Shown piece by piece: positions 1-64,000 of a stretch of 64,000 nucleotides of DNA (its first letter is position 1; each line of letters starts with the position of its first letter). A model generated the notes under the pieces. It was not told where the DNA came from and did not search any database. It saw only the letters and a list, made by a program, of their open reading frames with translations. Position numbers and translations under genes: made by a program. This DNA is from Streptomyces cavernae (GTDB taxonomy: Bacteria > Actinomycetota > Actinomycetes > Streptomycetales > Streptomycetaceae). The stretch is from contig NZ_RPDJ01000006.1 of NCBI RefSeq assembly GCF_004023625.1, forward strand, positions 310,001-374,000, given 5' to 3'.

Positions 1-724
1 CCTGGATCGTCGAGGGCGTTCCGGTCCGGATCTCACAGTGCCGGCGCGAGACGCCGGGGTCGTCGATCCGCACGTCGGCTTCGGTGCTGCGACCCAGCAC
101 CAGCGTCGGGCGGGAGATCTGATGGCGAGTGCCGTTGATCTCGATCCAGTGCCGCGCACGCCCGCCTGCCTGCGGGCCGCCGCCCATGGGGCGTCCGCCC
201 ACCGGCTGGCCCGCGGGCGCGGCACCGGGACGGGCGCCCGGGGGCGGCGCGGAGGGCATGGGCGGGGCTCCCGCCGGCCCTCCCGCGGGCCGTGCGCTCG
301 GCGGGAAGCCGTAGGCGCTGCGGTCCGCGGGGCCGCCGTCCTGAGAGGTCGAGGAGGCGAGGGTGCGGCTGCGTACCCGGTACAGGCCGGTGTCGAGGTC
401 GTCGGCCTTCTCCAGGTGGACCTTGATCGGGCCCATGAACGTGTAGCGCTGCTGCTTCGCGTAGTCGCGGACCATGCCGGCCAGCTCGTCGCCGAGCTGG
501 CCCGAGTACGGGCTCAGCCGCTCGTAGTCCGGTGTGCTCAGTTCCACAATGAAATCGTTGGGAACGACGGTCCGGTCGCGGTTCCAGATCGTCGCGTTGT
601 TGTCGCACTCGCGCTGCAGGGCGCCGGCGATCTCGACGGGCTGGACCTCGGACTTGAACACCTTGGCGAAGGTGCCGTTGACCAGACCTTCGAGGCGCTG
701 CTCGAATTTCTTCAGGACTCCCAT
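1..724 (-). CDS. fhaA: FhaA-type protein (DUF3662 + FHA domain), 3' part cut off by window edge
   Basis: The gene runs off the left edge, leaving 241 residues. The N-terminal ~115 residues (starting MGVLKKFEQRLEGLVNGTFA) match the FhaA_N/DUF3662 fold. A Pro/Gly/Ala-rich linker follows (~130-185). The beginning of an FHA phosphothreonine-binding domain starts near residue 192, with the typical GRS (~211-213) and SRRH (~226-229) residues. FhaA proteins bind phosphorylated targets of PknA/PknB kinases in cell-wall and division control, and in actinobacteria they usually head the fhaA-fhaB-pstP-rodA-pbpA-pknAB block, which would lie beyond the left edge. The ATG at 722-724 is preceded by AGGAGGTG. 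Family assignment is confident; the C-terminal end is not visible. Confidence 0.9.
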   Translation of the reverse strand, partial: MGVLKKFEQRLEGLVNGTFAKVFKSEVQPVEIAGALQRECDNNATIWNRDRTVVPNDFIVELSTPDYERLSPYSGQLGDELAGMVRDYAKQQRYTFMGPIKVHLEKADDLDTGLYRVRSRTLASSTSQDGGPADRSAYGFPPSARPAGGPAGAPPMPSAPPPGARPGAAPAGQPVGGRPMGGGPQAGGRARHWIEINGTRHQISRPTLVLGRSTEADVRIDDPGVSRRHCEIRTGTPSTIQ

Positions 725-1232
725 GTGGCACCTCCTCCTACGTACGTCCTGGTACTGCTCATACTGCTCACGTGCGGCGTGCCCATGCGTGGCGCGCCGC
801 CGCCCGCCTGGTACTGCTTACTGATCGTATCCACGCGCAGGGAAATCGGCTGGTTCCCCCTTGCGGCCCGGCCGACGGGTGTCGACCTTCCCGAAGTTCC
901 CTTGGGGGCTCCCCTTCGAACTCCCCTCGGAGAGGATCGTAGAGGGGGTCCGAGAACAGTGTCCCGCACCGGGCTGTGGACCCTGCCCCGCCTGTGGACG
1001 GATGGCCGGTACCGGTACGAGGTTGATACGTGTTGATGCCCGTTGGTGCGCAAACGAGGACGCGTCTGTTGCACTGGACGTGGCCCAGCGCACAACGGCG
1101 GCCGGGCCTGCGGCAGTACCGCGCCGGAGCGGACAGGAAACGGATGTGAACCCACCCTCGGCACCGTGCTAATCTTCTCGATGTCGGAAGGCGCCAGCAC
1201 CACAATGGCAGGAGCCGGAGGACACACCCAAT
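725..1232. promoter_or_regulatory. Intergenic region between fhaA and tRNA-Leu
   Basis: This 508-bp gap has no convincing gene. It must hold the leftward fhaA promoter and the rightward tRNA promoter. A possible tRNA -10 hexamer TAATCT lies at 1170-1175, about 58 nt before the mature tRNA, but the -35 candidate around 1147-1152 is poor. The open frames crossing it in several registers lack ribosome binding sites and codon bias. Confidence 0.35.
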
Positions 1233-1319
1233 GCGCGGGTGGCGGAATAGGCAGACGCGCTGGATTCAGGTTCCAGTGCCCGCAAGGGCGTGGGGGTTCA
1301 ACTCCCCCCTCGCGCACCA
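1233..1319 (+). tRNA. tRNA-Leu, anticodon CAG
   Basis: The 7-bp acceptor stem pairs 1233-1239 (GCGCGGG) with 1309-1315 (CTCGCGC), with one G-U pair. The anticodon stem CTGGA/TCCAG encloses loop TTCAGGT, giving anticodon CAG for CUG, the commonest leucine codon in this genome. A long variable arm (around TGCCCGCAAGGGCG) marks it as class II tRNA. The T loop is GTTCAAC. Discriminator A1316 and an encoded CCA (1317-1319) follow. A strong terminator comes directly after. Confidence 0.96.
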
Positions 1320-1322
1320 TCT

Positions 1323-1367
1323 GACCGGAGCCCCGCAGGTCTTGAACCTGCGGGGCTCCGGTCTTTT
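1323..1367 (+). terminator. Rho-independent terminator of tRNA-Leu
   Basis: A perfect 18-bp stem (1323-1340 with 1346-1363) encloses the loop CTTGA and is followed by TTTT. It starts 3 nt after the encoded CCA, so it ends the tRNA transcript. Confidence 0.93.
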
Positions 1368-1855
1368 GTCGCGTTGTGCGGGTGTGAGGCATTTCTCAGG
1401 TCAGGCGGAGGGTTACGGTCGGGCCAGAGGCTCTGGGGCAGGCGCCAGGCTCAAGGGCTGGGCTCGGGCGCGGGCTCGGACTCGGGCAAGCTCAGGGGGC
1501 GGGCTCGGGCTCAGCGGACAGGCCCAAGCTCTGGAGGCAGGCTCAGGCTGCCGGACGGCTGAGAGGGAGGCCATTCCCGACTGCGGCAGCCTGCGATCTC
1601 TGTGTGGCTGTCGGCGGGATGGCTGGAGTTCGTCCGTGCCGGAGGTTCTGGTGGGGGCCGGCGGTGGCCGGAGTGGGGACGAACCGGATGCAGCCGGTCA
1701 CGCGGGTCGGGTGGTGGCCGGGAGGCGACTGTTCCTGGCCGAATGAGTGATGGTTGTTTCCACAGGTGGCGAGTTGTCCACAGGGCTTAACGCGTCGTGA
1801 TCGACGGCTGTACGGTCGTCCCCACTTGATGTTCGTGCACGGGGGAGGGGTCGGT
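1368..1855. other. Non-coding gap with CTCGGG-rich imperfect repeats
   Basis: This 488-bp region lies between the tRNA terminator and the DUF2252 gene. From about 1425 to 1560 it is made of short degenerate repeats of the type GGCTCGGG/GGCTCAGG. The last ~100 bases are less GC-rich and probably contain the promoter of the downstream gene; no clear hexamers were found. No open frame here has an RBS. Confidence 0.4.
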
Positions 1856-3268
1856 ATGACGGAAGCCGGATCGACGGAGGCGGCGCAGCGGGTCTTCCGC
1901 GTCCCGGGCCTCGTGGCATGGCCCCCTAAGGATTCCCCCAAGGAAGAGGGCCGGGCGCTGCGCGCGAGCGTGCCTCGCAGTGCCCACGGGCAGCTACCGG
2001 CCGAGGACGACCGGCCGGACCCGGTCGCGGCCGTGGAGGAGTCCAGCCGCGGCCGGATCCCCGAGCTGATCCCGATCCGGGTCGGCAGGATGGCCGCCTC
2101 GCCCTTCGCGTTCCTGCGGGGATCCGCCGGGCTCATGGCGCACGACCTCACCCGCACCCCCATGACCGGGATCGGCGCACAGATCTGCGGCGACGCCCAC
2201 GCCGCCAACTTCGGGCTCTACGCGGACGCCCGCGGTGGACTCGTCATCGACCTGAACGACTTCGACGAGACCGCGCACGGCCCCTGGGAGTGGGATCTCA
2301 AGCGTCTCGCCACCTCGCTGGTGCTCGCCGGCCGGGAAGCGGGGGCCGACGAGGACACCTGCCGCAAGGCGGCTCAGTACGCGGCCGGTTCCTACCGGCG
2401 CACCATGCGACTGCTCGCGAAGCTGCCCGTGCTGGACGCGTGGAACGCGATCACGGACGAGGAACTCGTCTCCCACACGGACGCACACGATCTGCTGGGC
2501 ACGCTGGAACGCGTCTCGGAGAAGGCCCGGGCGAACACGAGCGGGCGGTTCGCCGCCAAGTCGACCGAGCCCGTCGAAGGCGGAGGGCGGCGCTTCGTCG
2601 ACGCGCCGCCGGTGCTGCGCCGCGTCCCGGACGCCGAGGCGGCGGCCGTCGCGGGGGCGCTGGAGGAGTATCTGACGACCCTGTCCGAGGACCGCCGCCC
2701 CCTCCTCGCCCGCTACGCGGTGCACGACGTCGCGTTCCGGGTCGTCGGCACGGGAAGCGTGGGAACGCGGTCGTACGTGGTGCTGCTGCTCGATCACCGC
2801 GGCGAACCCCTCGTCCTGCAGGTGAAGGAGGCCCGTGCCTCGGTCCTGCTCCCCCACCTCGCCGCAGCGGGTCACCCGATACCGCAGGTGGCGCACGAGG
2901 GGCGCCGGGTGGTGCTGGGGCAGAAGGTGATGCAGGTCGTCAGCGACATCCTGCTCGGCTGGACCACGGTGGACGGCCGGCCCTTCCAGGTACGCCAGTT
3001 CCGCAACCGCAAGGGCAGTGTTGATCCCGCCGCCCTGGCCGCGGACCAGATCGACGACTACGCACGCATGACCGGCGCCCTCCTCGCCCGAGCGCACGCC
3101 CACAGCGCCGACCCCCGACTGATCTCGGGCTACTGCGGCAAGAACGAGGAGCTGGACGAGGCGGTCGCCTCCTTCGCGGTGGCCTATGCGGACATCACGG
3201 AGGCGGACCACGCGGAACTGCTGAAGGCGGTCCGTCAGGGGCGGGTCGAGGCGGAGTTGGGGGTCTGA
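1856..3268 (+). CDS. DUF2252 domain protein (kinase-like fold)
   Basis: This 470-residue protein belongs to the DUF2252 family, which shares features with aminoglycoside-phosphotransferase/kinase-like folds. The motif GDAHAANFG starts near residue 112, and a second acidic motif LNDFDETAHGPWEWD follows about 20 residues later, as in this family. The biochemical role of DUF2252 proteins is not established, so substrate and reaction are left open. The ATG at 1856 was chosen because GGGGGAGGGG lies at ideal distance; longer in-frame starts lack an RBS. It appears to be a single-gene unit, followed by a 240-bp gap before the J-domain gene. Confidence 0.85.
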   Translation: MTEAGSTEAAQRVFRVPGLVAWPPKDSPKEEGRALRASVPRSAHGQLPAEDDRPDPVAAVEESSRGRIPELIPIRVGRMAASPFAFLRGSAGLMAHDLTRTPMTGIGAQICGDAHAANFGLYADARGGLVIDLNDFDETAHGPWEWDLKRLATSLVLAGREAGADEDTCRKAAQYAAGSYRRTMRLLAKLPVLDAWNAITDEELVSHTDAHDLLGTLERVSEKARANTSGRFAAKSTEPVEGGGRRFVDAPPVLRRVPDAEAAAVAGALEEYLTTLSEDRRPLLARYAVHDVAFRVVGTGSVGTRSYVVLLLDHRGEPLVLQVKEARASVLLPHLAAAGHPIPQVAHEGRRVVLGQKVMQVVSDILLGWTTVDGRPFQVRQFRNRKGSVDPAALAADQIDDYARMTGALLARAHAHSADPRLISGYCGKNEELDEAVASFAVAYADITEADHAELLKAVRQGRVEAELGV

Positions 3269-3508
3269 CGGAGTGGGGGTCTGACGGCGGCGAGCACCGA
3301 GCAGGGCGAGGGTGCCGACGAGGCCCGAGCTGGGGTCGGCGGTGGTCTTCCCCGCGGCTGGCGGGGGTTCTCTCCGGTCGGCGGTGGTCCTTCCCGCAGG
3401 TGGCGGGGGTCGTGTGCGGTCGGCGGAGGGTGTTCCCTCCGGTCGGTGGCGGAGGCTCTCACCAGTGGGTTTGTGTGAGGGGCGTGGCCTTGTGGCTAGG
3501 CTGGGCGG

Positions 3509-4609
3509 GTGAGTACCCCGGAAGCTGAACAGTCCCCGTCCGAGCCCGAGGGCGAGCCCGTCGCCGAGCAGTTGCCGGAGCAGTCCGGTATGGGCGGGGC
3601 CGGCACTGAGGAGGCGCGGCAGCCGTCCGACACCGGCCGCCGGGACGGGGCTGACGAGACGCGGCCCGACCAGACGCCGTCCGACGATCCGGGATCCGAG
3701 GCGTCGCCCGATCCGGGATCCGAGGAATCGCGGTCCGAAGGGTTGCGGTCCGAGGAGGCGCGAGATCCCTCCGGGGACAGCCGGGCGGATGCTGCTGAAG
3801 CCGGGGACGGCCGGGCGGTTGCCGGTGAGGCGCGGCCCGAGGAGCGGTTGGAGCGGGCCGTCCGGGCGGCCGAGCAGGCGTTGATCGAGTATGAGATCGC
3901 CGTCGAGACCTTCCGGATCGAGGTAGAGAACTTCTCCCGGCTGCACCATCAGAAGCTGGGACCCATGTACGCCCGTCTCGACGAGCTGGACGCGCAGATC
4001 GCCGAGGCGCGCGCTGCACGCAGCGGCGATCCAGAGGACCTGCGGAAGGCGCAGGAGGCGCGGGCCCGGGTGATGCCGATGCCCGGCGTCGAGGAACTGT
4101 TCCACGGCTGGATCGACTCCGACGGCCTCTCCGCGGAGGCCGCCGCGATGCTCACCGAGCAGCCGGTACGCCCGCCCGAGCGCGTCCGCCCCAGCGATGA
4201 GGCCCGCAAGCTCTACCGCGAGCTGGTCCGCAAGGCCCACCCCGACCTGGCGCGGGACGACGACGAGCGCAAGCGGCGCGACGAGTTCATCGCGCGCGTC
4301 AACTCCGCGTACTCCCGGGGCGACGAGGCGCTGTTGCGGGAGCTGTCCGAGGAGTGGGCGGCCGGCCCGGTCCCCGAGGAACGGCGCCCCAGCCGCAGTG
4401 AGGAGCTCTACGCCCGGCTCGAGTGGCTGGCCCAGCGCAAGGAAATGCTGACCCTGGTCGCGCGGGAACTGGAGGAGGGCGCGATCGGCGGAATGCTCAG
4501 GCTGGCCCCGGACGACCCGGACCGGCTCCTCGACGAGATCGCGGAACAGCTGCTCGCCCAGGTCGGCGAGCGGGAGGCGGAGCTGGCGGAGCTCATCGGT
4601 GGCGCGTAG
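3509..4609 (+). CDS. J-domain protein with long acidic N-terminus
   Basis: This 366-residue protein starts at GTG 3509. The first ~115 residues are low-complexity and rich in Glu, Asp, Pro, Ser and Arg (repeats such as PGSEESRSEG), probably disordered. A coiled-coil-prone stretch (~115-190) follows. A compact J domain lies at ~230-285 with the diagnostic HPD at 244-246 (KAHPDLARDDDERKRRDEF). J domains stimulate Hsp70 (DnaK) ATPase, but the zinc-finger and substrate domains of DnaJ are absent, so this is a type III J protein of unknown client. The C-terminus is again helical and charged. A rhodanese gene starts 23 bp downstream, so co-transcription is likely. Confidence 0.8.
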   Translation: MSTPEAEQSPSEPEGEPVAEQLPEQSGMGGAGTEEARQPSDTGRRDGADETRPDQTPSDDPGSEASPDPGSEESRSEGLRSEEARDPSGDSRADAAEAGDGRAVAGEARPEERLERAVRAAEQALIEYEIAVETFRIEVENFSRLHHQKLGPMYARLDELDAQIAEARAARSGDPEDLRKAQEARARVMPMPGVEELFHGWIDSDGLSAEAAAMLTEQPVRPPERVRPSDEARKLYRELVRKAHPDLARDDDERKRRDEFIARVNSAYSRGDEALLRELSEEWAAGPVPEERRPSRSEELYARLEWLAQRKEMLTLVARELEEGAIGGMLRLAPDDPDRLLDEIAEQLLAQVGEREAELAELIGGA

Positions 4610-4632
4610 CCGGTTCCGGTAGCGTCGGGGGC

Positions 4633-4980
4633 ATGTCTATCGGTTCTGGTGTGCCCACGGTCGAGATCGCTGCCCTGTCGGACGGTGACTTCCTGCTGGA
4701 CGTCCGTGAGGACGACGAGTGGCAGGCGGGTCACGCCGAGGGGGCGCTGCACATCCCCATGAGCGAGTTCGTGGCCCGTTACGGCGAGTTGACCGAGGCC
4801 GCGCCGCAGGACGGCCGGGTGCATGTGATCTGCCGCTCCGGCGGGCGTTCCGCGCAGGTCACGATGTATCTGGTGCAGCAGGGTATCGACGCGGTGAACG
4901 TCGATGGCGGCATGCAGGTCTGGGCCGCGGCGGGCCGCCCGGTGGTGGACGCCAAGGGTGAGCCCGGCCACGTGTTGTAG
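4633..4980 (+). CDS. Rhodanese-like domain protein
   Basis: This single-domain rhodanese has 115 residues, the usual size for the family. The active-site loop CRSGGRS places the catalytic cysteine at about residue 67; the domain begins at LLDVREDDEWQAGHAEGALH, the classic CH2A-type start. Such proteins carry persulfide sulfur on the cysteine. The acceptor here is unknown. The ATG at 4633 lies 23 bp after the J-domain gene, suggesting a two-gene unit. Its stop is close to the convergent acyl-CoA dehydrogenase gene. Confidence 0.88.
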   Translation: MSIGSGVPTVEIAALSDGDFLLDVREDDEWQAGHAEGALHIPMSEFVARYGELTEAAPQDGRVHVICRSGGRSAQVTMYLVQQGIDAVNVDGGMQVWAAAGRPVVDAKGEPGHVL

Positions 4981-5004
4981 CGCGGTACCCGCCGCGGGGC
5001 TTGT

Positions 5005-6150
5005 TCATCCCAGGGGGTGCGCCGCCAGGAGTTCGCCCAGCGCCTCCTCGTGCGCCGCCGCGGGGCCCAGTGAGAGCTCCAGCTGCTTGGCCCAGGCGTG
5101 GTAGCGGTGCAGCGGGTAGTCGGTGTCCGCGCCGAAACCGCCGTGCAGGTGCTGCGCCGTCTGCACCAACCGGCGCACCCCTTCGGACGCCCAGATCTTG
5201 GCGACCGACACGTCACCGGCGGCGGGCAGCGCGCCCTGGGCGTCGGTGCTGACGCGCCAGGCCGCCTGCCACAGGGTCGCTTCCATGGCACGCAGGTCGA
5301 TGTACCGGTCGGCGGCCTGTACGGCGACGGCCTGGAACGTGGCGATCGGGTGCCCGAACTGTTCGCGCTTCCCGGTGTACGCGCTGGTCATCGCGAGTAC
5401 GCCCATGCCCACGCCGAGCGCCAGCGCACAGGTGCCAGTGGCGAGCAGCAGCCGCAACCGCTCCCACGCTCCGTCCGCGGTGATCACATACCGGGGGGCG
5501 ACGCGTACCGAGTCCAGCCGCAGTTCGCCGAGCCGTTCCCCGGTGGTGGAGATCTGTTCGGCGAGCGTGACGCCCTCCTGCGCCGGGCCGACGACAGCGA
5601 GCACCGCCCTGGTTCCGGTGTGGGCCGGCACGGTGTGGGCGGGCACGACGACATGGTCGGCGTTCAGCGCCCAGGGCACCGCTGTCTGCACGCCGTCCAG
5701 TACCCAGCCGTCCCCGGTCTCGTGTGCCGTCACGGCGAGTTCGGCGGGGTCGTGCCCGGTGCGGCCGTTCGACGCGACGGTCAGTACCCGCTCGCCACGT
5801 CCGGCCGGGCCGAGCAGTTCGTCCTTCAGCTCGGTGCTGCCACAGGCCTGTACGGCCAGGGCCGCCGCGCTGTGCTCCAGCAACGGCACCCGGGCCAGCA
5901 CCTTCGCCGACTCGCGCAGCACCAGGCAGAGCGCGATGGCGTCGAGACCGGCCCCGCCGTACTCGGTGTCCAGGAGCAGGCTCAGCAGGTCAGCGTCGGC
6001 CAGCCTGGCCCACAGGGCCCGGTCGAAGTCGTCAGCGACGGCACCGGGGGTCAGCGCGGGGCTCGGCACCCCGTCGGCTGCGACCCCTCGGAACACCGCC
6101 TGTGCCGCCTCGACCGCCGCCTGCTGCTCCTCGGTGAAGGTGAAGTCCAC
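5005..6150 (-). CDS. Acyl-CoA dehydrogenase family protein
   Basis: A 381-residue flavoprotein of the acyl-CoA dehydrogenase fold. It has an N-terminal helical domain (FTFTEEQQAAVEAAQAVF), a central beta domain, and a C-terminal helical domain with TGKREQFGHPIATFQAVAVQAAD and, near the end, HLHGGFGADTDYPLHRY. It oxidises an acyl-CoA to a 2,3-enoyl-CoA, passing electrons to ETF via FAD. The substrate cannot be read from the sequence, but the divergence from straight-chain enzymes and the KstR-type operator upstream fit a steroid-, branched- or ring-derived CoA. The GTG at 6150 was preferred because GGGAGG lies 8 nt upstream; the in-frame ATG at 6174 lacks such a site. Confidence 0.87.
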   Translation of the reverse strand: MDFTFTEEQQAAVEAAQAVFRGVAADGVPSPALTPGAVADDFDRALWARLADADLLSLLLDTEYGGAGLDAIALCLVLRESAKVLARVPLLEHSAAALAVQACGSTELKDELLGPAGRGERVLTVASNGRTGHDPAELAVTAHETGDGWVLDGVQTAVPWALNADHVVVPAHTVPAHTGTRAVLAVVGPAQEGVTLAEQISTTGERLGELRLDSVRVAPRYVITADGAWERLRLLLATGTCALALGVGMGVLAMTSAYTGKREQFGHPIATFQAVAVQAADRYIDLRAMEATLWQAAWRVSTDAQGALPAAGDVSVAKIWASEGVRRLVQTAQHLHGGFGADTDYPLHRYHAWAKQLELSLGPAAAHEEALGELLAAHPLG

Positions 6151-6455
6151 GGTTCCGCCCTCCCACGCGCCCACCGGCTGATCCGACGGGGCGCAAAGAT
6201 AGAACAGGTTCTACAAGAAGGGAACGCCACGACCACCGTCCTGTTCGCTCGGTCGTCCGTCTTCCGGGGCGAGGGCCGTAGGGTGTCAACCGCTGTGGAC
6301 GACTCACGGCCGGTGTGCCGGTCCGGCTGTGCCGGGGCGGCGGGCCTGAGTACCGTTCCGGGTGCGAACGGCGCGGCGGCGCGCACGGGTGCCTCGTCGC
6401 CCTGCGGCCCTGCGGCCCGTCGACGAGACAGCGGACGAACGGCGGACGGGGCGGT
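6151..6455. promoter_or_regulatory. Divergent promoter region, acyl-CoA dehydrogenase / DUF5819 operon
   Basis: This 305-bp gap lies between two divergent transcription units. Apart from the palindrome at 6200-6213 it is GC-rich and has no recognisable -35/-10 pair for the rightward unit. No small gene is supported. Confidence 0.4.
6200..6213. promoter_or_regulatory. KstR-like palindrome upstream of the acyl-CoA dehydrogenase
   Basis: TAGAACAGGTTCTA is a 14-bp palindrome with a 2-nt centre. It matches TNNAACNNGTTNNA, the pattern described for the mycobacterial/rhodococcal TetR regulator KstR of cholesterol catabolism. It lies 50 bp upstream of the GTG start of the leftward acyl-CoA dehydrogenase, where a repressor would block transcription. 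No KstR gene is in the window, so the regulator is inferred. Confidence 0.55.
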
Positions 6456-7343
6456 ATGGACGCGTACGACGAGGGCTCGAGCGCCCGGCCCGTACCGGGC
6501 GCCCCCGAGTGCGCCGGGGGGCTCGAAGACGGTGCGCCCCGCAGCGCCGAGACCGGGGTCGTGATCCGGAGCGCCGAGACCGGGGTCGTGATCCGGTCCG
6601 GGATCGTCGGCTCCGGTCCGGACGAGCGTGACGGGATCCCCGGCGACGGGTCCGGGGCGGTGCCCGCCCGCGGCACGGGTATCGGTGCGCTGTCCCTCCG
6701 CTACCGGATCGCCGTGCTCCTCGCCCTCGCCGTCGTCGCCTCCGCGGCGGGTGTGCACCTGGGCATGGTGTTCCTGCACGTCGCACCCGACAACACCGTC
6801 AGCAAGGAGTACGGCACGGCGATCGGCGAGTGGGTCTACCCGGAGTTCGAGCAGAACTGGAAGCTGTTCGCCCCCAACCCGCTGCAGCAGAACATCGCGG
6901 TGCAGGTCCGCGCCGACGTGCGCACGCCGGACGGCGGGGCGGATACGACCGGCTGGTACGACCTGTCCGCGAGCGATGGCGCGGCCATAGAGGGCAGTCT
7001 GCTGCCGAGCCACACCCGGCAGAACCAACTGCGCCGGGCCTGGGACTTCTACACCGCGACGCACGACGCCGAGAACCGGCCGAACGGTCTGCGCGGCGCA
7101 CTGTCGGAGCGCTACATGCTCCGGATCGCGCTGCTGCGCCTGGAGACCGAGACTGTGCCGGGCATCGGGAAAGGCGTGGTCGTCGAGCGCGTGCAGCTCC
7201 GTTCCCGTACGACCAACGTGCCGCCGCCCGAGTGGAGCGACGAGAAGGTGTCGCTCACCCCCTCCTACCGGGAGCTGCCCTGGTGGCCGGTGTCGGACGG
7301 CGACGGACCGGTCGGCACGGCCGGGAAGGCGGATGCCGAATGA
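6456..7343 (+). CDS. DUF5819 family membrane-anchored protein
   Basis: A 295-residue protein with a disordered acidic N-terminus, one transmembrane helix at about 83-105 (IAVLLALAVVASAAGVHLG), and an extracytoplasmic domain with WVYPEFEQNWKLFAPNP, the hallmark of DUF5819. Its function is unknown. In actinobacteria such genes sit next to HTTM (vitamin-K-carboxylase-like) membrane genes, as here, suggesting a two-component membrane system. The ATG at 6456 follows GGACGGGG. Residues ~30-47 contain a perfect 9-residue duplication (SAETGVVIR twice). The stop codon overlaps the next start (ATGA), so translation is coupled. Confidence 0.85.
   Translation: MDAYDEGSSARPVPGAPECAGGLEDGAPRSAETGVVIRSAETGVVIRSGIVGSGPDERDGIPGDGSGAVPARGTGIGALSLRYRIAVLLALAVVASAAGVHLGMVFLHVAPDNTVSKEYGTAIGEWVYPEFEQNWKLFAPNPLQQNIAVQVRADVRTPDGGADTTGWYDLSASDGAAIEGSLLPSHTRQNQLRRAWDFYTATHDAENRPNGLRGALSERYMLRIALLRLETETVPGIGKGVVVERVQLRSRTTNVPPPEWSDEKVSLTPSYRELPWWPVSDGDGPVGTAGKADAE
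6543..6596 (+). repeat. Perfect 27-bp tandem duplication inside the DUF5819 gene
   Basis: Two identical 27-bp units (6543-6569 and 6570-6596) encode SAETGVVIR twice, in the disordered N-terminal segment. The length is a multiple of three, so the frame is kept. This is a recent slippage or duplication in a tolerant region. Confidence 0.9.
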
Positions 7344-8623
7344 TCCGCTCCGACCGGTCGCTCGCGCGCGCCCTGGCCCGCGTCACCGACACGGCGCTGG
7401 GCCCGTACCAGACCGCTGTGATCCGTATCGGCTTCGCCGTCACCTGGCTGCTGTTCCTGCTGCGCGAATACCCGCACCGCCAGGATCTGTACGGGCCCGA
7501 CGGGCCCTGGAGCTGGGACATGGCCCAGCAGCTCATCGCCGCCAACCACGCCTTCACCGCCCTGCTGTGGTTCGACGGGCGCATCTGGTTCGAAATCGGC
7601 TATGTGCTGTCGGTCGTCGTCAGCGCTCTGCTGGTGCTGGGCTGGCGCACCCGCACCATGTCGGTGCTCTTCATGGTCTGCGTGCTGTCGCTGCAGAACC
7701 GCAGTGTCTTCGTGGGGGACGGCGGTGACAACGTCATCCACCTCATGGCGATCTACCTGGTCTTCACGCGGTGCGGGCAGGTCTGGTCACTGGACGCGCG
7801 CCGCGCCGCACGTTCCCGTGTCACCATCACCGGCCCAACGAGCCCGATCGAACCAACCAGCACCAGCAGCCCCGCCGTTCCGGGGAGCCCGGGTAGGCGC
7901 GAGGACCGTGCCGGAGTAGTGCTGTGGTGGGTACTGGCGCTGGTGCTGGCGGCGGTGACCCTGGTGGGGCGGCTGGACGGCGGTGTGCTGGGGGGCTGGC
8001 TGACGCTCTTCTGGGGACTGCTCGCGGTGCACGCCGTGTGGTGGGCGCTCGGCCGCCGCGCTCCGTACGGCCAGCCGCGGATCATGCTGGACGTGATCGC
8101 CAACGTGGTGCACAACGCGGCACTGCTGGTGATCATGGCTGAGGCGTGTCTGATCTACGCGACCGCCGGCTGGTACAAGATCCAGGGCACTCGCTGGCAG
8201 GACGGCACAGCCGTCTACTACCCGCTCCACCTGGACTCCTTCTCGCCCTGGCCCGCACTGTCCGACCTGCTGTCCTCGAGCGGCGTCCTGGTGCTGCTGG
8301 TGACCTACGGGACGGTCCTCGTGCAGGTCGCCTTCCCGTTCACGCTCTTCAACCGGCGGGTCAAGAACGTGCTTCTGGCGGTCATGATGACCGAGCACGC
8401 GGCGATCGCCGTGGTCCTGGGGCTGCCGTTCTTCTCGCTGGCGATGATCGCCGCCGACGCCGTGTTCCTGCCGACCTCCTTCCTCAAGCGGCTGGGCGGA
8501 TGGGCGGCCCGCGCCCGGGGCGCACTGCTGTCGCGGGTCCCGCGCAGGGTGCCCGGACCCCGCAGGGCCGAGGAACACACTCCCGAGGAGGCCGAGCAGT
8601 CGCACGTAGGCTTCACGGCATGA
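7340..8623 (+). CDS. HTTM domain membrane protein (vitamin K-dependent gamma-carboxylase-like)
   Basis: A 427-residue polytopic membrane protein with several hydrophobic helices and the HTTM (horizontally transferred transmembrane) signature: an N-terminal GPYQTAVIRIGFAVTWLLFLL, loop residues LQNRSVFVGDGGDNVIHLM, and YATAGWYKIQGTRWQDGTAVYYPL in the second half. HTTM is homologous to the membrane part of vitamin K-dependent gamma-glutamyl carboxylase, but bacterial members mostly have no known substrate. It overlaps the DUF5819 gene by 4 bp (ATGA) and the methyltransferase gene downstream in the same way, so the three are one translationally coupled operon. A cytoplasmic basic/Pro-rich insert lies at about 150-190. 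Confidence 0.85.
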   Translation: MIRSDRSLARALARVTDTALGPYQTAVIRIGFAVTWLLFLLREYPHRQDLYGPDGPWSWDMAQQLIAANHAFTALLWFDGRIWFEIGYVLSVVVSALLVLGWRTRTMSVLFMVCVLSLQNRSVFVGDGGDNVIHLMAIYLVFTRCGQVWSLDARRAARSRVTITGPTSPIEPTSTSSPAVPGSPGRREDRAGVVLWWVLALVLAAVTLVGRLDGGVLGGWLTLFWGLLAVHAVWWALGRRAPYGQPRIMLDVIANVVHNAALLVIMAEACLIYATAGWYKIQGTRWQDGTAVYYPLHLDSFSPWPALSDLLSSSGVLVLLVTYGTVLVQVAFPFTLFNRRVKNVLLAVMMTEHAAIAVVLGLPFFSLAMIAADAVFLPTSFLKRLGGWAARARGALLSRVPRRVPGPRRAEEHTPEEAEQSHVGFTA

Positions 8624-9441
8624 CCGCCCTCACCGACCCCCTGAGCGTCTGGCACCGGCTCGCCGAGACCTCCGTGCTCCTCGACGGTTTCCACGCCCTC
8701 AAGCACGCCCTGCGTTTCCAGGCCCAGGTCCGGGTGGCGGTCACCACCGACCGGCGGGCGGCGCTCGCGCTGGCCGAGGAACTCGCCCCGGACGTCCACG
8801 ACACCCTTGACGGGCTGCTGGCCGAGGTCACGGAAGCCACCTACCGCAGCCTCGTGCCGCGCCCGCACCCCACCGCGGTGGCCGCCCTGGCCCTGCGGCC
8901 CTCCCGCGACGCGCATCTGCGGCAACTGGCGCATCTGCCCCGTCGCGCGCCGGTCGTGGTCCTCGACAACCCCCGCAACCTGGGCAACGCCGGAGCGGTC
9001 ATCAGGCTGGCGGCGGGCTTCGGGGCGAGCGGGGTGGTCACCACGGGGACGCTCGATCCCTGGCACCCCACTGTGGTCCGCGGCGGCGCGGGTCTGCACT
9101 TCGCGACCGCCGTGGAGCGGCTGACGGTCGCCGAACTCCCGCCGGGCCCGCTGTTCGCCCTCGACCCCGAGGGCGAGGACATCAGGGGGCTGAAGCTCCC
9201 GGACGACGCCGTGCTCGCCTTCGGCTCGGAGCGCAGCGGGCTCTCCGCCGAGCTGCGCGAGCGCACGGACCACCTGGTGTCCCTGCCGATGCGTCCCCAG
9301 GTCTCCAGCTACAACCTCGCGACCAGCGTGGCCATGACGCTGTTCCACTGGAGCGCCACCGTCGGCGCATCGAGCGCCACGCGTGGCGCATCGAGTGCCT
9401 CGGGAGGCGCTCCGAGTGCCACCGGGGACGCGCCGGCCTGA
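8620..9441 (+). CDS. SpoU/TrmH family RNA 2'-O-methyltransferase
   Basis: A 273-residue SPOUT methyltransferase. The three knot motifs are visible: NPRNLGNAGAVIRLA, FGSERSGLS and SYNLATSVAMTLFHW. These enzymes use S-adenosylmethionine to methylate ribose 2'-OH groups in rRNA or tRNA; the specific nucleotide cannot be told. The start ATG at 8620 overlaps the HTTM stop (ATGA). The last ~25 residues (ASSATRGASSASGGAPSATG) come from short DNA repeats of about 18 bp and look like a low-complexity tail that is not part of the fold. The neighbour downstream is convergent paaN. Confidence 0.87.
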   Translation: MTALTDPLSVWHRLAETSVLLDGFHALKHALRFQAQVRVAVTTDRRAALALAEELAPDVHDTLDGLLAEVTEATYRSLVPRPHPTAVAALALRPSRDAHLRQLAHLPRRAPVVVLDNPRNLGNAGAVIRLAAGFGASGVVTTGTLDPWHPTVVRGGAGLHFATAVERLTVAELPPGPLFALDPEGEDIRGLKLPDDAVLAFGSERSGLSAELRERTDHLVSLPMRPQVSSYNLATSVAMTLFHWSATVGASSATRGASSASGGAPSATGDAPA

Positions 9442-9481
9442 GCGGCCGTGCGGCAGGCGCCCGCCCGGCGCCCCCGGTCGG

Positions 9482-11188
9482 CTATGCCTCCCTGCGCACC
9501 TCCACCATCCGGAACCGGTTGGCCACGAACGCACCGTCGCACAGGGCCGCGTTGGCCGCCGGGTTGCCGCCGGAGCCGTGGAAGTCCGAGAACGCGGCGG
9601 TCTGGTTGACGTACACCCCGCCGGTGAGGTTGAGCGACAGCTGGGCGCACTCCTCCAGACAGGCCTCCTCTACGGCCTCCTCGACCTCCTGGGAGGTCGT
9701 GTACGCCCCGACCGTCATCGCGCCCTTCTCGCGGATCGTGCGCCGCAGCAACTCCACGGCATCGGCGGTGGAGTCGACCGCGACGGCGAAGGAGACTGGT
9801 CCGAAGCACTCGCTGAGGTACGCGGCCTCGTCGTCCGGCCGCTCCCAGTACTTGCGGGCGCCGTCCGCCTTGACGATCACAGGGGTGCGGACCACGGCGC
9901 CGGGGAACTCCGGGTTGGCCACCTCTCGGGAGGCGAGGGCGACCTCGCCGAGGCCGGGCGCGGCCTCCAGTCGTGCCTTGACGTCCGGATTCACGATCGC
10001 GCCGAGCAGGGCGTTCGCCCGGGCGTCGTCGCCCAGCAGACCGCCGACCGCCTTCGCCAGGTCGGCGACCACCTCGTCGTAGGTCTTGGCGCCCTGGTCG
10101 GTGGTGATGCCGTCCCGCGGGATCAGCAGGTTCTGCGGGGTGGTGCACATCTGGCCGCTGTACAGCGACAGGGAGAAGGCGAGGTTGGACAGCATGCCCT
10201 TGTAGTCGTCGGTCGACTCCACGATCACCGTGTTGACGCCGGCCTTCTCCGTGTGGACCTGCGCCTGGCGGGCGTTGGTCTCCAGCCAGTCGCCGAACGC
10301 CGTCGAGCCCGTGTAGTCGATGATCCTGATCTCCGGGCGCAGGGCCAGGGTCTTGGCGATGCCCTCGCCGGGCCGCTCGGCGGCCAGCGCCACCAGGTTC
10401 GCGTCGAAGCCCGCCTCGGCGAGCACCTCGCGCGCGACCTGGACCGTGAGCGCGAGCGGCAGCACCGCGCGCGGGTGGGGCTTGACCAGTACCGGGTTGC
10501 CGGTGGCGAGGGAGGCGAAGAGGCCCGGGTAGCCGTTCCACGTCGGGAAGGTGTTGCAGCCGATCACCAGCGCGATGCCGCGCGGGACGGCCTTGAACTG
10601 CTTGGTGAGCGCGAGCGGGTCGCGTTTGCCCTGCGGCTTGGTCCACTCCGCGGTGTCGGGGGTGCGCACCTGCTCCGCGTACGCGTACGCGACCGCCTCC
10701 AGGGCGCGGTCCTGTGCGTGCGGGCCGCCGGCCTGGAACGCCATCATGAAGGCCTGGCCGCTGGTGTGCATGACCGCGTGCGCGAACTCGTGCGTCCGGT
10801 CGCTGATGCGCTTCAGGATCTCGAGGCACACCACCGCACGGGTCTCCGGGCCCGCGTCGCGCCAGGCGCGCTGCCCCGCGCGCATGGCGGGCAGCAGTAC
10901 GTCGATGTCCGCGTGCGGATACGTGACACCCAGCTCGATGCCGTACGGCGAGACCTCGCCGCCCACCCAGTCGTCCGTGCCGGGCTGGCCGAGGTCGAGG
11001 CGGGTGCCGAGGACGGCGTCGAAGGAGGCCTTGCCCGCGGCCATGTCCAGGCTGCCGTTCTCCCCGTACGCCTTCGGGTGCTCGGGATGCGGGGACCAGT
11101 ACGCGCGCGTGCGGATCGCTTCCAGCGCGTTGTCGAGGGTGGGCCGGTGCTGCGCGACCAGCTGGTGTGCGGTGAGCTCGGCGGCCAT
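9482..11188 (-). CDS. paaN: Phenylacetic acid degradation protein PaaN (aldehyde dehydrogenase type)
   Basis: This 568-residue protein has the N-terminal PaaN signature (AYWSPHPEHPKAYGENGSLD) and an aldehyde dehydrogenase body with GNPVLVKPHPRAV for cofactor binding and SLYSGQMCTTPQN, whose cysteine near residue 348 is the presumed nucleophile. The two-domain PaaZ/PaaN hydratase fusion is absent, consistent with a ring-opening-aldehyde dehydrogenase working on phenylacetyl-CoA-derived oxepin metabolites, or a related CoA aldehyde. The ATG at 11188 is well supported, with GAGGAG about 9 nt upstream. It is divergent from a PaaH-type dehydrogenase across a TetR operator, suggesting co-regulation. 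The paaABCDE oxygenase is not in the window. Confidence 0.88.
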   Translation of the reverse strand: MAAELTAHQLVAQHRPTLDNALEAIRTRAYWSPHPEHPKAYGENGSLDMAAGKASFDAVLGTRLDLGQPGTDDWVGGEVSPYGIELGVTYPHADIDVLLPAMRAGQRAWRDAGPETRAVVCLEILKRISDRTHEFAHAVMHTSGQAFMMAFQAGGPHAQDRALEAVAYAYAEQVRTPDTAEWTKPQGKRDPLALTKQFKAVPRGIALVIGCNTFPTWNGYPGLFASLATGNPVLVKPHPRAVLPLALTVQVAREVLAEAGFDANLVALAAERPGEGIAKTLALRPEIRIIDYTGSTAFGDWLETNARQAQVHTEKAGVNTVIVESTDDYKGMLSNLAFSLSLYSGQMCTTPQNLLIPRDGITTDQGAKTYDEVVADLAKAVGGLLGDDARANALLGAIVNPDVKARLEAAPGLGEVALASREVANPEFPGAVVRTPVIVKADGARKYWERPDDEAAYLSECFGPVSFAVAVDSTADAVELLRRTIREKGAMTVGAYTTSQEVEEAVEEACLEECAQLSLNLTGGVYVNQTAAFSDFHGSGGNPAANAALCDGAFVANRFRMVEVRREA

Positions 11189-11267
11189 GAGGGACCAACT
11201 CCTCGTTCCGGGGAGCGCTTCATCGCGCTCATGAGCTGGGCAGTAATGGACGGACAGGGTTAGAGTA

Positions 11268-11285
11268 ACCGAACGATCGGTCGGT
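11268..11285. promoter_or_regulatory. TetR-type operator in the paaN/paaH divergent region
   Basis: ACCGAACGATCGGTCGGT is an inverted-repeat element (ACCGA...TCGGT) centred between the two divergent starts, 80 bp from paaN and 53 bp from the paaH-like gene. An almost identical element lies at 14059-14076. The TetR gene two genes away is the obvious candidate ligand. Confidence 0.65.
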
Positions 11286-11337
11286 ACAAGGGGGTCCGCC
11301 GCATCTGTGGAAAACCCCGTGCGGGAGGATCACGGGC

Positions 11338-12849
11338 ATGACAGCACTCGACCTCACCAGCCCCGTGGCCGTCGTGGGCAGCGGCACCATGGGCCAGGGC
11401 ATTGCCCAGGTGGCTCTGGTCGCGGGCAATCCCGTGCTGCTGTACGACTCCGTGGCGGGCCGGGCCGATGCGGCGGCCGACGCGATCGGGGGCCGCCTGG
11501 ACCGGCTCGTCGAGAAGGGCCGGCTGACCGGGTCCGCCCGGGACGAGGCCCGCGACCGGCTGCGTCCCGTCACCTCCCTCGCCGAGCTCGCCGACTGCGG
11601 GGTGGTCGTCGAGGCGGTGCTCGAGCAGCTCGACGTGAAGCAGGCGCTGCTGAGGGAGCTGGAGGAGATCGTCGGCGAGGACTGTCTGCTCGCCACGAAC
11701 ACCTCGTCCCTGTCCGTCACGGGCATCGCCGGCGCGCTGCGCAACCCCGGCCGCTGCGTCGGGCTGCACTTCTTCAACCCGGCTCCGCTGATGCCCCTGG
11801 TGGAGGTCGTCTCCGGGTTCGCCACCGACTTCACGTCGGCCACGCGCGCGTACGAGACGGCGCGCGCCTGGGGCAAGACACCGGTCGCCTGCGCCGACAC
11901 CCCCGGCTTCATCGTCAACCGCATCGCACGGCCCTTCTACGCCGAGGCCTTCGCGGTGTACGAGGCCCAGGCCGCCGACCCCGCCACGATCGACGCCGTG
12001 CTGCGCGAGTCCGGCGGGTTCCGCATGGGCGCCTTCGAATTGACCGACCTGATCGGGCAGGACGTCAACGAGTCGGTGACGCACTCGGTATGGCGGTCCT
12101 TCTTCCAGGATGTGCGCTTCACGCCGTCGCTGGCCCAGCGGCGGCTCGTCGAGTCGGGCCGGCTCGGCCGCAAGACCGGGCACGGCTGGTACGACTACTC
12201 GGCCGACGCCGAGCGCCCGGAGCCCCACACCGCGGACCGGTGCGAGCCGCCCGCCTACGTCGTCGCCGAGGGGGGTCTCGGACCGGCCGCCGCGCTGCTC
12301 GCGATGATCCGCGAGGCGGGCATCACGGTCCGCGACGACGAGGAGGACCACGGCACCCGTCTCATCCTGCCCGGCGGTGGCCAGTTGGTCCTCGCCGACG
12401 GACAGACCTCCGTGGAGTTCCGCGACGTCGTCTACTTCGACCTCGCGTTCGACTACCGCAGGGCCACCCGGGTCGCGCTGTCCGCCTCGCAGGACACCTC
12501 GCCCAAGACCCTCGCCGAGGCGTGCGGGCTGTTCCAGGCGCTCGGCAAGGACGTCAGCGTCATCGGGGACATGCCCGGAATGATCGTCGCCCGGACGGTG
12601 GCCCGGATCATCGATCTGGCGGTCGAGGCGGTCGCCAAGGGTGTGGCCACCCCGGAGGACGTCGACACCGCGATGACACTCGGCGCCAACCACCCTCTCG
12701 GGCCGATGGAGTGGTGCCGCAGACTCGGTCAGGGCTGGGCGCACGACTTCCTCGAGGAAATGCACGAACGCGAGCCCTCCGGCCGTTACGCGCCCTCCCT
12801 GGCGCTGTTCCGCCACTATTCCTCCGACCAGTGGGAGGGCACTTCATGA
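11338..12849 (+). CDS. paaH: 3-hydroxyacyl-CoA dehydrogenase (PaaH/PaaC type)
   Basis: A 503-residue protein with an N-terminal Rossmann NAD-binding domain (VVGSGTMGQGIAQVAL, residues 12-27), the NTSSLSVTGIA and GLHFFNPAP catalytic segments, then two 3HCDH C-terminal domains (the second ends LGANHPLGPMEWCRRLG). The length and double C-terminal domain match the PaaC/PaaH branch, which oxidises 3-hydroxyadipyl-CoA in phenylacetate degradation. A general fatty-acid role is possible. The ATG at 11338 follows GGGAGG. The stop overlaps the TetR start (ATGA), so the two are coupled. Confidence 0.85.
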   Translation: MTALDLTSPVAVVGSGTMGQGIAQVALVAGNPVLLYDSVAGRADAAADAIGGRLDRLVEKGRLTGSARDEARDRLRPVTSLAELADCGVVVEAVLEQLDVKQALLRELEEIVGEDCLLATNTSSLSVTGIAGALRNPGRCVGLHFFNPAPLMPLVEVVSGFATDFTSATRAYETARAWGKTPVACADTPGFIVNRIARPFYAEAFAVYEAQAADPATIDAVLRESGGFRMGAFELTDLIGQDVNESVTHSVWRSFFQDVRFTPSLAQRRLVESGRLGRKTGHGWYDYSADAERPEPHTADRCEPPAYVVAEGGLGPAAALLAMIREAGITVRDDEEDHGTRLILPGGGQLVLADGQTSVEFRDVVYFDLAFDYRRATRVALSASQDTSPKTLAEACGLFQALGKDVSVIGDMPGMIVARTVARIIDLAVEAVAKGVATPEDVDTAMTLGANHPLGPMEWCRRLGQGWAHDFLEEMHEREPSGRYAPSLALFRHYSSDQWEGTS

Positions 12850-13436
12850 CCACGGCCAAGCGCGACACCTACACCCCGGAGACGCTGCTTTCCGTCGCCG
12901 TGCAGGTCTTCAACGAACGTGGCTACGACGGCACTTCGATGGAGCACCTGTCCAAGGCGGCCGGTATCTCCAAGTCGTCGATATACCACCACGTCGCCGG
13001 CAAGGAGGAGTTGCTGCGCCGGGCCGTCAGCCGGGCGATCGACGGCCTCTTCGGGATCCTCGACGAGGAGCACGCGCGCGAGGGACGGGCCGTGGAGCGC
13101 CTCGAGTACGTGGTGCGGCGCATGGTCGAGGTGCTCACCGGCGAACTGCCGTATGTGACGCTGCTGCTGAGGGTGCGCGGCAACACCCATACGGAGCGGT
13201 GGGCCCTGGAGCGCCGCCGCGAGTTCGACCACCGGGTGGCGGAACTGCTCAAGGCCGCCGCGGCGGACGGCGACGTGCGCGGCGACGTCGAGGTCCGGCT
13301 CGCGACCCGGCTGGTCTTCGGGATGATCAACTCGATCGTCGAGTGGTACCGGCCCGACGGGCGGGGCATGGGCGCGCGGGAAGTGGCCGACGCCGTGGTG
13401 CGGTTGGTTTTCGCGGGGCTGCGCGAGGAGCACTGA
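12846..13436 (+). CDS. TetR family regulator, likely controls paa and bkd genes
   Basis: A 196-residue repressor with an N-terminal helix-turn-helix of the TetR type (MEHLSKAAGISKSSIYHHVAGKEELL as read across residues ~35-60) and a C-terminal ligand domain of ordinary length. It overlaps the dehydrogenase stop by 4 bp, so it is co-translated with the gene it probably controls. The matching 18-bp operators at 11268-11285 and 14059-14076 flank it, consistent with autoregulation and control of paaN, paaH and the bkd operon. PaaR in other bacteria is also TetR-type and senses phenylacetyl-CoA; whether this one does is not shown. Confidence 0.85.
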   Translation: MTTAKRDTYTPETLLSVAVQVFNERGYDGTSMEHLSKAAGISKSSIYHHVAGKEELLRRAVSRAIDGLFGILDEEHAREGRAVERLEYVVRRMVEVLTGELPYVTLLLRVRGNTHTERWALERRREFDHRVAELLKAAAADGDVRGDVEVRLATRLVFGMINSIVEWYRPDGRGMGAREVADAVVRLVFAGLREEH

Positions 13437-13456
13437 GGCGGGCCCCGGGCCGGCGT

Positions 13457-13957
13457 TCAGCCCGAGGGCTCCAGGTCCTCCTCCTCGAACACCAGCAGCG
13501 TGTGGGTGCTGAGCACCTCGGGTATCGCCTGCAGCTTGGTGAGCACCAGTTCCCGCAGCGCCCGGTTGTCCGGGGTGTGCACCAGCAGCAGGACGTCGAA
13601 GTCGCCGCTGACCAAGGCGATGTGCGCCGCTTCCGGGAATGCGCGCAGCTGTTCGCGCACCGAGCGCCAGGAGTTCTGCACGATCTTCAGCGTGATGTAC
13701 GCGGCCGCGCCCTTGCCCGCCCGCTCGTGGTTGACGCGGGCTCCGAAGCCACGGATCACGCCGTCCTCGATGAGGCGGTTGATGCGTGCGTAGGCGTTGG
13801 CGCGGGAGACATGGACGCGTTCGGCGACGGAGCGGACCGAGGCCCGGCCGTCGGCCCGCAGCATCTGCAGGATGTCCTGGTCTATGGCGTCCAGTGGCCG
13901 GGCGGGCGGGAGCGCGCGATCGCTCTCGGGCTCGTCGGCCATTTGTTCAGGAGCCAT
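13457..13957 (-). CDS. bkdR: Lrp/AsnC family regulator, divergent from bkdABC (BkdR-like)
   Basis: A 166-residue Lrp/AsnC protein with an N-terminal HTH (LDAIDQDILQMLRADGRASV and SRANAYARINRLIEDG, residues ~25-70) and a C-terminal RAM ligand-binding domain (IALVSGDFDVLLLVHTPDN). It is transcribed away from the bkdABC operon across a 192-bp gap, the position of bkdR in Streptomyces, where an Lrp-type protein controls the branched-chain dehydrogenase. The ATG at 13957 was chosen because GAGGCGGGGGGG lies directly upstream; 13942 is the alternative. The symbol is assigned by context. Confidence 0.8.
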   Translation of the reverse strand: MAPEQMADEPESDRALPPARPLDAIDQDILQMLRADGRASVRSVAERVHVSRANAYARINRLIEDGVIRGFGARVNHERAGKGAAAYITLKIVQNSWRSVREQLRAFPEAAHIALVSGDFDVLLLVHTPDNRALRELVLTKLQAIPEVLSTHTLLVFEEEDLEPSG

Positions 13958-14058
13958 GCCCCCCCGCCTCAATACCATGGACGTACTGCGTCCATCTCAG
14001 GGTGTGGAGAACCGTTTGTCCACAGCCTGGAGGTGCCTGTAGCCAAAATGTGCCGACG

Positions 14059-14076
14059 ACCGAACAATCGGTAGGT
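14059..14076. promoter_or_regulatory. Second TetR-type operator, upstream of bkdA
   Basis: ACCGAACAATCGGTAGGT differs from the operator at 11268-11285 at only two of 18 positions. It lies 73 bp upstream of the bkdA ATG and 101 bp upstream of the divergent Lrp gene start. Confidence 0.62.
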
Positions 14077-14149
14077 GAGGCGCATCACACCGGCGCGCCT
14101 CGACGCGGCTCCCACCCGGAGCCGGTTCGGACCACGAGGAGGTGCCGTC

Positions 14150-15331
14150 ATGACGGTCATGGAGCAGCGGGGCGCTTACCGGCCCACCCCGCCGCCCGCC
14201 TGGCAGCCCCGCACCGACCCCGCGCCGCTGCTGCCCGACGCGCGGCCGTACCGCGTGCTGGGCACCGACGCCGCCGACGCCGTCGCTGATGCACACCCCG
14301 CGCTGCTGCGCCGGCTCTACGCGCAGCTGGTATGCGGCCGCCGCTACAACACCCAGGCCACCGCCCTCACCCGGCAGGGCCGCCTCGCCGTCTACCCCTC
14401 CAGCACCGGCCAGGAGGCCTGCGAGGTCGCCGCGGCGCTCGTCCTCGAGGACCACGACTGGCTCTTCCCCAGCTACCGCGACACCCTGGCCGCCGTGGCC
14501 CGCGGCCTGGACCCGGTCCAGGCGCTGACGCTGCTGCGCGGAGACTGGCACACCGGCTACGACCCGCACGAGCACCGCGTCGCGCCCCTGTGCACACCGC
14601 TCGCCACCCAGCTCCCGCACGCCGTGGGCCTCGCGCACGCCGCCCGTCTCAAGGGCGACGACGTGGTCGCGCTGGCCATGGTCGGCGACGGCGGCACCAG
14701 CGAGGGTGACTTCCACGAGGCGCTGAACTTCGCGGCCGTCTGGCAGGCACCTGTGGTCTTCCTGGTCCAGAACAACGGTTACGCGATCTCCGTACCGCTC
14801 GCCAAGCAGACCGCCGCGCCGTCCCTGGCCCACAAGGCCGTCGGTTACGGCATGCCCGGCCGTCTGGTCGACGGCAACGACGCGGTGGCGCTGCACGAGG
14901 TGCTGTCCGCCGCCGTACGGCATGCGCGCGCGGGCGGTGGCCCCACGCTGGTGGAGGCGGTGACGTACCGGATCGACGCCCACACCAACGCCGACGACGC
15001 GACCCGCTACCGCAACGACAGCGAGGTCGAGGCCTGGCGTGAGCACGACCCGATCGCCCTGCTGGAGCGGGAGCTGACCGCGCGCGGGCTGCTCGACGAG
15101 GACGGAGTGCGGGCCGCGCGCGAGGACGCCGAGGCGATGGCCGCCGATCTGCGCGAGCGCATGAACCAGGACCCGGCGCTCGACCCCATGGACCTGTTCG
15201 CCCATGTGTACGCCGAACCCACCCCCCAGCTGCTGGAGCAGCAGACCCAGCTGCGGGCCGAGTTGGACGCCGAGCAGGGCGTGACCGCGGAAGCCGGGGC
15301 CGCCGCCCACGCGGAAGGAGACCGGCGATGA
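14150..15331 (+). CDS. bkdA: Branched-chain 2-oxoacid dehydrogenase E1 alpha
   Basis: The alpha subunit of the thiamine-diphosphate E1 decarboxylase, 393 residues. The ThDP/Mg motif GDGGTSEGDFHEALNFAAV begins near residue 179 and ends in the usual QNNGYAIS. With E1 beta and E2 it converts 2-oxo acids from Val, Leu and Ile to branched acyl-CoAs, which serve as precursors of iso/anteiso fatty acids and polyketide starters. The ATG at 14150 follows GAGGAGG; an in-frame GTG/ATG further upstream would include the operator region. The stop overlaps bkdB (ATGA). The N-terminal ~25 residues are Pro-rich and variable. Confidence 0.92.
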   Translation: MTVMEQRGAYRPTPPPAWQPRTDPAPLLPDARPYRVLGTDAADAVADAHPALLRRLYAQLVCGRRYNTQATALTRQGRLAVYPSSTGQEACEVAAALVLEDHDWLFPSYRDTLAAVARGLDPVQALTLLRGDWHTGYDPHEHRVAPLCTPLATQLPHAVGLAHAARLKGDDVVALAMVGDGGTSEGDFHEALNFAAVWQAPVVFLVQNNGYAISVPLAKQTAAPSLAHKAVGYGMPGRLVDGNDAVALHEVLSAAVRHARAGGGPTLVEAVTYRIDAHTNADDATRYRNDSEVEAWREHDPIALLERELTARGLLDEDGVRAAREDAEAMAADLRERMNQDPALDPMDLFAHVYAEPTPQLLEQQTQLRAELDAEQGVTAEAGAAAHAEGDRR

Positions 15332-16332
15332 CCACGGTCGCCCTCAAGCCCGCAACCATGGCGCAGGCCCTCGGTCGCGCGATGCGCGACGCGATGGCCG
15401 CCGATCCGACGGTCCACGTCATGGGCGAGGACGTCGGCACCCTCGGCGGTGTCTTCCGGGTCACCGACGGGCTCGCCAAGGAGTTCGGCGAGGACCGCTG
15501 TACGGACACACCGCTCGCCGAGGCGGGCATCCTGGGGACGGCCGTGGGCATGGCCATGTACGGCCTGAGGCCCGTGGTGGAGATGCAGTTCGACGCCTTC
15601 GCCTACCCGGCGTTCGAGCAGCTGATCTCTCACGTGGCGCGGATGCGCAACCGCACGCGCGGGGCGATGCCGCTGCCCATCACCGTCCGGGTCCCCTACG
15701 GCGGCGGGATCGGCGGCGTCGAGCACCACAGTGACTCCTCCGAGGCGTACTACATGGCCACGCCGGGGCTCCACGTCGTCACGCCCGCGACCGTCGCCGA
15801 CGCCTACGGGCTGCTGCGCGCCGCCATCGCCTCCGACGACCCGGTGGTCTTCCTGGAACCCAAACGGCTGTACTGGTCGAAGGAGTCCTGGAACCCCGAG
15901 GAGCCGGTGCCCGTCGAGCCCATCGGCCGCGCGGTGGTGCGGCGTCCGGGCCGCAGCGCCACGCTGATCACCTACGGGCCGTCCGTGCCGGTGTGCCTGG
16001 AGGCGGCCGAGGCGGCGTGCGAGGAGGGCTGGGACCTCGAGGTCGTCGACCTGCGCTCGCTGGTGCCGTTCGACGACGAGACGGTCGCCGCGTCCGTCCG
16101 CAGGACGGGCCGGGCGGTGGTGGTGCACGAGTCCGGCGGCTTCGGCGGACCCGGCGGGGAGATCGCCGCGCGCGTCACCGAGCGCTGCTTCCACCATCTG
16201 GAGGCCCCGGTGCTGCGGGTCGCCGGGTTCGACATCCCGTATCCGCCGCCGATGCTGGAGCGGCACCACCTGCCCGGCGTCGACCGCATCCTGGACGCCG
16301 TGGCACGCCTGCAGTGGGAGGCGGAGAGCTGA
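15328..16332 (+). CDS. bkdB: Branched-chain 2-oxoacid dehydrogenase E1 beta
   Basis: The 334-residue transketolase-type beta subunit, with MGEDVGTLGGVFRVTDGL near the N-terminus, PYGGGIGGVEHHSDSSEAY in the middle, and the C-terminal domain VVDLRSLVPFDDETV. It pairs with BkdA to form the alpha2beta2 E1. It overlaps bkdA by 4 bp and bkdC by 1 bp (TGATG), a tight operon. Its 334-residue length matches my memory of the S. avermitilis bkdABC cluster. Confidence 0.93.
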   Translation: MTTVALKPATMAQALGRAMRDAMAADPTVHVMGEDVGTLGGVFRVTDGLAKEFGEDRCTDTPLAEAGILGTAVGMAMYGLRPVVEMQFDAFAYPAFEQLISHVARMRNRTRGAMPLPITVRVPYGGGIGGVEHHSDSSEAYYMATPGLHVVTPATVADAYGLLRAAIASDDPVVFLEPKRLYWSKESWNPEEPVPVEPIGRAVVRRPGRSATLITYGPSVPVCLEAAEAACEEGWDLEVVDLRSLVPFDDETVAASVRRTGRAVVVHESGGFGGPGGEIAARVTERCFHHLEAPVLRVAGFDIPYPPPMLERHHLPGVDRILDAVARLQWEAES

Positions 16333-17831
16333 TGGCGCAGGTCCTCGAATTCAAGCTGCCGGACCTCGGCGAGGGGCTCACGGAGGCGGAGATCGTCCGC
16401 TGGCTGGTCCAGGTCGGCGATGTGGTCGCGGTCGACCAGCCGGTCGTCGAGGTCGAGACGGCCAAGGCGATGGTCGAGGTGCCCTGCCCGTACGGTGGCG
16501 TCGTCACGGCCCGCTACGGCGAGGAGGGCAGTGAACTTCCCGTGGGTGCACCGCTGCTGACGGTGGCGGTGGGTGCGCCTGCCCCGGCCGGTGAGGACGC
16601 CGGGTCGGGGAACGTGCTCGTGGGCTATGGCACGGGGGCCGCTCCCGCACGGCGCAGGCGGGTGCGACCGGGGGTCGTGGGGCTGCGCGCGCCGGGCCCG
16701 GGCGAACCGCCTTCGCCGGGAACGGGCGAACCGCGCTCGGCGGGGACGAGCGAACCGCGTTCGGCGGGGAGGAGCGATCCGCTTTCGCCGGGGAAGGGCG
16801 AGCACGAGTCCGCCCGCGCGGCCGGACGGCGGAGCCCCGACGGTCCAGTGCCGGTCATCTCGCCGCTCGTAAGGCGTCTGGCCCGGCAGTACGGGCTCGA
16901 CCTGAGGGAGCTGGCGGGGTCCGGGCCCGACGGGCTGATCCTGAGGGCAGACGTTGAGCACGCGGCGCACGCGACGCGGACGGTACCCGTCGCGGCTGCC
17001 CCCGCTGCCCCCGCCGTCCCCACGGCTCCGGCAACCCGGTCGGGCCCGGCTGTCGAGGCGGTCCCGGCGGTCCCGGTGGAACCGGTCCGACCGGTGTCAG
17101 CGCAGCCGGGTACCGTGCCCGTTGCCGGTGCGGCCGCCGGCGCGGGTACGCGGGTCCCTCTGCGCGGTATCCGGGGCGCCGTCGCCGACAAGCTCTCCCG
17201 CAGCCGGCGCGAGATCCCCGACGCCACCTGCTGGGTGGACGCCGACGCCACCGAACTGCTGCACGCGCGCGCGGCGATGAACGCCGCGGCGGGACCGAAG
17301 ATCCCGCTGATCGCGTTGCTGGCCCGGATCTGCACCGCGGCGCTGGCCCGGTACCCCGAGCTCAACGCGACGGTCGACACCGAGGCGCGTGAGATCGTCC
17401 GGCTGGACGCGGTGCATCTCGGGTTCGCCGCGCAGACCGATCGGGGGCTGCTGGTCCCGGTCGTCCGGGACGCGCACACGCGGCACGCGGAGTCGCTGGG
17501 CGCCGAGTTCGCGCGGCTCACCGAGGCGGCCCGGTCCGGAACGCTGACGCCCGGGGACCTCACGGGCGGCACCTTCACGCTGAACAACTACGGAGTGTTC
17601 GGTGTCGACGGCTCCACACCGGTCATCAACCACCCCGAGGCGGCCATGCTCGGCGTCGGTCGCATCGTCCCCAAGCCGTGGGTGCACCAGGGGGAGCTGG
17701 CGGTACGCCACGTCGTCCAGCTCTCGCTCACCTTCGACCACCGCGTGTGCGACGGCGGCACCGCCGGAGGGTTCCTGCGGTACGTGGCCGACTGCGTGGA
17801 ACAGCCGGCGGTGCTGCTGAGGACCCTGTAA
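16332..17831 (+). CDS. bkdC: Dihydrolipoamide acyltransferase E2 of branched-chain dehydrogenase
   Basis: The 499-residue E2 core. It has one lipoyl domain (residues 1-80, lipoylated lysine 45 in VETAKAMVEV), a peripheral subunit-binding domain (~176-212, ISPLVRRLARQYGLDLREL), a Pro/Ala linker and the catalytic acyltransferase domain ending in SLTFDHRVCDGG with its histidine near 470. The linker at ~122-158 carries four or five imperfect Ser/Glu/Pro/Gly repeats (EPRSAG, DPLSPG) that are not in the second E2 of this window. No E3 (lipoamide dehydrogenase) is here, so it must be supplied from elsewhere. A short hairpin CCCCCGAAGGGGG follows at 17841-17853. Confidence 0.92.
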   Translation: MAQVLEFKLPDLGEGLTEAEIVRWLVQVGDVVAVDQPVVEVETAKAMVEVPCPYGGVVTARYGEEGSELPVGAPLLTVAVGAPAPAGEDAGSGNVLVGYGTGAAPARRRRVRPGVVGLRAPGPGEPPSPGTGEPRSAGTSEPRSAGRSDPLSPGKGEHESARAAGRRSPDGPVPVISPLVRRLARQYGLDLRELAGSGPDGLILRADVEHAAHATRTVPVAAAPAAPAVPTAPATRSGPAVEAVPAVPVEPVRPVSAQPGTVPVAGAAAGAGTRVPLRGIRGAVADKLSRSRREIPDATCWVDADATELLHARAAMNAAAGPKIPLIALLARICTAALARYPELNATVDTEAREIVRLDAVHLGFAAQTDRGLLVPVVRDAHTRHAESLGAEFARLTEAARSGTLTPGDLTGGTFTLNNYGVFGVDGSTPVINHPEAAMLGVGRIVPKPWVHQGELAVRHVVQLSLTFDHRVCDGGTAGGFLRYVADCVEQPAVLLRTL

Positions 17832-17888
17832 CCCTTTGATCCCCCGAAGGGGGGTGGCAATGATCCGGCGGGCGCCCATACTCGGGGC

Positions 17889-18827
17889 ATGACCTCGTAC
17901 GACGCGATCGTGCTCGCCGGGGGCGCCGCACGGCGGCTGGGCGGGGTGGACAAGCCCGGGCTGAGTGTCGGCGGGCGGGCCCTGCTCGACCGGGTGCTGA
18001 CGGCCTGCGCCGGCGCGCACACCACCGTGGTGGTCGCCGACCCCAGGGTGACCGCGCGCCCGGTGGTCTGGGCGCGCGAGGATCCACCCGGCGGCGGGCC
18101 GTTGGCCGCGCTGGACGCCGGACTGCGCCGGACGACGGCCGAGCATGTCGTCGTGCTCTCCGCCGACCTGCCGTTTCTGGCGGAGAGCACAGTACGGCAC
18201 CTGCTGGACGCCCTCGGCCGGGCGAGCGCGACCACCACCGACACCGGTGTGGTGGCGCCGCGGGCGAGTGGCGCCCTTGCCGACGCGGCGGCGACGAACC
18301 GGGCAGGTTCGGACGGCGCGATGCTCACCGACCCCGACGGACGCGATCAGCCACTCGTGGCCGCGTACCGAGCGGACGCGCTGCGCCGTGAGCTGACGAG
18401 GCTGGGCGAGGAACACCACTCGCTCGCCGGACTGCCGCTGCGGCGGCTGGTCGGAGCGCTCGAACTCACGCGTGTCTGCGACCCCGTCGCGTCCTTCGAC
18501 TGCGACACCTGGGACGACATTGCAGCGGCCAGAGCGCGTATCAGGGAGCATGGGCACGTGTTGGATGAATGGATCTCCGCAGTCAAGGACGAGCTGGGCA
18601 TCGACCTCGACGTCGACATCAAGGCCCTGCTGGACGTCGCCCGCGACGCCGCGCACGGTGTCGCGCGTCCGGCCGCCCCGCTGACCACGTTCCTCGTCGG
18701 CTACGCGGCCGCGCGGGCGGGCGGCGGCCCCGAAGCGGTGGCCGAGGCCTCCCGCAAGGCGACCGCCCTCGCGCTGCGCTGGGCGGACGAGACGGCGGGG
18801 CCCGACACCGGTCCGGAGGCAGGATGA
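17889..18827 (+). CDS. mobA: MobA nucleotidyltransferase fused to DUF6457
   Basis: A 312-residue fusion. Residues 1-~215 are a MobA-like molybdenum-cofactor guanylyltransferase (LAGGAARRLGGVDKPGL near the start, LSADLPFL, and DCDTWDDI), which attaches GMP from GTP to molybdopterin. Residues ~220-300 match DUF6457 (LDEWISAVKDELGIDLDVD), a small helical domain usually linked to MobA and MoeA in actinobacteria. The ATG at 17889 has a weak RBS. The stop overlaps moeA (ATGA), so the two cofactor genes are coupled. It follows bkdC by 57 bp, possibly in the same transcript. Confidence 0.87.
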   Translation: MTSYDAIVLAGGAARRLGGVDKPGLSVGGRALLDRVLTACAGAHTTVVVADPRVTARPVVWAREDPPGGGPLAALDAGLRRTTAEHVVVLSADLPFLAESTVRHLLDALGRASATTTDTGVVAPRASGALADAAATNRAGSDGAMLTDPDGRDQPLVAAYRADALRRELTRLGEEHHSLAGLPLRRLVGALELTRVCDPVASFDCDTWDDIAAARARIREHGHVLDEWISAVKDELGIDLDVDIKALLDVARDAAHGVARPAAPLTTFLVGYAAARAGGGPEAVAEASRKATALALRWADETAGPDTGPEAG

Positions 18828-20287
18828 CCGCGACCCGCGGCACCCGGGGCGGCCATGACGCCGACGACCTCGACGTCGAGGAGGCCCTCGCCCTGGTACG
18901 GCCCGCCGCGTCCGTCCCGGTCGGCGATCAGGACCCTGAGGCCGGCTTGCCGGGGACACCGGCAGACGGCCCGGACCCCGCTCCCACGGACGCCCCGAGC
19001 GGCCCGCGGGAGTCCGGCCACGGCTCGGAGTCCGACCCCGTGTCCACCGAACGGGACGATGTGGCCCGGCGCAAGCACGCCCGTCACGCGGCCACCCCCT
19101 GGCCGGAGGCCCGGGCGATCGCCGAGCGGGCGGCCCGCTCGGTGCGCGCGCACGGTCCCGTCACCGTGCGCCTCGACGACGCCCTCGGCCTGGCCCTGGG
19201 CGCCCCTCTCACCGCCCTCACCGATCTGCCGTCCTTCGACACCTCGGCCATGGACGGCTGGGCCGTCGCCGGCCCCGGCCCCTGGGCCGTACGAGAGGAC
19301 GGGGTGCTGGCCGGGCATGCCGAGCCCGAACCGCTCGGCGACGGCGAGGCGGTACGGATCGCCACCGGGGCCCGTATCCCGCACGAGGCCACCGCCGTCC
19401 TGCGTTCCGAGCACGGGCACACCGACGATCTGGGGCGGCTGCACGCCACCCGTGAGGTCGTGCCGGGGCAGGACATCCGTCCGCGGGCCCAGGAGTGCCG
19501 GCGCGGCGACCAGCTGCTGCCCGCCGGTACGACGGTCACCCCGGCCGTGCTGGGACTCGCCTCGGCGGCCGGCTACGACACGGTGCAGGCCGTTCCCCGC
19601 CCGCGCGTCGACGTCCTCGTCCTCGGCGATGAACTGCTCACCGAAGGTCTGCCGCACGACGGGCTGATCCGGGACGCTCTCGGGCCGATGCTGCCCTCGT
19701 GGCTGCGGGCGCTCGGCGCGGAGGTCGTCGAGGTGCGCAGGCTGGGTGACGACGCGGCGGCCCTGTACGGGGCCGTGTCCAGCTCCGACGCGGATCTGAT
19801 CGTCACGACCGGCGGGACGGCGGCGGGGCCCGTCGACCATGTCCAGCCGACCCTGCGTCGCGTGGGCGCCGAACTCCTGGTGCACGGCGTCAAGGTGCGC
19901 CCGGGTCACCCCATGCTGCTGGCCCGCACCAGGGAGAACCAGCATCTTGTGGGCCTGCCGGGCAACCCCCTGGCCGCGGTCTCCGGGCTGCTCACGCTCG
20001 CCGAGCCGTTGCTGCGCACCCTCGCGGGCCGCCCGGCCCACGAGCCGGAGGCGCTGCCCGTGGAGGGCACGGTGCACGGGCATCCGCAGGACACCAGGTT
20101 GATCCCGGTCGCCGTACGGGCCGGCCGCGCCGTACCGCTGCACTACAACGGTCCGGCCATGCTCCGCGGTATCGCGGCGGCGGACGCGCTCGCGGTCGTC
20201 CCCCCGGGCGGCGCCCGGGCGGGGCAGGAGCTGGCACCTCTCCACCTGCCCTGGGCGCCGGCCGGGATCGGGGCGCCCGGCGCGTGA
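18824..20287 (+). CDS. moeA: Molybdopterin molybdotransferase MoeA
   Basis: A 487-residue protein inserting molybdate into adenylylated molybdopterin. After a ~75-residue acidic, Pro-rich extension come MoeA blocks: LPSFDTSAMDGWAV (substrate pocket), RIATGARIPHEATAVL, the MoCF-like domain VLGDELLTEG and VTTGGTAAGPVDHV, then HPMLLARTRENQHLVGLPGNP. The N-terminal extension is longer than in E. coli MoeA (411 residues). The ATG at 18824 overlaps the mobA stop. Together with mobA it covers late Mo-cofactor synthesis; early moaA-E genes are not here. Confidence 0.88.
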   Translation: MTATRGTRGGHDADDLDVEEALALVRPAASVPVGDQDPEAGLPGTPADGPDPAPTDAPSGPRESGHGSESDPVSTERDDVARRKHARHAATPWPEARAIAERAARSVRAHGPVTVRLDDALGLALGAPLTALTDLPSFDTSAMDGWAVAGPGPWAVREDGVLAGHAEPEPLGDGEAVRIATGARIPHEATAVLRSEHGHTDDLGRLHATREVVPGQDIRPRAQECRRGDQLLPAGTTVTPAVLGLASAAGYDTVQAVPRPRVDVLVLGDELLTEGLPHDGLIRDALGPMLPSWLRALGAEVVEVRRLGDDAAALYGAVSSSDADLIVTTGGTAAGPVDHVQPTLRRVGAELLVHGVKVRPGHPMLLARTRENQHLVGLPGNPLAAVSGLLTLAEPLLRTLAGRPAHEPEALPVEGTVHGHPQDTRLIPVAVRAGRAVPLHYNGPAMLRGIAAADALAVVPPGGARAGQELAPLHLPWAPAGIGAPGA

Positions 20288-20360
20288 ACGGCGGTGTGCC
20301 TCACATGAAGCGGCGGACACGGGACATACGGCGTGTCTGACGTGAACCAGAACGGGGAGT

Positions 20361-20374
20361 GTTTCACGTGAAAC
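20361..20374. promoter_or_regulatory. parS centromere-like site (ParB binding)
   Basis: GTTTCACGTGAAAC is a perfect 14-bp palindrome identical to the Streptomyces parS consensus. In Streptomyces most parS sites cluster around oriC and load ParB for chromosome segregation. Here the site overlaps the presumed GTG start codon (20368-20370) of the potassium channel gene, so bound ParB would sit on the translation start region of that gene. Confidence 0.88.
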
Positions 20375-21465
20375 TTCCGGGCCAGGACGCCATCGCCCGC
20401 CAGGCGGACGAGCGTTTGGTGACCCATCGGGTCCAGCTGCCCAGAAAGATCGTCGAGCGTCCGATACGGCAGGTCGGCAGACGGCTGGTGATGGCCTTGC
20501 TGGTGCTCGTCGCGACGGCGTTCATCGTCTACGCCGACCACGACGGCTACAAGGACAGTTCCGACGGCGGCGTCGACCTGCTCGACTCCTTCTACTACGC
20601 CACCGTCACCCTCTCCACCACCGGATACGGCGACATCACCCCGGTCAGCGACGCCGCCCGGCTCACCAATATCTTCGTCATCACGCCCCTGCGCGTGCTG
20701 TTCCTGATCATCCTGGTCGGCACCACTCTCGAGGTCCTCACGGAGCGCACCCGGGAGGAGTGGCGGCTGTCTCGCTGGAGGGCGACCTTGAGGGATCACA
20801 CCGTCGTTGTCGGGTTCGGGACCAAGGGTCGCTCGGCAATTCTGACCGTGTGCGCCACCGGGCTGAAGAAAGAGCAGGTCGTGGTCGTCGACCCCAGCTC
20901 GAAGGTGGTCGAGGCGGCGACGGCCGATGGGTACGCAGGGGTGGTCGGGGACGCGACCCGCAGTGATGTGCTGCTGCGGGCGGAGGTGCAGAAGGCCCGG
21001 CAGATCATCATCGCCACCCAGCGGGACGACACGGCCGTATTGGTCGCGCTGACCGCCCGGCAGCTCAACCGCGGGGCGAAGATCGTGGCCGCCGTGCGGG
21101 AGGAGGAGAACGCGCCGCTGCTCAAGCAGAGCGGGGCCGACGCCGTCATCACCAGCGCCAGCGCGGCCGGGCGGCTGCTCGGGCTGTCCGTGCTGAGCCC
21201 CGCCGCGGGCATGGTGATGGAGGACCTCATCCAGCAGGGCAGCGGGCTCGACATCGTCGAAAGGCCCGTCATAAAGGCCGAGGTGGGCAAGCGCGCTCGG
21301 GAGACGGAGGACCTGGTGGTGAGTGTCGTGCGCGGGCACCGGGTGCTCGGGTACGACGATCCGTCGATCGGGACCCTGCAGCTGACGGACCGTCTCATCA
21401 CCATCGTGCGGGCCACGCCGGGCACGAAGACGACGCCCGATCTGCGGCCCCTCCCGCACGACTGA
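20368..21465 (+). CDS. Two-TM potassium channel with TrkA-N (RCK) domain
   Basis: A 365-residue ion channel. TM1 (~34-50), pore helix and selectivity filter TTGYGD (84-89), and TM2 (~105-125, LRVLFLIILVGTTLEVL) are followed by an RCK/TrkA-N Rossmann domain (VVVGFGTKGRSAILTV, ~135-250) and a TrkA-C-like end. It conducts K+ across the cell membrane and is gated by a nucleotide or ion ligand. The GTG at 20368 follows GGGGAG by 8 nt; GTG 20359 in frame is the alternative. The start codon lies inside a parS palindrome. The unit stands alone and is convergent with the ABC transporter. Confidence 0.9.
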   Translation: MKLPGQDAIARQADERLVTHRVQLPRKIVERPIRQVGRRLVMALLVLVATAFIVYADHDGYKDSSDGGVDLLDSFYYATVTLSTTGYGDITPVSDAARLTNIFVITPLRVLFLIILVGTTLEVLTERTREEWRLSRWRATLRDHTVVVGFGTKGRSAILTVCATGLKKEQVVVVDPSSKVVEAATADGYAGVVGDATRSDVLLRAEVQKARQIIIATQRDDTAVLVALTARQLNRGAKIVAAVREEENAPLLKQSGADAVITSASAAGRLLGLSVLSPAAGMVMEDLIQQGSGLDIVERPVIKAEVGKRARETEDLVVSVVRGHRVLGYDDPSIGTLQLTDRLITIVRATPGTKTTPDLRPLPHD

Positions 21466-21498
21466 ACCACCGTCGCGGGAGAGGCCGCCCGCCCTCGG

Positions 21499-22347
21499 TC
21501 ACTTGCGGTTGTACAGCCGCATCGTCACCGGGCCGAAGACCAGCACGAACAGCCCGGCCCAGCCCAGCGACCAGGCGACCTCCGCCGTCGGCCAGTCACC
21601 CGCCATCAGACCGCGCACGGCGGACGCGAGATGGGTGATCGGACTGTTGTTGACGAAGGCCTGGAGCCAGCCCGGCATGGTCCTCGGGTCGACGAAGACG
21701 TTGGAGAGGAAGGTCAGCGGGAAGATCACCATCATGCTGACCCCCATCACCGACTTCTCGGTGCGCAGCAGCAGTCCGAACATCGTCCAGATCCACGAGA
21801 ACGCGAACGAGAAGGCGACCAGCAGCGCGATCCCGGCGAGCACGCCCACGATCCCGCCGTCCGGGCGGTAGCCCAGGATCAGGCCGACCGTCAGCATCAC
21901 GACGGACGCGATCGTGTAGCGCAGGGCGTCCCCCAGCAGATAGCCGACCATGGTCGACGGCCGCCAGATCGGCAGCGAACGGAAGCGGTCGAAGACACCC
22001 TTCTCGATGTCCGTGTTGACCGAGACGCCGGTGTACATCGTGATCATCACGACCGACATCACCAGGATCCCCGGCAGCAGGAACTGGATGTACTCCCTCG
22101 GCGACCCGGCCAGGGCGCCGCCGAAGAGGTAGGTGTACATCAGCACCATCATGATCGGGAACGCGGTGACGTCGAAGAGCTGTTCCGGGACGTGCTTGAT
22201 CTTGAGGATGGCCCGCCAGCCGAAGGTCAGCGACGCCGACAGGGCGCTGGGCCGCGGCGGCCGCTCCTTGGCGACGAGCAGCGCGGCCAGCGACTCGGCG
22301 CTGACGGGGGCGAGTTCCTTGCTCTCGGTGCTGGTCGCGGTGCTCAT
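21499..22347 (-). CDS. ABC-2 type transporter permease (DrrB-like)
   Basis: A 282-residue integral membrane protein with six hydrophobic helices (for example [39 protein letters not shown] and [19 protein letters not shown]) and the ABC2 membrane signature. It is the exporter partner of the ATPase overlapping it by 4 bp. DrrAB-type pairs export drugs, lipids or antibiotics; the substrate here is unknown. No regulator sits beside it. Confidence 0.88.
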
Positions 22348-23384
22348 GCGGCCGCCTCGTCCTTCGTGTCGTGCCCGGCGGTGCCTGCGGCACCGTCGGT
22401 GTCGCGGGCCTGGGTGTCGTGTCCGGTGAGGGCGAGGAAGACCTCGTCCAGGCTGGGCTGTCCCAGCGAGAAGTTGTCGACGGTGATGCCGCTGCGGGCC
22501 AGCTCGGCGAGGGCGCGGGCGGCCTGCTCGGCGGCGCCCTGACCGTTCGCCGATCCCGTGCCGACGCGGGCCGTCAGGGCCACCGGATCGGGTTCCAGCT
22601 GCACGTCCGCGTCCAGGGCCAGCCGCAGCACCTCCCGCGCCTGCGGGCGCTGCTCCGGGTCCCGCAGCCGCAGATGGACGGAGCCGGCGCCGACGGAGGA
22701 CTTCAGCTCGCCCTTGGTCCCTTCGGCGATCACCTTGCCCCGGTCGATGACGGCGATCCGGGACGCCAGCTGGTCGGCCTCGTCGAGGTACTGCGTGGTC
22801 AGCAGCACGGTGGTGCCCTGGGCGACCACCGCGCGCACGATGTCCCAGACGTGGTTGCGGCTGCGCGGGTCGAGGCCGGTGGTCGGCTCGTCCAGGAAGA
22901 GCAGGTCGGGGGTGTTGAGGATGGACGCGGCGATGTCGATGCGGCGCCGCATGCCGCCCGAGTAGTGCTTGACCTGCTTGCCCGCGGCCTCGGTCAGCCC
23001 GAAGGCCTCCAGCAGCTGCTGTGCGCGCAGCTGCGCGGCGCGCTTGCCGTGGCCGAGGAGGCGGGCCAGCAGGACCAGGTTCTCGGTGCCGGTCAGGTCC
23101 TCGTCCACGGACGCGTACTGGCCGGTGAGGCTGACCCGGCTGCGCACCTGGTCCGCCTCGCGGACGACGTCGTGGCCGAAGACGTGCGCCTGGCCGCCGT
23201 CGGGGCGCAGCAGGGTGGCGAGCATCTTCACGGTGGTGGTCTTGCCCGCGCCGTTGGGGCCGAGGACGCCGTAGACCGTGCCGGCGGGCACGGAGAGGTC
23301 GACGCCGTCGACGGCCCGCGTCGTGCCGAAAGTCTTCACCAGGCCCGCGGTCTCGATCGCGAGCCCGGATGGGTGTGCACTCAT
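22344..23384 (-). CDS. ABC transporter ATP-binding protein (DrrA-like)
   Basis: A 346-residue ATPase with Walker [10 protein letters not shown] (residues 42-50), Q-loop, signature YSGGMRRR, Walker B LLFLDEP and a switch histidine replaced by Q within TTQYLDEAD, as in many DrrA proteins. The C-terminal extension (~245-320) ends with the DrrA-like [11 protein letters not shown] motif. It powers the permease encoded next. The ATG at 23384 is preceded by GGAAGGACTCC. It is the first gene of a two-gene operon read leftward from the repeat-rich gap. Confidence 0.9.
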
Positions 23385-23866
23385 CTGTCGGAGTCCTTCC
23401 GCGTACGGGGGCTACGGAAGGCAGACCCCCAGGGGCGCGCAAACTCATCGTCAACGGTACGGAAAATCGGCTCGCGGTCACCTTCTTTACGGGAATGGGC
23501 CAGCTTGGCGCGAACCGGCTGAGGGGTCCTTGCACTATGAGCGTCCGATGAGGTCGCGTGGTCTGGTGCCGTGCATCGCAAGGCGCCGGAGAGCCCTGGA
23601 TGGGGGTGCCCCCTGTTCGAGCGGAGCCGAAAGCTTGGGGGAGGAGCTACCTGGGCTTTTCGGCAACGCGGCGATGGGGGTGCCCCCTGCTCGAGCGCAG
23701 CCGAGAGCTTGGGGGAGCGGTGCCAGGCCGCGCGACCCGGGCGGGCATAGTGCAAGGACCCCTGAGGCGGGGGGTACCTCGGCAAGGGCCCGTCCGGACC
23801 GTGGGCGGAAGCGGCCCGTGCAGGCCCCGCCGAGCCCGGATCCCATGAGGAGTAGCGTCCCTTTTC
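23385..23866. other. Repeat-rich intergenic region between ABC operon and quinone oxidoreductase
   Basis: This 482-bp gap has divergent promoters at its ends and a 242-bp inverted-repeat-bounded element in the middle (23522-23763). The less GC-rich segment 23440-23515 (ATCGTCAACGGTACGGAAAA region) probably holds the leftward ABC promoter. No gene is supported. Confidence 0.6.
23522..23763. repeat. 242-bp element with perfect 18-bp terminal inverted repeats
   Basis: AGGGGTCCTTGCACTATG at 23522-23539 is repeated as its exact reverse complement at 23746-23763. Inside are two 45-bp direct copies (23599-23643 and 23673-23717; 42 of 45 identical). Each copy can itself fold (GGGGGTGCCCCC and CTCGAG-rich arms). 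No transposase is encoded and no target duplication is evident at the flanks (ggctg / gaggc). It resembles a miniature inverted-repeat element or a dispersed intergenic stem-loop family common in Streptomyces. Confidence 0.75.
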
Positions 23867-24847
23867 ATGTACGCGATCACGATTCCCGAACCCGGTGGTC
23901 CCGAGGCGCTGGTGTGGGCCGAGGTCCCCGATCCGGTGCCCGGCGAGGGCGAAGTACTCGTCGACGTGGCGGCGAGCGCCGTCAACCGCGCCGATCTGCT
24001 GCAGCGGCAGGGCTTCTACGACCCGCCGCCCGGCGCTCCCCCGTACCCGGGCCTGGAGTGCTCGGGCCGGATCTCCGCGCTCGGCCCCGGGGTCTCCGGG
24101 TGGGACGTCGGCGACGAGGTCTGCGCGCTGCTCGCCGGTGGCGGTTACGCCGAGAAGGTCGCCGTCCCGGCCGGTCAGCTGCTGCCCGTGCCGGATGGCG
24201 TCCCGCTCACCCGGGCCGCGGCGCTGCCCGAGGTGGCCTGCACGGTCTGGTCGAACGTCTTCATGATCGCCCATCTGCGTCCGGGCGAGACCCTGCTCGT
24301 GCACGGCGGGGCCAGCGGCATCGGCACGATGGCGATCCAGCTGGCCAAGGCCGTCGGGGCGAAGGTCGCCGTCACCGCCGGCGGCAGGGAAAAGCTGGAG
24401 CGGTGCCGTGAGCTGGGCGCGGACGTGCTCATCGACTACCGCGAGCAGGACTTCGTCGAGGAGATGCGGCGGGCCACGGACGGGGCGGGCGCCGACGTGA
24501 TCCTCGACATCATCGGGGCCCGCTATCTGGAGCGGAACGTGAAGGCGCTCGCCGTCAACGGTCGGCTCGCGGTCATCGGTCTGCAGGGCGGGGTGAAGGG
24601 CGAGCTGAACCTCGGTGCGCTGCTGGCCAAGCGTGGCGCCATCACCGCCACCTCGCTGCGCGGGCGACCGCTCGGGGAGAAGGCGGCGATCGTCGCGGCG
24701 GTCCGCGAGCACGTGTGGCCGCTGATCACGGCCGGGCGGGTGCGGGCGGTCGTCGACCGGGAGGCGCCCATGCGGGAGGCGGCCGAGGGCCATCGGGTGC
24801 TGGAGGAGGGCGGGCACGTGGGGAAGGTGGTGCTGACTCTCGCCTGA
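23867..24847 (+). CDS. NAD(P)H-quinone oxidoreductase, zinc-free MDR family
   Basis: A 326-residue medium-chain dehydrogenase/reductase of the quinone oxidoreductase (PIG3-like) class. The N-terminal GroES-like domain contains ASAVNRADLLQRQGFYDPPPG; the Rossmann domain starts at VHGGASGIGTMAIQLAK. The zinc ligands of alcohol dehydrogenases are absent. It probably reduces quinones with NADPH, relieving redox stress. The ATG at 23867 has GAGGAG rather far upstream (about 15 nt). It stands alone. Confidence 0.9.
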   Translation: MYAITIPEPGGPEALVWAEVPDPVPGEGEVLVDVAASAVNRADLLQRQGFYDPPPGAPPYPGLECSGRISALGPGVSGWDVGDEVCALLAGGGYAEKVAVPAGQLLPVPDGVPLTRAAALPEVACTVWSNVFMIAHLRPGETLLVHGGASGIGTMAIQLAKAVGAKVAVTAGGREKLERCRELGADVLIDYREQDFVEEMRRATDGAGADVILDIIGARYLERNVKALAVNGRLAVIGLQGGVKGELNLGALLAKRGAITATSLRGRPLGEKAAIVAAVREHVWPLITAGRVRAVVDREAPMREAAEGHRVLEEGGHVGKVVLTLA

Positions 24848-24917
24848 ACGCGGTCCGCGGGTGCGGCGGAGAACCCCGACGGCCGGGTCAGCCGCGTGGT
24901 ACCCGTCGCAGGCGCGC

Positions 24918-25020
24918 CCGTGGGCCGGGGCCGGGGCAGGCGTGGGGTAAGCCGTGGGAGGTGCTCGTGGGCCGGGGCCGGACAGGCGTGGGGTAAGCCG
25001 TGGGAGGTGCTCGTGGGCCG
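24918..25020. repeat. 46-bp direct tandem repeat in the gap after the quinone oxidoreductase
   Basis: CAGGCGTGGGGTAAGCCGTG begins at 24937 and again at 24983 (period 46), with CGTGGGCCGGGGCCGG joining the copies and a partial third copy before the first. The repeat lies between convergent genes, so it has no obvious promoter role. Confidence 0.75.
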
Positions 25021-25031
25021 CTCGGGCCGGG

Positions 25032-25403
25032 TCAGCCGCGTCGTACCCGCAGGCCCACGAATGCCAGGCCCAGGCCCGCTCCGATGAGGATCAGTCCGCT
25101 GCCCAGCGGAAGCACCCGCAGGACCGGCTCGGTGGAGGCGGGCGGCAGGCCGCGGCCGGTGGGCAGTGCGGCGTCCCGGGAGGGGGCCACGGCGGGGGGC
25201 GCCTCGGCGGTGTAGGTCGGCACGGCCTCCGGTGGCGGGGGCTCGTTGCGTCCCGGGCGCTCACGTCCCTCCCCGTAGCGGCTTCCCGCGCGGGACGCGC
25301 CCTGGCCGGGGTCGGTGTCCGCCGCGTGGGCGGGGTGGACGGACGCGGCCGCCAGGACCAGCAGCAGGCAGGCGGTGCGCGGTGCGCGGAGCCACGGTGT
25401 CAC
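25032..25403 (-). CDS. Small secreted/membrane-anchored protein of unknown function
   Basis: A 123-residue protein from GTG 25403, chosen because GGGAGGAGG precedes it; longer readings into the upstream repeat have no RBS. A signal peptide (LLLVLAAASVHPAHA, cut near residue 27) is followed by a Pro/Glu/Gly-rich mature part (~28-95), one C-terminal transmembrane helix (LGSGLILIGAGLGLAFVGL) and the basic tail RVRRG. The layout suggests a cell-wall-spanning protein. No family is recognised. The upstream 250-bp gap contains 34-bp repeats. Confidence 0.7.
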   Translation of the reverse strand: MTPWLRAPRTACLLLVLAAASVHPAHAADTDPGQGASRAGSRYGEGRERPGRNEPPPPEAVPTYTAEAPPAVAPSRDAALPTGRGLPPASTEPVLRVLPLGSGLILIGAGLGLAFVGLRVRRG

Positions 25404-25459
25404 GTCGGCGACCTCCTCCCGGTGCGAGGAGCGAAAACGGAGCGGAGACGGACGAAGAC

Positions 25460-25527
25460 GGGGCGAAGACGGAGCGAAGAGCGAGGGGGAGGCGGGGCGA
25501 AGACGGAGCGAAGAGCGAGGGGGAGGC
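25460..25527. repeat. Perfect 34-bp tandem repeat upstream of PadR
   Basis: Two identical 34-bp units (25460-25493 and 25494-25527) are followed by degenerate GGCGAAGGCGAAG purine-rich sequence to about 25572. This strongly G/A-rich strand (GAAGACGGAGCGAAGAGCGA) lies in the divergent region between the small membrane protein and the PadR gene. Confidence 0.88.
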
Positions 25528-25653
25528 GGGGCGGAAGCCGGGGCGAAGGCGGGCGAAGGCGAAGCGAAGACGGCACAAGCCTCACACGGTTGTTCCGGTC
25601 CGGCATCTCGGACGGTCTTGCGCACCCGGAAGCTCCGGGTACCAATACCGGTT

Positions 25654-26214
25654 ATGTCGATACGTCACGGCCTCCTGGCGCTCCTGGAACGCGGCCCCTG
25701 TTACGGCGCGCGTCTGCGCACCGAGTTCGAGTCGCGCACCGGCGCCACCTGGCCGCTGAACGTCGGTCAGGTGTACACGACGCTGGCCCGGCTGGAACGG
25801 GACGGCATGGTCGTGCAGGAGGGCACGGACGAGGCGGGCAGGGCGCTGTACGCGCTGACCGACGACGGGCGGGCTGAGCTGCGGTCCTGGTACGCGCGGC
25901 CCGTGGAGCGGACCAGCCCGCCGCGGGACGAGCTGGCCATCAAGCTGGCGATGGCGGTCGCGGCGCCCGGCGTCGACGTACGGGAGGTCATGGAGGCCCA
26001 GCGGCGGCACGTCTCGGAGGCGATGCACACCTACACGCGGCTGCGCGCGCAGGTGCTGGCGGACACGCCCGCGCACCGGGACGAGGTGGCCCGGCTGCTC
26101 GTCCTGGAGCACCTCGTCTTCACCGCGGAGGCCGAGGCGCGCTGGCTCGATCACTGTGAGGCCCGTCTGGTGCGCCTGGCGGAGGCAGCGGCTACGGAAC
26201 CCCCGGGCCCTTGA
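25654..26214 (+). CDS. PadR family transcriptional regulator
   Basis: A 186-residue regulator of the PadR class. The winged helix (ISIRHGLLALLERGPCYGARL style start, then LNVGQVYTTLARLERDGMVV) occupies residues 1-85 and the C-terminal dimerisation helices (VMEAQRRHVSEAM, Vir-like) the rest. PadR proteins repress nearby transporters or stress genes; the ligand is unknown. No RBS lies before ATG 25654, and the sequence ACCAATACCGGTT just upstream may be its own operator, so a leaderless transcript is possible. Confidence 0.85.
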   Translation: MSIRHGLLALLERGPCYGARLRTEFESRTGATWPLNVGQVYTTLARLERDGMVVQEGTDEAGRALYALTDDGRAELRSWYARPVERTSPPRDELAIKLAMAVAAPGVDVREVMEAQRRHVSEAMHTYTRLRAQVLADTPAHRDEVARLLVLEHLVFTAEAEARWLDHCEARLVRLAEAAATEPPGP

Positions 26215-26263
26215 GGCGGGGGCGCCACGGTGATGAGGTGGGTGCGTGCGAGAGAATGGCGGC

Positions 26264-26800
26264 ATGGAGATGCCGAGGAACGAAAGGTCGCAGGAGAGCC
26301 CCCAGGTCCTGGTCGTGGGCCAGGATGGGATGGCGCTCGGTGGCGGAGGAGACGAGGACTCCCGCGAGGTCCCGGTGACGGACATGGTGGAACAGCCGGC
26401 CAAGGTCATGCGCATCGGCAGCATGATCAAGCAGCTGCTCGAGGAGGTGCGGGCGGCTCCCCTCGACGAGGCGAGCCGGGTCCGGCTGAAGGAGATCCAC
26501 GCCAGCTCCGTCAAGGAACTCGAGGACGGTCTGGCCCCGGAGCTGGTTGAGGAGCTGGAGCGGCTCTCCCTGCCCTTCACGGACGAGGCGGTTCCCAGTG
26601 ACGCGGAACTGCGGATCGCGCAGGCCCAGTTGGTCGGCTGGCTGGAGGGCCTGTTCCATGGCATCCAGACGGCCTTGTTCGCCCAGCAGATGGCGGCGCG
26701 GGCCCAGCTGGAGCAGATGCGCCGTGCGCTCCCGCCGGGGATCGTCAGCGAGGACGGCCCCGACCAGCGGACAGGGCGTTCGGGAGGCCCGTACCTCTAG
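26264..26800 (+). CDS. bpa: Bacterial proteasome activator Bpa (DUF2587)
   Basis: A 178-residue protein of the Bpa/PafE family. The four-helix core (~45-150: VMRIGSMIKQLLEEVRAAPLD ... ELRIAQAQLVGWLEGLFHGIQ) forms a dodecameric ring in mycobacteria. The final residues GPYL correspond to the C-terminal GQYL/HbYX-like tail that docks on the 20S proteasome and opens its gate without ATP. Here Gln is Pro, which may alter docking. The ATG at 26264 was chosen; an in-frame GTG at 26246 is possible. The proteasome genes themselves lie elsewhere. Confidence 0.9.
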   Translation: MEMPRNERSQESPQVLVVGQDGMALGGGGDEDSREVPVTDMVEQPAKVMRIGSMIKQLLEEVRAAPLDEASRVRLKEIHASSVKELEDGLAPELVEELERLSLPFTDEAVPSDAELRIAQAQLVGWLEGLFHGIQTALFAQQMAARAQLEQMRRALPPGIVSEDGPDQRTGRSGGPYL

Positions 26801-26876
26801 GAACCCCCTTTCTGAGCGTTCTTTCGGACCACGGAGGGTCCGCGACGCCGACGCGCGTACCACACCTGTCGAAAAG

Positions 26877-26908
26877 CCGTGTGGCAGCACGCAGGTGCTG
26901 CCACACGG
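26877..26908. terminator. Bidirectional terminator between bpa and the secreted protein gene
   Basis: A perfect 14-bp stem, CCGTGTGGCAGCAC (26877-26890) with its complement at 26895-26908, encloses the loop GCAG. It lies between convergent genes. There is no T-run, as is usual in Streptomyces. Confidence 0.85.
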
Positions 26909-26929
26909 TGCTGAGGAAGCCTATGGTCC

Positions 26930-27364
26930 TCAGGCGTAGAACGGGTTCAGCGGACCGACGGAGCCGCAGTTGGGAGCCTGGAGGAACGTGGTGCCGTTGA
27001 AGGTGCCCACCTCGATGGAGGCCCGCTTGATGCCACGGGAGTCCTCGGCGTAGGTGTCCCACGAGTCGATGGCCCCGGAGCCCCCGTAGACGTGGCGCCA
27101 GCCCCAGTGCTTCACCTCGTTGTTCGCCGTGACGGTCACCAGACGGATGGCCGGGTGCCAACCGTCCGCGTCTGTGTCCTTGGCCCAGAGATGGACGTTG
27201 GTCAGCTTGGTCTTGCTGGCCCAGGTCCAGCTTCCGGTGCCCCTGCCCGCCGACATCGAGCAGCCGACGTCGGCTGTGGCCGCCGCCGCGGGCGTCGCGA
27301 TCACCGGCACCAGAAAGGCCGCGGCGACGCCGGCCAGGGCGACGGTCGCTCTGCGCACGCGCAT
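26930..27364 (-). CDS. Secreted protein of unknown function
   Basis: A 144-residue protein with a Sec signal peptide: basic start MRVRRATV, hydrophobic core and TPAAAA cleavage near residue 29. The mature part (~115 residues) has two cysteines (CSMSAG and NCGSVG), probably a disulfide, and many Trp/Tyr/Thr (WHPAIRLVTV, HWGWRHVYGG). No family is recognised. RBS GGGGGAG precedes ATG 27364. A plausible promoter (TTTACA, 17 nt, TAACTT) lies ~45 bp upstream. Confidence 0.78.
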   Translation of the reverse strand: MRVRRATVALAGVAAAFLVPVIATPAAAATADVGCSMSAGRGTGSWTWASKTKLTNVHLWAKDTDADGWHPAIRLVTVTANNEVKHWGWRHVYGGSGAIDSWDTYAEDSRGIKRASIEVGTFNGTTFLQAPNCGSVGPLNPFYA

Positions 27365-27409
27365 GTACTCCCCCTACTTTTCGGTCATCCGGACTTGTTG
27401 GAGATCGAA

Positions 27410-27438
27410 AAGTTATGCAGGAAGTGATCTTTTGTAAA
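27410..27438 (-). promoter_or_regulatory. Candidate promoter of the secreted protein gene
   Basis: On the minus strand TTTACA (27433-27438) and TAACTT (27410-27415) are separated by 17 nt, giving a start site about 40 nt before the ATG. The spacer includes CAAAAGATCACTT, which also occurs upstream of the MHYT gene. Confidence 0.45.
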
Positions 27439-27465
27439 GCAATCGGTCTTGGTGCGGGGCGCGGA

Positions 27466-29148
27466 TCAGGGTGGGTTGCCCGTGGAGATGTCGAACTGGA
27501 TGGTCGGCGGCTCGTCCGGGTCGAAGTCCGTGCCTGCCTTGGGGGACTGCCGCATCACGGTGTCCTGCCCGTAGGTGTTCTCGTTGACGGGGTTCTTGTC
27601 GTAGCGCCAGCCCGCGGCCTGGAGACAGGACAGGACCGAATCCCAGTTCTTGTAGACGAAGTTGGGCATCTTGACCTGTTCCTCGTCGTTGAAGGACTCC
27701 TGCGGCTCGGTGCACTTCGTCGTCTCGATCGTCCTCGTGGTCTCCGGTCCCTTGTGACCGGCCACCACCGACACGGACGGCGAGGAAGTGGCGTCCGCGG
27801 AGCCGCCCTTTCCCTCGTCGCCCGCGTTGAGGATCAGCGCCGCGACCAGGCCGCCGATCGCGAGCAGCGCGACGGCGACGGAACCGGCGATCACCGGAGT
27901 GTTGCTCTTCGTGCCGCCGCCCCCGGTGGGCACCGGTGTCGCCGGCTGCGGGGAGATCAGGTACGGCGGCGGGGTCTGCGCGCCGGACTGCGGGGAGTAC
28001 GCCGCCGGGGTCGGGTAGCCGCCCTGGTGCGGATAGCCGTACCCCTGTGGCGGAGTCCCCACGGGCGCGGGATTCACTTGCGGATTCGCGGGAGCAACCG
28101 GATTCGCCTCAGAAGCCGCCGGCGGGCCGTAGGGGCCCGGCTGATAGGGCGTCTGGACCGGGCCCGTGGGCGCCGGAGAAGCGGTGTCGACCGGCGGGAA
28201 CACCGCGGACGCGACGCCGGCGCCGTTCGGCGTCCGGGCCCCGGGCACGATGCTCGGCGCGACCGACTGCAGCGACTGGGCCACCCGCAGGCACTCGTCA
28301 CGCATCGCCTCGGCGCTCGGGAAGCGTTCGTTCGGGTTCTTCTTCAGCGCACGAGCCACCAGCGCGTCCACCGCCGGCGGCAGCGAACGGTTGATGGCGG
28401 AGGGCGCGACCGGTGGCTCCTGCACATGCGCGTACGCGATGGCGAGCGGCGAGTCCGCCTCGAAGGGCAGCCGGCCGGTGACGAGTTGGAACAGCATGAT
28501 GCCGACGGAGTACAGGTCGCTGCGCGCGTCCACGCCCCGGCCGAGCGCCTGCTCCGGAGAGAGGTACTGCGGGGTGCCGACCACCATGCCGGTCTGTGTC
28601 ATGGAGGTCACACCGGACTGCATCGCCCGGGCGATGCCGAAGTCCATCACCTTGACGACGCCGCGCTTGGTCACCATCACGTTGCCCGGCTTGATGTCCC
28701 GGTGCACCAGCCCCATCTCGTGGCTGATCTCCAGGGCCGCCAGCACATCCGCGGTGACCTTCAGCGCCTTCTCCGCGGGCATCGCGCCGTAGCGCGCGAT
28801 GTCGGAGTCGAGGACCGAGCCGAGCGGCGTGCCCTCGACGTACTCCATGACGATGTAGGGGGTTGCCGTGCCCTCGAGGTCGTCCTCGCCGGTGTCGAAG
28901 ACGGAGACGATGTTGGTGTGCGTGAGTTTCGCCACCGCCTGGGCCTCGCGGCGGAAACGCTCACGGAAAGCCTGCTCGCGTCCGAGTTCGGTGTGCAGGG
29001 TCTTGATCGCGACCGGCCGGTCGAGCACCGAGTCGTGGGCGAGGTGCACCGAGGCCATGCCGCCCTGGCCGAGGAGGTCACGCAGTTGGTACCGGCCACC
29101 GGCCACCGAACGCCCCGCGTACCTGCCTTGAGCGCCGTCCTGGCTCAT
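27466..29148 (-). CDS. Ser/Thr protein kinase, PknB type, with one PASTA-like domain
   Basis: A 560-residue membrane receptor kinase. The kinase domain (~18-285) has the glycine loop GQGGMAS, lysine in VAIKTL, HRDIKPGN (~147-154), DFGIA and TMTQTGMVVGTPQYLSPEQALG. A Pro/Gln/Tyr-rich juxtamembrane segment follows, then TM (~416-438) and an extracellular part ending in a PASTA-like module (VKMPNFVYKNWDSVLSCLQAAGW). It phosphorylates proteins on Ser/Thr and may sense muropeptides. ATG 29148 opens MSQDGAQGRYAGRSVAGG. A longer in-frame start exists but reads over the shared promoter. It is divergent from the next kinase. Confidence 0.92.
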   Translation of the reverse strand: MSQDGAQGRYAGRSVAGGRYQLRDLLGQGGMASVHLAHDSVLDRPVAIKTLHTELGREQAFRERFRREAQAVAKLTHTNIVSVFDTGEDDLEGTATPYIVMEYVEGTPLGSVLDSDIARYGAMPAEKALKVTADVLAALEISHEMGLVHRDIKPGNVMVTKRGVVKVMDFGIARAMQSGVTSMTQTGMVVGTPQYLSPEQALGRGVDARSDLYSVGIMLFQLVTGRLPFEADSPLAIAYAHVQEPPVAPSAINRSLPPAVDALVARALKKNPNERFPSAEAMRDECLRVAQSLQSVAPSIVPGARTPNGAGVASAVFPPVDTASPAPTGPVQTPYQPGPYGPPAASEANPVAPANPQVNPAPVGTPPQGYGYPHQGGYPTPAAYSPQSGAQTPPPYLISPQPATPVPTGGGGTKSNTPVIAGSVAVALLAIGGLVAALILNAGDEGKGGSADATSSPSVSVVAGHKGPETTRTIETTKCTEPQESFNDEEQVKMPNFVYKNWDSVLSCLQAAGWRYDKNPVNENTYGQDTVMRQSPKAGTDFDPDEPPTIQFDISTGNPP

Positions 29149-29531
29149 GTCCTGCGTCCCCCATCGGCACTCGGCAGCTGCTCGTGTGCTTCCGCGATCA
29201 CTGGTCGGCTGCGCTTCCCGGCGCTCTTCCCGGCCAAGTCTGCCCCAGGGCCAAGACACGTCAAGCGCGGTGCCCGTTCCGTGACCGTACGCGAAAGAAG
29301 CGTCGCGGAAGCGTTACGAGGGCCGTACGCCCGGAACACAGAATTTGCACCCGGACACCCCCTGCGGGTTTCCTGAAGGCTCGCTGCGGGTTTCATGGCC
29401 GGTCCATCCCGGACCAAATGGCCGGTCCATCACGGACCGGAGTGTCGTACGGAGGCTGTAGCGTGGGCCGACGGAGACCGTAAAACCACCGCGCGTACTC
29501 CGACAGTGCGGACAGAGAACGGCGAGGACTG
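29149..29531. promoter_or_regulatory. Shared promoter region of the two divergent kinases
   Basis: This 383-bp gap contains two copies of GGTCCATCMCGGACC (29401-29415, 29424-29438), each a hyphenated GGTCC/GGACC palindrome within a 21-bp direct repeat (29395-29415, 29418-29438) on the side of the rightward kinase. No reliable -10/-35 pair was identified. Confidence 0.55.
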
Positions 29532-31103
<1,572 letters not shown>

Positions 31104-31889
31104 CCCCGACGCCAACCCCGGTACCCGCCGCGGCCACGGCCCCGGCGGCACCGACAGACCTCCACGCGCGCGTGTGGCCCGGAAGCGGGCTCCACGCGCG
31201 CGTGTCGTCTCCGGGGCCGTCACCTGTGCGGATCCGCCCCAGGAACGCCTGTACGACGCTCAGAAGGGCCCACAGGCGGGCTGCCGGGCGCCCGCAGCGC
31301 CTCACGGAGAGCGGTCGCGGCATGCGGACTGGAGGGTGATGGGCGTGGCACCCGGCAGATCGTAGGGCACCGCAGGGGCCCATGAGCTCGGCTTCGTCAC
31401 CCGGAGTGCTTCGATCCCCACTTGGTGTGACCTTCCGTGACGTGTGCTGTCGGCTCTCGTGCGGGGCACCCGACGCGCCCGGAGAGGGCCGTCCGGGCCA
31501 TCGGAGCCCCCGGACGGAGCAGTCGATCAGGCCCTTCCCGAGCCCGGGGTGGCCGGGATAACGTGCCGGTGTTCCGGCCCCCTGCAAGGCTGTGACCAGT
31601 GCCTGTTCCCGACGCCTGCGGGGTACTCGGTCTTCCAAGTACCTTTTACTTGGAAATCCAAGCAAAAATCGCAGGTCAGGAGGGGTTTCACAGAAATGTG
31701 AGGCACTGGGTAACGTGCCCTGTGCAGGGCGCTCGCCGGGGCACCTGTCACGCCTGTTCCGACCGGGCCGCACCCACCCCGTGCGTCCGTGCGGGCGGGC
31801 GAGCCTCCCCGAGCTCCGCAGACTCTGAGGAGCGGAGGGACCCCCAGGCACCCGGCGAACCCGGGAGCCGGACCGACGGAGGAGCACAC
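31104..31889. promoter_or_regulatory. Long intergenic region upstream of the second bkd operon
   Basis: This 786-bp region has no supported gene. Two copies of CTCCACGCGCGCGTGT lie near 31161 and 31190. Around 31620-31690 the GC content falls and palindromes cluster: TTCCAAGTA (31633-31641) pairs with TACTTGGAA (31647-31655), and CTTGGAAATCCAAG (31649-31662) overlaps it. This AT-richer block is the best place for promoter and operator of bkdF, with a 5' leader of about 200 nt. Confidence 0.5.
31633..31662. promoter_or_regulatory. Overlapping palindromes, candidate bkdFGH operator
   Basis: A 9-bp inverted repeat with a 5-nt loop (TTCCAAGTA ... TACTTGGAA) overlaps a second palindrome (CTTGGA-AA-TCCAAG), so three TTCCAAG-type half-sites occur within 30 bp. 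It lies in the only AT-richer part of the leader, about 228-257 bp upstream of bkdF. Confidence 0.5.
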
Positions 31890-33074
31890 GTGACCGTGGA
31901 GAGCACTGCCGCGCGCAAACCGCGACGCAGCGCCGGTACGAAGCGCACCAGCGCCAGGAAGTCACCGAGCACAGAGCCCGCACTCGTTCAGCTTCTGACG
32001 CCCGAGGGCAAGCGGGTCAGGACGGCGCAGAACGCGGAGTACGAACCGTACGTCGAGGCCGTCACCCCCGAAGAGCTGCGCGGACTGTACCGGGACATGG
32101 TGCTGACCCGCCGCTTCGACGCCGAGGCCACCTCCCTGCAGCGCCAGGGCGAGCTGGGCCTGTGGGCCTCGCTGCTCGGCCAGGAGGCCGCCCAGATCGG
32201 CTCCGGGCGGGCCCTGCGCGACGACGACTACGTCTTCCCGACCTACCGCGAGCACGGCGTCGCCTGGTGCCGCGGGGTCGACCCCACCAATCTGCTCGGC
32301 ATGTTCCGCGGTGTGAACAACGGCGGCTGGGACCCCAACGGCAACAATTTCCATCTGTACACGATCGTCATCGGCTCGCAGACCCTGCACGCCACCGGCT
32401 ACGCCATGGGCATCGCCAAGGACGGCGCCGACTCCGCCGTGATCGCGTACTTCGGCGACGGCGCGTCCAGCCAGGGCGACGTCGCTGAATCGTTCACCTT
32501 CTCCGCCGTCTACAACGCCCCCGTCGTGTTCTTCTGCCAGAACAACCAGTGGGCGATCTCCGAACCCACCGAGAAGCAGACCCGGGTGCCGCTCTACCAG
32601 CGCGCGCAGGGCTTCGGCTTCCCGGGCGTCCGCGTCGACGGCAACGACGTCCTCGCCTGCCTCGCCGTCACCAGGTGGGCCCTGGAGCGGGCCCGCCGGG
32701 GCGAGGGACCCACGCTGGTGGAGGCGTTCACCTACCGCATGGGCGCCCACACCACCTCCGACGACCCGACCCGCTACCGCCACGACGACGAGCGGGCCGC
32801 CTGGGAGGCGAAGGACCCGATCGCCCGCCTGCGCAGCTACCTCGAGTCCGAAACCGACACGCCCCAGGAGCTCGAGGGCTTCTTCGCGGAACTCGAGACC
32901 GAGAGCGAGGCGTTGGGAAGGCGAGTGCGCGAAGTGGTGCGAGCCATGCCGGACCCGGACCACTTCGCCATCTTCGAGAACGTGTACGCGGACGGACACG
33001 CGCTGGTCGACGAGGAGCGCGCACAGTTCGCCGCGTACCAGGCGTCGTTCGCGGACGTGGAAGGGGGCAAGTGA
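31890..33074 (+). CDS. bkdF: Branched-chain 2-oxoacid dehydrogenase E1 alpha, second cluster
   Basis: A 394-residue E1 alpha subunit with the ThDP motif GDGASSQGDVAESFTFSAV from residue 189, ending QNNQWAIS. The N-terminus (~1-50) is basic and disordered (ARKPRRSAGTKRTSARKS), unlike BkdA. The start is GTG 31890, preceded by GGAGG; the longer open reading upstream lacks an RBS and crosses the palindromes. bkdG starts 1 bp after the stop. In S. avermitilis a bkdFGH cluster makes the branched starter units of avermectin; the naming here follows subunit order and size and was not checked. Confidence 0.9.
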   Translation: MTVESTAARKPRRSAGTKRTSARKSPSTEPALVQLLTPEGKRVRTAQNAEYEPYVEAVTPEELRGLYRDMVLTRRFDAEATSLQRQGELGLWASLLGQEAAQIGSGRALRDDDYVFPTYREHGVAWCRGVDPTNLLGMFRGVNNGGWDPNGNNFHLYTIVIGSQTLHATGYAMGIAKDGADSAVIAYFGDGASSQGDVAESFTFSAVYNAPVVFFCQNNQWAISEPTEKQTRVPLYQRAQGFGFPGVRVDGNDVLACLAVTRWALERARRGEGPTLVEAFTYRMGAHTTSDDPTRYRHDDERAAWEAKDPIARLRSYLESETDTPQELEGFFAELETESEALGRRVREVVRAMPDPDHFAIFENVYADGHALVDEERAQFAAYQASFADVEGGK

Positions 33075-33075
33075 C

Positions 33076-34053
33076 ATGGCCGAGAAGATGGCGCTCGCCA
33101 AGGCGATCAACGAGTCGCTGCGCAAGGCCCTCGAAGCCGACCCCAAGGTCCTGATCATGGGTGAGGACGTCGGCAAGCTCGGCGGTGTCTTCCGGGTCAC
33201 GGACGGTCTGCAGAAGGACTTCGGCGAGGACCGGGTCATCGACACCCCGCTCGCCGAGTCCGGCATCGTGGGCACCGCGATCGGCCTGGCGCTGCGCGGT
33301 TACCGCCCGGTGGTGGAGATCCAGTTCGACGGTTTCGTCTTCCCGGCCTACGACCAGATCGTCACCCAGCTCGCGAAGATGCACGCGCGTTCCCTCGGCA
33401 AGGTCAAGCTCCCGGTCGTCGTGCGCATCCCCTACGGCGGCGGCATCGGCGCGGTCGAGCACCACAGCGAGTCCCCCGAGGCGCTGTTCGCGCATGTCGC
33501 GGGCCTGAAGATCGCCTCCCCGTCCAACGCGTCGGACGCGTACTGGATGATGCAGCAGGCCATCCAGAGCGACGACCCGGTGATCTTCTTCGAGCCGAAG
33601 CGGCGCTACTGGGACAAGGCGGAGGTCAGCCGTGAGGCGATCCCCGACCCGCTGCACAAGGCGCGTGTGGTGCGCGAGGGCACCGATCTGACGCTGGCCG
33701 CCTACGGGCCGATGGTGAAGCTCTGCCACGAGGTGGCCCAGGCGGCCGCCGAGGAAGGCAAGTCCCTCGAAGTGCTGGACCTGCGCTCGGTCTCCCCGAT
33801 CGACTTCGACTCCGTCCAGGCCTCGGTCCAGAAGACCGGCCGCCTGGTGGTGGTGCACGAGGCACCGGTGTTCTTCGGTTCGGGCGCGGAGATCGCGGCC
33901 CGGATCACCGAGCGGTGCTTCTACCACCTGGAGGCGCCCGTCCTGCGGGTCGGCGGCTACCACGCCCCGTACCCGCCGGCGCGCCTGGAGGAGGAGTACC
34001 TGCCGGGGCTTGACCGGGTGCTCGACGCCGTCGACCGCTCGCTGGCGTACTGA
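33076..34053 (+). CDS. bkdG: Branched-chain 2-oxoacid dehydrogenase E1 beta, second cluster
   Basis: A 325-residue beta subunit: MGEDVGKLGGVFRVTDGL, PYGGGIGAVEHHSESPEAL and LDLRSVSPIDFDSV. It is clearly homologous to BkdB of the same window but diverged. The ATG follows the bkdF stop by 1 bp with GAAGGGGG as RBS. It ends 10 bp before the E2 start. Confidence 0.93.
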   Translation: MAEKMALAKAINESLRKALEADPKVLIMGEDVGKLGGVFRVTDGLQKDFGEDRVIDTPLAESGIVGTAIGLALRGYRPVVEIQFDGFVFPAYDQIVTQLAKMHARSLGKVKLPVVVRIPYGGGIGAVEHHSESPEALFAHVAGLKIASPSNASDAYWMMQQAIQSDDPVIFFEPKRRYWDKAEVSREAIPDPLHKARVVREGTDLTLAAYGPMVKLCHEVAQAAAEEGKSLEVLDLRSVSPIDFDSVQASVQKTGRLVVVHEAPVFFGSGAEIAARITERCFYHLEAPVLRVGGYHAPYPPARLEEEYLPGLDRVLDAVDRSLAY

Positions 34054-34063
34054 GGGAGAGGCC

Positions 34064-35590
34064 GTGACGACGATGACAGACACGTCCGTGCGGGAGTTCA
34101 AGATGCCCGACGTGGGCGAGGGACTCACCGAGGCCGAGATCCTCAAGTGGTACGTACAGCCCGGGGACCAGGTCAGCGACGGGCAGGTCGTCTGCGAGGT
34201 GGAGACCGCCAAGGCGGCGGTGGAACTGCCGATCCCGTACGACGGCGTGGTCCGCGAACTGCGCTTCGCCGAGGGCACGACGGTGGACGTCGGCCAGGTG
34301 ATCATCTCGGTGGACGTGGGCGGGGGCGCTCCCGCCGCCGCCGAGACGGCACAGGCGGCCCCGCCGGCCCAGGAGGAGGCCCCCGCCGGACCGTCCGCGC
34401 AGCCCGCGGCCCCCGCCGGGTCGAAGGGCCGCAAGCCGGTCCTCGTCGGATACGGCGTCGCGGAGTCCTCCACCAGGCGCCGGCCCCGTAAGCCGGTCGA
34501 GCCCCCGCGTCAGGAGCCCTCCGCGGCGCCCGTGGCCCGGACCCCCGCAGCCCCGCAGCAGATCCCGGCACCGAAGCAGGCCCCGGTCCCGCAGCCGCCG
34601 GCCGACCCCTACGACGCCGCCACGGCGGTCCAGTCCGAGCTCAACGGCCACGGCCGTGAGGCCGCGCGCCCCCTGGCCAAGCCTCCGGTGCGCAAGCTGG
34701 CCAAGGACCTCGGGGTGGACCTGGCGACCGTCACCCCGTCCGGCCCGGACGGGATCATCACCCGCGAGGACGTGCACGCGGCGGTGGCCCCGGCCCCGGA
34801 GGCCGCGCCCGCTGCCACGCCCGTCGCCGCACCCGCCCCGGCGGTGACCGAGGTCCCGGCGCCCGCCGCGGCCTCGGACGCCCGGGAGACCCGGATTCCC
34901 ATCAAGGGCGTCCGCAAGGCCACGGCCGCCGCGATGGTCGGCTCGGCCTTCACCGCACCGCACGTCACCGAGTTCGTGACGGTCGACGTGACGCGCACGA
35001 TGCGGCTGGTCGAAGAGCTCAAGCGGGCCCCGGAGGACTACGGGTTCGAGGGCCTCAGGGTCAACCCGCTGCTGCTGATCGCCAAGGCGCTGCTGGTGGC
35101 GATCCGGCGCAATCCGGAGGTCAACGCCTCCTGGGACGAGGCGAACCAGGAGATCGTCCTCAAGCACTACGTCAACCTGGGCATCGCGGCGGCCACCCCG
35201 CGCGGTCTGATCGTGCCGAACATCAAGGACGCGCATGCCAAGACGCTGCCCGAACTGGCCGCGGCCCTGAGTGAGCTGGTGTCGACGGCCCGCGAGGGCA
35301 AGACGTCTCCGGCGGCGATGCAGGGCGGTACGGTCACCATCACCAACGTCGGTGTCTTCGGTGTCGACACCGGAACGCCCATCCTCAACCCCGGCGAGTC
35401 CGCGATCCTCGCGGTCGGCGCGATCAAGCTCCAGCCGTGGGTCCACAAGGGGAAGGTGAAGCCCCGCCAGGTCACCACCCTGGCGCTGTCCTTCGACCAC
35501 CGTCTCATCGACGGCGAGCTGGGTTCCAGGCTTCTGGCCGATGTGGCGGCGCTCCTGGAGCAGCCGAAGCGGCTGATCACCTGGGCGTAG
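34064..35590 (+). CDS. bkdH: Dihydrolipoamide acyltransferase E2, second cluster
   Basis: A 508-residue E2 starting at GTG 34064 (RBS GAGGGAGAGG); ATG 34073 is the alternative. Lipoyl domain 1-85 has lysine 50 in VETAKAAVEL. The subunit-binding domain (~205-245) reads PPVRKLAKDLGVDLATV. The catalytic domain ends in SFDHRLIDG with the histidine at 479. Pro/Ala/Gln-rich linkers separate the domains. It has no Ser/Glu/Pro repeat like the BkdC linker. A strong terminator follows within 10 bp. Confidence 0.93.
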   Translation: MTTMTDTSVREFKMPDVGEGLTEAEILKWYVQPGDQVSDGQVVCEVETAKAAVELPIPYDGVVRELRFAEGTTVDVGQVIISVDVGGGAPAAAETAQAAPPAQEEAPAGPSAQPAAPAGSKGRKPVLVGYGVAESSTRRRPRKPVEPPRQEPSAAPVARTPAAPQQIPAPKQAPVPQPPADPYDAATAVQSELNGHGREAARPLAKPPVRKLAKDLGVDLATVTPSGPDGIITREDVHAAVAPAPEAAPAATPVAAPAPAVTEVPAPAAASDARETRIPIKGVRKATAAAMVGSAFTAPHVTEFVTVDVTRTMRLVEELKRAPEDYGFEGLRVNPLLLIAKALLVAIRRNPEVNASWDEANQEIVLKHYVNLGIAAATPRGLIVPNIKDAHAKTLPELAAALSELVSTAREGKTSPAAMQGGTVTITNVGVFGVDTGTPILNPGESAILAVGAIKLQPWVHKGKVKPRQVTTLALSFDHRLIDGELGSRLLADVAALLEQPKRLITWA

Positions 35591-35599
35591 CCGGCCGCG

Positions 35600-35649
35600 C
35601 GCAGTGAGGAGGGGCCCACCGCACTCGCGGTGGGCCCCTCCTCACTGCG
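35600..35649 (+). terminator. Terminator of the second bkd operon
   Basis: A perfect 23-bp stem (35600-35622 with 35627-35649) encloses a 4-nt loop, 9 bp after the bkdH stop. There is no T-run. Its symmetry means it could also stop the leftward transcript of the convergent carboxypeptidase gene. Confidence 0.93.
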
Positions 35650-35717
35650 GTCGTTCCTGCCGGTGCGTCCGGCACGGCCGTTGTGGCCGGCACGGCCGGC
35701 GGGCCGGCCAACCTCGA

Positions 35718-35801
35718 AGCCGTGGGTCAGTTGCCCTTGCCGGCCGTGGGTCAGCCGACGTTGCCGGCCGTGGGTCAGCCGACCTGGAAGCCGTAGGTCA
35801 G
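35718..35801. repeat. 24-bp imperfect tandem repeat spanning the carboxypeptidase stop codon
   Basis: CGTGGGTCAG recurs at 35721, 35745, 35769 and (as CGTAGGTCAG) 35792, i.e. periods of 24, 24 and 23 bp. The real stop codon (35775-35777) sits in one copy. Read on the minus strand, the farthest unit would encode LTHGFEVG, resembling the true end LTYGFQVG, so the 3' end of the gene appears to have been duplicated. Confidence 0.75.
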
Positions 35802-36680
35802 CAGCTTCTTGGCGTCCGTCGCACGGGCGGTGGCCGACGTGGAGGCGAGGACCGTACCGATGATCGTCTTTCCGTTGCGGGTGGCGGCGAAGACCAGGCA
35901 GTACCCGGCCTCCGGGCCCGAACCGGTCTTCACGCCGATGGCGCCGGTGTAGGTCCCGAGCAGCGGGTTGGTGTTGGTCCACGGCGCCATGGTGCGGGTG
36001 GTGCCGGTCTTGGTGATCGTCCTCGCCGTGTACGACTTCGTCTTCACGATCGCGCGGAAGTTGGTGTTCTTCAGTGCCGCACGGGCGAGTTTCGTCAGGT
36101 CGCGCGGCGTCGAGTAGTTGGCGCCGCGGCCGATGCCGTCGAAGGAGTCGAAGTGCGTGTTCGTCAGACCGAGGTTCCTGGCCTTCGTGTTCATCTTGGA
36201 GATGAAGGACTTCACACGGGCCGCGCGAGTGGTGCCGCTGCCGAACTTGTCGGCCAGCGCGTACGCGGCGTCACAGCCGGACGGCAGCATCAGGCCGTAC
36301 AGCAGCTGGCGGACGGTGACCTTGTCACCCACGATCAGCTTGGCGTTGGAGGCGTAGTTGTTGGCGACGATGTAGTCGCTGTACGCCTTCTGGATCGTGA
36401 CCTTGCTGTCGAGGTTCAGGTTCGACTGTCCGAGCACGACCAGCGCGGTCATGATCTTCGTGGTGGAGCCGGTGGAACGGCGGTAGTCCGCGGCCTTGGT
36501 GAAGAGCGTCTTGCCCGTGGCGCTGTTCATCACGTAGCCGCCCTTGGCGGCGATGGTGGGCTTGGCGACCGTGGCGGCCTGCGCGGACGTCGTCAGGGTG
36601 CCGACGGCGGCCATGGCTCCTGCGGTGAGGGAGACGATGGCGGCTCTGCCGATACGCGTGCCCTTAATGCCGGTAATCAA
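35775..36680 (-). CDS. D-alanyl-D-alanine carboxypeptidase (S11, penicillin-binding)
   Basis: A 301-residue secreted enzyme. Signal peptide 1-35 (cleavage after TSAQA), active-site serine in S72-T-T-K75, SGC (134-136, in place of SGN, as in other actinobacterial members), and KTG at 251-253. It removes the terminal D-Ala from peptidoglycan pentapeptides outside the membrane. The start is the TTG at 36680: GGAG lies 8 nt upstream and the signal peptide begins properly there. A longer open reading from 36896 has no RBS. The C-terminal beta-domain of PBP5 is absent. Confidence 0.88.
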   Translation of the reverse strand: MITGIKGTRIGRAAIVSLTAGAMAAVGTLTTSAQAATVAKPTIAAKGGYVMNSATGKTLFTKAADYRRSTGSTTKIMTALVVLGQSNLNLDSKVTIQKAYSDYIVANNYASNAKLIVGDKVTVRQLLYGLMLPSGCDAAYALADKFGSGTTRAARVKSFISKMNTKARNLGLTNTHFDSFDGIGRGANYSTPRDLTKLARAALKNTNFRAIVKTKSYTARTITKTGTTRTMAPWTNTNPLLGTYTGAIGVKTGSGPEAGYCLVFAATRNGKTIIGTVLASTSATARATDAKKLLTYGFQVG

Positions 36681-36944
36681 AGTGAACGCTCCGAATGCGT
36701 CAAATGCCCCTGCGAAAACGACACATGACAGTGCCGTCGGTCGGAAGACTCTCGAACAACAGAAAGGGATGCACGGCAGTCGGGTGTTGGTTCCGTGACG
36801 TGCGTTACATCTCTGGGAGAGCCTTTTCCGTGGGGGCAGGGCGGCCGGGTGGCCGGTCGGACGGGCGTTCGGTCCACGCTCCTCTGGCGTCCGCATGATG
36901 GACGACCCACGACCATGCGTACGTGTTGTATCTAAGATGTGCGC

Positions 36945-37619
36945 ATGCCTTCAGCCCCGTCTCCGACCGCCCCTCGGCCCGTCAAGCAGCCGCCCGCCGC
37001 CGACCGTGTCTACCAGCACGTCAAGGAAGGCGTCCTGGACCGGAGTTACGAGGGCGGCACCCTGCTCACCGAGGGGGAGCTCGCCGAGGCCGTGGGGGTC
37101 TCGCGGACCCCGGTACGCGAGGCGCTGCTCAGGCTCGAGGTGGAGGGGCTGATCAAGCTCTACCCGAAGAAGGGCGCGCTGGTCCTCCCGGTCTCCGCGC
37201 AGGAGATCGCGGATGTCGTGGAGACCCGGCTGCTGGTCGAGGAGCACGCCATCCGCAAGGCGGTGCCCGCCTCACCCCAGCTCGTCGAGCGGCTCGCCGA
37301 ACTCCTCCAGCGGCAGCAGACCCAGGCGGCCGCGGGGGACCTCGCCGGGGCCGCCGTCACGGACCGCTGCTTCCACGCCGAGATCGTGCGCAGCGGAGGC
37401 AACGAGATACTCTCCCGCCTCTACGACCAACTGCGCGACCGGCAGCTCAGGATGGGCGTCGCGATCATGCACTCGCACCCCGACCGGATCGCCAAGGGGC
37501 TCAGCGAACACGAGGAGATCCTCGACGCGCTGCGCTCCGGTGACGCGGACGCGGCGGTAGCGGTCGTCTCCCGGCACATCGGCTGGTTCTCCCACCTCGC
37601 GCGGGGCGACGTCCGATGA
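36945..37619 (+). CDS. GntR family regulator (FadR/FCD type)
   Basis: A 224-residue regulator. The N-terminal winged helix (DRVYQHVKEGVLDRSYEGGTLL, then SRTPVREALLRLEVEGLI, ~18-80) and the C-terminal FCD ligand domain (ADVVETRLLVEEHAIR, DRCFHAEIVRSGG, HSHPDRIAKGLSEHEEIL with metal-binding histidines) are typical. Usually such proteins sense an organic acid and repress the neighbouring transporter. The MFS gene starts within its stop codon. TAAGAT at 36933-36938 lies only 7 nt before ATG 36945, so the mRNA may be leaderless. Confidence 0.88.
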   Translation: MPSAPSPTAPRPVKQPPAADRVYQHVKEGVLDRSYEGGTLLTEGELAEAVGVSRTPVREALLRLEVEGLIKLYPKKGALVLPVSAQEIADVVETRLLVEEHAIRKAVPASPQLVERLAELLQRQQTQAAAGDLAGAAVTDRCFHAEIVRSGGNEILSRLYDQLRDRQLRMGVAIMHSHPDRIAKGLSEHEEILDALRSGDADAAVAVVSRHIGWFSHLARGDVR

Positions 37620-38995
37620 GCTCCTCCGCCTCACCGGACTCCTCAGGATCCTCCGGCCCCTCCCGCAGGTCCCCCTCCTCCCGCTCTTCCCGGTCCTCCG
37701 GCTCCGGAGTCTCGCTGCCCGGTGATCCCCCCGGTGGCCGGCGCGCGGTCGTCGTGTGGTCCGTCGGTGTCGCCGTCTACTTCGTCGCCGTCATCTTTCG
37801 CACCTCGCTGGGGGTTGCCGGTCTCGACGCCGCGGACCGCTTCCAGGTGAACGCCTCGGCGCTGTCCACCTTCTCCATCCTCCAACTGCTCGTCTACGCG
37901 GGCATGCAGATACCGGTGGGCCTGCTGGTCGACCGGCTCGGCACCAAGAAGGTGCTGGCGCTCGGGGCGGTGCTGTTCACCGCGGGGCAACTGGGGTTCG
38001 CGCTCTCGCCGTCCTACGGGATGGCCCTCGCCGCGCGCGGACTGCTCGGCTGCGGTGACGCGATGACGTTCATCAGCGTGCTGCGGCTGGGCACACGCTG
38101 GTTCCCGGCGCGGCGCGGACCACTGGTGGCACAGCTCGCGGGTCTCGTGGGCATGGCGGGCAACCTGGTCTCCACGCTCGTCCTGGCCCGGCTGCTGCAC
38201 GGGATCGGCTGGACCGCGGCCTTCGGGGGCAGCGCGGTCGCGGGCGTCGTCGTTCTCGTACTGCTGCTGCTGTTCCTGAAGGACCACCCCGAAGGGCACG
38301 AACCCGAACCGTTCCCGCACCAGGGGGCCGCGTACGTACGACGGCAGATCCTGGCCGCCTGGCGGGAGCCTGGGACGCGCCTGGGGATGTGGGTGCACTT
38401 CACCACGCAGTTCCCGGCGATGGTGTTCCTGCTGCTGTGGGGCATGCCCTTCCTGGTCGAGACCCAGGGGCTGTCACGGGCCGGCGCGGGTGAACTGCTC
38501 ACGCTGGTCGTGCTGTCGAACATGACGATCGGCCTGGTGTTCGGGCAGATCGTCGCCCGGCACCACGCGGCCCGGCTCCCCCTGGCGCTGGGCACGATCG
38601 GCACCACGGCGGCGGTCTGGGGGGCGACGCTGGCGTATCCCGGCGGGCACGCCCCGATGTGGCTGCTGATCGTGCTGTGCACGGTGCTCGGCGCGTGCGG
38701 TCCGGCGTCGATGATCGGCTTCGACTTCGCGCGGCCCGCGAACCCGCCGACACGTCAGGGCACCGCCTCCGGCATCACCAACATGGGCGGTTTCGTGGCC
38801 TCCATGACGACCTTGCTGGCGGTCGGCATCCTGCTGGACGCGACCGGCGACAACTACCGGATCGCGTTCTCGGCGGTCTTCGTCCTTCAGGCGCTGGGCC
38901 TCAGCCAGATACTGCGGCTGCGCGACAGGGCCGCACGCCGGGAGCGGGAGCGGCTGGTGGCGAGCCGGGTGGAGACGGTGCACGTGCCGGCCTGA
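37616..38995 (+). CDS. MFS transporter
   Basis: A 459-residue major facilitator with 12 predicted helices after a Ser-rich cytoplasmic N-terminus (~1-40). The loop 2-3 motif is DRLGTKKVL (canonical DRxGRR-like), and several helices are clear (FSILQLLVYAGMQIPVG, VVVLVLLLLFL). Substrate unknown. Translational coupling with the GntR gene (ATGA) suggests the regulator controls uptake or export of its own ligand. Confidence 0.88.
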   Translation: MSSSASPDSSGSSGPSRRSPSSRSSRSSGSGVSLPGDPPGGRRAVVVWSVGVAVYFVAVIFRTSLGVAGLDAADRFQVNASALSTFSILQLLVYAGMQIPVGLLVDRLGTKKVLALGAVLFTAGQLGFALSPSYGMALAARGLLGCGDAMTFISVLRLGTRWFPARRGPLVAQLAGLVGMAGNLVSTLVLARLLHGIGWTAAFGGSAVAGVVVLVLLLLFLKDHPEGHEPEPFPHQGAAYVRRQILAAWREPGTRLGMWVHFTTQFPAMVFLLLWGMPFLVETQGLSRAGAGELLTLVVLSNMTIGLVFGQIVARHHAARLPLALGTIGTTAAVWGATLAYPGGHAPMWLLIVLCTVLGACGPASMIGFDFARPANPPTRQGTASGITNMGGFVASMTTLLAVGILLDATGDNYRIAFSAVFVLQALGLSQILRLRDRAARRERERLVASRVETVHVPA

Positions 38996-39397
38996 GGCTT
39001 GCTGTTGCCGTCGTTGTTGCTGGCGGTGCAGGGCGCATGCCTGGTGGAAGGCGCTGTTGCCGTGCGGTGCAGGGCGCTTGCCCGGTGGAAGGCGCTGTCG
39101 CCGTGCGGTGCAGGGCGCTTTCCCGGCCCCGTGGTTGGCGCTTCTTTCGTGGGTGCAGGGCGCATTCCCCCGCCCGGTGGTTCGCGCTTCTTCCGTGCGG
39201 TGCAAGGCGGCTCCTCGGGGAACGTGGCTGAGCAGCGGAAATGTTGCTGTGTCACAGCCGTGCGACGGCGATGTCCTGAAGCGAGGACGGGTGTGACCTG
39301 AGGGCTCGTCGAGCCCTCATAGTCATCAAGTGGCGGGAACGCGGCGGAAAAGCCGCCGACATCCCGCTGGTCCCCACATCGGAAGGAACCTCCCGTT
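38996..39397. repeat. Tandem minisatellite in the gap after the MFS gene
   Basis: GGTGCAGGGCGC starts at 39025, 39066, 39107 and 39152, and as GGTGCAAGGCGG at 39199, so the period is 41, 41, 45 and 47 bp. Units carry CCCGGTGGAAGGCGCTGT. From ~39215 to 39397 the sequence becomes ordinary, with GCTCGTCGAGCCCTCATAG at ~39303 and AAGGAACC as RBS of the lipoprotein gene. No gene is supported. Confidence 0.82.
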
Positions 39398-40234
39398 ATG
39401 AACCGCCACCTGCGCAAGGCCGTCGTCGTCACCGCCGCGATCACCGCCGGCCTGCTGATGACCGCTTGCCAGAACGACTCCGCGACCGGCAACTCGTCGT
39501 CCGGCAAGGGCGGAAGCGACTCGGCCCCGGTCGCGAACAACGCGGCGGACTCCAAGACCTCCAAGTCCAAGGGCGTCAGCGGCACGTTCAGCGGAGGCAA
39601 GGTCACCTACCTCGCTCCGGGCAAGTACATCGTGTCCGTTCCGGGCAAGAGCGATCAGCAGTTCTGGGTCGCCGACGACACCGAGGTCTACGGCGTGGGC
39701 ACCATATGCGGAGAGGCGCCTTCCAAGGTCGACGCGCCGTGCACGCTGGACCAGCTGGAGTCGGCCACCAAGAAGGGTGCCGTGGGTGCGGACGTGACGA
39801 TGAAGGACGGGGTCGCGACGAAGATCTTCGAGCGCCGGGCCTCCCAGGGATCCGGCTCCTCCGGCTCCGGCTCCTCCGGCTCCGGCTCTTCCGGCTCCGG
39901 CTCTTCCGGCTCCGGCTCCTCCGGTTCCGGCTCCGGCGACACGACCCTGGAGGGCATCAACAAGGGCAAGGGCGTGAACGGCACCTGGTTCGGCGCGGTG
40001 TCCTACCTGGCGCCGGGCAAGTACACGGTCTCCGACCAGAAGGGCGTGGAGCAGGCGTTCTTCGTCGCCGAGGACACCAAGATCTGGGGCGCCGGCGACA
40101 TCTGCGGGGACGCCGAGGGGCAGGCCGCCGAGCAGTGCACCGAGGCGCAGCTCGAGGCCGCCGCGAAGAAGGGCTTCGACGCCGAGGTGAAGATCAGCAA
40201 TGGGATCGCCACGACGATCACCGACAACCACTGA
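39398..40234 (+). CDS. Lipoprotein with two homologous domains joined by a Gly-Ser linker
   Basis: A 278-residue lipoprotein: signal peptide with lipobox LMTAC (lipidated Cys 24). Repeat 1 (~58-144) and repeat 2 (~190-276) share the pattern KGVxGT...YLAPGKYxVS...FxVAxDT...GxxxICG...CTxxQLExAxKKG...GxATxI. Between them lies a linker of GSGSS units repeated about six times, encoded by near-identical 15-bp DNA. Each domain has two cysteines, likely a disulfide. No family is recognised; the role is unknown. It is anchored outside the membrane. ATG 39398 follows GGAAGGAACC. Confidence 0.85.
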   Translation: MNRHLRKAVVVTAAITAGLLMTACQNDSATGNSSSGKGGSDSAPVANNAADSKTSKSKGVSGTFSGGKVTYLAPGKYIVSVPGKSDQQFWVADDTEVYGVGTICGEAPSKVDAPCTLDQLESATKKGAVGADVTMKDGVATKIFERRASQGSGSSGSGSSGSGSSGSGSSGSGSSGSGSGDTTLEGINKGKGVNGTWFGAVSYLAPGKYTVSDQKGVEQAFFVAEDTKIWGAGDICGDAEGQAAEQCTEAQLEAAAKKGFDAEVKISNGIATTITDNH

Positions 40235-40345
40235 GCGGGCGTACGGCGGCTGGACGGCCACCCCGGGGGCTCACCCCCCGGGCCACCGCTTCGTTCGTCA
40301 CGGCCTCACCGACAGCTGGTTACGGCGCACGTAGTCGGTTGCGTT

Positions 40346-40390
40346 GGTTCTTCGGTTCTTCGGTTCTACGGTTCTTCGGTTCGTTGGTTC
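40346..40390. repeat. GGTTCTTC microsatellite
   Basis: The 8-bp unit GGTTCTTC is repeated in about five slightly degenerate copies (40346, 40354, 40362, 40370, 40378). The surrounding 177-bp gap lies between the lipoprotein gene and a convergent gene. Confidence 0.85.
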
Positions 40391-40411
40391 GCGGCGCACG
40401 GCGCACAGCGA

Positions 40412-41236
40412 CTACGGCGTGACCGCGAACGAGTTCAGGATCGCCGACGTCAGCGCCGGATCGCCCTCCGTCTTGATGCGGTCCGCCGCCCCCTCGGGCG
40501 TCACCCGGCCGCAGGCCAGGCGGACGTACGTCTCCCAGTCGAGGTTCAGGGCGGCCGCTGGGCCGAGGGACGGCGCACCGTCGATCGAGCCGCGGCCCTC
40601 GGCGTCAACCCGCACCGTTCGCAGGAACTCGACCGGGCCGTGCACGTCCACCACGACCGCCGAGTTCGGCGAAGCACCCGCGTCCTTCGCGACCACCTTC
40701 GGCAGGGCCTCCAGGAGCGCGTCCCGGACGACATACGCGCCCGGCGAGTCCAGGTTCCCCGGTTGAGCGAGCGCGGTCCGCAGGTCCTGCTCGTGCACCC
40801 ACACGTCGAAGGCACGCCTGCGCATGGCCCCTTCGAGGGTCTCCTCGCGGCCGAGGGGCCCGCGGACCTTGGCGTCCGGCTCCCGCGACTCGTTGCGCAG
40901 CTGACGCATCCGCCGGATGATCGTGTACTCCAGCTCGGCGGTCATCTCCGGCGCGGTGTGATGGCGCCGGACGTCGACCTGCATCTCCATATAGCGCTGA
41001 TGTTCGTTCGTGACGTGGAACAGGTCGCGCGGCAGGGTGTGGATGGGCCGCGGGTCGCCGAGCATCTCGCACTCCATGCCGATGACATGCGACACGACGT
41101 CGCGCACCGACCAGGCCGGGCAGGGAGTGCGCCGGTTCCACTCACCCTCGACGAGGGGTGACACCAGCTCGGTTATCGCTTCGATGGAGTGGGTCCAGGC
41201 GTCGGCGTAGGACTGAAGACTGGGATGCAGACTCAC
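40412..41236 (-). CDS. Maleylpyruvate isomerase-like, mycothiol-dependent DinB-fold protein
   Basis: A 274-residue protein with the N-terminal metal-binding MDMPI domain: WTHSIEAITELV, TPCPAWSVRDVVSHVIGME (metal His), and WVHEQDLRTAL. The C-terminal half resembles the SCP2-like MDMPI_C part (VEFLRTVRVDAEGRG). Family members use mycothiol in isomerase or transferase reactions; the substrate is unknown. ATG 41236 is divergent from the nitrilase gene across 145 bp. Confidence 0.85.
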   Translation of the reverse strand: MSLHPSLQSYADAWTHSIEAITELVSPLVEGEWNRRTPCPAWSVRDVVSHVIGMECEMLGDPRPIHTLPRDLFHVTNEHQRYMEMQVDVRRHHTAPEMTAELEYTIIRRMRQLRNESREPDAKVRGPLGREETLEGAMRRRAFDVWVHEQDLRTALAQPGNLDSPGAYVVRDALLEALPKVVAKDAGASPNSAVVVDVHGPVEFLRTVRVDAEGRGSIDGAPSLGPAAALNLDWETYVRLACGRVTPEGAADRIKTEGDPALTSAILNSFAVTP

Positions 41237-41381
41237 GAACGGGACCCCTCGGGCGGTCGGTACGCGGGCAGATGGGTGTCTTGGAACGCTAAGTTACGCT
41301 GCTGAGAGGCACACCGGCAGTGCTTTCGTGTGACGATCGTAGAGCCCGTATTCGCATCTCGAATGCCAGGACGGTGGTAGT

Positions 41382-42185
41382 GTGCGCGCCTCGCTCATCC
41401 AGATCGGCGTAACCGATGACGAATCGGTCGAAAACCGCAGGCAACGTGTTGCTTCCTTGGTCCGTGAGGCGGGCCGGGAGGGCGCGGATCTGGTCGTTCT
41501 TCCCGAGCTCTGGACGACCGGTGCGTTCGCATACGAGTCGTTCGCCGCGGAGGCCGAACCGCTCGAGGGAGTCACGTACGAGGTGATGGCCAAGGCGGCG
41601 AGCGACGCGGGAGCGTGGCTGCACGCCGGGTCCATCCCGGAGCGGGACCCCGAGGGCCCGCTCTACAACACCTCTCTCGTCTTCTCCCCCTCCGGCGAAC
41701 TGGCCGCGGCCTACCGCAAGATCCACCGCTTCGGCTTCGACAAGGGCGAGGCCGTGCTGATGGGGGCCGGGGCCGAACTGGTCACCACCCGTCTGCCCGA
41801 GACCACGCTGGGCCTCGCCACCTGCTACGACCTGCGCTTCCCGGAGCTCTTCCGGGGCCTGGTCGACGTGGGGGCCGAGACGCTGGTCATCCCGGCGGGC
41901 TGGCCGGAGCGCCGGCTGGCGCACTGGACGCTGCTGGCCCGGGCGCGGGCGGTGGAGAACCAGGCGTACGTCCTCGCCTGCGGCACGGCCGGGACGCACG
42001 CACGGGTCCCGCAGGCGGGTCACTCGATCGTGGTGGACCCGTGGGGCGAGGTCCTGGCGGAGGCCGGGGCCGGCGAAGAGGTGCTCACGGTGGAGTTCGA
42101 CCCCGGGCGGGTCGCGAAGACCCGGGAGCAGTTCCCCGCGCTGAAGGACCGCATGCTGGGACTCACGGCACCGCCTCGGCGGTGA
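41382..42185 (+). CDS. Carbon-nitrogen hydrolase (nitrilase superfamily)
   Basis: A 267-residue hydrolase with the Glu-Lys-Cys triad: E in VLPELWTTG (~42), K in AYRKIHRFG (~111), C in TCYDLRFPE (~149). It cleaves amide C-N bonds, probably as an omega-amidase or N-carbamoyl/deaminated-glutathione type amidase; the branch cannot be told by eye. GTG 41382 is the first start with a weak upstream GG-rich RBS. It is a single gene, convergent with the GlxA regulator. Confidence 0.87.
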   Translation: MRASLIQIGVTDDESVENRRQRVASLVREAGREGADLVVLPELWTTGAFAYESFAAEAEPLEGVTYEVMAKAASDAGAWLHAGSIPERDPEGPLYNTSLVFSPSGELAAAYRKIHRFGFDKGEAVLMGAGAELVTTRLPETTLGLATCYDLRFPELFRGLVDVGAETLVIPAGWPERRLAHWTLLARARAVENQAYVLACGTAGTHARVPQAGHSIVVDPWGEVLAEAGAGEEVLTVEFDPGRVAKTREQFPALKDRMLGLTAPPRR

Positions 42186-42291
42186 GCCCGTGCGGGGGTT
42201 GAGGGCAGGGCGGCTTGCGAGGTTCCCCGAGCCCCTGTCGGTACGCACAGGCCGCCCCTGTCGGCCTGCACCTGACAGCCCAGGGGCGCGG

Positions 42292-43299
42292 TCACGCCGG
42301 GAGGCCGAAGCGGCGGCGGTAGGACGACGGGGTGAGGCCTGTCTCCCGGCGTAGGCGGTTCCGGAGGTTGGCGGCGGTGCCCAGGCCGCAGCGTTGGGCC
42401 ACCACGTCCAGGCGGGTCTCGCCGCGTTCGATGAGCCGGCACGCGAGTGCCACCCTCTCACCGGTCAGCCACGCCAGCGGCGTCGTGCCGAGCTGGGCGC
42501 GGAAACGGCGGTGGAGGGTGGCGGGCGAGACTGCGGCGCGGGAGGCGAGGTCCGCGACGGTGAGCGGTTCCCCCAGCCGCTCCTGGGCCCACGCCAGCAG
42601 CGGGGCCAGCGACTCGTCCGGCACGTCGGGCACCGGGCGTTCCACGAACTGCCGCTGACCGCCGTCGCGGTGGGCGGCGAAGACCAGCCGGCGGGACACC
42701 GAGTTGGCGATCTCCGCGCCGTGGTCGCGGCGGATCAGATACAGCCCGAGGTCGAGCGCCGCAGCGCTGCCCGCCGCCGTGAGGATCTCGCCCTCGTCGA
42801 CGTAGAGGACGTCGGGTTCCAGCAGCACCTTCGGATGCAGGGAACGGAATTCGTCGACCCAGCGCCAATGAGTAGTGGCCCGGCGTCCGTCGAGCAGCCC
42901 GGCCTCCGCGAGCGCGAAGCTGCCGGTGCAGAAGCTGACGATCCGGGTGCCGCGGGCGTGGGCGTACCGGACGGCGTCGAGGACGGCGGGGGCCCGGGGT
43001 ACGACGTTGTCGGGGCGGCCGGGCACGATCAGGGTGTCCGCGTCCTCGACGGCCTCGAGCCCGGGTGCCCCGGTCATCACGAAGAAGCCGTGGTTCATCC
43101 GGACGTCGGGGGCGGGCGTGCACAGGGTGAGCTCGTACAGCGGTCCTGGCAGGTCCAGTTCGGGCCGCGGCAACCCGAACAGTTCAGTCGCGACCCCCAC
43201 TTCGAAGGGGTTGGTGGACTCGTCAACGATCACGAGGACCCGGTGCGTCTTCGCTCGGTGCGGCTTCGTCGGCCCCTGCTGAGAGGATCCTTGCGGCAT
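42292..43299 (-). CDS. GlxA family AraC-type regulator with amidase-like domain
   Basis: A 335-residue protein: N-terminal DJ-1/PfpI-like domain (~18-195; VSFCTGSFALAEAGLLDGRRATTHW with the conserved Cys/His region) and a C-terminal AraC helix-turn-helix pair (~225-335; LADLASRAAVSPATLHRRF and QRCGLGTAANLRNRLRRETG). Such activators usually control catabolic genes; the target is unknown. The cupin gene is divergent from it across only 51 bp, so joint control is plausible. Confidence 0.9.
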   Translation of the reverse strand: MPQGSSQQGPTKPHRAKTHRVLVIVDESTNPFEVGVATELFGLPRPELDLPGPLYELTLCTPAPDVRMNHGFFVMTGAPGLEAVEDADTLIVPGRPDNVVPRAPAVLDAVRYAHARGTRIVSFCTGSFALAEAGLLDGRRATTHWRWVDEFRSLHPKVLLEPDVLYVDEGEILTAAGSAAALDLGLYLIRRDHGAEIANSVSRRLVFAAHRDGGQRQFVERPVPDVPDESLAPLLAWAQERLGEPLTVADLASRAAVSPATLHRRFRAQLGTTPLAWLTGERVALACRLIERGETRLDVVAQRCGLGTAANLRNRLRRETGLTPSSYRRRFGLPA

Positions 43300-43350
43300 G
43301 AGCGATTTCTAGCACTCGTGGCAAGGGGCCGTACCCCGGACGATGACCTC

Positions 43351-43743
43351 ATGACACCGGAACCCATCTCCCTGGACGAAGCCCTCGCCTCCTTCGACGA
43401 GCTGTGGAGCCCGCGCATCGTCACCGCCGTCAACGACTACGACGTCCGTGTCGCGAAGGTCGAGGGCGAGCACATCTGGCACGTGCACGACGACACCGAC
43501 GAGTTCTTCCTGGTCCTGGCCGGGGAGTTGCGGATCGTCCTGCGCGAGCCCGGCGGCGAACGCACGGTCACCCTTCCCAAGGGCGCGGTCTTCACCGTCC
43601 CACGCGGTACCGAGCACAAGCCGGTCTCCCCGGAGGGCGCATCGATCCTCCTCTTCGAACCCACCGGCACCCTCACGGTCGGCGACCGCCACGACGCGGT
43701 CCCGTCCCACGTGGACGCCACCACGGGCCACAGGCTGACCTGA
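43351..43743 (+). CDS. Cupin domain protein
   Basis: A 130-residue single cupin barrel with metal-binding motif HVHDDTDEFFLVLAGE (first motif) and PRGTEHKP (second). Cupins of this size bind Fe or Mn for isomerase, dioxygenase or sensing roles. ATG 43351 is 51 bp from the divergent GlxA gene, and the next gene begins 29 bp after its stop. Confidence 0.85.
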   Translation: MTPEPISLDEALASFDELWSPRIVTAVNDYDVRVAKVEGEHIWHVHDDTDEFFLVLAGELRIVLREPGGERTVTLPKGAVFTVPRGTEHKPVSPEGASILLFEPTGTLTVGDRHDAVPSHVDATTGHRLT

Positions 43744-43772
43744 GTGCTCGTCCCTCCTGGCACCCTGGACAC

Positions 43773-45617
43773 ATGACAGACTCCGCACCCCGTCGCGTCC
43801 GTGTCCGTGCCCCCGAGCTGATCGGCAAGGGTGGCTGGCTGAACACGGGTGAGCACCAGTACACCCTCGCCGACCTGCGGGGACGCATTGTCGTCCTGGA
43901 CTTCTGGACCTTCTGCTGCGTGAACTGTCTGCACGTCCTCGACGAGTTGCGTGAGCTGGAGGAGAAGCACCGGGACACGGTCGTCGTCGTAGGGGTGCAC
44001 TCGCCCAAGTTCGTGCACGAGGCCGAGCACCAGGCCGTGGTCGACGCCGTCGAGCGGTACGGCGTCGAACATCCGGTCCTCGACGACCCCGAGCTCGCCA
44101 CCTGGAAGCAGTACGCGGTGCGGGCCTGGCCGACGCTCGTCGTGATCGACCCCGAGGGGTACGTCGTGGCCCAGCACGCCGGTGAGGGGCATGTGCACGC
44201 CATTGAGCGGCTGGTCACCGAGCTGGAGGCCGAGCATGCGGCCAAGGGGACCCTGCGCAGGGGTGACGGGCCGTACGTGCCGCCGGAGCCTGAGCCGACC
44301 GTGCTGCGCTTCCCCGGGAAGGTGCTGGCCCTGCCCAATGGGAATCTGCTGGTCAGTGACACCACGCGGCATCAGCTGGTGGAACTGGGGGCGGACGGGG
44401 AGACGGTCGTGCGGCGGATCGGGTCCGGCACGCGAGGCTTCGCGGACGGCGGTGCCACGAGCGCCGGTTTCAACGAGCCGCAGGGCCTGGCGCTGCTGGA
44501 CGAGGGCACGGTCGTCGTGGCCGACACCGTCAATCACGCACTGCGTCGGCTCGATCTCGCCACCGGTGAGGTCACGACGCTCGCCGGTACCGGGAAGCAG
44601 TGGTGGCAGGGGTCCCCGACGTCCGGTCCGGCGGGCGAGATCGATCTGTCCTCGCCGTGGGACGTGGCCCTGTTCGGCGGCCGGGTGTGGATGGCCATGG
44701 CCGGCGTCCACCAGCTGTGGACGTACGACCCCGCCGAGGGGACCGTCGCCGTCGCGGCCGGGACGACCAACGAAGGGCTGGTCGACGGGCCCGGTGCCGA
44801 GGCCTGGTTCGCTCAGCCGTCCGGGCTGGCCGCCACCGAGGACCGGCTGTGGCTGGCGGACTCGGAGACCAGTGCGCTCAGGTGGGTGGACAGGGACGGC
44901 GTCGTGCACACCGCCGTCGGTACCGGGCTGTTCGACTTCGGGCACCGTGACGGGGCCGCCGATCAGGCCCTGTTCCAGCATCCTTTGGGCGTGACCGCGC
45001 TGCCCGACGGGTCCGTGGCGGTCAGTGACACCTACAACCACGCCCTGCGGCGCTACGACCCGGCGACCGGTGAGGTCACCACGCTGGCCACCGATCTTCG
45101 GGAGCCCAGCGACGCGGTGCTCGTCGGCGGTGATCTGGTCGTCGTGGAGTCGGCGCGGCACCGGCTGACCCGGCTGCGGCTGCCGGAGGAGGCGCTGCGG
45201 GTCGACCCCGTGGCCCACCGCACCCGCAGGGCGGCCACCGAAGTGGCGCCCGGACGGCTCCGGCTGGACGTGATCTTCCAAGCGCCGCCGGGGCAGAAGC
45301 TCGACGAGCGGTACGGCCCCTCCACCCGGCTGCTGGTCTCCTCGACCCCACCGGAGCTGCTGGTGGAAGGCGAGGGCGCGGGCACGGACCTCGGACGCAC
45401 CCTCACCCTCGATCCCGGCATCACGGAGGGAGTGCTGCACGTCTCCGCGATGGCGGCCTCCTGCGACGACACCGCATCCGGCAGCGGCTCCGCCGCGGGC
45501 ACCAACGAGTACCCGGCCTGCCACGTCCACCAGCAGGACTGGGGTGTTCCGATCCGGGTCACGGGGTCGGGCGCCGACCGGCTGCCGCTCGTGCTGGCCG
45601 GCATGGACGCCGAGTGA
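43773..45617 (+). CDS. Thioredoxin-like domain fused to NHL repeats
   Basis: A 614-residue fusion. Residues ~30-165 form a thioredoxin/TlpA-type domain with active site C49-V-N-C52 (FWTFCCVNC) and the cis-Pro in RAWPTLVV. Residues ~180-490 carry at least four NHL beta-propeller repeats (LLVSDTTRHQLVEL, VVVADTVNHALRRL, LWLADSETSALRWV, VAVSDTYNHALRRY). The C-terminal ~110 residues contain two more cysteines (ASCDD, PACHVHQQDW). There is no signal peptide, so it acts in the cytoplasm. Human NHLRC2 has the same domain order. ATG 43773 was chosen. Confidence 0.9.
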   Translation: MTDSAPRRVRVRAPELIGKGGWLNTGEHQYTLADLRGRIVVLDFWTFCCVNCLHVLDELRELEEKHRDTVVVVGVHSPKFVHEAEHQAVVDAVERYGVEHPVLDDPELATWKQYAVRAWPTLVVIDPEGYVVAQHAGEGHVHAIERLVTELEAEHAAKGTLRRGDGPYVPPEPEPTVLRFPGKVLALPNGNLLVSDTTRHQLVELGADGETVVRRIGSGTRGFADGGATSAGFNEPQGLALLDEGTVVVADTVNHALRRLDLATGEVTTLAGTGKQWWQGSPTSGPAGEIDLSSPWDVALFGGRVWMAMAGVHQLWTYDPAEGTVAVAAGTTNEGLVDGPGAEAWFAQPSGLAATEDRLWLADSETSALRWVDRDGVVHTAVGTGLFDFGHRDGAADQALFQHPLGVTALPDGSVAVSDTYNHALRRYDPATGEVTTLATDLREPSDAVLVGGDLVVVESARHRLTRLRLPEEALRVDPVAHRTRRAATEVAPGRLRLDVIFQAPPGQKLDERYGPSTRLLVSSTPPELLVEGEGAGTDLGRTLTLDPGITEGVLHVSAMAASCDDTASGSGSAAGTNEYPACHVHQQDWGVPIRVTGSGADRLPLVLAGMDAE

Positions 45618-45652
45618 CCGGTCCCCCTTGTTCGTTGCTCTGAGGCCCTGGC

Positions 45653-45898
45653 TCAGTATCCGCCGTACCCGTCACCGGGGCCCCGGTGACGGGGCTCGTC
45701 GGCCGAGACCACCGGCGTTTGCGGCACGACGACCCTCCGCCTCTTGGCGATGCTGGTGAAGGTCGCCACTCCGATCAGTCCGACGGCCATGAAGATGACC
45801 CCAACCAGATCGAGGTTGACTCCCTGCATGTCCCAGTCGGTCGCGAACGTGAGAATGGCACCCACAGCGATCAGGATGATGCACCCGCCCAGGCCCAT
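45653..45898 (-). CDS. Small two-helix membrane protein, DUF6458
   Basis: An 81-residue protein with two transmembrane helices (GCIILIAVGAILTF, then LVGVIFMAVGLIGVATF) and a basic cytoplasmic tail rich in Pro/Gly/Tyr (RRRVVVP...GPGDGYGGY). It belongs to a small actinobacterial family without known function. RBS GGGAGG precedes ATG 45898. Confidence 0.8.
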   Translation of the reverse strand: MGLGGCIILIAVGAILTFATDWDMQGVNLDLVGVIFMAVGLIGVATFTSIAKRRRVVVPQTPVVSADEPRHRGPGDGYGGY

Positions 45899-45999
45899 GG
45901 CTCTCGCCTCCCTGTCCCGTCTCTACGGTTGCTGTTCGGCCGCAACCCCGGGTACCCCGGCTGCGCGGAGCCATGCGGGAGCTTCGAGTTGACGCGGCG

Positions 46000-47292
46000 T
46001 CAGCCCTCCAGAAAGGCCGTCAGCGCATTGGCCAGCAGGAACGGGTCGTCCGCGCCGCACAGTTCGCGGGCGCTGTGCATGGAGAGGATGGCCGTGCCGA
46101 CGTCCACGGTCCGGATGCCGTGCCGGGCCGCGGTGATCGGGCCGATCGTGGTGCCGCACGGCATCGAGTTGTTGGAGACGAAGGACTGGAAGGGGACACC
46201 GGCCTTCTCGCAGGCGGCGACCCACACCGCGCGCCCCGAACCGTCCGTGGCGTAGCGGTTGTTGACGTTGACCTTGAGGATCGGTCCGGCGTTGACGCGC
46301 GGGTGGTGCGTGGGGTCGTGGCGCTCCGCGTAGTTGGGGTGCACGGCGTGACCGGTGTCGGAGGAGAGGCAGACGGTCCCGGCGAAGGCGCGTGCCTTGT
46401 CCTCGTAGGAGCCGCCGCGGGCGTAGACGGACCGTTCCAGCACGCTGCCGAGCAGCGGCCCGTCCGCGCCCGTGTCCGACATCGAGCCGTTCTCCTCGTG
46501 GTCGAAGGCCGCGAGGACGGGGACGTAACCCAGTTTGCCCGCGCCGGCGACGGCGGTGAGCGCGGCGGTGCCGGCGTGCACGGACAGCAGGTTGTCCATG
46601 CGCGGGCCCGCGAGGAGTTCCTTGTCGCGTCCGAGGTAGGACGGCGGTTCGATGGAGTGCACCATCAGGTCCCAGCCGACGACGTCGCCCTCGGCGAGCT
46701 GGGCCTCCGCCTCCAGGAACCGGATCAGCTCGCCCTCGCGCGGTTCGCCGAGCCCCCACACGGGCTGCAGATGGCGCTGCTTGTCGAGCTTGAGGCCCTC
46801 GGCGGTCACCGAGCGGTCGAGGTGGATGGCGAGCTGGGGCACCCGTAGCAGCGCCCGGTCGACGTTGACGAGGCGTGTGGTGCCGTCGCGCAGGGACAGC
46901 CGACCGGCCAGGCCCAGGTCGCGGTCGAGCCAGGAGTTGAGCAGGGGTCCGCCGTAGATCTCCACGGCGACCTGCCGCCAGCCGTGCGCACCGTTGTCGG
47001 GCAGGGGCTTGACGCGCAGGTTGGGGGAGTCGGTGTGTGCGCCGATGATCCGGAACGGGGTGTGGGGCTCCGCTCCCTCGGGCACGTACCAGGCCACGAT
47101 CGCGCCGCCGCGCAGGACGTACCGGCCCCCGCTGCCGTTGTCCCAGGCGTCGGTCTCCACGACCTGCCGGAAGCCGGCCTTCTCGAGGCGCTCGGCGGTG
47201 TTGGCCACGGCGTGGTACGGCGACGGGCTCGCCGCCAGGAACGTCATCAGATCGTCGGTGTGACCGCGATCGAAGCGTGGGGGTGTGCGCAT
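46000..47292 (-). CDS. apeB: Aminopeptidase, M18 family
   Basis: A 430-residue zinc metalloaminopeptidase: GAHTDSPNLRVKP with a metal-binding His/Asp, GPRMDNLLSV, FDHEENGSMSDTGADG with catalytic Glu, and MHSARELCGADD near the end, with the M18 order. It trims N-terminal residues from peptides in the cytoplasm; acidic residues are typical for the family. It is preceded by a strong terminator of the acyl-CoA dehydrogenase, so it has its own promoter. Confidence 0.92.
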   Translation of the reverse strand: MRTPPRFDRGHTDDLMTFLAASPSPYHAVANTAERLEKAGFRQVVETDAWDNGSGGRYVLRGGAIVAWYVPEGAEPHTPFRIIGAHTDSPNLRVKPLPDNGAHGWRQVAVEIYGGPLLNSWLDRDLGLAGRLSLRDGTTRLVNVDRALLRVPQLAIHLDRSVTAEGLKLDKQRHLQPVWGLGEPREGELIRFLEAEAQLAEGDVVGWDLMVHSIEPPSYLGRDKELLAGPRMDNLLSVHAGTAALTAVAGAGKLGYVPVLAAFDHEENGSMSDTGADGPLLGSVLERSVYARGGSYEDKARAFAGTVCLSSDTGHAVHPNYAERHDPTHHPRVNAGPILKVNVNNRYATDGSGRAVWVAACEKAGVPFQSFVSNNSMPCGTTIGPITAARHGIRTVDVGTAILSMHSARELCGADDPFLLANALTAFLEG

Positions 47293-47310
47293 GTGTTCAC
47301 CTTAACGACG

Positions 47311-47351
47311 TGCGAGGGCCCGCTCCCGGTGGCCGGGAGCGGGCCCTCGCA
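47311..47351. terminator. Terminator after the FadE5-like gene
   Basis: A perfect 19-bp stem (47311-47329 with 47333-47351) encloses a 3-nt loop in the 94-bp gap between the acyl-CoA dehydrogenase stop (47387) and the aminopeptidase start. Confidence 0.93.
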
Positions 47352-47386
47352 CAGGCGCTCGAATGTGCGGACCGGTACGACCGGTA

Positions 47387-49213
47387 CTAGAACGCGGCCT
47401 CGTCCAGCTCCATCAGGTCCAGGTCGACGCCCTCGGCGAGCTTGCGCGCGCCGGTCACGCCCGGCAGGACGTTGGCGGCGAAGAACTTCGCGGCCGCGAT
47501 CTTGCCGGTGTAGAACGCCTTGTCCTTGGCGGAGGCGGTCGGCAGCTTCTCCGCGGCGACCGCGGCGCCCTTCAGCAGCAGATAGCCGACGACCACGTCA
47601 CCGGAGGCCAGCAGCAGACGGGTCGTGTTCAGACCCACCTTGTAGATGTTCTTGACGTCCTGCTCGGTGGCCGCGAGGTCGGTGAGCATCAGGCCGACGA
47701 TGGCCTCCAGCTCCACGGCGGCCTTGGCGAGGTGGTCGCGGGCGCCGGCCAGCTCCTCGCCGCCCGTGCCGAGCGCCAGGAACTTCTTGATCTCCTCGGC
47801 GAGCGAGTTCAGCGCGGTGCCCTGGTTGCGGACGATCTTCCGGAAGAAGAAGTCCTGGCCCTGGATCGCGGTCGTGCCCTCGTAGAGGGTGTCAATCTTG
47901 GCGTCGCGGATGTACTGCTCGATCGGGTACTCCTGAAGGAAGCCGGAGCCGCCGAAGGTCTGCAGCGACTGGGCGAGCTGCTCGTAGCCCTTCTCGGAGC
48001 CGTAGCCCTTGACGATCGGCAGGAGCAGGTCGTTCAGCGCGTGCAGCTCGGACGCGTCCTCACCGGCCGCCTCCTTGACCGCGATCTCGTCCTGGACGGC
48101 GGCGGTGTGGAGGACGAGGGAGCGCATGCCCTCCGCGTACGCCTTCTGCGTCATCAGAGAACGGCGCACGTCGGGGTGGTGGGTGATGGTGACCTTGGGC
48201 GCGGCCTTGTCCATGAAGTTCGCCAGGTCGGTGCCCTGGACGCGCTCCTTGGCGTACTCGAGGGCGTTCAGGTAGCCCGTCGAGAGCGTGGAGATCGCCT
48301 TCGTGCCGACCATCATGCGGGCGAACTCGATGATGCGGAACATCTGGCGGATGCCGTCGTGCTTGTCGCCGATCAGCCAGCCCTTGGCGGGGTGGCGGTC
48401 GCCGAAGGTCATCTCGCAGGTGTTGGAGGCCTTCAGGCCCATCTTGTGCTCGACGTTGGTGGCGTAGACGCCGTTGCGCTCGCCCAGCTCGCCGGTCTCG
48501 AAGTCGAAGAGGTGCTTCGGGACGAGGAAGAGGGACAGGCCCTTGGTGCCCGGACCGGCACCCTCGGGGCGGGCGAGGACGTAGTGGAGGATGTTCTCCT
48601 CCATGTCGTGCTCACCGGAGGTGATGAAGCGCTTCACGCCCTCGATGTGCCAGGAGCCGTCCTCCTGCTGGATCGCCTTGGTGCGGCCGGCGCCGACGTC
48701 CGAACCGGCGTCGGGCTCGGTGAGCACCATGGTGGAACCCCACCGCTTCTCGACCGCGATCTCGGCGATCTTCTTCTGGGCCTCGGTGCCCTCCTCGAAG
48801 AGGATGCGGGCGAAGGCCGGGCCGGAGGAGTACATCCAGATCGCCGGGTTGGCGCCCAGGATCAGCTCCGCGAACGACCAGATCAGCGTGGGCGGCGCGG
48901 TGGTGCCGCCGATCTCCTCGGGCAGGCCGAGGCGCCAGTACTCGGAGTCCATGAAGGCCTTGTAGGACTTCTTGAACGACTCCGGTACCGGTGCGGTGTT
49001 GGTCTCGGGGTCGAACACCGGGGGGTTGCGGTCGGCGTCCGCGAAGGACTCCGCCAGTTCGTTCTCCGAAAGTCGGGTGAGTTCCTCGAGGATGCTCTTG
49101 GCGGTGTCCGCGTCCGTCTCCGCGAACGGGCCCGTGCCGTAGAGCTTGTCGCGCCCGAGCACCTCGAAGAGGTTGAACTCGATGTCGCGGAGATTCGACT
49201 TGTAGTGCCCCAT
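47387..49213 (-). CDS. Acyl-CoA dehydrogenase, long form (FadE5-like)
   Basis: A 608-residue flavoprotein, longer than the usual ~380 residues because of a C-terminal extension, matching mycobacterial FadE5 (611 residues). The body contains [35 protein letters not shown] and [41 protein letters not shown], with the catalytic Glu plausibly in YEGT. It oxidises a wide range of acyl-CoAs during beta-oxidation. ATG 49213 is preceded by GGAG; an in-frame ATG 66 bp upstream has no RBS. Its stop is followed by a terminator. Confidence 0.93.
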
Positions 49214-49425
49214 GGCGACGACTCCGTAAGGGATCAGGGAGGCCGGTGGGTTCCTGTGGGACCCCAGGGCCTCGTACACAAAAAAGTTCCAGTCAGTACC
49301 AGCAAGTAGCTCCGATGATGCTACCCGTGGGTAATAAAAAACAACCCCTAACCGGCCAAGTGTGACGAGGGTCTACCTCGCCCGTGTGGCCGCGTCGCCC
49401 CGGTCCTGTCGGTACGCTTGCGCGC

Positions 49426-49914
49426 ATGTACGGCTACGACCAGCACGCAGGCGGTGCGGCCCAGGGGCAGCAGCATCAGCAGCACCAGCAGTACGCGCAG
49501 TCGCAGCAGATGGGCGGAGGGTACGGTCAGCAGCCGCCGCTCTACCCGGAGCCGTCGCCCCCGTCCCTCGCGGACGCGGTGCGCGCGTTCACCACGGGGT
49601 CGTTGTCCGCCGAGGACTTTCAGCAGATCTTCGCCACCTCGAAGGTGTACTGCCCGCGCGGGGACAATCCCGGGTTCCTGGCGCTGCACAACACCCAGCA
49701 GCCCGTCATCCCCATGTTCAGCTCGCTCAAGGAACTCAGGCGGTACGCGGGCAAGGAGTCCAAGTACTTCGTCATCACCGGCGCCGAGGTGATCGACCTC
49801 CTTCCGACCGGCTACGGCTTCGTCCTCGACATGGAGGGCGAGCACCGGATGGTGTTCGATGCGAAGGCAGTCGAGCAGATGGTGGAGTTCGCGATGCGCC
49901 GCATGTACGGCTGA
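49426..49914 (+). CDS. SseB-like domain protein
   Basis: A 162-residue protein. The N-terminal ~50 residues are Gln/His/Gly-rich and disordered (QQHQQHQQYAQSQQ). The rest matches the SseB/enhanced serine sensitivity family (FATSKVYCPRGDNPGFLAL, VIPMFSSLKELRRYAGKES, GYGFVLDMEGEHRMVFDAKAVE). Such proteins are associated with ESX/sensory loci in actinobacteria; function not established. Its last bases TACGGCTGACGC recur downstream. Confidence 0.82.
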   Translation: MYGYDQHAGGAAQGQQHQQHQQYAQSQQMGGGYGQQPPLYPEPSPPSLADAVRAFTTGSLSAEDFQQIFATSKVYCPRGDNPGFLALHNTQQPVIPMFSSLKELRRYAGKESKYFVITGAEVIDLLPTGYGFVLDMEGEHRMVFDAKAVEQMVEFAMRRMYG

Positions 49915-50791
49915 CGCGGCCGTCGTAGCCGCGCGGAGGCCGTAGTCGCGCCACGGCCGCCACCGCGCCGCCCGGCCCGCGCGCCGCTCAGTCACAGCCG
50001 ACGCCGCCGATCTGTGCGCCCGATATGGCCGCCTTCGGCGCGCCCGGCGTGCCGCCGCCGGGCCGAGGCCGGCGCCTTGCCGGCCCGCTACGGCCGCCGG
50101 ATGTGCTGCCGCCGGTCGGAGGCTGCCGCCTTGCCGGCTGCTACAGCCGCCGGCCGCCGCCGCGCCGTACGGCTGACGCCGCCGCGAGCAGCGGCTCTGC
50201 CGCCCCGGCCGAGGCCACCGCTCTGCCGCCCCGTTACGGCTGACGCGGACGCCGCCTCGCCGTCCGGCTGAGGCGGCCCGGCGCGGCCCGGGCACAGACG
50301 TGCAGTTTGCGGCCGACGCCGCCGCCCTGCCCGCCCCGCCCCGCCCCGCCCCGCCCCGCCGCGGTCGGCGTGCCGCCGTCGCCCAGGGCGTCCGATGGCC
50401 CGGCGCCCAAACGCGGCCCCCCGCGCCGCAGTCCAGTCGCGACGCCGACGTACGCCGTTCAGTCGCGGCCGACGTACCGCTGCCGCCCCACACACCCCGC
50501 CGCTGACGCGCCGTCGCCCATTGCGTCGGGTGGGGCGCCGCCCAGTGCGCCCGGCCGAGGCGGTCCGGCGTGCGGTCGAGTGTCGTCGTGCGGTCGTGGT
50601 TGTCCCGCCGTCGCACGGTCGTGGCCCGCGCCGGCACGGGCGGTGCCGGTTCCGGTAGTTGGGCCTGCGCACCGCCGCAAGTGCCGCCTGCCACCCGGGA
50701 CTCCCGGAGGGAATGAGCTCCGGGCGTTTCGTGTTCCGGGTAGCAGAAAGTTCAATCGTCAACTAAACTCGGAGCACAAGGAGGTACCGAC
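49915..50791. repeat. Gene-poor, degenerate-repeat region after SseB
   Basis: This 877-bp region has no supported gene. TACGGCTGACGC, the last codons of the preceding gene plus stop, recurs at 50168 and 50235 (and as TCCGGCTGAGGC near 50265). CCGCC is repeated six times at 50331-50360. The rest is GCC/CCG-rich with short imperfect repeats. The pirin promoter lies at the right end, where GC falls (50740-50775). Confidence 0.6.
50749..50764. promoter_or_regulatory. Imperfect palindrome upstream of the pirin gene
   Basis: AGTTCAATCGTCAACT has half-sites AGTTCA and TCAACT (five of six bases symmetric), overlapping a TAAACT-like hexamer. Such 16-bp sites suit MarR-type regulators. No regulator gene is adjacent. 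Confidence 0.35.
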
Positions 50792-51769
50792 ATGCCTGCA
50801 GTCACCGTCGAGAACCCACTGACCCTGCCGCGGGTGATCGCGCCGGCGGACGCGGTGGCGCGTCCCGTGCTCGCCGTCACCACCGCGCCGAGCGGGTTCG
50901 AGGGCGAGGGCTTCCCGGTGCGCCGTGCGTTCGCCGGGATCAACTACCGCTATCTGGACCCGTTCATCATGATGGACCAGATGGGCGAGGTGGAGTACGC
51001 GCCCGGAGAGCCGAAGGGGACCCCCTGGCACCCGCACCGTGGCTTCGAGACCGTCACCTACATCATCGACGGGATCTTCGACCACCAGGACTCCCAGGGC
51101 GGTGGCGGCACGATCACCAACGGCGACACCCAGTGGATGACGGCGGGCTCGGGCCTCCTGCACATCGAGGCGCCGCCGGAGTCGCTGGTCATGTCCGGCG
51201 GACTCTTCCACGGTCTCCAGCTGTGGGTGAACCTGCCGGCCAAGGACAAGATGATGGCGCCGCGCTACCAGGACATCCGAGGCGGCCAGGTCCAGCTGCT
51301 CACCACACCCGACGGCGGCGCGCTCCTGCGCGTCATCGCCGGTGAGCTGGACGGCCACGAGGGTCCCGGCATCACGCACACGCCGATCACGATGATCCAC
51401 GCGACGCTGGCCCCCGGCGCCGAGCTCACGCTCCCGTGGCGTGAGGACTTCAACGGTCTGGCGTACGTCCTCGCCGGGCGTGGCACGGTGGGCGCGGAGC
51501 GCCGGCCCGTCCACATGGGGCAGACCGCGGTCTTCGGCTCCGGTTCGTCGCTGACCGTCCGCGCGGACGAGAAGCAGGACTCGCACACGCCGGACCTGGA
51601 GGTCGTGCTCCTGGGCGGGCAGCCGATCCGTGAGCCCATGGCGCACTACGGCCCGTTCGTGATGAACACCAAGGCCGAACTCCAGCAGGCCTTCGAGGAC
51701 TTCCAGAAGGGCCGGCTGGGGACGATCCCGGCGGTGCACGGGATGACCCCGTCGGGTCCGCAGTCCTGA
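50792..51769 (+). CDS. Pirin family protein
   Basis: A 325-residue bicupin. The N-terminal metal site is read from GTPWHPHRGFETVTYIIDG, and further pirin signatures are MTAGSGLLHIE and GLQLWVNLPAKDK; the C-terminal cupin is ITMIHATLAPGAELTLPW. Pirins bind Fe and are linked to oxidative stress, quercetinase activity or regulation of pyruvate metabolism; which applies is not known. ATG 50792 follows AAGGAGG perfectly spaced. It is convergent with the phosphatase gene. Confidence 0.92.
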   Translation: MPAVTVENPLTLPRVIAPADAVARPVLAVTTAPSGFEGEGFPVRRAFAGINYRYLDPFIMMDQMGEVEYAPGEPKGTPWHPHRGFETVTYIIDGIFDHQDSQGGGGTITNGDTQWMTAGSGLLHIEAPPESLVMSGGLFHGLQLWVNLPAKDKMMAPRYQDIRGGQVQLLTTPDGGALLRVIAGELDGHEGPGITHTPITMIHATLAPGAELTLPWREDFNGLAYVLAGRGTVGAERRPVHMGQTAVFGSGSSLTVRADEKQDSHTPDLEVVLLGGQPIREPMAHYGPFVMNTKAELQQAFEDFQKGRLGTIPAVHGMTPSGPQS

Positions 51770-51793
51770 CCCGCCCGCTCCGTGGGTACCTCG

Positions 51794-51822
51794 GGCCCCG
51801 TCCGGATCTTCCGGGCGGGGCC
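51794..51822. terminator. Terminator between pirin and phosphatase genes
   Basis: GGCCCCGTCCGG (51794-51805) pairs with CCGGGCGGGGCC (51811-51822), with one mismatch and a 5-nt loop, 25 bp after the pirin stop. The two genes converge here. Confidence 0.8.
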
Positions 51823-51901
51823 TCGCCCTGTGCCGGTGTGGGGAGGGGCCGGGGGGCGAGTGCTGGGTGCGGACGAACCTCCCTGTCAGCCCGTCAGCCC
51901 G

Positions 51902-54079
51902 TCAGCCCGGCTCCGCGAGTTCGAACCAGATGCTCTTGCCCTCGCCGCGCGGATCCACCCCCCAGTTGTCCGCCAGGAGTTCCATGAGGACCAGGCCGCG
52001 GCCGGAGGAGGCCAGTTCGCCGGGGTGGCGCTTGTGGGGGAGGTCGTCGCTGGCGTCGGTGACCTCCACGCGCATCCGGCGGCCGTGTCCGACGCGGTCG
52101 GGCGTCACCTCTGCCACCAGCAGCGCGTCCCCGTCCGTGTGGACCAGGACGTTCGTCAGCATCTCGGACAGCAGCAGCACGGCGGAGTCGACCTGGTCGT
52201 CGTTGCCCCAGTCGTGCAGGAGTTCGCGCAGCTGCTGCCGGGCGCCCGCGACCCGCTCGGGCTCGGACTGGCCGATGGTCAGCATGGTGCGGCGCAGCGG
52301 TGACCGAACGGTGGCCGCGTCCTCGTGGCCCGGTTCCGGGCGGGACAGCAGCAGGACCGCGATGTCGTCCTCGCGGCGGTCCACCAGCGGGCCGGTCGTG
52401 TAGTGGGAGGTGGGCCCGTGCACGGCCCCGACCAGGGCGTCGGCCAGGCCCTCCAGACCGCCGTCGTTGTTGGTGTCGTGGTTCTCCAGGATCGTGCGGA
52501 TCCGCTGCCAGCCGGTGTCGAGGTCGTGACCGCCGGTCTCGATGAGACCGTCGGTGCAGATGAGCATGGTCTCGCCGGCTTCCAGGACGAGCCGGGTGGT
52601 CGGGTAGTCCGCGTCCGGGTCGATGCCCAGCGGCAGCCCGCCGGCCGTGGGCCGGGTCAGTACGGTGCCGTCGGACATGCGTATCGCGGGGTCGGGGTGA
52701 CCGGCGCGGGCGATGTCGAGGACTCCGGTCGCCGGGTCCACCTCCACGTAGAGGCAGGTCGCGAAGCGGTGGTCCATGCTCGTGCCGTCGGACGTGACCG
52801 AGTCCGTGACCCCGTACAGGAAGCGGGACGCTCGGGAGAGCACGGCGTCGGGGCGGTGGCCCTCGGAGGCGTAGGCGCGCAGGGCGATCCGGAGCTGGCC
52901 CATCAGGGAGGCCGCCCGTACGTCATGCCCCTGGACGTCGCCGATGACCAGCGCGAAGCGGCCTCCGCCGGACTTCGCCCGGGAAGTGCCTCCGGGCAGC
53001 GGGATCATGTCGTACCAGTCGCCGCCGACCTGGAGTCCGCCGCCGGTCGGCACATAGCGCGCCGCCACGTTCATGCCCGGAATGCCCGGGCCGAGCAGCG
53101 GCATCATCGACCGCTGGAGCCCGTCCGCGAGTTCCCGCTCGGACTCGGCCGCGCCGGCCCGGGAGAGGGCCTGGGCCAGCATCCGGGCCACCGTGGTCAG
53201 CACGGACCGTTCGTCGGGGGTGAACGAGACGGGATACGAGAAGCCCGCCATCCACGCGCCGATGGTGCGACCGGCGACCACCAGCGGCAGGAACGCCCAG
53301 GAGTGCCGGCCGAAGGGGGCGGCGAGCGGCCAGGCGGCGGGAAAGCGGGACCGGTACTGCTCCGGCGAGGAGAGATAGACGGCCCGCCCGGTGCGGACGA
53401 CCTCGGCGGCCGGGTAGTCGGTGTCCAGCGGCATGGCCACGTACGGGTTCTCGGCGCCGTGTTCCTGACCGTGCTGACCGATGATCGTCAGCCGGTCGCC
53501 CTGTGCGCCGAAGACCGCGAGGCCGTCCGGTGAGAAGCCCGGCATCGACAGGCCCGCGGCGACCCGCAGCACCTCCGCGGTGGACCGTGCCTCGGCCAGC
53601 GCGCGCCCCGCGTCCAGCAGGAACGCCTCCCGCGAGCGCCGCCAGTCGCCGGTGACCGGGGTGCGGGCGGCCGTGCCCGGTGCGGGCTCGCTGACCTCCT
53701 GGAGCGAGCCCACGAGCGCGTAGTCACCGGTGGCCGGGTCCACGGTGGGCTTGGAGCGGCTGCGCACGATACGGACCACCCGGCCGTGCTCGTTCATGAT
53801 CCGCATCCGGGCCTCGGCGAGGGTGCCCTCGCTGACGGCGAGGCGCACTATGCCGTCGATCTCGTTCCAGTCGACGGGGTGGAAGCGGGCGCGGACCACC
53901 GACTCGCGCAGGGTCGCCGGGCGGGCGGGAAACCCGAGCAGCCGGGCCGCCTCGGCGTCGACGGTCACGGTTCCGGCGGCGTTGTCCCAGCTCCACAGTC
54001 CGGTGGCCAGAGCCGCCAGAACTTCCCGCGCCGGCGGCAGGAGGCCGTCCTTGACCTGGGCGGGATCCTCGGTGCGCAT
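51902..54079 (-). CDS. SpoIIE-type PP2C phosphatase with PAS, GAF and ATPase domains
   Basis: A 725-residue cytoplasmic signalling protein. Residues ~20-125 are a PAS sensor (LWSWDNAAGTVTVDAEAARLLGF). Residues ~150-310 form a GAF domain. Residues ~330-560 are a SpoIIE/RsbU phosphatase (GLQVGGDWYDMIPL, VIGDVQGHDVRAASLMGQLR and CTDGLIETGG; metal-binding Asp residues present). The last ~130 residues are a histidine-kinase-like ATPase (LLLSEMLTNVLVHTDGDA, GRGLVLMELLADNWGV) of the anti-sigma RsbW kind. Having both kinase and phosphatase, it could switch an anti-anti-sigma partner. No sigma factor is adjacent. Confidence 0.92.
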   Translation of the reverse strand: MRTEDPAQVKDGLLPPAREVLAALATGLWSWDNAAGTVTVDAEAARLLGFPARPATLRESVVRARFHPVDWNEIDGIVRLAVSEGTLAEARMRIMNEHGRVVRIVRSRSKPTVDPATGDYALVGSLQEVSEPAPGTAARTPVTGDWRRSREAFLLDAGRALAEARSTAEVLRVAAGLSMPGFSPDGLAVFGAQGDRLTIIGQHGQEHGAENPYVAMPLDTDYPAAEVVRTGRAVYLSSPEQYRSRFPAAWPLAAPFGRHSWAFLPLVVAGRTIGAWMAGFSYPVSFTPDERSVLTTVARMLAQALSRAGAAESERELADGLQRSMMPLLGPGIPGMNVAARYVPTGGGLQVGGDWYDMIPLPGGTSRAKSGGGRFALVIGDVQGHDVRAASLMGQLRIALRAYASEGHRPDAVLSRASRFLYGVTDSVTSDGTSMDHRFATCLYVEVDPATGVLDIARAGHPDPAIRMSDGTVLTRPTAGGLPLGIDPDADYPTTRLVLEAGETMLICTDGLIETGGHDLDTGWQRIRTILENHDTNNDGGLEGLADALVGAVHGPTSHYTTGPLVDRREDDIAVLLLSRPEPGHEDAATVRSPLRRTMLTIGQSEPERVAGARQQLRELLHDWGNDDQVDSAVLLLSEMLTNVLVHTDGDALLVAEVTPDRVGHGRRMRVEVTDASDDLPHKRHPGELASSGRGLVLMELLADNWGVDPRGEGKSIWFELAEPG

Positions 54080-54756
54080 TGCCCCACTTTATGGAGAGGG
54101 AGTCTGTGGATGCCAGTGAGGAGGGTGCGCACTTTTCGGTGAATGGGGAGGCGAGGGGGCCGCGGGGGCGGAAGGGACGGGGAATCCGCCCCGGCCCCGG
54201 AAGTCCGCTCTGGCCCGGAAAATCCGCTCCAGCCCGGGAAGGTCTCCCCAGCCCGGGAAGGTCTCCCCATCCCTGGAAGTCCGTCCTGGCCCGGGAAGCT
54301 GCTTCTGTCCCTGCTCTGGAAGTCCGTCCTGGCCCGGGAAGCTGCTTCTGTCCCTGCTCTGGAAGTCCGTCCTGGCCTGGGAAGCTGCTTCTGTCCCTGC
54401 TCTGGAAGTCCGTCCTGGCCTGGGAAGCTGCTTCTGTCCCTGCTCTGGAAGTCCGTCCTGGCCTGGGAAGCTGCTTCTGTCCCTGCTCTGGAAGTCCGTC
54501 CTGGCCCGGGAAGCTGCTTCCGTCCCTGCTCTGGAAGCCCGTCCCCGGCCGGAAAGCTTCCGTCCGGCCCGGGAAAGGTCCGCCCCCGTCCCCCGCGGCG
54601 GCGTCCCCGTGACTATTGCGGGCGGCGATCTTGAGGCGGCCGGTACCCTTGGGAAATCCGGGCGTCGGCCCGGACACCTCCGGGGACGGCCCGGAAAGCC
54701 CGGGATGGCGAGCCTCCCCGGGCGGACCCCCATTCGCGAAGACTGGATGAACGACG
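54080..54756. repeat. 43-bp tandem repeat array upstream of aspS
   Basis: Six full 43-bp units starting CTGGAAGTCCGTCCTGGCCY lie at 54273, 54316, 54359, 54402, 54445 and 54488, with a partial seventh at 54531. Copies differ at a few sites (CCC/CCT, TTCTG/TTCCG). Degenerate 20-22-bp GGGAAGGTCTCCCC units precede them (54190-54272). 43 is not a multiple of three, so the array is non-coding. The aspS promoter must lie in the last ~150 bp. Confidence 0.92.
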
Positions 54757-56520
54757 ATGCATCGGTACAGGTCCCACACCTGCGGCGAGCTCCGCGCCTC
54801 TGACGTCGGCACCGACGTCCGGCTGAGCGGCTGGCTGCACAATCGGCGCGACCTGGGCGGCATCCTCTTCATCGATCTGCGCGACCACTACGGCATCACG
54901 CAGCTCGTCGCCCGTCCCGGCACGGACGCCTACGAGGCGCTGGACAAGGTCTCCAAGGAGTCCACGGTCCGTGTAGACGGCAAGGTTGTTTCACGTGGAA
55001 CCGAGAACGTGAACCCGGACCTGCCCACCGGCGAGGTCGAGGTCGAGGTCGGCGAGGTGGAACTGCTCGGCGCCGCCGCCCCGCTGCCGTTCACGATCAA
55101 CACCGAGGACGGGGTGAACGAGGAGCGGCGCCTGGAGTACCGCTTCCTGGACCTGCGCCGCGAGCGCATGCACCGCAACATCATGCTGCGCACGGCGGTC
55201 ATCTCGGCCATTCGTCACAAGATGGCCGCGCTGGGCTTCAACGAGATGGCGACGCCGATCCTCACTGCCACCTCCCCCGAGGGAGCGCGTGACTTCGTCG
55301 TGCCCTCCCGGCTGCACGCGGGCAGGTTCTACGCCCTGCCGCAGGCCCCGCAGCAGTTCAAGCAGCTGCTGATGATCTCCGGCTTCGACCGCTACTTCCA
55401 GATCGCGCCCTGTTTCCGTGACGAGGACGCGCGCGCGGACCGTTCGCCGGGCGAGTTCTACCAGCTCGACGTGGAGATGTCCTTCGTCGAGCAGGAGGAC
55501 GTCTTCCAGCCGATCGAGCAGCTGATGACGGAGATCTTCGAGGAGTTCGGCGGCGGCCGGCACGTCACCTCGCCGTTCCCGCGGATCCCGTTCCGCGAGG
55601 CGATGCTGAAGTACGGCTCCGACAAGCCGGACCTCAGGGCCCAGCTGGAGCTGGTGGACATCACCGACATCTTCGCCGACTCGGAGTTCAAGGCGTTCGC
55701 GGGCAAGCACGTGCGCGCCCTGCCGGTGCCGGACGTCTCCGGTCAGCCCCGCAAGTTCTTCGACCAGCTCGGCGAGTACGCCGTCGAGCAGGGCGCCAAG
55801 GGCCTCGCCTGGGTACGGGTCGGCGAGGACGGCTCCCTCAGCGGTCCCATCGCCAAGTTCCTCACCGAGGAGAACGTCGCCGAGCTGACCAAGCGGCTTT
55901 CGCTGGCCTCCGGGCACGCCGTGTTCTTCGGCGCGGGCGAGTTCGACGAGGTTTCCAAGATCATGGGCGCGGTGCGCGTCGAGGCCGCAAAGCGGGCCGG
56001 GCACTTCGAGGAGGGCGTCTTCCGGTTCTGCTGGATCGTCGACTTCCCGATGTACGAGAAGGACGAGGACACCGGGAAGATCGACTTCTCGCACAACCCG
56101 TTCTCGATGCCGCAGGGCGGTATGGAGGCGCTCCAGACCCAGGACCCGCTGGACATCCTGGCCTGGCAGTACGACATCGTCTGCAACGGCGTCGAGCTGT
56201 CCTCCGGCGCCATCCGTAACCACGAGCCGGACATCATGCTCAAGGCCTTCGAGATCGCGGGCTACGACAACGAGACGGTGGAGCGCGAGTTCGCCGGCAT
56301 GCTGCGCGCCTTCCGCTTCGGCGCCCCGCCGCACGGCGGTATCGCGCCGGGTGTGGACCGCATCGTGATGCTGCTGGCCGACGAGCCCAACATCCGCGAG
56401 ACCATCGCGTTCCCGCTCAACGGCAACGCCCAGGACCTGATGATGGGCGCACCGACGGAGCTGGACGAGGCGCGGCTGCGTGAGCTGCACCTGACGGTGC
56501 GGAAGCCGCAGCCCAAGTAG
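54757..56520 (+). CDS. aspS: Aspartyl-tRNA synthetase
   Basis: A 587-residue bacterial-type class II synthetase. N-terminal OB anticodon-binding domain (residues 1-105), class II motif 2 [19 protein letters not shown], the GAD insertion (~290-420) and motif 3 [13 protein letters not shown] near 535-550. It charges tRNA-Asp (or also tRNA-Asn in organisms without AsnRS). ATG 54757 has no strong Shine-Dalgarno: the nearest purine run is GGATGAACGACG. Codon 78 onward contains a near-parS sequence. Confidence 0.96.
54988..55001. promoter_or_regulatory. Degenerate parS-like site within aspS
   Basis: GTTTCACGTGGAAC matches the parS consensus GTTTCACGTGAAAC at 13 of 14 bases. It lies in aspS codons 78-82, where it encodes VSRG and the first two bases of a Thr codon. 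Confidence 0.5.
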
Positions 56521-56553
56521 GGGCCTGGCGCCTGCCGTCCGCTTCTCGCACGC

Positions 56554-56587
56554 AGGGTGCCCGGGAGACGACGTTCCCGGGCACCCT
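56554..56587 (+). terminator. Terminator of aspS
   Basis: A perfect 13-bp stem AGGGTGCCCGGGA (56554-56566) pairs with 56575-56587, with an 8-nt loop followed by TTC. It begins 34 bp after the aspS stop. Confidence 0.9.
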
Positions 56588-56594
56588 TTCCACG

Positions 56595-56936
56595 ATGCTC
56601 AACGGGTACGCGCCCAAGTACAGCATCGACTCGCGCGCCAAGGCCCAGGTCGTCGCCGAGCACAACGCGTGGAAGCTGCCGTCCGGCGCGAAGGCGGCGA
56701 AGCTGCTGAGCGGTGACGGCACGGGCTCGGTCGCGGGCGGCGGCAACCTCGGCAACGGGACGACGACCGACCTCGTCGCCGCGTACAACGCCGCGAACTG
56801 CAAGAAGCCGAAGACGACGGTCAATTGGAAGCCGGCGCTCACCGCCGGACTCCAGACGTCGGCGAAGAACCTGGCCACGGAACTGGCGTCCACGACGGGC
56901 GCCGGGGTGCTGACCGCGGTGGGCACCGTCAAGTAA
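56595..56936 (+). pseudogene. Remnant or C-terminal fragment of an unrecognised protein
   Basis: This 113-residue open frame has strong GC3 codon bias, so it is or was coding. No RBS precedes ATG 56595, which sits only 7 bp after the aspS terminator, so it is unlikely to be translated. The reading starts mid-protein in style (GYAPKYSIDSRAKAQVVAEH). The sequence has a Gly-rich central turn and one cysteine. I cannot name the family. Most likely it is the 3' end of a gene whose front was deleted. An untranslated intact small gene is the alternative. Confidence 0.45.
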
Positions 56937-57013
56937 CGCCGGCCCTACCGGCCCTGGCCCCACCGCCGTCGGCCCCACCGCCCTGGTGCAGGCGCGGGCC
57001 CGTGGCCGCGGGT

Positions 57014-57141
57014 GGGGCCGGTGGCGCCGATGTGTCCGTTGGGGCCGGTGGCGCCGATGTGTCCCGTGGGGCCGGTGGCGCCGATGCGTCCGGTGGGGCC
57101 GGTGGGCCGATGTGTCCCGTGGGGCCGGTGGGGCCGGTGGA
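57014..57141. repeat. 27-bp GC-rich tandem repeat
   Basis: GGGGCCGGTGGCGCCGATG units start at 57014, 57041, 57068 and 57095 (period 27), with a shortened unit at 57121. Period 27 keeps any frame, so the minus strand reads Gly-X-Y triplets (GATGPTGHI) in a collagen-like pattern, downstream of the MerR gene. No start codon or RBS supports a separate gene. Confidence 0.85.
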
Positions 57142-57194
57142 GCCGTGCCGCCGGTGCGGGCCGGTTCCGGTGCTGTCGGTTCACCCTCCCCGGG

Positions 57195-57854
57195 TCAGGT
57201 CCGGGGACAGTCACCTCCTGGCGGCCCGTCCGCGCCGTACAGCTTCGCCGAGGCGTCCACATGGGCCAGTCGGCGCAACGCGCTGAACACCGCCTCGCCC
57301 AGAACGGTGCCGATCGCCACGGCCTCCACCATGTCCTCGACCACCACCTGCCGGTCCACGTACTCGAGGTCGGCGCGGGCGACCTGCTCGGCGGCGTCCG
57401 CGTAGGCGTCGAGCACGTCGACGAACGCCCCGTGGCCCAGTCGATCCAGGGCGGCAAGGGCCTTCGACAGGTCGGCGGCGGCGGGGTCCGACGCATGCGC
57501 CCGCCAGCCGCGCCGGGAGACGAGATCGGCGACGACGGCGTGCGCGGCCACCGACTCGGCGTCGTCGTGCTCGCTGTGTGCGGTGCCGAAGCCCTCCGCG
57601 GTGGCGCCGAACACTTTGTGCAGCGAGCGCTCCGGATCATCGATGGCCGCCAGTACCTCCGAGATCTCGGCCACCTTCAGGCCGCCCACATCGAGCAGGG
57701 TCCGGATCAGTCGCAGCCGACGCTCGTGCTTCTCGTCGTACGTCGCCTGATTCGGGCTGGTCAGCTCGCCAGGAGGCAGCAGGCCCTCACGGACGTAGTA
57801 CTTGATCGTCGGCACCGGCACCCCGGTTCGGCGGCTCAACTCTCCGATACGCAC
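57195..57854 (-). CDS. MerR family transcriptional regulator
   Basis: A 219-residue MerR protein. The N-terminal winged helix-turn-helix reads MRIGELSRRTGVPVPTIKYYVREGLLPPG (residues 1-29), followed by a coiled helix (KHERRLRLIRTLLDVGGLKVAEISEVL) and a helical ligand domain of ~140 residues. No cysteine cluster, so a small-molecule rather than metal sensor is likely. It is divergent from two membrane-protein genes across a 129-bp gap with two palindromes that it should bind. Confidence 0.88.
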   Translation of the reverse strand: MRIGELSRRTGVPVPTIKYYVREGLLPPGELTSPNQATYDEKHERRLRLIRTLLDVGGLKVAEISEVLAAIDDPERSLHKVFGATAEGFGTAHSEHDDAESVAAHAVVADLVSRRGWRAHASDPAAADLSKALAALDRLGHGAFVDVLDAYADAAEQVARADLEYVDRQVVVEDMVEAVAIGTVLGEAVFSALRRLAHVDASAKLYGADGPPGGDCPRT

Positions 57855-57923
57855 CGTCGGTTCACTCCTCGACCTACGCCCTGCCCGTCCGCGTCGGCCC
57901 TTGCCGACCTGCCGCCCATCATA

Positions 57924-57961
57924 GATAGTGGCACTATCAGATAGCGGATAGCGCCACTATC
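57924..57961. promoter_or_regulatory. Twin palindromes, probable MerR operator
   Basis: GATAGTGGCACTATC (57924-57938) is a perfect 15-bp palindrome, and GATAGCGCCACTATC (57947-57961) is a close copy. Their centres are 23 bp apart. The two lie between the MerR start (57854) and the divergent membrane gene (57984). Confidence 0.75.
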
Positions 57962-57983
57962 TAATTGGCTCAGGGGGATAGCT

Positions 57984-59036
57984 GTGTCGTCAACGCGCCC
58001 GTCTTCATCGTCTCCACGCTCTGCGTGGTCCGCGTGGTCTGCATGGTCTCCGTCGTCGTGGTCGCATGCGGCCCCATGGCGGTCATGGCATCGACCGCTG
58101 GTGCTGTTCGCGGTGGCGATGGCGGTCACGGCGGTGGGTTCCGGCGTGGGGCTGGTCGTCGACGATCGCGTCCTGGTGGGTGCGCCGATCTGGTTCAAAC
58201 CCTTCAAGTTCGCGGTGTCATTCGTGGCGTACTGCCTGTCTCTGGCCTGGATGCTGTCACTGCTCCGACGCGGCCGACGCGTGGGCTGGTGGACGGGGAC
58301 GGTCGTCGCGGTGGCGAGCCTGGTCGAGATGGTGATCATCATCGGGCAGGTGGCTCGCGGGAAGCGCAGCCACTTCAACCGTGAAACCCCCTTCGACGAG
58401 GCACTGTTCACCGCGATGGGCGTCACGGTCGTCATCCTGTGGCTCGGCACGCTCGCCGTCGCCGTGCTGCTGCTCCGCACCCGTATCGCCGACCGTGCGT
58501 CCGCCTGGGCGATACGCTCCGGCATCATCCTGGCGCTGGTCGGGGCCGCCGTCGGATTCCTGATGACGCAGCCCGCGCCGGGGCAGCAGCGCGGCGCTTC
58601 CGACGTGGTCGGCGCGCACAGCGTGGGCGTGCCCGACGGCGGTCCCTCGATGCCGCTGACGGGCTGGTCGACGACCGGCGGCGACCTGAGGATCCCGCAC
58701 TTCGTCGGCATGCACGCGCTTCAGCTCCTCCCGCTGCTGGTCATGGTGCTGACCGCCCTCGCACCACGCTTCGCCCGCCTCGCCGACGAACGGGTGCGGC
58801 TGCGCCTGGTGCTGCTCGCCTCGGGTACGTACGCCGCCACCTTCGCCCTGGTGCTCTGGCAGGCGCTGCGGGGTCAGGCTCTGCTCCAACCGGACGGTGC
58901 GACTCTGGGGGCGGCCGGCCTGATCCTGGCGGCCACCGTTCTCGGCACGTACGCATCCCTGCGGACGGCGACTCGCCGTGCGGCTGAGGCAACCGCCGCC
59001 GCCGACGCGACCGCTGCGAAGGAGCCCGTGTCATGA
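57984..59036 (+). CDS. Polytopic membrane protein of unknown function
   Basis: A 350-residue protein starting at GTG 57984 (GGGGGAT upstream). The first ~35 residues are Ser/Trp-rich, from short DNA repeats of GCGTGGTC. It has about seven hydrophobic helices (LVLFAVAMAVTAVGSGVGL, FKFAVSFVAYCLSLAWML, VVILWLGTLAVAVLLLR, LVLLASGTYAATFALVL) and an Ala-rich C-terminal tail. The central loop HSVGVPDGGPSMPLTGWSTTGGDLRIPHFVGMHALQ, taken in parts, resembles heme-membrane or alcohol-related families but I cannot assign one. The stop overlaps the next start (ATGA). Confidence 0.72.
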   Translation: MSSTRPSSSSPRSAWSAWSAWSPSSWSHAAPWRSWHRPLVLFAVAMAVTAVGSGVGLVVDDRVLVGAPIWFKPFKFAVSFVAYCLSLAWMLSLLRRGRRVGWWTGTVVAVASLVEMVIIIGQVARGKRSHFNRETPFDEALFTAMGVTVVILWLGTLAVAVLLLRTRIADRASAWAIRSGIILALVGAAVGFLMTQPAPGQQRGASDVVGAHSVGVPDGGPSMPLTGWSTTGGDLRIPHFVGMHALQLLPLLVMVLTALAPRFARLADERVRLRLVLLASGTYAATFALVLWQALRGQALLQPDGATLGAAGLILAATVLGTYASLRTATRRAAEATAAADATAAKEPVS

Positions 59037-59536
59037 CCGGGTTCCTCTTCGAGCTCTCCTTCTGGCTGGCCGCACCGGTCTGGCTGCTCATGATCTTCGC
59101 CCCGGCGTGGGGCCCGACCGGCCGCATCGCCGGGTCGCCGCTGACGGTGGTGCCCGTGCTGCTGGTCTATGTCGCTCTCGCCGTCCCGGTGTTCCCCGAA
59201 CTCTGGACCGCGGTCAGCAGCCCGGACATCGACACCTTCCGCGAGCTGACGGCACACCCGGACGGCGCGGGAGCCGTCTGGGCGCAGGTCATCGCCTGGG
59301 ACCTGCTGATCGGGCAGTGGATGTACCGGGAGGCCAGACGGCTGGGGATATCCGCCCTGCTGATGGGGCCACTGCTGGTGTTCACGATCCTGCTGTCGCC
59401 GTTCGGACTGCTGCTGTTCCTGGCGCTGCGCACGGCGACATCACGGCGTTCGACCCGCGACGGCACGGGACAGTCGGTCGTGGCCGGCACCCGGGGTTCG
59501 GTGCCGGGCGCGTCTGCCGGACGGGCGGTCGACTGA
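59033..59536 (+). CDS. ABA4-like family protein (DUF4281)
   Basis: A 167-residue, four-helix membrane protein: FELSFWLAAPVWLLMIFAP, VVPVLLVYVALAVPVFP, WAQVIAWDLLIGQWMYREAR, and LVFTILLSPFGLLLFLAL. The WDLLIGQWMYREAR segment marks the ABA4/DUF4281 family, which includes the plant neoxanthin-related protein. The bacterial role is unknown. It is coupled to the upstream membrane gene (ATGA), and both are probably MerR-controlled. Confidence 0.82.
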   Translation: MTGFLFELSFWLAAPVWLLMIFAPAWGPTGRIAGSPLTVVPVLLVYVALAVPVFPELWTAVSSPDIDTFRELTAHPDGAGAVWAQVIAWDLLIGQWMYREARRLGISALLMGPLLVFTILLSPFGLLLFLALRTATSRRSTRDGTGQSVVAGTRGSVPGASAGRAVD

Positions 59537-59544
59537 CTCCCTGG

Positions 59545-60402
59545 TCAGTGGCTGTTGTACTGCCCGAAGTGGCCCCGGTGCTCGAAGTTGTCCGAGGGCT
59601 GGAAGAGGTCGGGCTGCTCGGTGCGCACCGGGGCCCCGGAGCGGTTCTGGGTGTCGTTGTTCCACCCGTCGTCGCCCAGGACCAGCATCGGGTCGAACAT
59701 GACCACCGCCGTGGCGAGGATCAGAAAGGCGATCGGGCCGATGAGCATCGGCAGCAGCAGCGAGACCGGTGACGGACCGATCGATGCGGAGACGCCCTGG
59801 TCCGCGTGGGCGGTCACGGCGAGCATGCCCGTGTAGTGCATGCCGGTCACCGCAACGCCCATGACCAGGGACGCGCCGATGCTGGCAAGGAAGGAGCGGA
59901 TCGACACGACCGCCCACAGTGCCGCGGTCGACGCGACCACGGCGATCACCACGGAGAGGACCACGATCGTGGTGTCGTACTCGAGGTGACCGTGCAGACG
60001 CATCGCCGCCATGCCGGTGTAGTGCATGGCAGCGACCCCGAGTCCGGTGAAGACGCCCGCGGTCGGCAGTGTGACAGGGCCGGCTCCGCGGTATCCGACG
60101 GCGAAGATGCCGACGGCGACCACGGCGATGGCGACACCCAGACTGATCAGGGTGAGGCGTATGTCGTAGCTGACGCGTGACCCTTCGACCTCGAAGCCGG
60201 CCATGGCGATGAAGTGCATGGTCCAGATGCCGCAGCCCAGCGAGGCCGCGCCGAGCGCCAGCCAGCCGGCGCGCCATCCGTTGTCCGACCGCAGCGACCG
60301 CGCGACCGATCGCAACCCCAGGGCGCTGCCGAGACAGGCCATCATATAAGCCGCTACGGGAGTGACGGCACCGTAGTTGATCGCGGCGGCAAGAGTATGC
60401 AT
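59545..60402 (-). CDS. MHYT domain membrane protein
   Basis: A 285-residue protein with about seven helices and three MHYT motifs: WTMHFIAMAG, AAMHYTGMAA and TGMHYTGMLA. The His/Met residues are proposed to bind copper or sense a gas such as CO, O2 or NO in the membrane. Unlike many MHYT proteins no GGDEF/EAL domain follows, only a ~60-residue Asn/Gln/His-rich tail. ATG 60402 follows GGAG. Its upstream region has a 13-mer shared with the secreted-protein gene at 27.4 kb. Confidence 0.88.
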   Translation of the reverse strand: MHTLAAAINYGAVTPVAAYMMACLGSALGLRSVARSLRSDNGWRAGWLALGAASLGCGIWTMHFIAMAGFEVEGSRVSYDIRLTLISLGVAIAVVAVGIFAVGYRGAGPVTLPTAGVFTGLGVAAMHYTGMAAMRLHGHLEYDTTIVVLSVVIAVVASTAALWAVVSIRSFLASIGASLVMGVAVTGMHYTGMLAVTAHADQGVSASIGPSPVSLLLPMLIGPIAFLILATAVVMFDPMLVLGDDGWNNDTQNRSGAPVRTEQPDLFQPSDNFEHRGHFGQYNSH

Positions 60403-60720
60403 CTCCGTGTCCCCCCTGGAACATCCATTGCGGATGCAGACGATATGGGCGGCCAGTGATCAGAACAAGCCATTGTGGCCGAATTGAAGGAAAGTGATCT
60501 TTTGGGGGTGCAAAGGGCGGGGCGGACACGAGGGAACGTGGTGGAACTTGAGGGCACTGCGAGGTCACTCTGAGCGCACGTGGGGGAACGTGACGGAACC
60601 GCCGCATTGAAAAGGACCGGCCGGACGGCGTCCATGTGACGTCGTCCGGCCGGTCCAGCTGGTTCGGTGACTCAGGTCGGGCGGTCGGCCGGTCGGCCGG
60701 CCTTCATGCCGACGGCGGGC
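60403..60720. promoter_or_regulatory. Gap with MHYT promoter and metG terminator
   Basis: This 318-bp region holds the leftward MHYT promoter (CAAAAGATCACTT on the minus strand at 60492-60504) and, at 60613-60655, the terminator of metG. Nothing else is recognised. Confidence 0.5.
60613..60655 (-). terminator. Terminator of metG
   Basis: GGACCGGCCGGACG (60613-60626) pairs with CGTCCGGCCGGTCC (60642-60655), a perfect 14-bp stem with a 15-nt loop that can pair further (GCGT/ACGT). It lies ~66 bp after the metG stop. Confidence 0.85.
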
Positions 60721-62439
60721 TTACTCCGCCGGCTCGCCGCCGAAGCGCTCCTTGTACGCCGCCAGGTCCTCGTCCGTGATCTTGGCGAAGAGGACCGGGG
60801 GCACCGTGAAGGCCGTGCCCGCGGGGACCGCGGTCAGGGAGCGGGCCTCCTCGGGCGAGACCCAGGCCGCCGTGTCGTTCTCCAGCGCGAAGGCCGAGCG
60901 CATGGCGCGGGACGAGGCCGGGATGAAGGGCTCGGAGACCACCGAGTAGAGGTGGATCAGGTTCATCGCCGTGCGCAGGGTGAGGGCCGCGCCGTCCTTG
61001 TCGGTCTTGATCTCCAGCCAGGGGGCCTTCTCCTCCAGGTAGGAGTTGCCGGCCGACCACAGGGCACGAAGAGCAGCCGCCGCCTTGCGGAACTGGATGG
61101 CCTCCATGTGGCCCTCGTACTCCGCGAGCAGCCGGGCGATCTCCTCGCCGAGCCTCGCCTCCGCCTCGCCGGGCTCGGCGCCCGCCGGGACCGCGTCGCC
61201 GAAGCGCTTGCGGGAGAAGGACAGGACCCGGTTGACGAAGTTGCCGAGGGTGTCCGCCAGGTCCTTGTTCACCGTGGCCGTGAAGTGCTCCCAGGTGAAC
61301 GACGAGTCGTCGGACTCGGGGGCGTTGGCCATCATGAAGTAGCGCCAGTAGTCGGCGGGCAGCACCTCGAGCGCGTCGTGCGTGAAGACGCCGCGCTTCT
61401 GCGAGGTGGAGAACTTGCCGCCGTAGTAGTTCAGCCAGTTGAAGGCCTTGATGACGTCGACCTTCTTCCACGGCGCGCGGGTGCCCAGCAGGGTCGCCGG
61501 GAACATCACGCTGTGGAAGGGGACGTTGTCCTTGCCCATGAACTGCGTGTAGTGGACGTCCGCGTCCGACTCCCACCACCACGAACGCCAGTCACGGTTC
61601 TCCGGGTCCTGGTCCGCCCATTCCTTCGTGGCGCCGATGTACTCGATCGGGGCGTCGAACCAGACGTAGAAGACCTTGCCCTCGGCGGCCAGGTCCGGCC
61701 AGGTGTCGGCCGGGACCGGGACGCCCCAGTCCAGGTCACGGGTGATCGCGCGGTCGTGCAGGCCCTCCGTCAGCCATTTGCGGGCGATGGAGGAGGCCAG
61801 CACCGGCCAGTTGTCGGCGCGCTCGTCGACCCACGCCTCCACTTCGCCGGCGAGGGCCGACTGCAGGAGGAAGAGGTGCTTGGTCTCGCGGACCTCCAGG
61901 TCGCTGCTGCCGCTGATCGCCGAGCGCGGCTCGATCAGGTCGGTCGGGTCCAGCACGCGGGTGCAGTTCTCGCACTGGTCGCCGCGGGCCTTGTCGTAGC
62001 CGCAGTGCGGGCAGGTGCCGATGATGTACCGGTCGGGCAGGAAGCGGCCGTCGGCGTTGGAGTACACCTGGCGGATGGCCCGCTCCTCGATGAAGCCGTT
62101 CGACTTCAGTTCGCGGGCGATCTCCTGCGTGATGTCCCGGTTCTGCGGGGAGGAGCTGCGGCCGAAGTAGTCGAAGGCCAGCTCGAAGCCGTCGTAGACC
62201 GCCTTCTGCGCGTCGTGCGCCTGCGCGCAGAACTCGTCGACGGGCAGACCCTGCTCCTTGGCGGCCAGCTCGGCGGGGGTGCCGTGCTCGTCCGTCGCGC
62301 AGATGTAGAGCACGTCGTGGCCGCGCTGACGGAGGTACCGGGAGTACACGTCGGCCGGGAGCATGGACCCCACCATGTTGCCCAGGTGCTTGATCCCGTT
62401 GATGTACGGAAGGGCGCTGGTGATGAGGTGTCGAGCCAT
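60721..62439 (-). CDS. metG: Methionyl-tRNA synthetase
   Basis: A 572-residue class I synthetase. HIGH-like motif HLGN in [12 protein letters not shown], zinc knuckle [17 protein letters not shown], and a KMSKS-equivalent read as KFSTSQKRG (FSTSQ). It charges tRNA-Met and initiator tRNA. The KMSKS Lys is replaced by Thr/Ser-type residues, so ATP use may rely on neighbours; the Streptomyces type may be normal in this respect. The C-terminal dimerisation domain of E. coli MetRS is missing. ATG 62439 is the clear start. Confidence 0.95.
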
Positions 62440-62526
62440 CGCGGGCTGCTCCCAGGTCGTTACGTGGGGTGACGGATTCCACTTTCGATCCGTCTACGAA
62501 CCTTGAAATCGTAGCCGACATGGGTG

Positions 62527-62568
62527 GGCCGTCCGCCTCCCGTTTTACGGGGTGGGAGACGGACGGCC
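62527..62568 (-). terminator. Terminator after the vWA gene
   Basis: GGCCGTCCGCCTCCC (62527-62541) pairs with GGGAGACGGACGGCC (62554-62568), with one mismatch and a 12-nt loop. It follows the vWA stop (62600) on the minus strand. Confidence 0.8.
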
Positions 62569-62599
62569 GTGGTGATCTTCCGGGTTACGGGTTACGGGT

Positions 62600-64000
62600 T
62601 CACGGGCGCCAGGTGGCGAGGACGCCTTCGTAGAGTTCGGTGTCGGTGAGCTCCCGGGGGGCGGGGCCCGCGTGGAAGAAGGCGGCGTTGTCGGCCTTCA
62701 GCTTGCGCAGGTAGTCGAAGCCCTTGGCGTCGTGGTCGCCGAAGGCGACGAACTGGAAGAAGATCGGGTGCTTCGCCGCGTCCGCGAGCGCCTGGTTGGC
62801 GGGGCCCTTGGCGTCCGGCGGGCCGTCCGTCTGGAAGACGACCAGGGCCGGGCCGGTGGTGGAGGACTTCTCGTAGTCGGCGACGATCGCCTCGATCGCG
62901 GCGTGGTAGCTGGTACGGCCCATGCGGCCGAGGCCCGCGTGGAGTTCGTCGACCTTGCCGTCGTACGCGTCGAGCGTCAGCTCGCCGGTGCCGTCGAGCT
63001 CGGTCGAGAAGAAGACGACGTGCACGGTGGCGTCGGGGTCGGTGTGCGCGGCGAGCGCGAGCACCTGCTCCCCGAGGGCCTGGGCGGAGCCGTCCTTGAA
63101 GTAGGGGCGCATGGAGCCGGAGCGGTCCAGCACGAGGTAGACCCGGGCGCGGGCGCCCGTGAGACCCCGCTCCTTGAGCACGGCGTCGGCGGCCTTGTAG
63201 GGGCCGACCAGCTCCGGGGCACGCGACTTCACCCGGGCGAGCGTGAGCGCGGGCTTGCCGGGGACCTTGGTCGCCTCGGTCGCCTCCGTCGGCTCGGGGC
63301 CCTCGGTCGCCTCGGAGGGTGCCGCTGCCACAGGGGCTTCCTCGGCAGCGGCGGGCTCGGCCGCGTCAACCGTCGCCTCGTCCGCGGCGGCGGCGAGGAC
63401 GGGCTCGGGCCGGGGTTCGGCCGGGGCGTCCGTGGACTCGGGCGCGGGTGCGGGCTCAGGGGCGGGCGCGGAGACGGGCTCCTCGGCAGCCGGCTCGGTG
63501 GCGGGCTGCTCCGGCTCCGGCTCGGGGGTGGGCTCCTGCGCCGCAGGGGCCGACTCCTCGGCGGCGGGCTCCGGCTCGGGTTCCGCGGCGGACGCCGGTT
63601 CCGGCTTCGGCTCGGGTTCGGCGGCGGCAACCGGTTCCGGGGCGGCCGTGGTTTCCTCGGCCTCGGCGGTGGCCTTGGGCTCCTCGGGTTCGTCGGTCTT
63701 CGCGGCGGGCTCCTGCGCCGCGGCGGCAGGCTCGGGCTCCTGCGCCGCAGGGGCCGACTCCTCGGCGGCGGGCTCCGGCTCGGGTTCCGCGGCGGACGCC
63801 GGTTCCGGCTTCGGCTCGGGTTCGGCGGCGGCAACCGGTTCCGGGGCGGCCGGGGTCTCCTCGACCTCGGGAGTGGCCTCGGGCTCCTCGGCCTTCGCGA
63901 CGGGCGCGGACTCCTCGGCGGCCGGGGTCTCCTCGACCTCGGCGGCGGCCTCGGGCTCCTCGGCCTTCGCGACGGGCTCGGACTCCTCCGGCTTCGCGGT
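62600..64000 (-). CDS. TerF-like protein, vWA domain with long Pro/Ala/Glu-rich region, 5' end missing
   Basis: The frame stays open from the stop at 62600 through the edge, so the true start is outside (a GTG at 63331 is internal). The last ~210 residues are a vWA domain: MIDAS DRSGS in [24 protein letters not shown] and FQTDGPPD. It closely resembles the C-terminal TerF vWA, which follows a TerD domain in tellurite-resistance and stress clusters. The preceding ~220 residues are almost only Pro, Ala, Glu and Val, with a perfect 119-bp duplication. The N-terminal TerD domain is predicted beyond the window. Confidence 0.82.
63530..63852 (-). repeat. Perfect 119-bp direct repeat, 204-bp period, in the vWA gene
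   Basis: 63530-63648 is identical to 63734-63852. The offset of 204 bp is 68 codons, so the reading frame is kept. It lies in the disordered Pro/Ala/Glu stretch and may vary in copy number. Confidence 0.93.

Follow-up and report, generated by a model that had tools for sequence, protein, structure and literature searches.

A PaaR-type operator precedes the bkdABC operon as well as phenylacetate genes in Streptomyces

INTRODUCTION

Is the bkdABC operon of Streptomyces controlled by the same regulator as the phenylacetate (paa) genes beside it? The question is raised by a 64,000-nucleotide stretch of Streptomyces cavernae (contig NZ_RPDJ01000006.1, positions 310,001 to 374,000; the window). A first-pass annotation of this DNA noted two similar 18-mers, one between paaN and paaH and one before bkdA, and proposed that a single TetR regulator joins aromatic or fatty-acid CoA degradation to branched-chain 2-oxoacid oxidation.

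TetR repressors of paa genes named PaaR have been described in S. pristinaespiralis (SSDG_03033; Zhao et al. 2015, via PMC10933834 and PMC7089894) and Corynebacterium glutamicum (PMC9493321). Those of Thermus thermophilus (TTHA0973) and Burkholderia cenocepacia repress paa operons and are released by phenylacetyl-CoA (PMC6651687, PMC9493321). The S. pristinaespiralis protein is described for paa genes, with bkd genes unmentioned in the available text of the citing papers, and that of PMC6651687 and PMC9493321 names no 2-oxoacid dehydrogenase operon among the Thermus and Burkholderia targets. Other actinomycete TetR proteins, BkaR, PccD and AccR, belong to branched-chain and propionyl-CoA metabolism; paa genes are unmentioned in the corresponding text available (PMC11596240, PMC10933834, PMC8176718).

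RESULTS AND DISCUSSION

Two operator sites in the window

The features of the window are collected in Table 1. The 18-mers at 11268-11285 and 14059-14076, both read on the + strand, are identical at 16 of 18 bases and differ at 2, as the annotation had it, a likeness far above chance, and both contain ACCGA-N4-TCGGT. When up to 3 mismatches were allowed, 3 matches were observed in the window against 0.12 expected (one palindromic site being counted on both strands) and none of 100 shuffled windows reached 3. A matrix of 22 positions was trained on 18 distinct 22-mers, with no bkdA site among them; these were picked near tetR or paaN by means of hand-chosen core strings, together with two paa sites (before paaA and before paaI) of the same genome. 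It scored 31.3 at 11264, where the training set already contains the sequence, taken from relatives, and 22.0 at 14055, where the sequence is absent from that set; the next best score in the 64 kb, shifted copies of both sites aside, was 7.8. Sequence simulated with the dinucleotide make-up of the window, 6 Mb in all, contained no position that reached 22 and one that reached 20. The mismatch counts, shuffles, matrix scores and simulated sequence led to the rejection of a chance resemblance between the two sites.

Table 1. Features of the window, with positions counted from its first nucleotide.
Feature	Position	Strand	Basis or remark
paaN, aldehyde dehydrogenase family	9482..11188	-	TIGR02288, 985 bits (cut-off 579)
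PaaR-type operator 1	11264..11285		between divergent paaN and paaH-tetR; contains 18-mer 11268-11285; score 31.3
paaH-like 3-hydroxyacyl-CoA dehydrogenase	11338..12849	+	PRK08268, 621 bits (cut-off 508)
tetR (paaR), SCO3833 orthologue	12846..13436	+	overlaps end of paaH; PDB 2iai match, gene context
bkdR, Lrp/AsnC-type regulator	13457..13978	-	Lrp-family models, every one below cut-off
Inverted repeat ATGGACG-TACTG-CGTCCAT	13977..13995		partly conserved; candidate BkdR (Lrp-type) site
-35/-10-like element TTGTCC-N18-TAGCCA	14016..14045	+	immediately before operator 2; conserved alignment columns; putative promoter
PaaR-type operator 2	14055..14076		bkdR-bkdA intergenic region; contains 18-mer 14059-14076; score 22.0
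bkdA, 2-oxoacid dehydrogenase E1 alpha	14150..15331	+	family models, matches to known dehydrogenases
bkdB, E1 beta	15328..16332	+	family models
bkdC, E2	16332..17831	+	family models
Second 2-oxoacid dehydrogenase cluster (bkdFGH-like)	31890..35590	+	40, 57 and 35% identity to BkdA, B and C

The bkdA ATG follows 73 bp after the end of the operator 2 18-mer. Lying just after the conserved -35/-10-like element, the operator is placed as a repressor site should be, and the bkdA transcript is expected to start at or inside it. The E1 alpha, E1 beta and E2 genes form one operon, as in Bkd complexes. A second dehydrogenase cluster, which we take to be bkdFGH, a name with a history in S. avermitilis, lies 14 kb from bkdABC, and the matrix scan of the 64-kb window found no PaaR-type operator at it. 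The third site that occurs in other Streptomyces is also absent from the window. An acyl-CoA dehydrogenase-like gene is present at 5005-6174; the idea that the third site precedes such a gene was dropped, as in other Streptomyces it precedes paaA.

Identity of the TetR regulator

A TetR gene does lie between the two sites, as does the Lrp-type bkdR. The best PDB matches of the TetR protein were TetR regulators, led by 2iai (SCO3833) with 337 bits; the second, 3vpr, which we take to be PfmR, reached only 78 bits. The protein matched 22 TetR-type family models, each for another specific regulator, and exceeded the cut-off of none. Among the 57 loci that are arranged otherwise than is usual in Streptomyces (L073-L129), 52 have paaA, C, E, K or N within about 6 kb of the TetR relative, the remaining five being L092, L101, L106, L114 and L129. 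In Streptomyces loci paaN, and often paaH, is near the TetR gene, and in species without an intervening paaH the site stands directly before tetR. The paaH-like gene of the window gave 563 bits with the PaaH model TIGR02279, below its cut-off of 669.

Given SCO3833 orthology and relatives that adjoin paa genes, the TetR protein between the sites is, on these computed grounds, PaaR. One operator type and one nearby TetR support the proposed single regulator; that it is a new type of TetR was rejected, on the orthology, the paa context and an operator type already known. The neighbouring bkdR, which adjoins the SCO3833 orthologue, is for that reason probably the orthologue of SCO3832, the gene named bkdR in published work on branched-chain catabolism (PMC8176718).

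Operators at other paa genes

The genome-wide motif scan that had been suggested was run and yielded 17 rows when up to 3 mismatches were allowed; the backwards pattern yielded 3. Outside the window, operators precede two paaA genes and a paaI-paaK pair, and another lies between a second paaN and a further paaI-paaK pair, the latter assigned by similarity only; the paaA, paaI, paaK and paaN genes at these sites are above curated cut-offs. The rows lacking a paa gene (L002, L005, L007-L010, L012 and L013) are probably chance matches or sites of other regulators. In other genomes a palindromic operator of the ACCG..CGGT type was found before paa operons. The real palindrome gave 193 matches in 100 loci; palindromes built from shuffled half-sites gave a median of 5.5 matches in 50 loci, although 5 of 40 gave 31 to 87. 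No site scoring above 15 was found in L094, L119, L120 or L122-L124.

For the C. glutamicum PaaR, Chen et al. reportedly described in 2012 a 22-bp motif, ACTNACCGNNCGNNCGGTNAGT, which resembles ACTAACCGATCGTTCAGTTAGT of L113, L116 and L118; we know of no bkd genes among the targets of that protein. Further PaaR sites are CNAACGNNCGTTNG in Thermus and ACCGACCGGTCGGTT in Burkholderia (PMC6651687, PMC9493321). The putative site of the S. pristinaespiralis PaaR, AACGA-N4-TCGGT, is close to the ACCGA-N4-TCGGT of the window (PMC10933834, PMC7089894).

Conservation of the bkdA site

The annotation had treated absence of the second site from related species as evidence against shared control. Far from being absent, the site is kept almost invariant. 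Both sites were found in 43 of 43 loci (L130-L172) as well as in the window, with the 17-base core at bkdA exact. All 82 scorable Streptomyces genomes carried the bkdA site, 15-158 bp before bkdA, 79 of them exactly and three (G020, G027 and G116) with one mismatch. These belong to the 87 genomes for which a locus was retrieved, a subset of those searched, and the exact 17-base core was present in 80 of the 87. Five were not scorable: no bkdA start was in view in G100, G102, G108 or G014, the last of which has the core, and in G010 an 814-base run of N covers the stretch, for which reason G010 was withdrawn as an example of bkdA without the site. The exact 19-mer occurred in at least 120 stretches of a species collection. 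Among the matches listed, 116 of 120 were found 48-175 bp ahead of bkdA; the remaining four (L259, L265, L330 and L350) lay no more than 265 bp from the edge of a sequence piece. The 80 that are named were all from Streptomyces, Kitasatospora or Streptacidiphilus.

Outside the genus a site was found before bkdA in all five order-level loci (L073-L077) with bkdA at most 3.3 kb downstream of tetR; in four of these bkdR was not found by tblastn. The 17 bkdA loci in which bkd lies away from paaR (L201-L206 and L208-L218) showed no site scoring above 12.9, and among bkdABC relatives from other families bkdR is mostly present and a PaaR site absent. Since those 17 loci lack the site, PaaR control of bkd as a general feature of actinobacteria was rejected, and the link holds only within part of the order Streptomycetales.

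Genomes without this TetR

In four nearly complete Streptomyces genomes in which this TetR was not found (G037, G388, G496 and G354) no operator was found at up to 1 mismatch; a looser pattern gave one 1-mismatch match in G037, no more than the control of 2. In G428 (81% complete) the TetR was not found and yet sites are present, most simply because a gap covers tetR.

These genomes bear on whether the bkdA site belongs to another TetR protein that recognises a similar operator, perhaps a regulator of the fatty-acid or branched-chain acyl-CoA kind, so that its likeness to the PaaR site is incidental. Related TetR proteins do recognise similar palindromes, as with PfmR of T. thermophilus (TTHB023), whose site is TACCGACCGNTNGGTN and which is linked with genes of phenylacetate and fatty-acid metabolism (PMC7022988). 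The S. cavernae genome also holds 135 first-look TetR candidates, of which 53 were scored, one at E 1e-40 or better. Nevertheless, the site disappears with this TetR in the four genomes, ACCGA-N4-TCGGT is common to both window sites, and the printed sites of AccR and PccD are unlike these operators (PMC10933834, Table 2), so that we regard a different TetR as very improbable. The bkdA site is very probably that of PaaR, judging from the known PaaR operator type, the intervening TetR being PaaR and the same operator before paa genes.

Proposed regulation of bkdABC

It is highly probable that PaaR represses both paaN/paaH and bkdABC and that phenylacetyl-CoA releases both. The identity, conservation and placement of the sites were computed, as was the regulator by orthology and gene context; binding, repression and ligand are the predicted part. 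PaaR would sit on the promoter region of paaN/paaH, or, in certain species, immediately ahead of its own gene, and would also occupy the bkdA promoter just after the -10-like element, where it would block transcription. Accumulating phenylacetyl-CoA would bind PaaR and free the DNA, and the paa genes and bkdABC would therefore come on together. A second signal is likely to enter the bkdR-bkdA intergenic region through the Lrp-type BkdR.

The position of the site between the divergent bkdR and bkdA would also suit a PaaR that acts mainly on bkdR and reaches bkdABC only through it. Against this, the -35/-10-like element beside the site faces bkdA, and the four order-level loci in which bkdR was not found keep the site before bkdA; such an indirect route is very improbable.

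Expression in the mutagenized S. rimosus strain HP126 would fit control of bkdABC by PaaR: branched-chain dehydrogenase E1/E2 were up by 4.6-5.0 log2, together with paaC-E by 3.3-4.1 and paaK by 3.1 (PMC10612213, Table 2). Less in keeping with it, in the derivative column bkd was down 2.7-2.9 and paaC-E only 0 to 1.4. PaaR is not named in the available text of that paper, and we infer that its locus tags are those of the present locus. No report of PaaR control of bkd genes was found in the literature searched, which was in part available as excerpts. The annotation's remark that no such combined control had been described thus holds for the bkd link, which is new as far as those papers go; the regulator, the operator type and the effector were already known from other bacteria.

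What the bkdABC complex does

BkdA matched a pyruvate dehydrogenase (213 bits), a Thermus 2-oxo acid dehydrogenase (210) and human BCKDH (178), and by NCBIfam it is a PDH E1 alpha (430 bits, cut-off 411). Family models call the E1 alpha of the second cluster pyruvate dehydrogenase too, which does not fix the substrate of either. Downstream of a related dehydrogenase complex in three of the TetR-less genomes (G037, G388 and G496) lie, in the same orientation, an enoyl-CoA hydratase-like gene, paaA, paaC and paaE, an arrangement suggestive of a function in aromatic catabolism; in G496 paaA, B, C and E are above curated cut-offs. In the E1 alpha tree these three form a clade of their own, and so do the Streptomyces with the PaaR site (100/100 for each). 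As the tree leaves its deepest forks open, an independent origin is likely, not proved.

We tentatively suggest that bkdABC of Streptomycetaceae encodes a phenylpyruvate (arylpyruvate) dehydrogenase that makes phenylacetyl-CoA and bypasses PaaK, with bkdFGH serving branched-chain amino acids, which would explain two neighbouring clusters under different control. Phenylacetyl-CoA from the oxo acid of phenylalanine would then be both the product of bkdABC and the inducer that lifts PaaR off its promoter. In pristinamycin biosynthesis in Streptomyces the pyruvate-dehydrogenase-like E1 pair PglB/PglC is suggested to convert phenylpyruvate to phenylacetyl-CoA (PMC7089894); unlike bkdABC it belongs to secondary metabolism.

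It is about equally likely, though we would call neither reading probable, that bkdABC is instead an ordinary branched-chain 2-oxoacid dehydrogenase that PaaR merely couples to a CoA status signalled by phenylacetyl-CoA, a reading that competes with the phenylpyruvate role of the enzyme and not with regulation by PaaR. The gene names, the published bkdR work on branched-chain catabolism (PMC8176718) and the relatives in other families, mostly with bkdR and without the site, agree with it. The like cluster 14 kb away that carries no site, the complexes in a row with paa genes and family models that name pyruvate dehydrogenase and leave the substrate unfixed do not. Of the proposed link between aromatic or fatty-acid degradation and branched-chain oxidation, therefore, the common operator type stands and the branched-chain side is the less supported.

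The predicted presence of PaaR on the bkdABC promoter suggests that the complex serves the breakdown of aromatic, and not only branched-chain, amino acids. If so, an operon that lies beside paaR in nearly all Streptomyces genomes examined, and is labelled branched-chain, would belong to the phenylacetate regulon, and the existence of a second 2-oxoacid dehydrogenase cluster 14 kb away would be readily explained. Precursor engineering would change as well, with branched acyl-CoA starters to be set against phenylacetyl-CoA for phenylglycine and tropolone compounds.

The operators and their probable regulator

The two 18-mers reported by the first-pass annotation, one between paaN and paaH and one before bkdA, stand as given there, with a mismatch at 2 of 18 bases; in shuffled windows the mean number of matches to them was 0.12. 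A 22-position matrix was trained on a set without any bkdA site, the sequence of operator 1 being a training sequence and that of operator 2 not. Operator 1 scored 31.3 and operator 2 scored 22.0, while the rest of the window reached at most 7.8 with shifted copies of both operators set aside, and no position in 6 Mb of simulated sequence was found at 22.

Features of the window and operator copies before paa genes elsewhere in the S. cavernae genome
Feature	Position or contig (locus)	Strand	Remark
paaN	9482-11188	minus	
Operator 1	11264-11285		
paaH-like 3-hydroxyacyl-CoA dehydrogenase	11338-12849		
TetR gene	12846-13436		overlaps end of paaH-like gene
bkdR, Lrp-type	13457-13978	minus	
Operator 2	14055-14076		
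bkdA, bkdB, bkdC	14150-17831		
Operator copy	C19 (L236)		before a paaA
Operator copy	C46 (L235)		before second paaA
Operator copy	C25 (L234)		before paaI-paaK
Operator copy	C46 (L235)		between second paaN and another paaI-paaK pair

The best structure match of the window TetR protein was 2iai (SCO3833, 337 bits), with Thermus 3vpr second at 78 bits, and on sequence grounds it is the SCO3833 orthologue. Among the 57 loci L073-L129, most of them of other genera, 52 have a relative of this TetR gene at a distance of up to about 6 kb from paaA, C, E, K or N. Sites such as ACTAACCGATCGTTCAGTTAGT in these loci resemble the C. glutamicum PaaR motif; in some of the distant loci no clear operator was seen. 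PMC9493321 and PMC6651687 describe the Thermus and Burkholderia PaaR as repressors of paa operons that are released on binding phenylacetyl-CoA. PaaR of S. pristinaespiralis is already on record, its putative site being printed as AACGA-N4-TCGGT (PMC10933834). The TetR protein is thus PaaR, and its operator belongs to a known type. Two Streptomyces genomes (L088 in G033 and L089 in G011) have a second PaaR-like TetR, 60-63% identical to that of the window, near other paa genes.

Conservation of the bkdA site

Conservation is the strong part of the case for the bkdA site. All 43 of the Streptomyces loci fetched (L130-L172) carried both operators, as did the window, and the bkdA operator had an exact 17-base core throughout. 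Among 87 Streptomyces genomes with a fetched locus, 82 were scorable and all 82 carried the bkdA site, which was exact in 79 and had a single mismatch in 3; its distance to the gene start ranged from 15 to 158 bp (median 75). A search of a species collection for perfect copies of the 19-mer CGACCGAACAATCGGTAGG gave at least 120 stretches, and the 80 matches listed with titles were all from Streptomyces, Kitasatospora or Streptacidiphilus. In 116 of the 120 stretches collected the 19-mer lay 48-175 bp upstream of bkdA; in the other four it was no more than 265 bp from where the retrieved sequence ends. Just upstream of operator 2 is a well conserved -35/-10-like pair directed at bkdA, TTGTCC-N18-TAGCCA (14016-14045). 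This suggests that operator 2 lies over the expected transcription start of bkdA, where a repressor would sit.

The site was also found before bkdA in all five order-level loci with bkdA no more than 3.3 kb downstream of tetR (L073-L077); bkdR was not found by tblastn in four of them. Where bkdA and tetR are not neighbours, in 17 loci (4 of this order and 13 of other orders in the class), no site above 12.9 was seen. The link is thus confined to part of the order and does not characterize actinobacteria. The window also holds another 2-oxoacid dehydrogenase cluster (31890-35590), and this one lacks an operator site.

Four nearly complete (98-100%) Streptomyces genomes without this TetR had no operators at up to one mismatch, and a looser pattern gave one match in G037, not above its control. 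Three of the four contain paaA and G354 has none. Of two incomplete TetR-less genomes, G001 (79%) showed no operator. Sites were present in G428 (81%), for which the simplest explanation is that tetR falls in a gap. Palindromes with shuffled half-sites gave a median of 5.5 matches in 50 loci, and 5 of 40 gave 31-87; single weak matches therefore mean little and the argument is one of position and conservation.

Operator copies elsewhere

A scan of the window's own assembly (10.4 Mb, 131 contigs) with up to 3 mismatches gave 17 rows versus 3 for the pattern read backwards, among them the window and the copies tabulated above. Curated model cut-offs are exceeded by both paaA genes, by the second paaN and, on C25, by paaI as well as paaK; the other rows, at L002, L005, L007-L010, L012 and L013, show no paa gene. 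The paa genes are dispersed in this genome, with two paaA, two paaI-paaK pairs and a second paaN. Other Streptomyces (L220, L224, L228, L232, L233) have an extra operator directly before paaA, a few kb upstream of paaN, the paaA of L220 also being checked against its family model. In several relatives paaA and an operator lie upstream of paaN; the corresponding place in the window holds no such site. Operator-like sites also occur directly before a gene of about 172 codons without an NCBIfam match in two species (L222 in G049, L223 in G040) and, in one genome only, that of the window, just before another gene without a match (L238 on C72, 1638-1642, score 22).

Role of the dehydrogenase complex

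Three independent links tie the complex to PHENYLACETATE: a gene row in TetR-less genomes, expression in S. rimosus, and PglB/C. In three Streptomyces where this PaaR was not found (L389 in G037, L390 in G388, L391 in G496), bkdA-bkdB-bkdC, an enoyl-CoA hydratase-like gene, paaA, (paaB), paaC and paaE follow one another in that order on the same strand. Across the four G496 junctions that reach to the hydratase gene and paaA, adjacent genes overlap by 4-13 bases or stand 6 bases apart, which makes a single operon very probable. In G496 paaA, paaB, paaC and paaE exceed curated cut-offs; the hydratase gene does not reach the PaaG cut-off. The E1 alpha proteins of these rows are 60-63% identical to that of the window and form their own clade, separate from the Streptomyces PaaR-site clade, in a tree whose deep forks are open.

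Table 2 of PMC10612213 lists the three dehydrogenase genes of S. rimosus HP126 as up by 4.6-5.0 log2, paaC-E by 3.3-4.1 and paaK by 3.1; in its column for the HP126 derivative the dehydrogenase genes are down by 2.7-2.9, paaC-E by 0-1.4 and paaK by 1.3. The authors treat the dehydrogenase and paa genes as two catabolic pathways. Judging from locus-tag order, these genes would be orthologous to those here. For PglB/C, a Streptomyces E1 pair, conversion of phenylpyruvate to phenylacetyl-CoA has been suggested (PMC7089894).

The first-pass annotation had proposed that a single regulator governs aromatic/fatty-acid CoA degradation and branched-chain 2-oxoacid oxidation. This is possible, and the sequence family models are compatible with more than one substrate for the complex. 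Co-regulation with paa genes and the bkd-paa gene row speak for a complex making phenylacetyl-CoA from phenylpyruvate, a tentative reading of slightly less than even odds and less certain than the regulatory scheme.

Predicted regulation

PaaR on its operators would repress paaN, paaH-paaR and bkdABC, and phenylacetyl-CoA would lift the repression, a scheme we consider very likely. BkdR probably also acts on the bkdR-bkdA region; a partly conserved inverted repeat there, ATGGACG-N5-CGTCCAT (13977-13995), is a candidate site for this Lrp-type protein. Control of bkdABC by PaaR was not found in the literature searched, which did not extend to the primary PaaR papers on S. pristinaespiralis and C. 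glutamicum. PaaR and its operator type are already known; what is added here is the very likely extension of the PaaR regulon to bkdABC.
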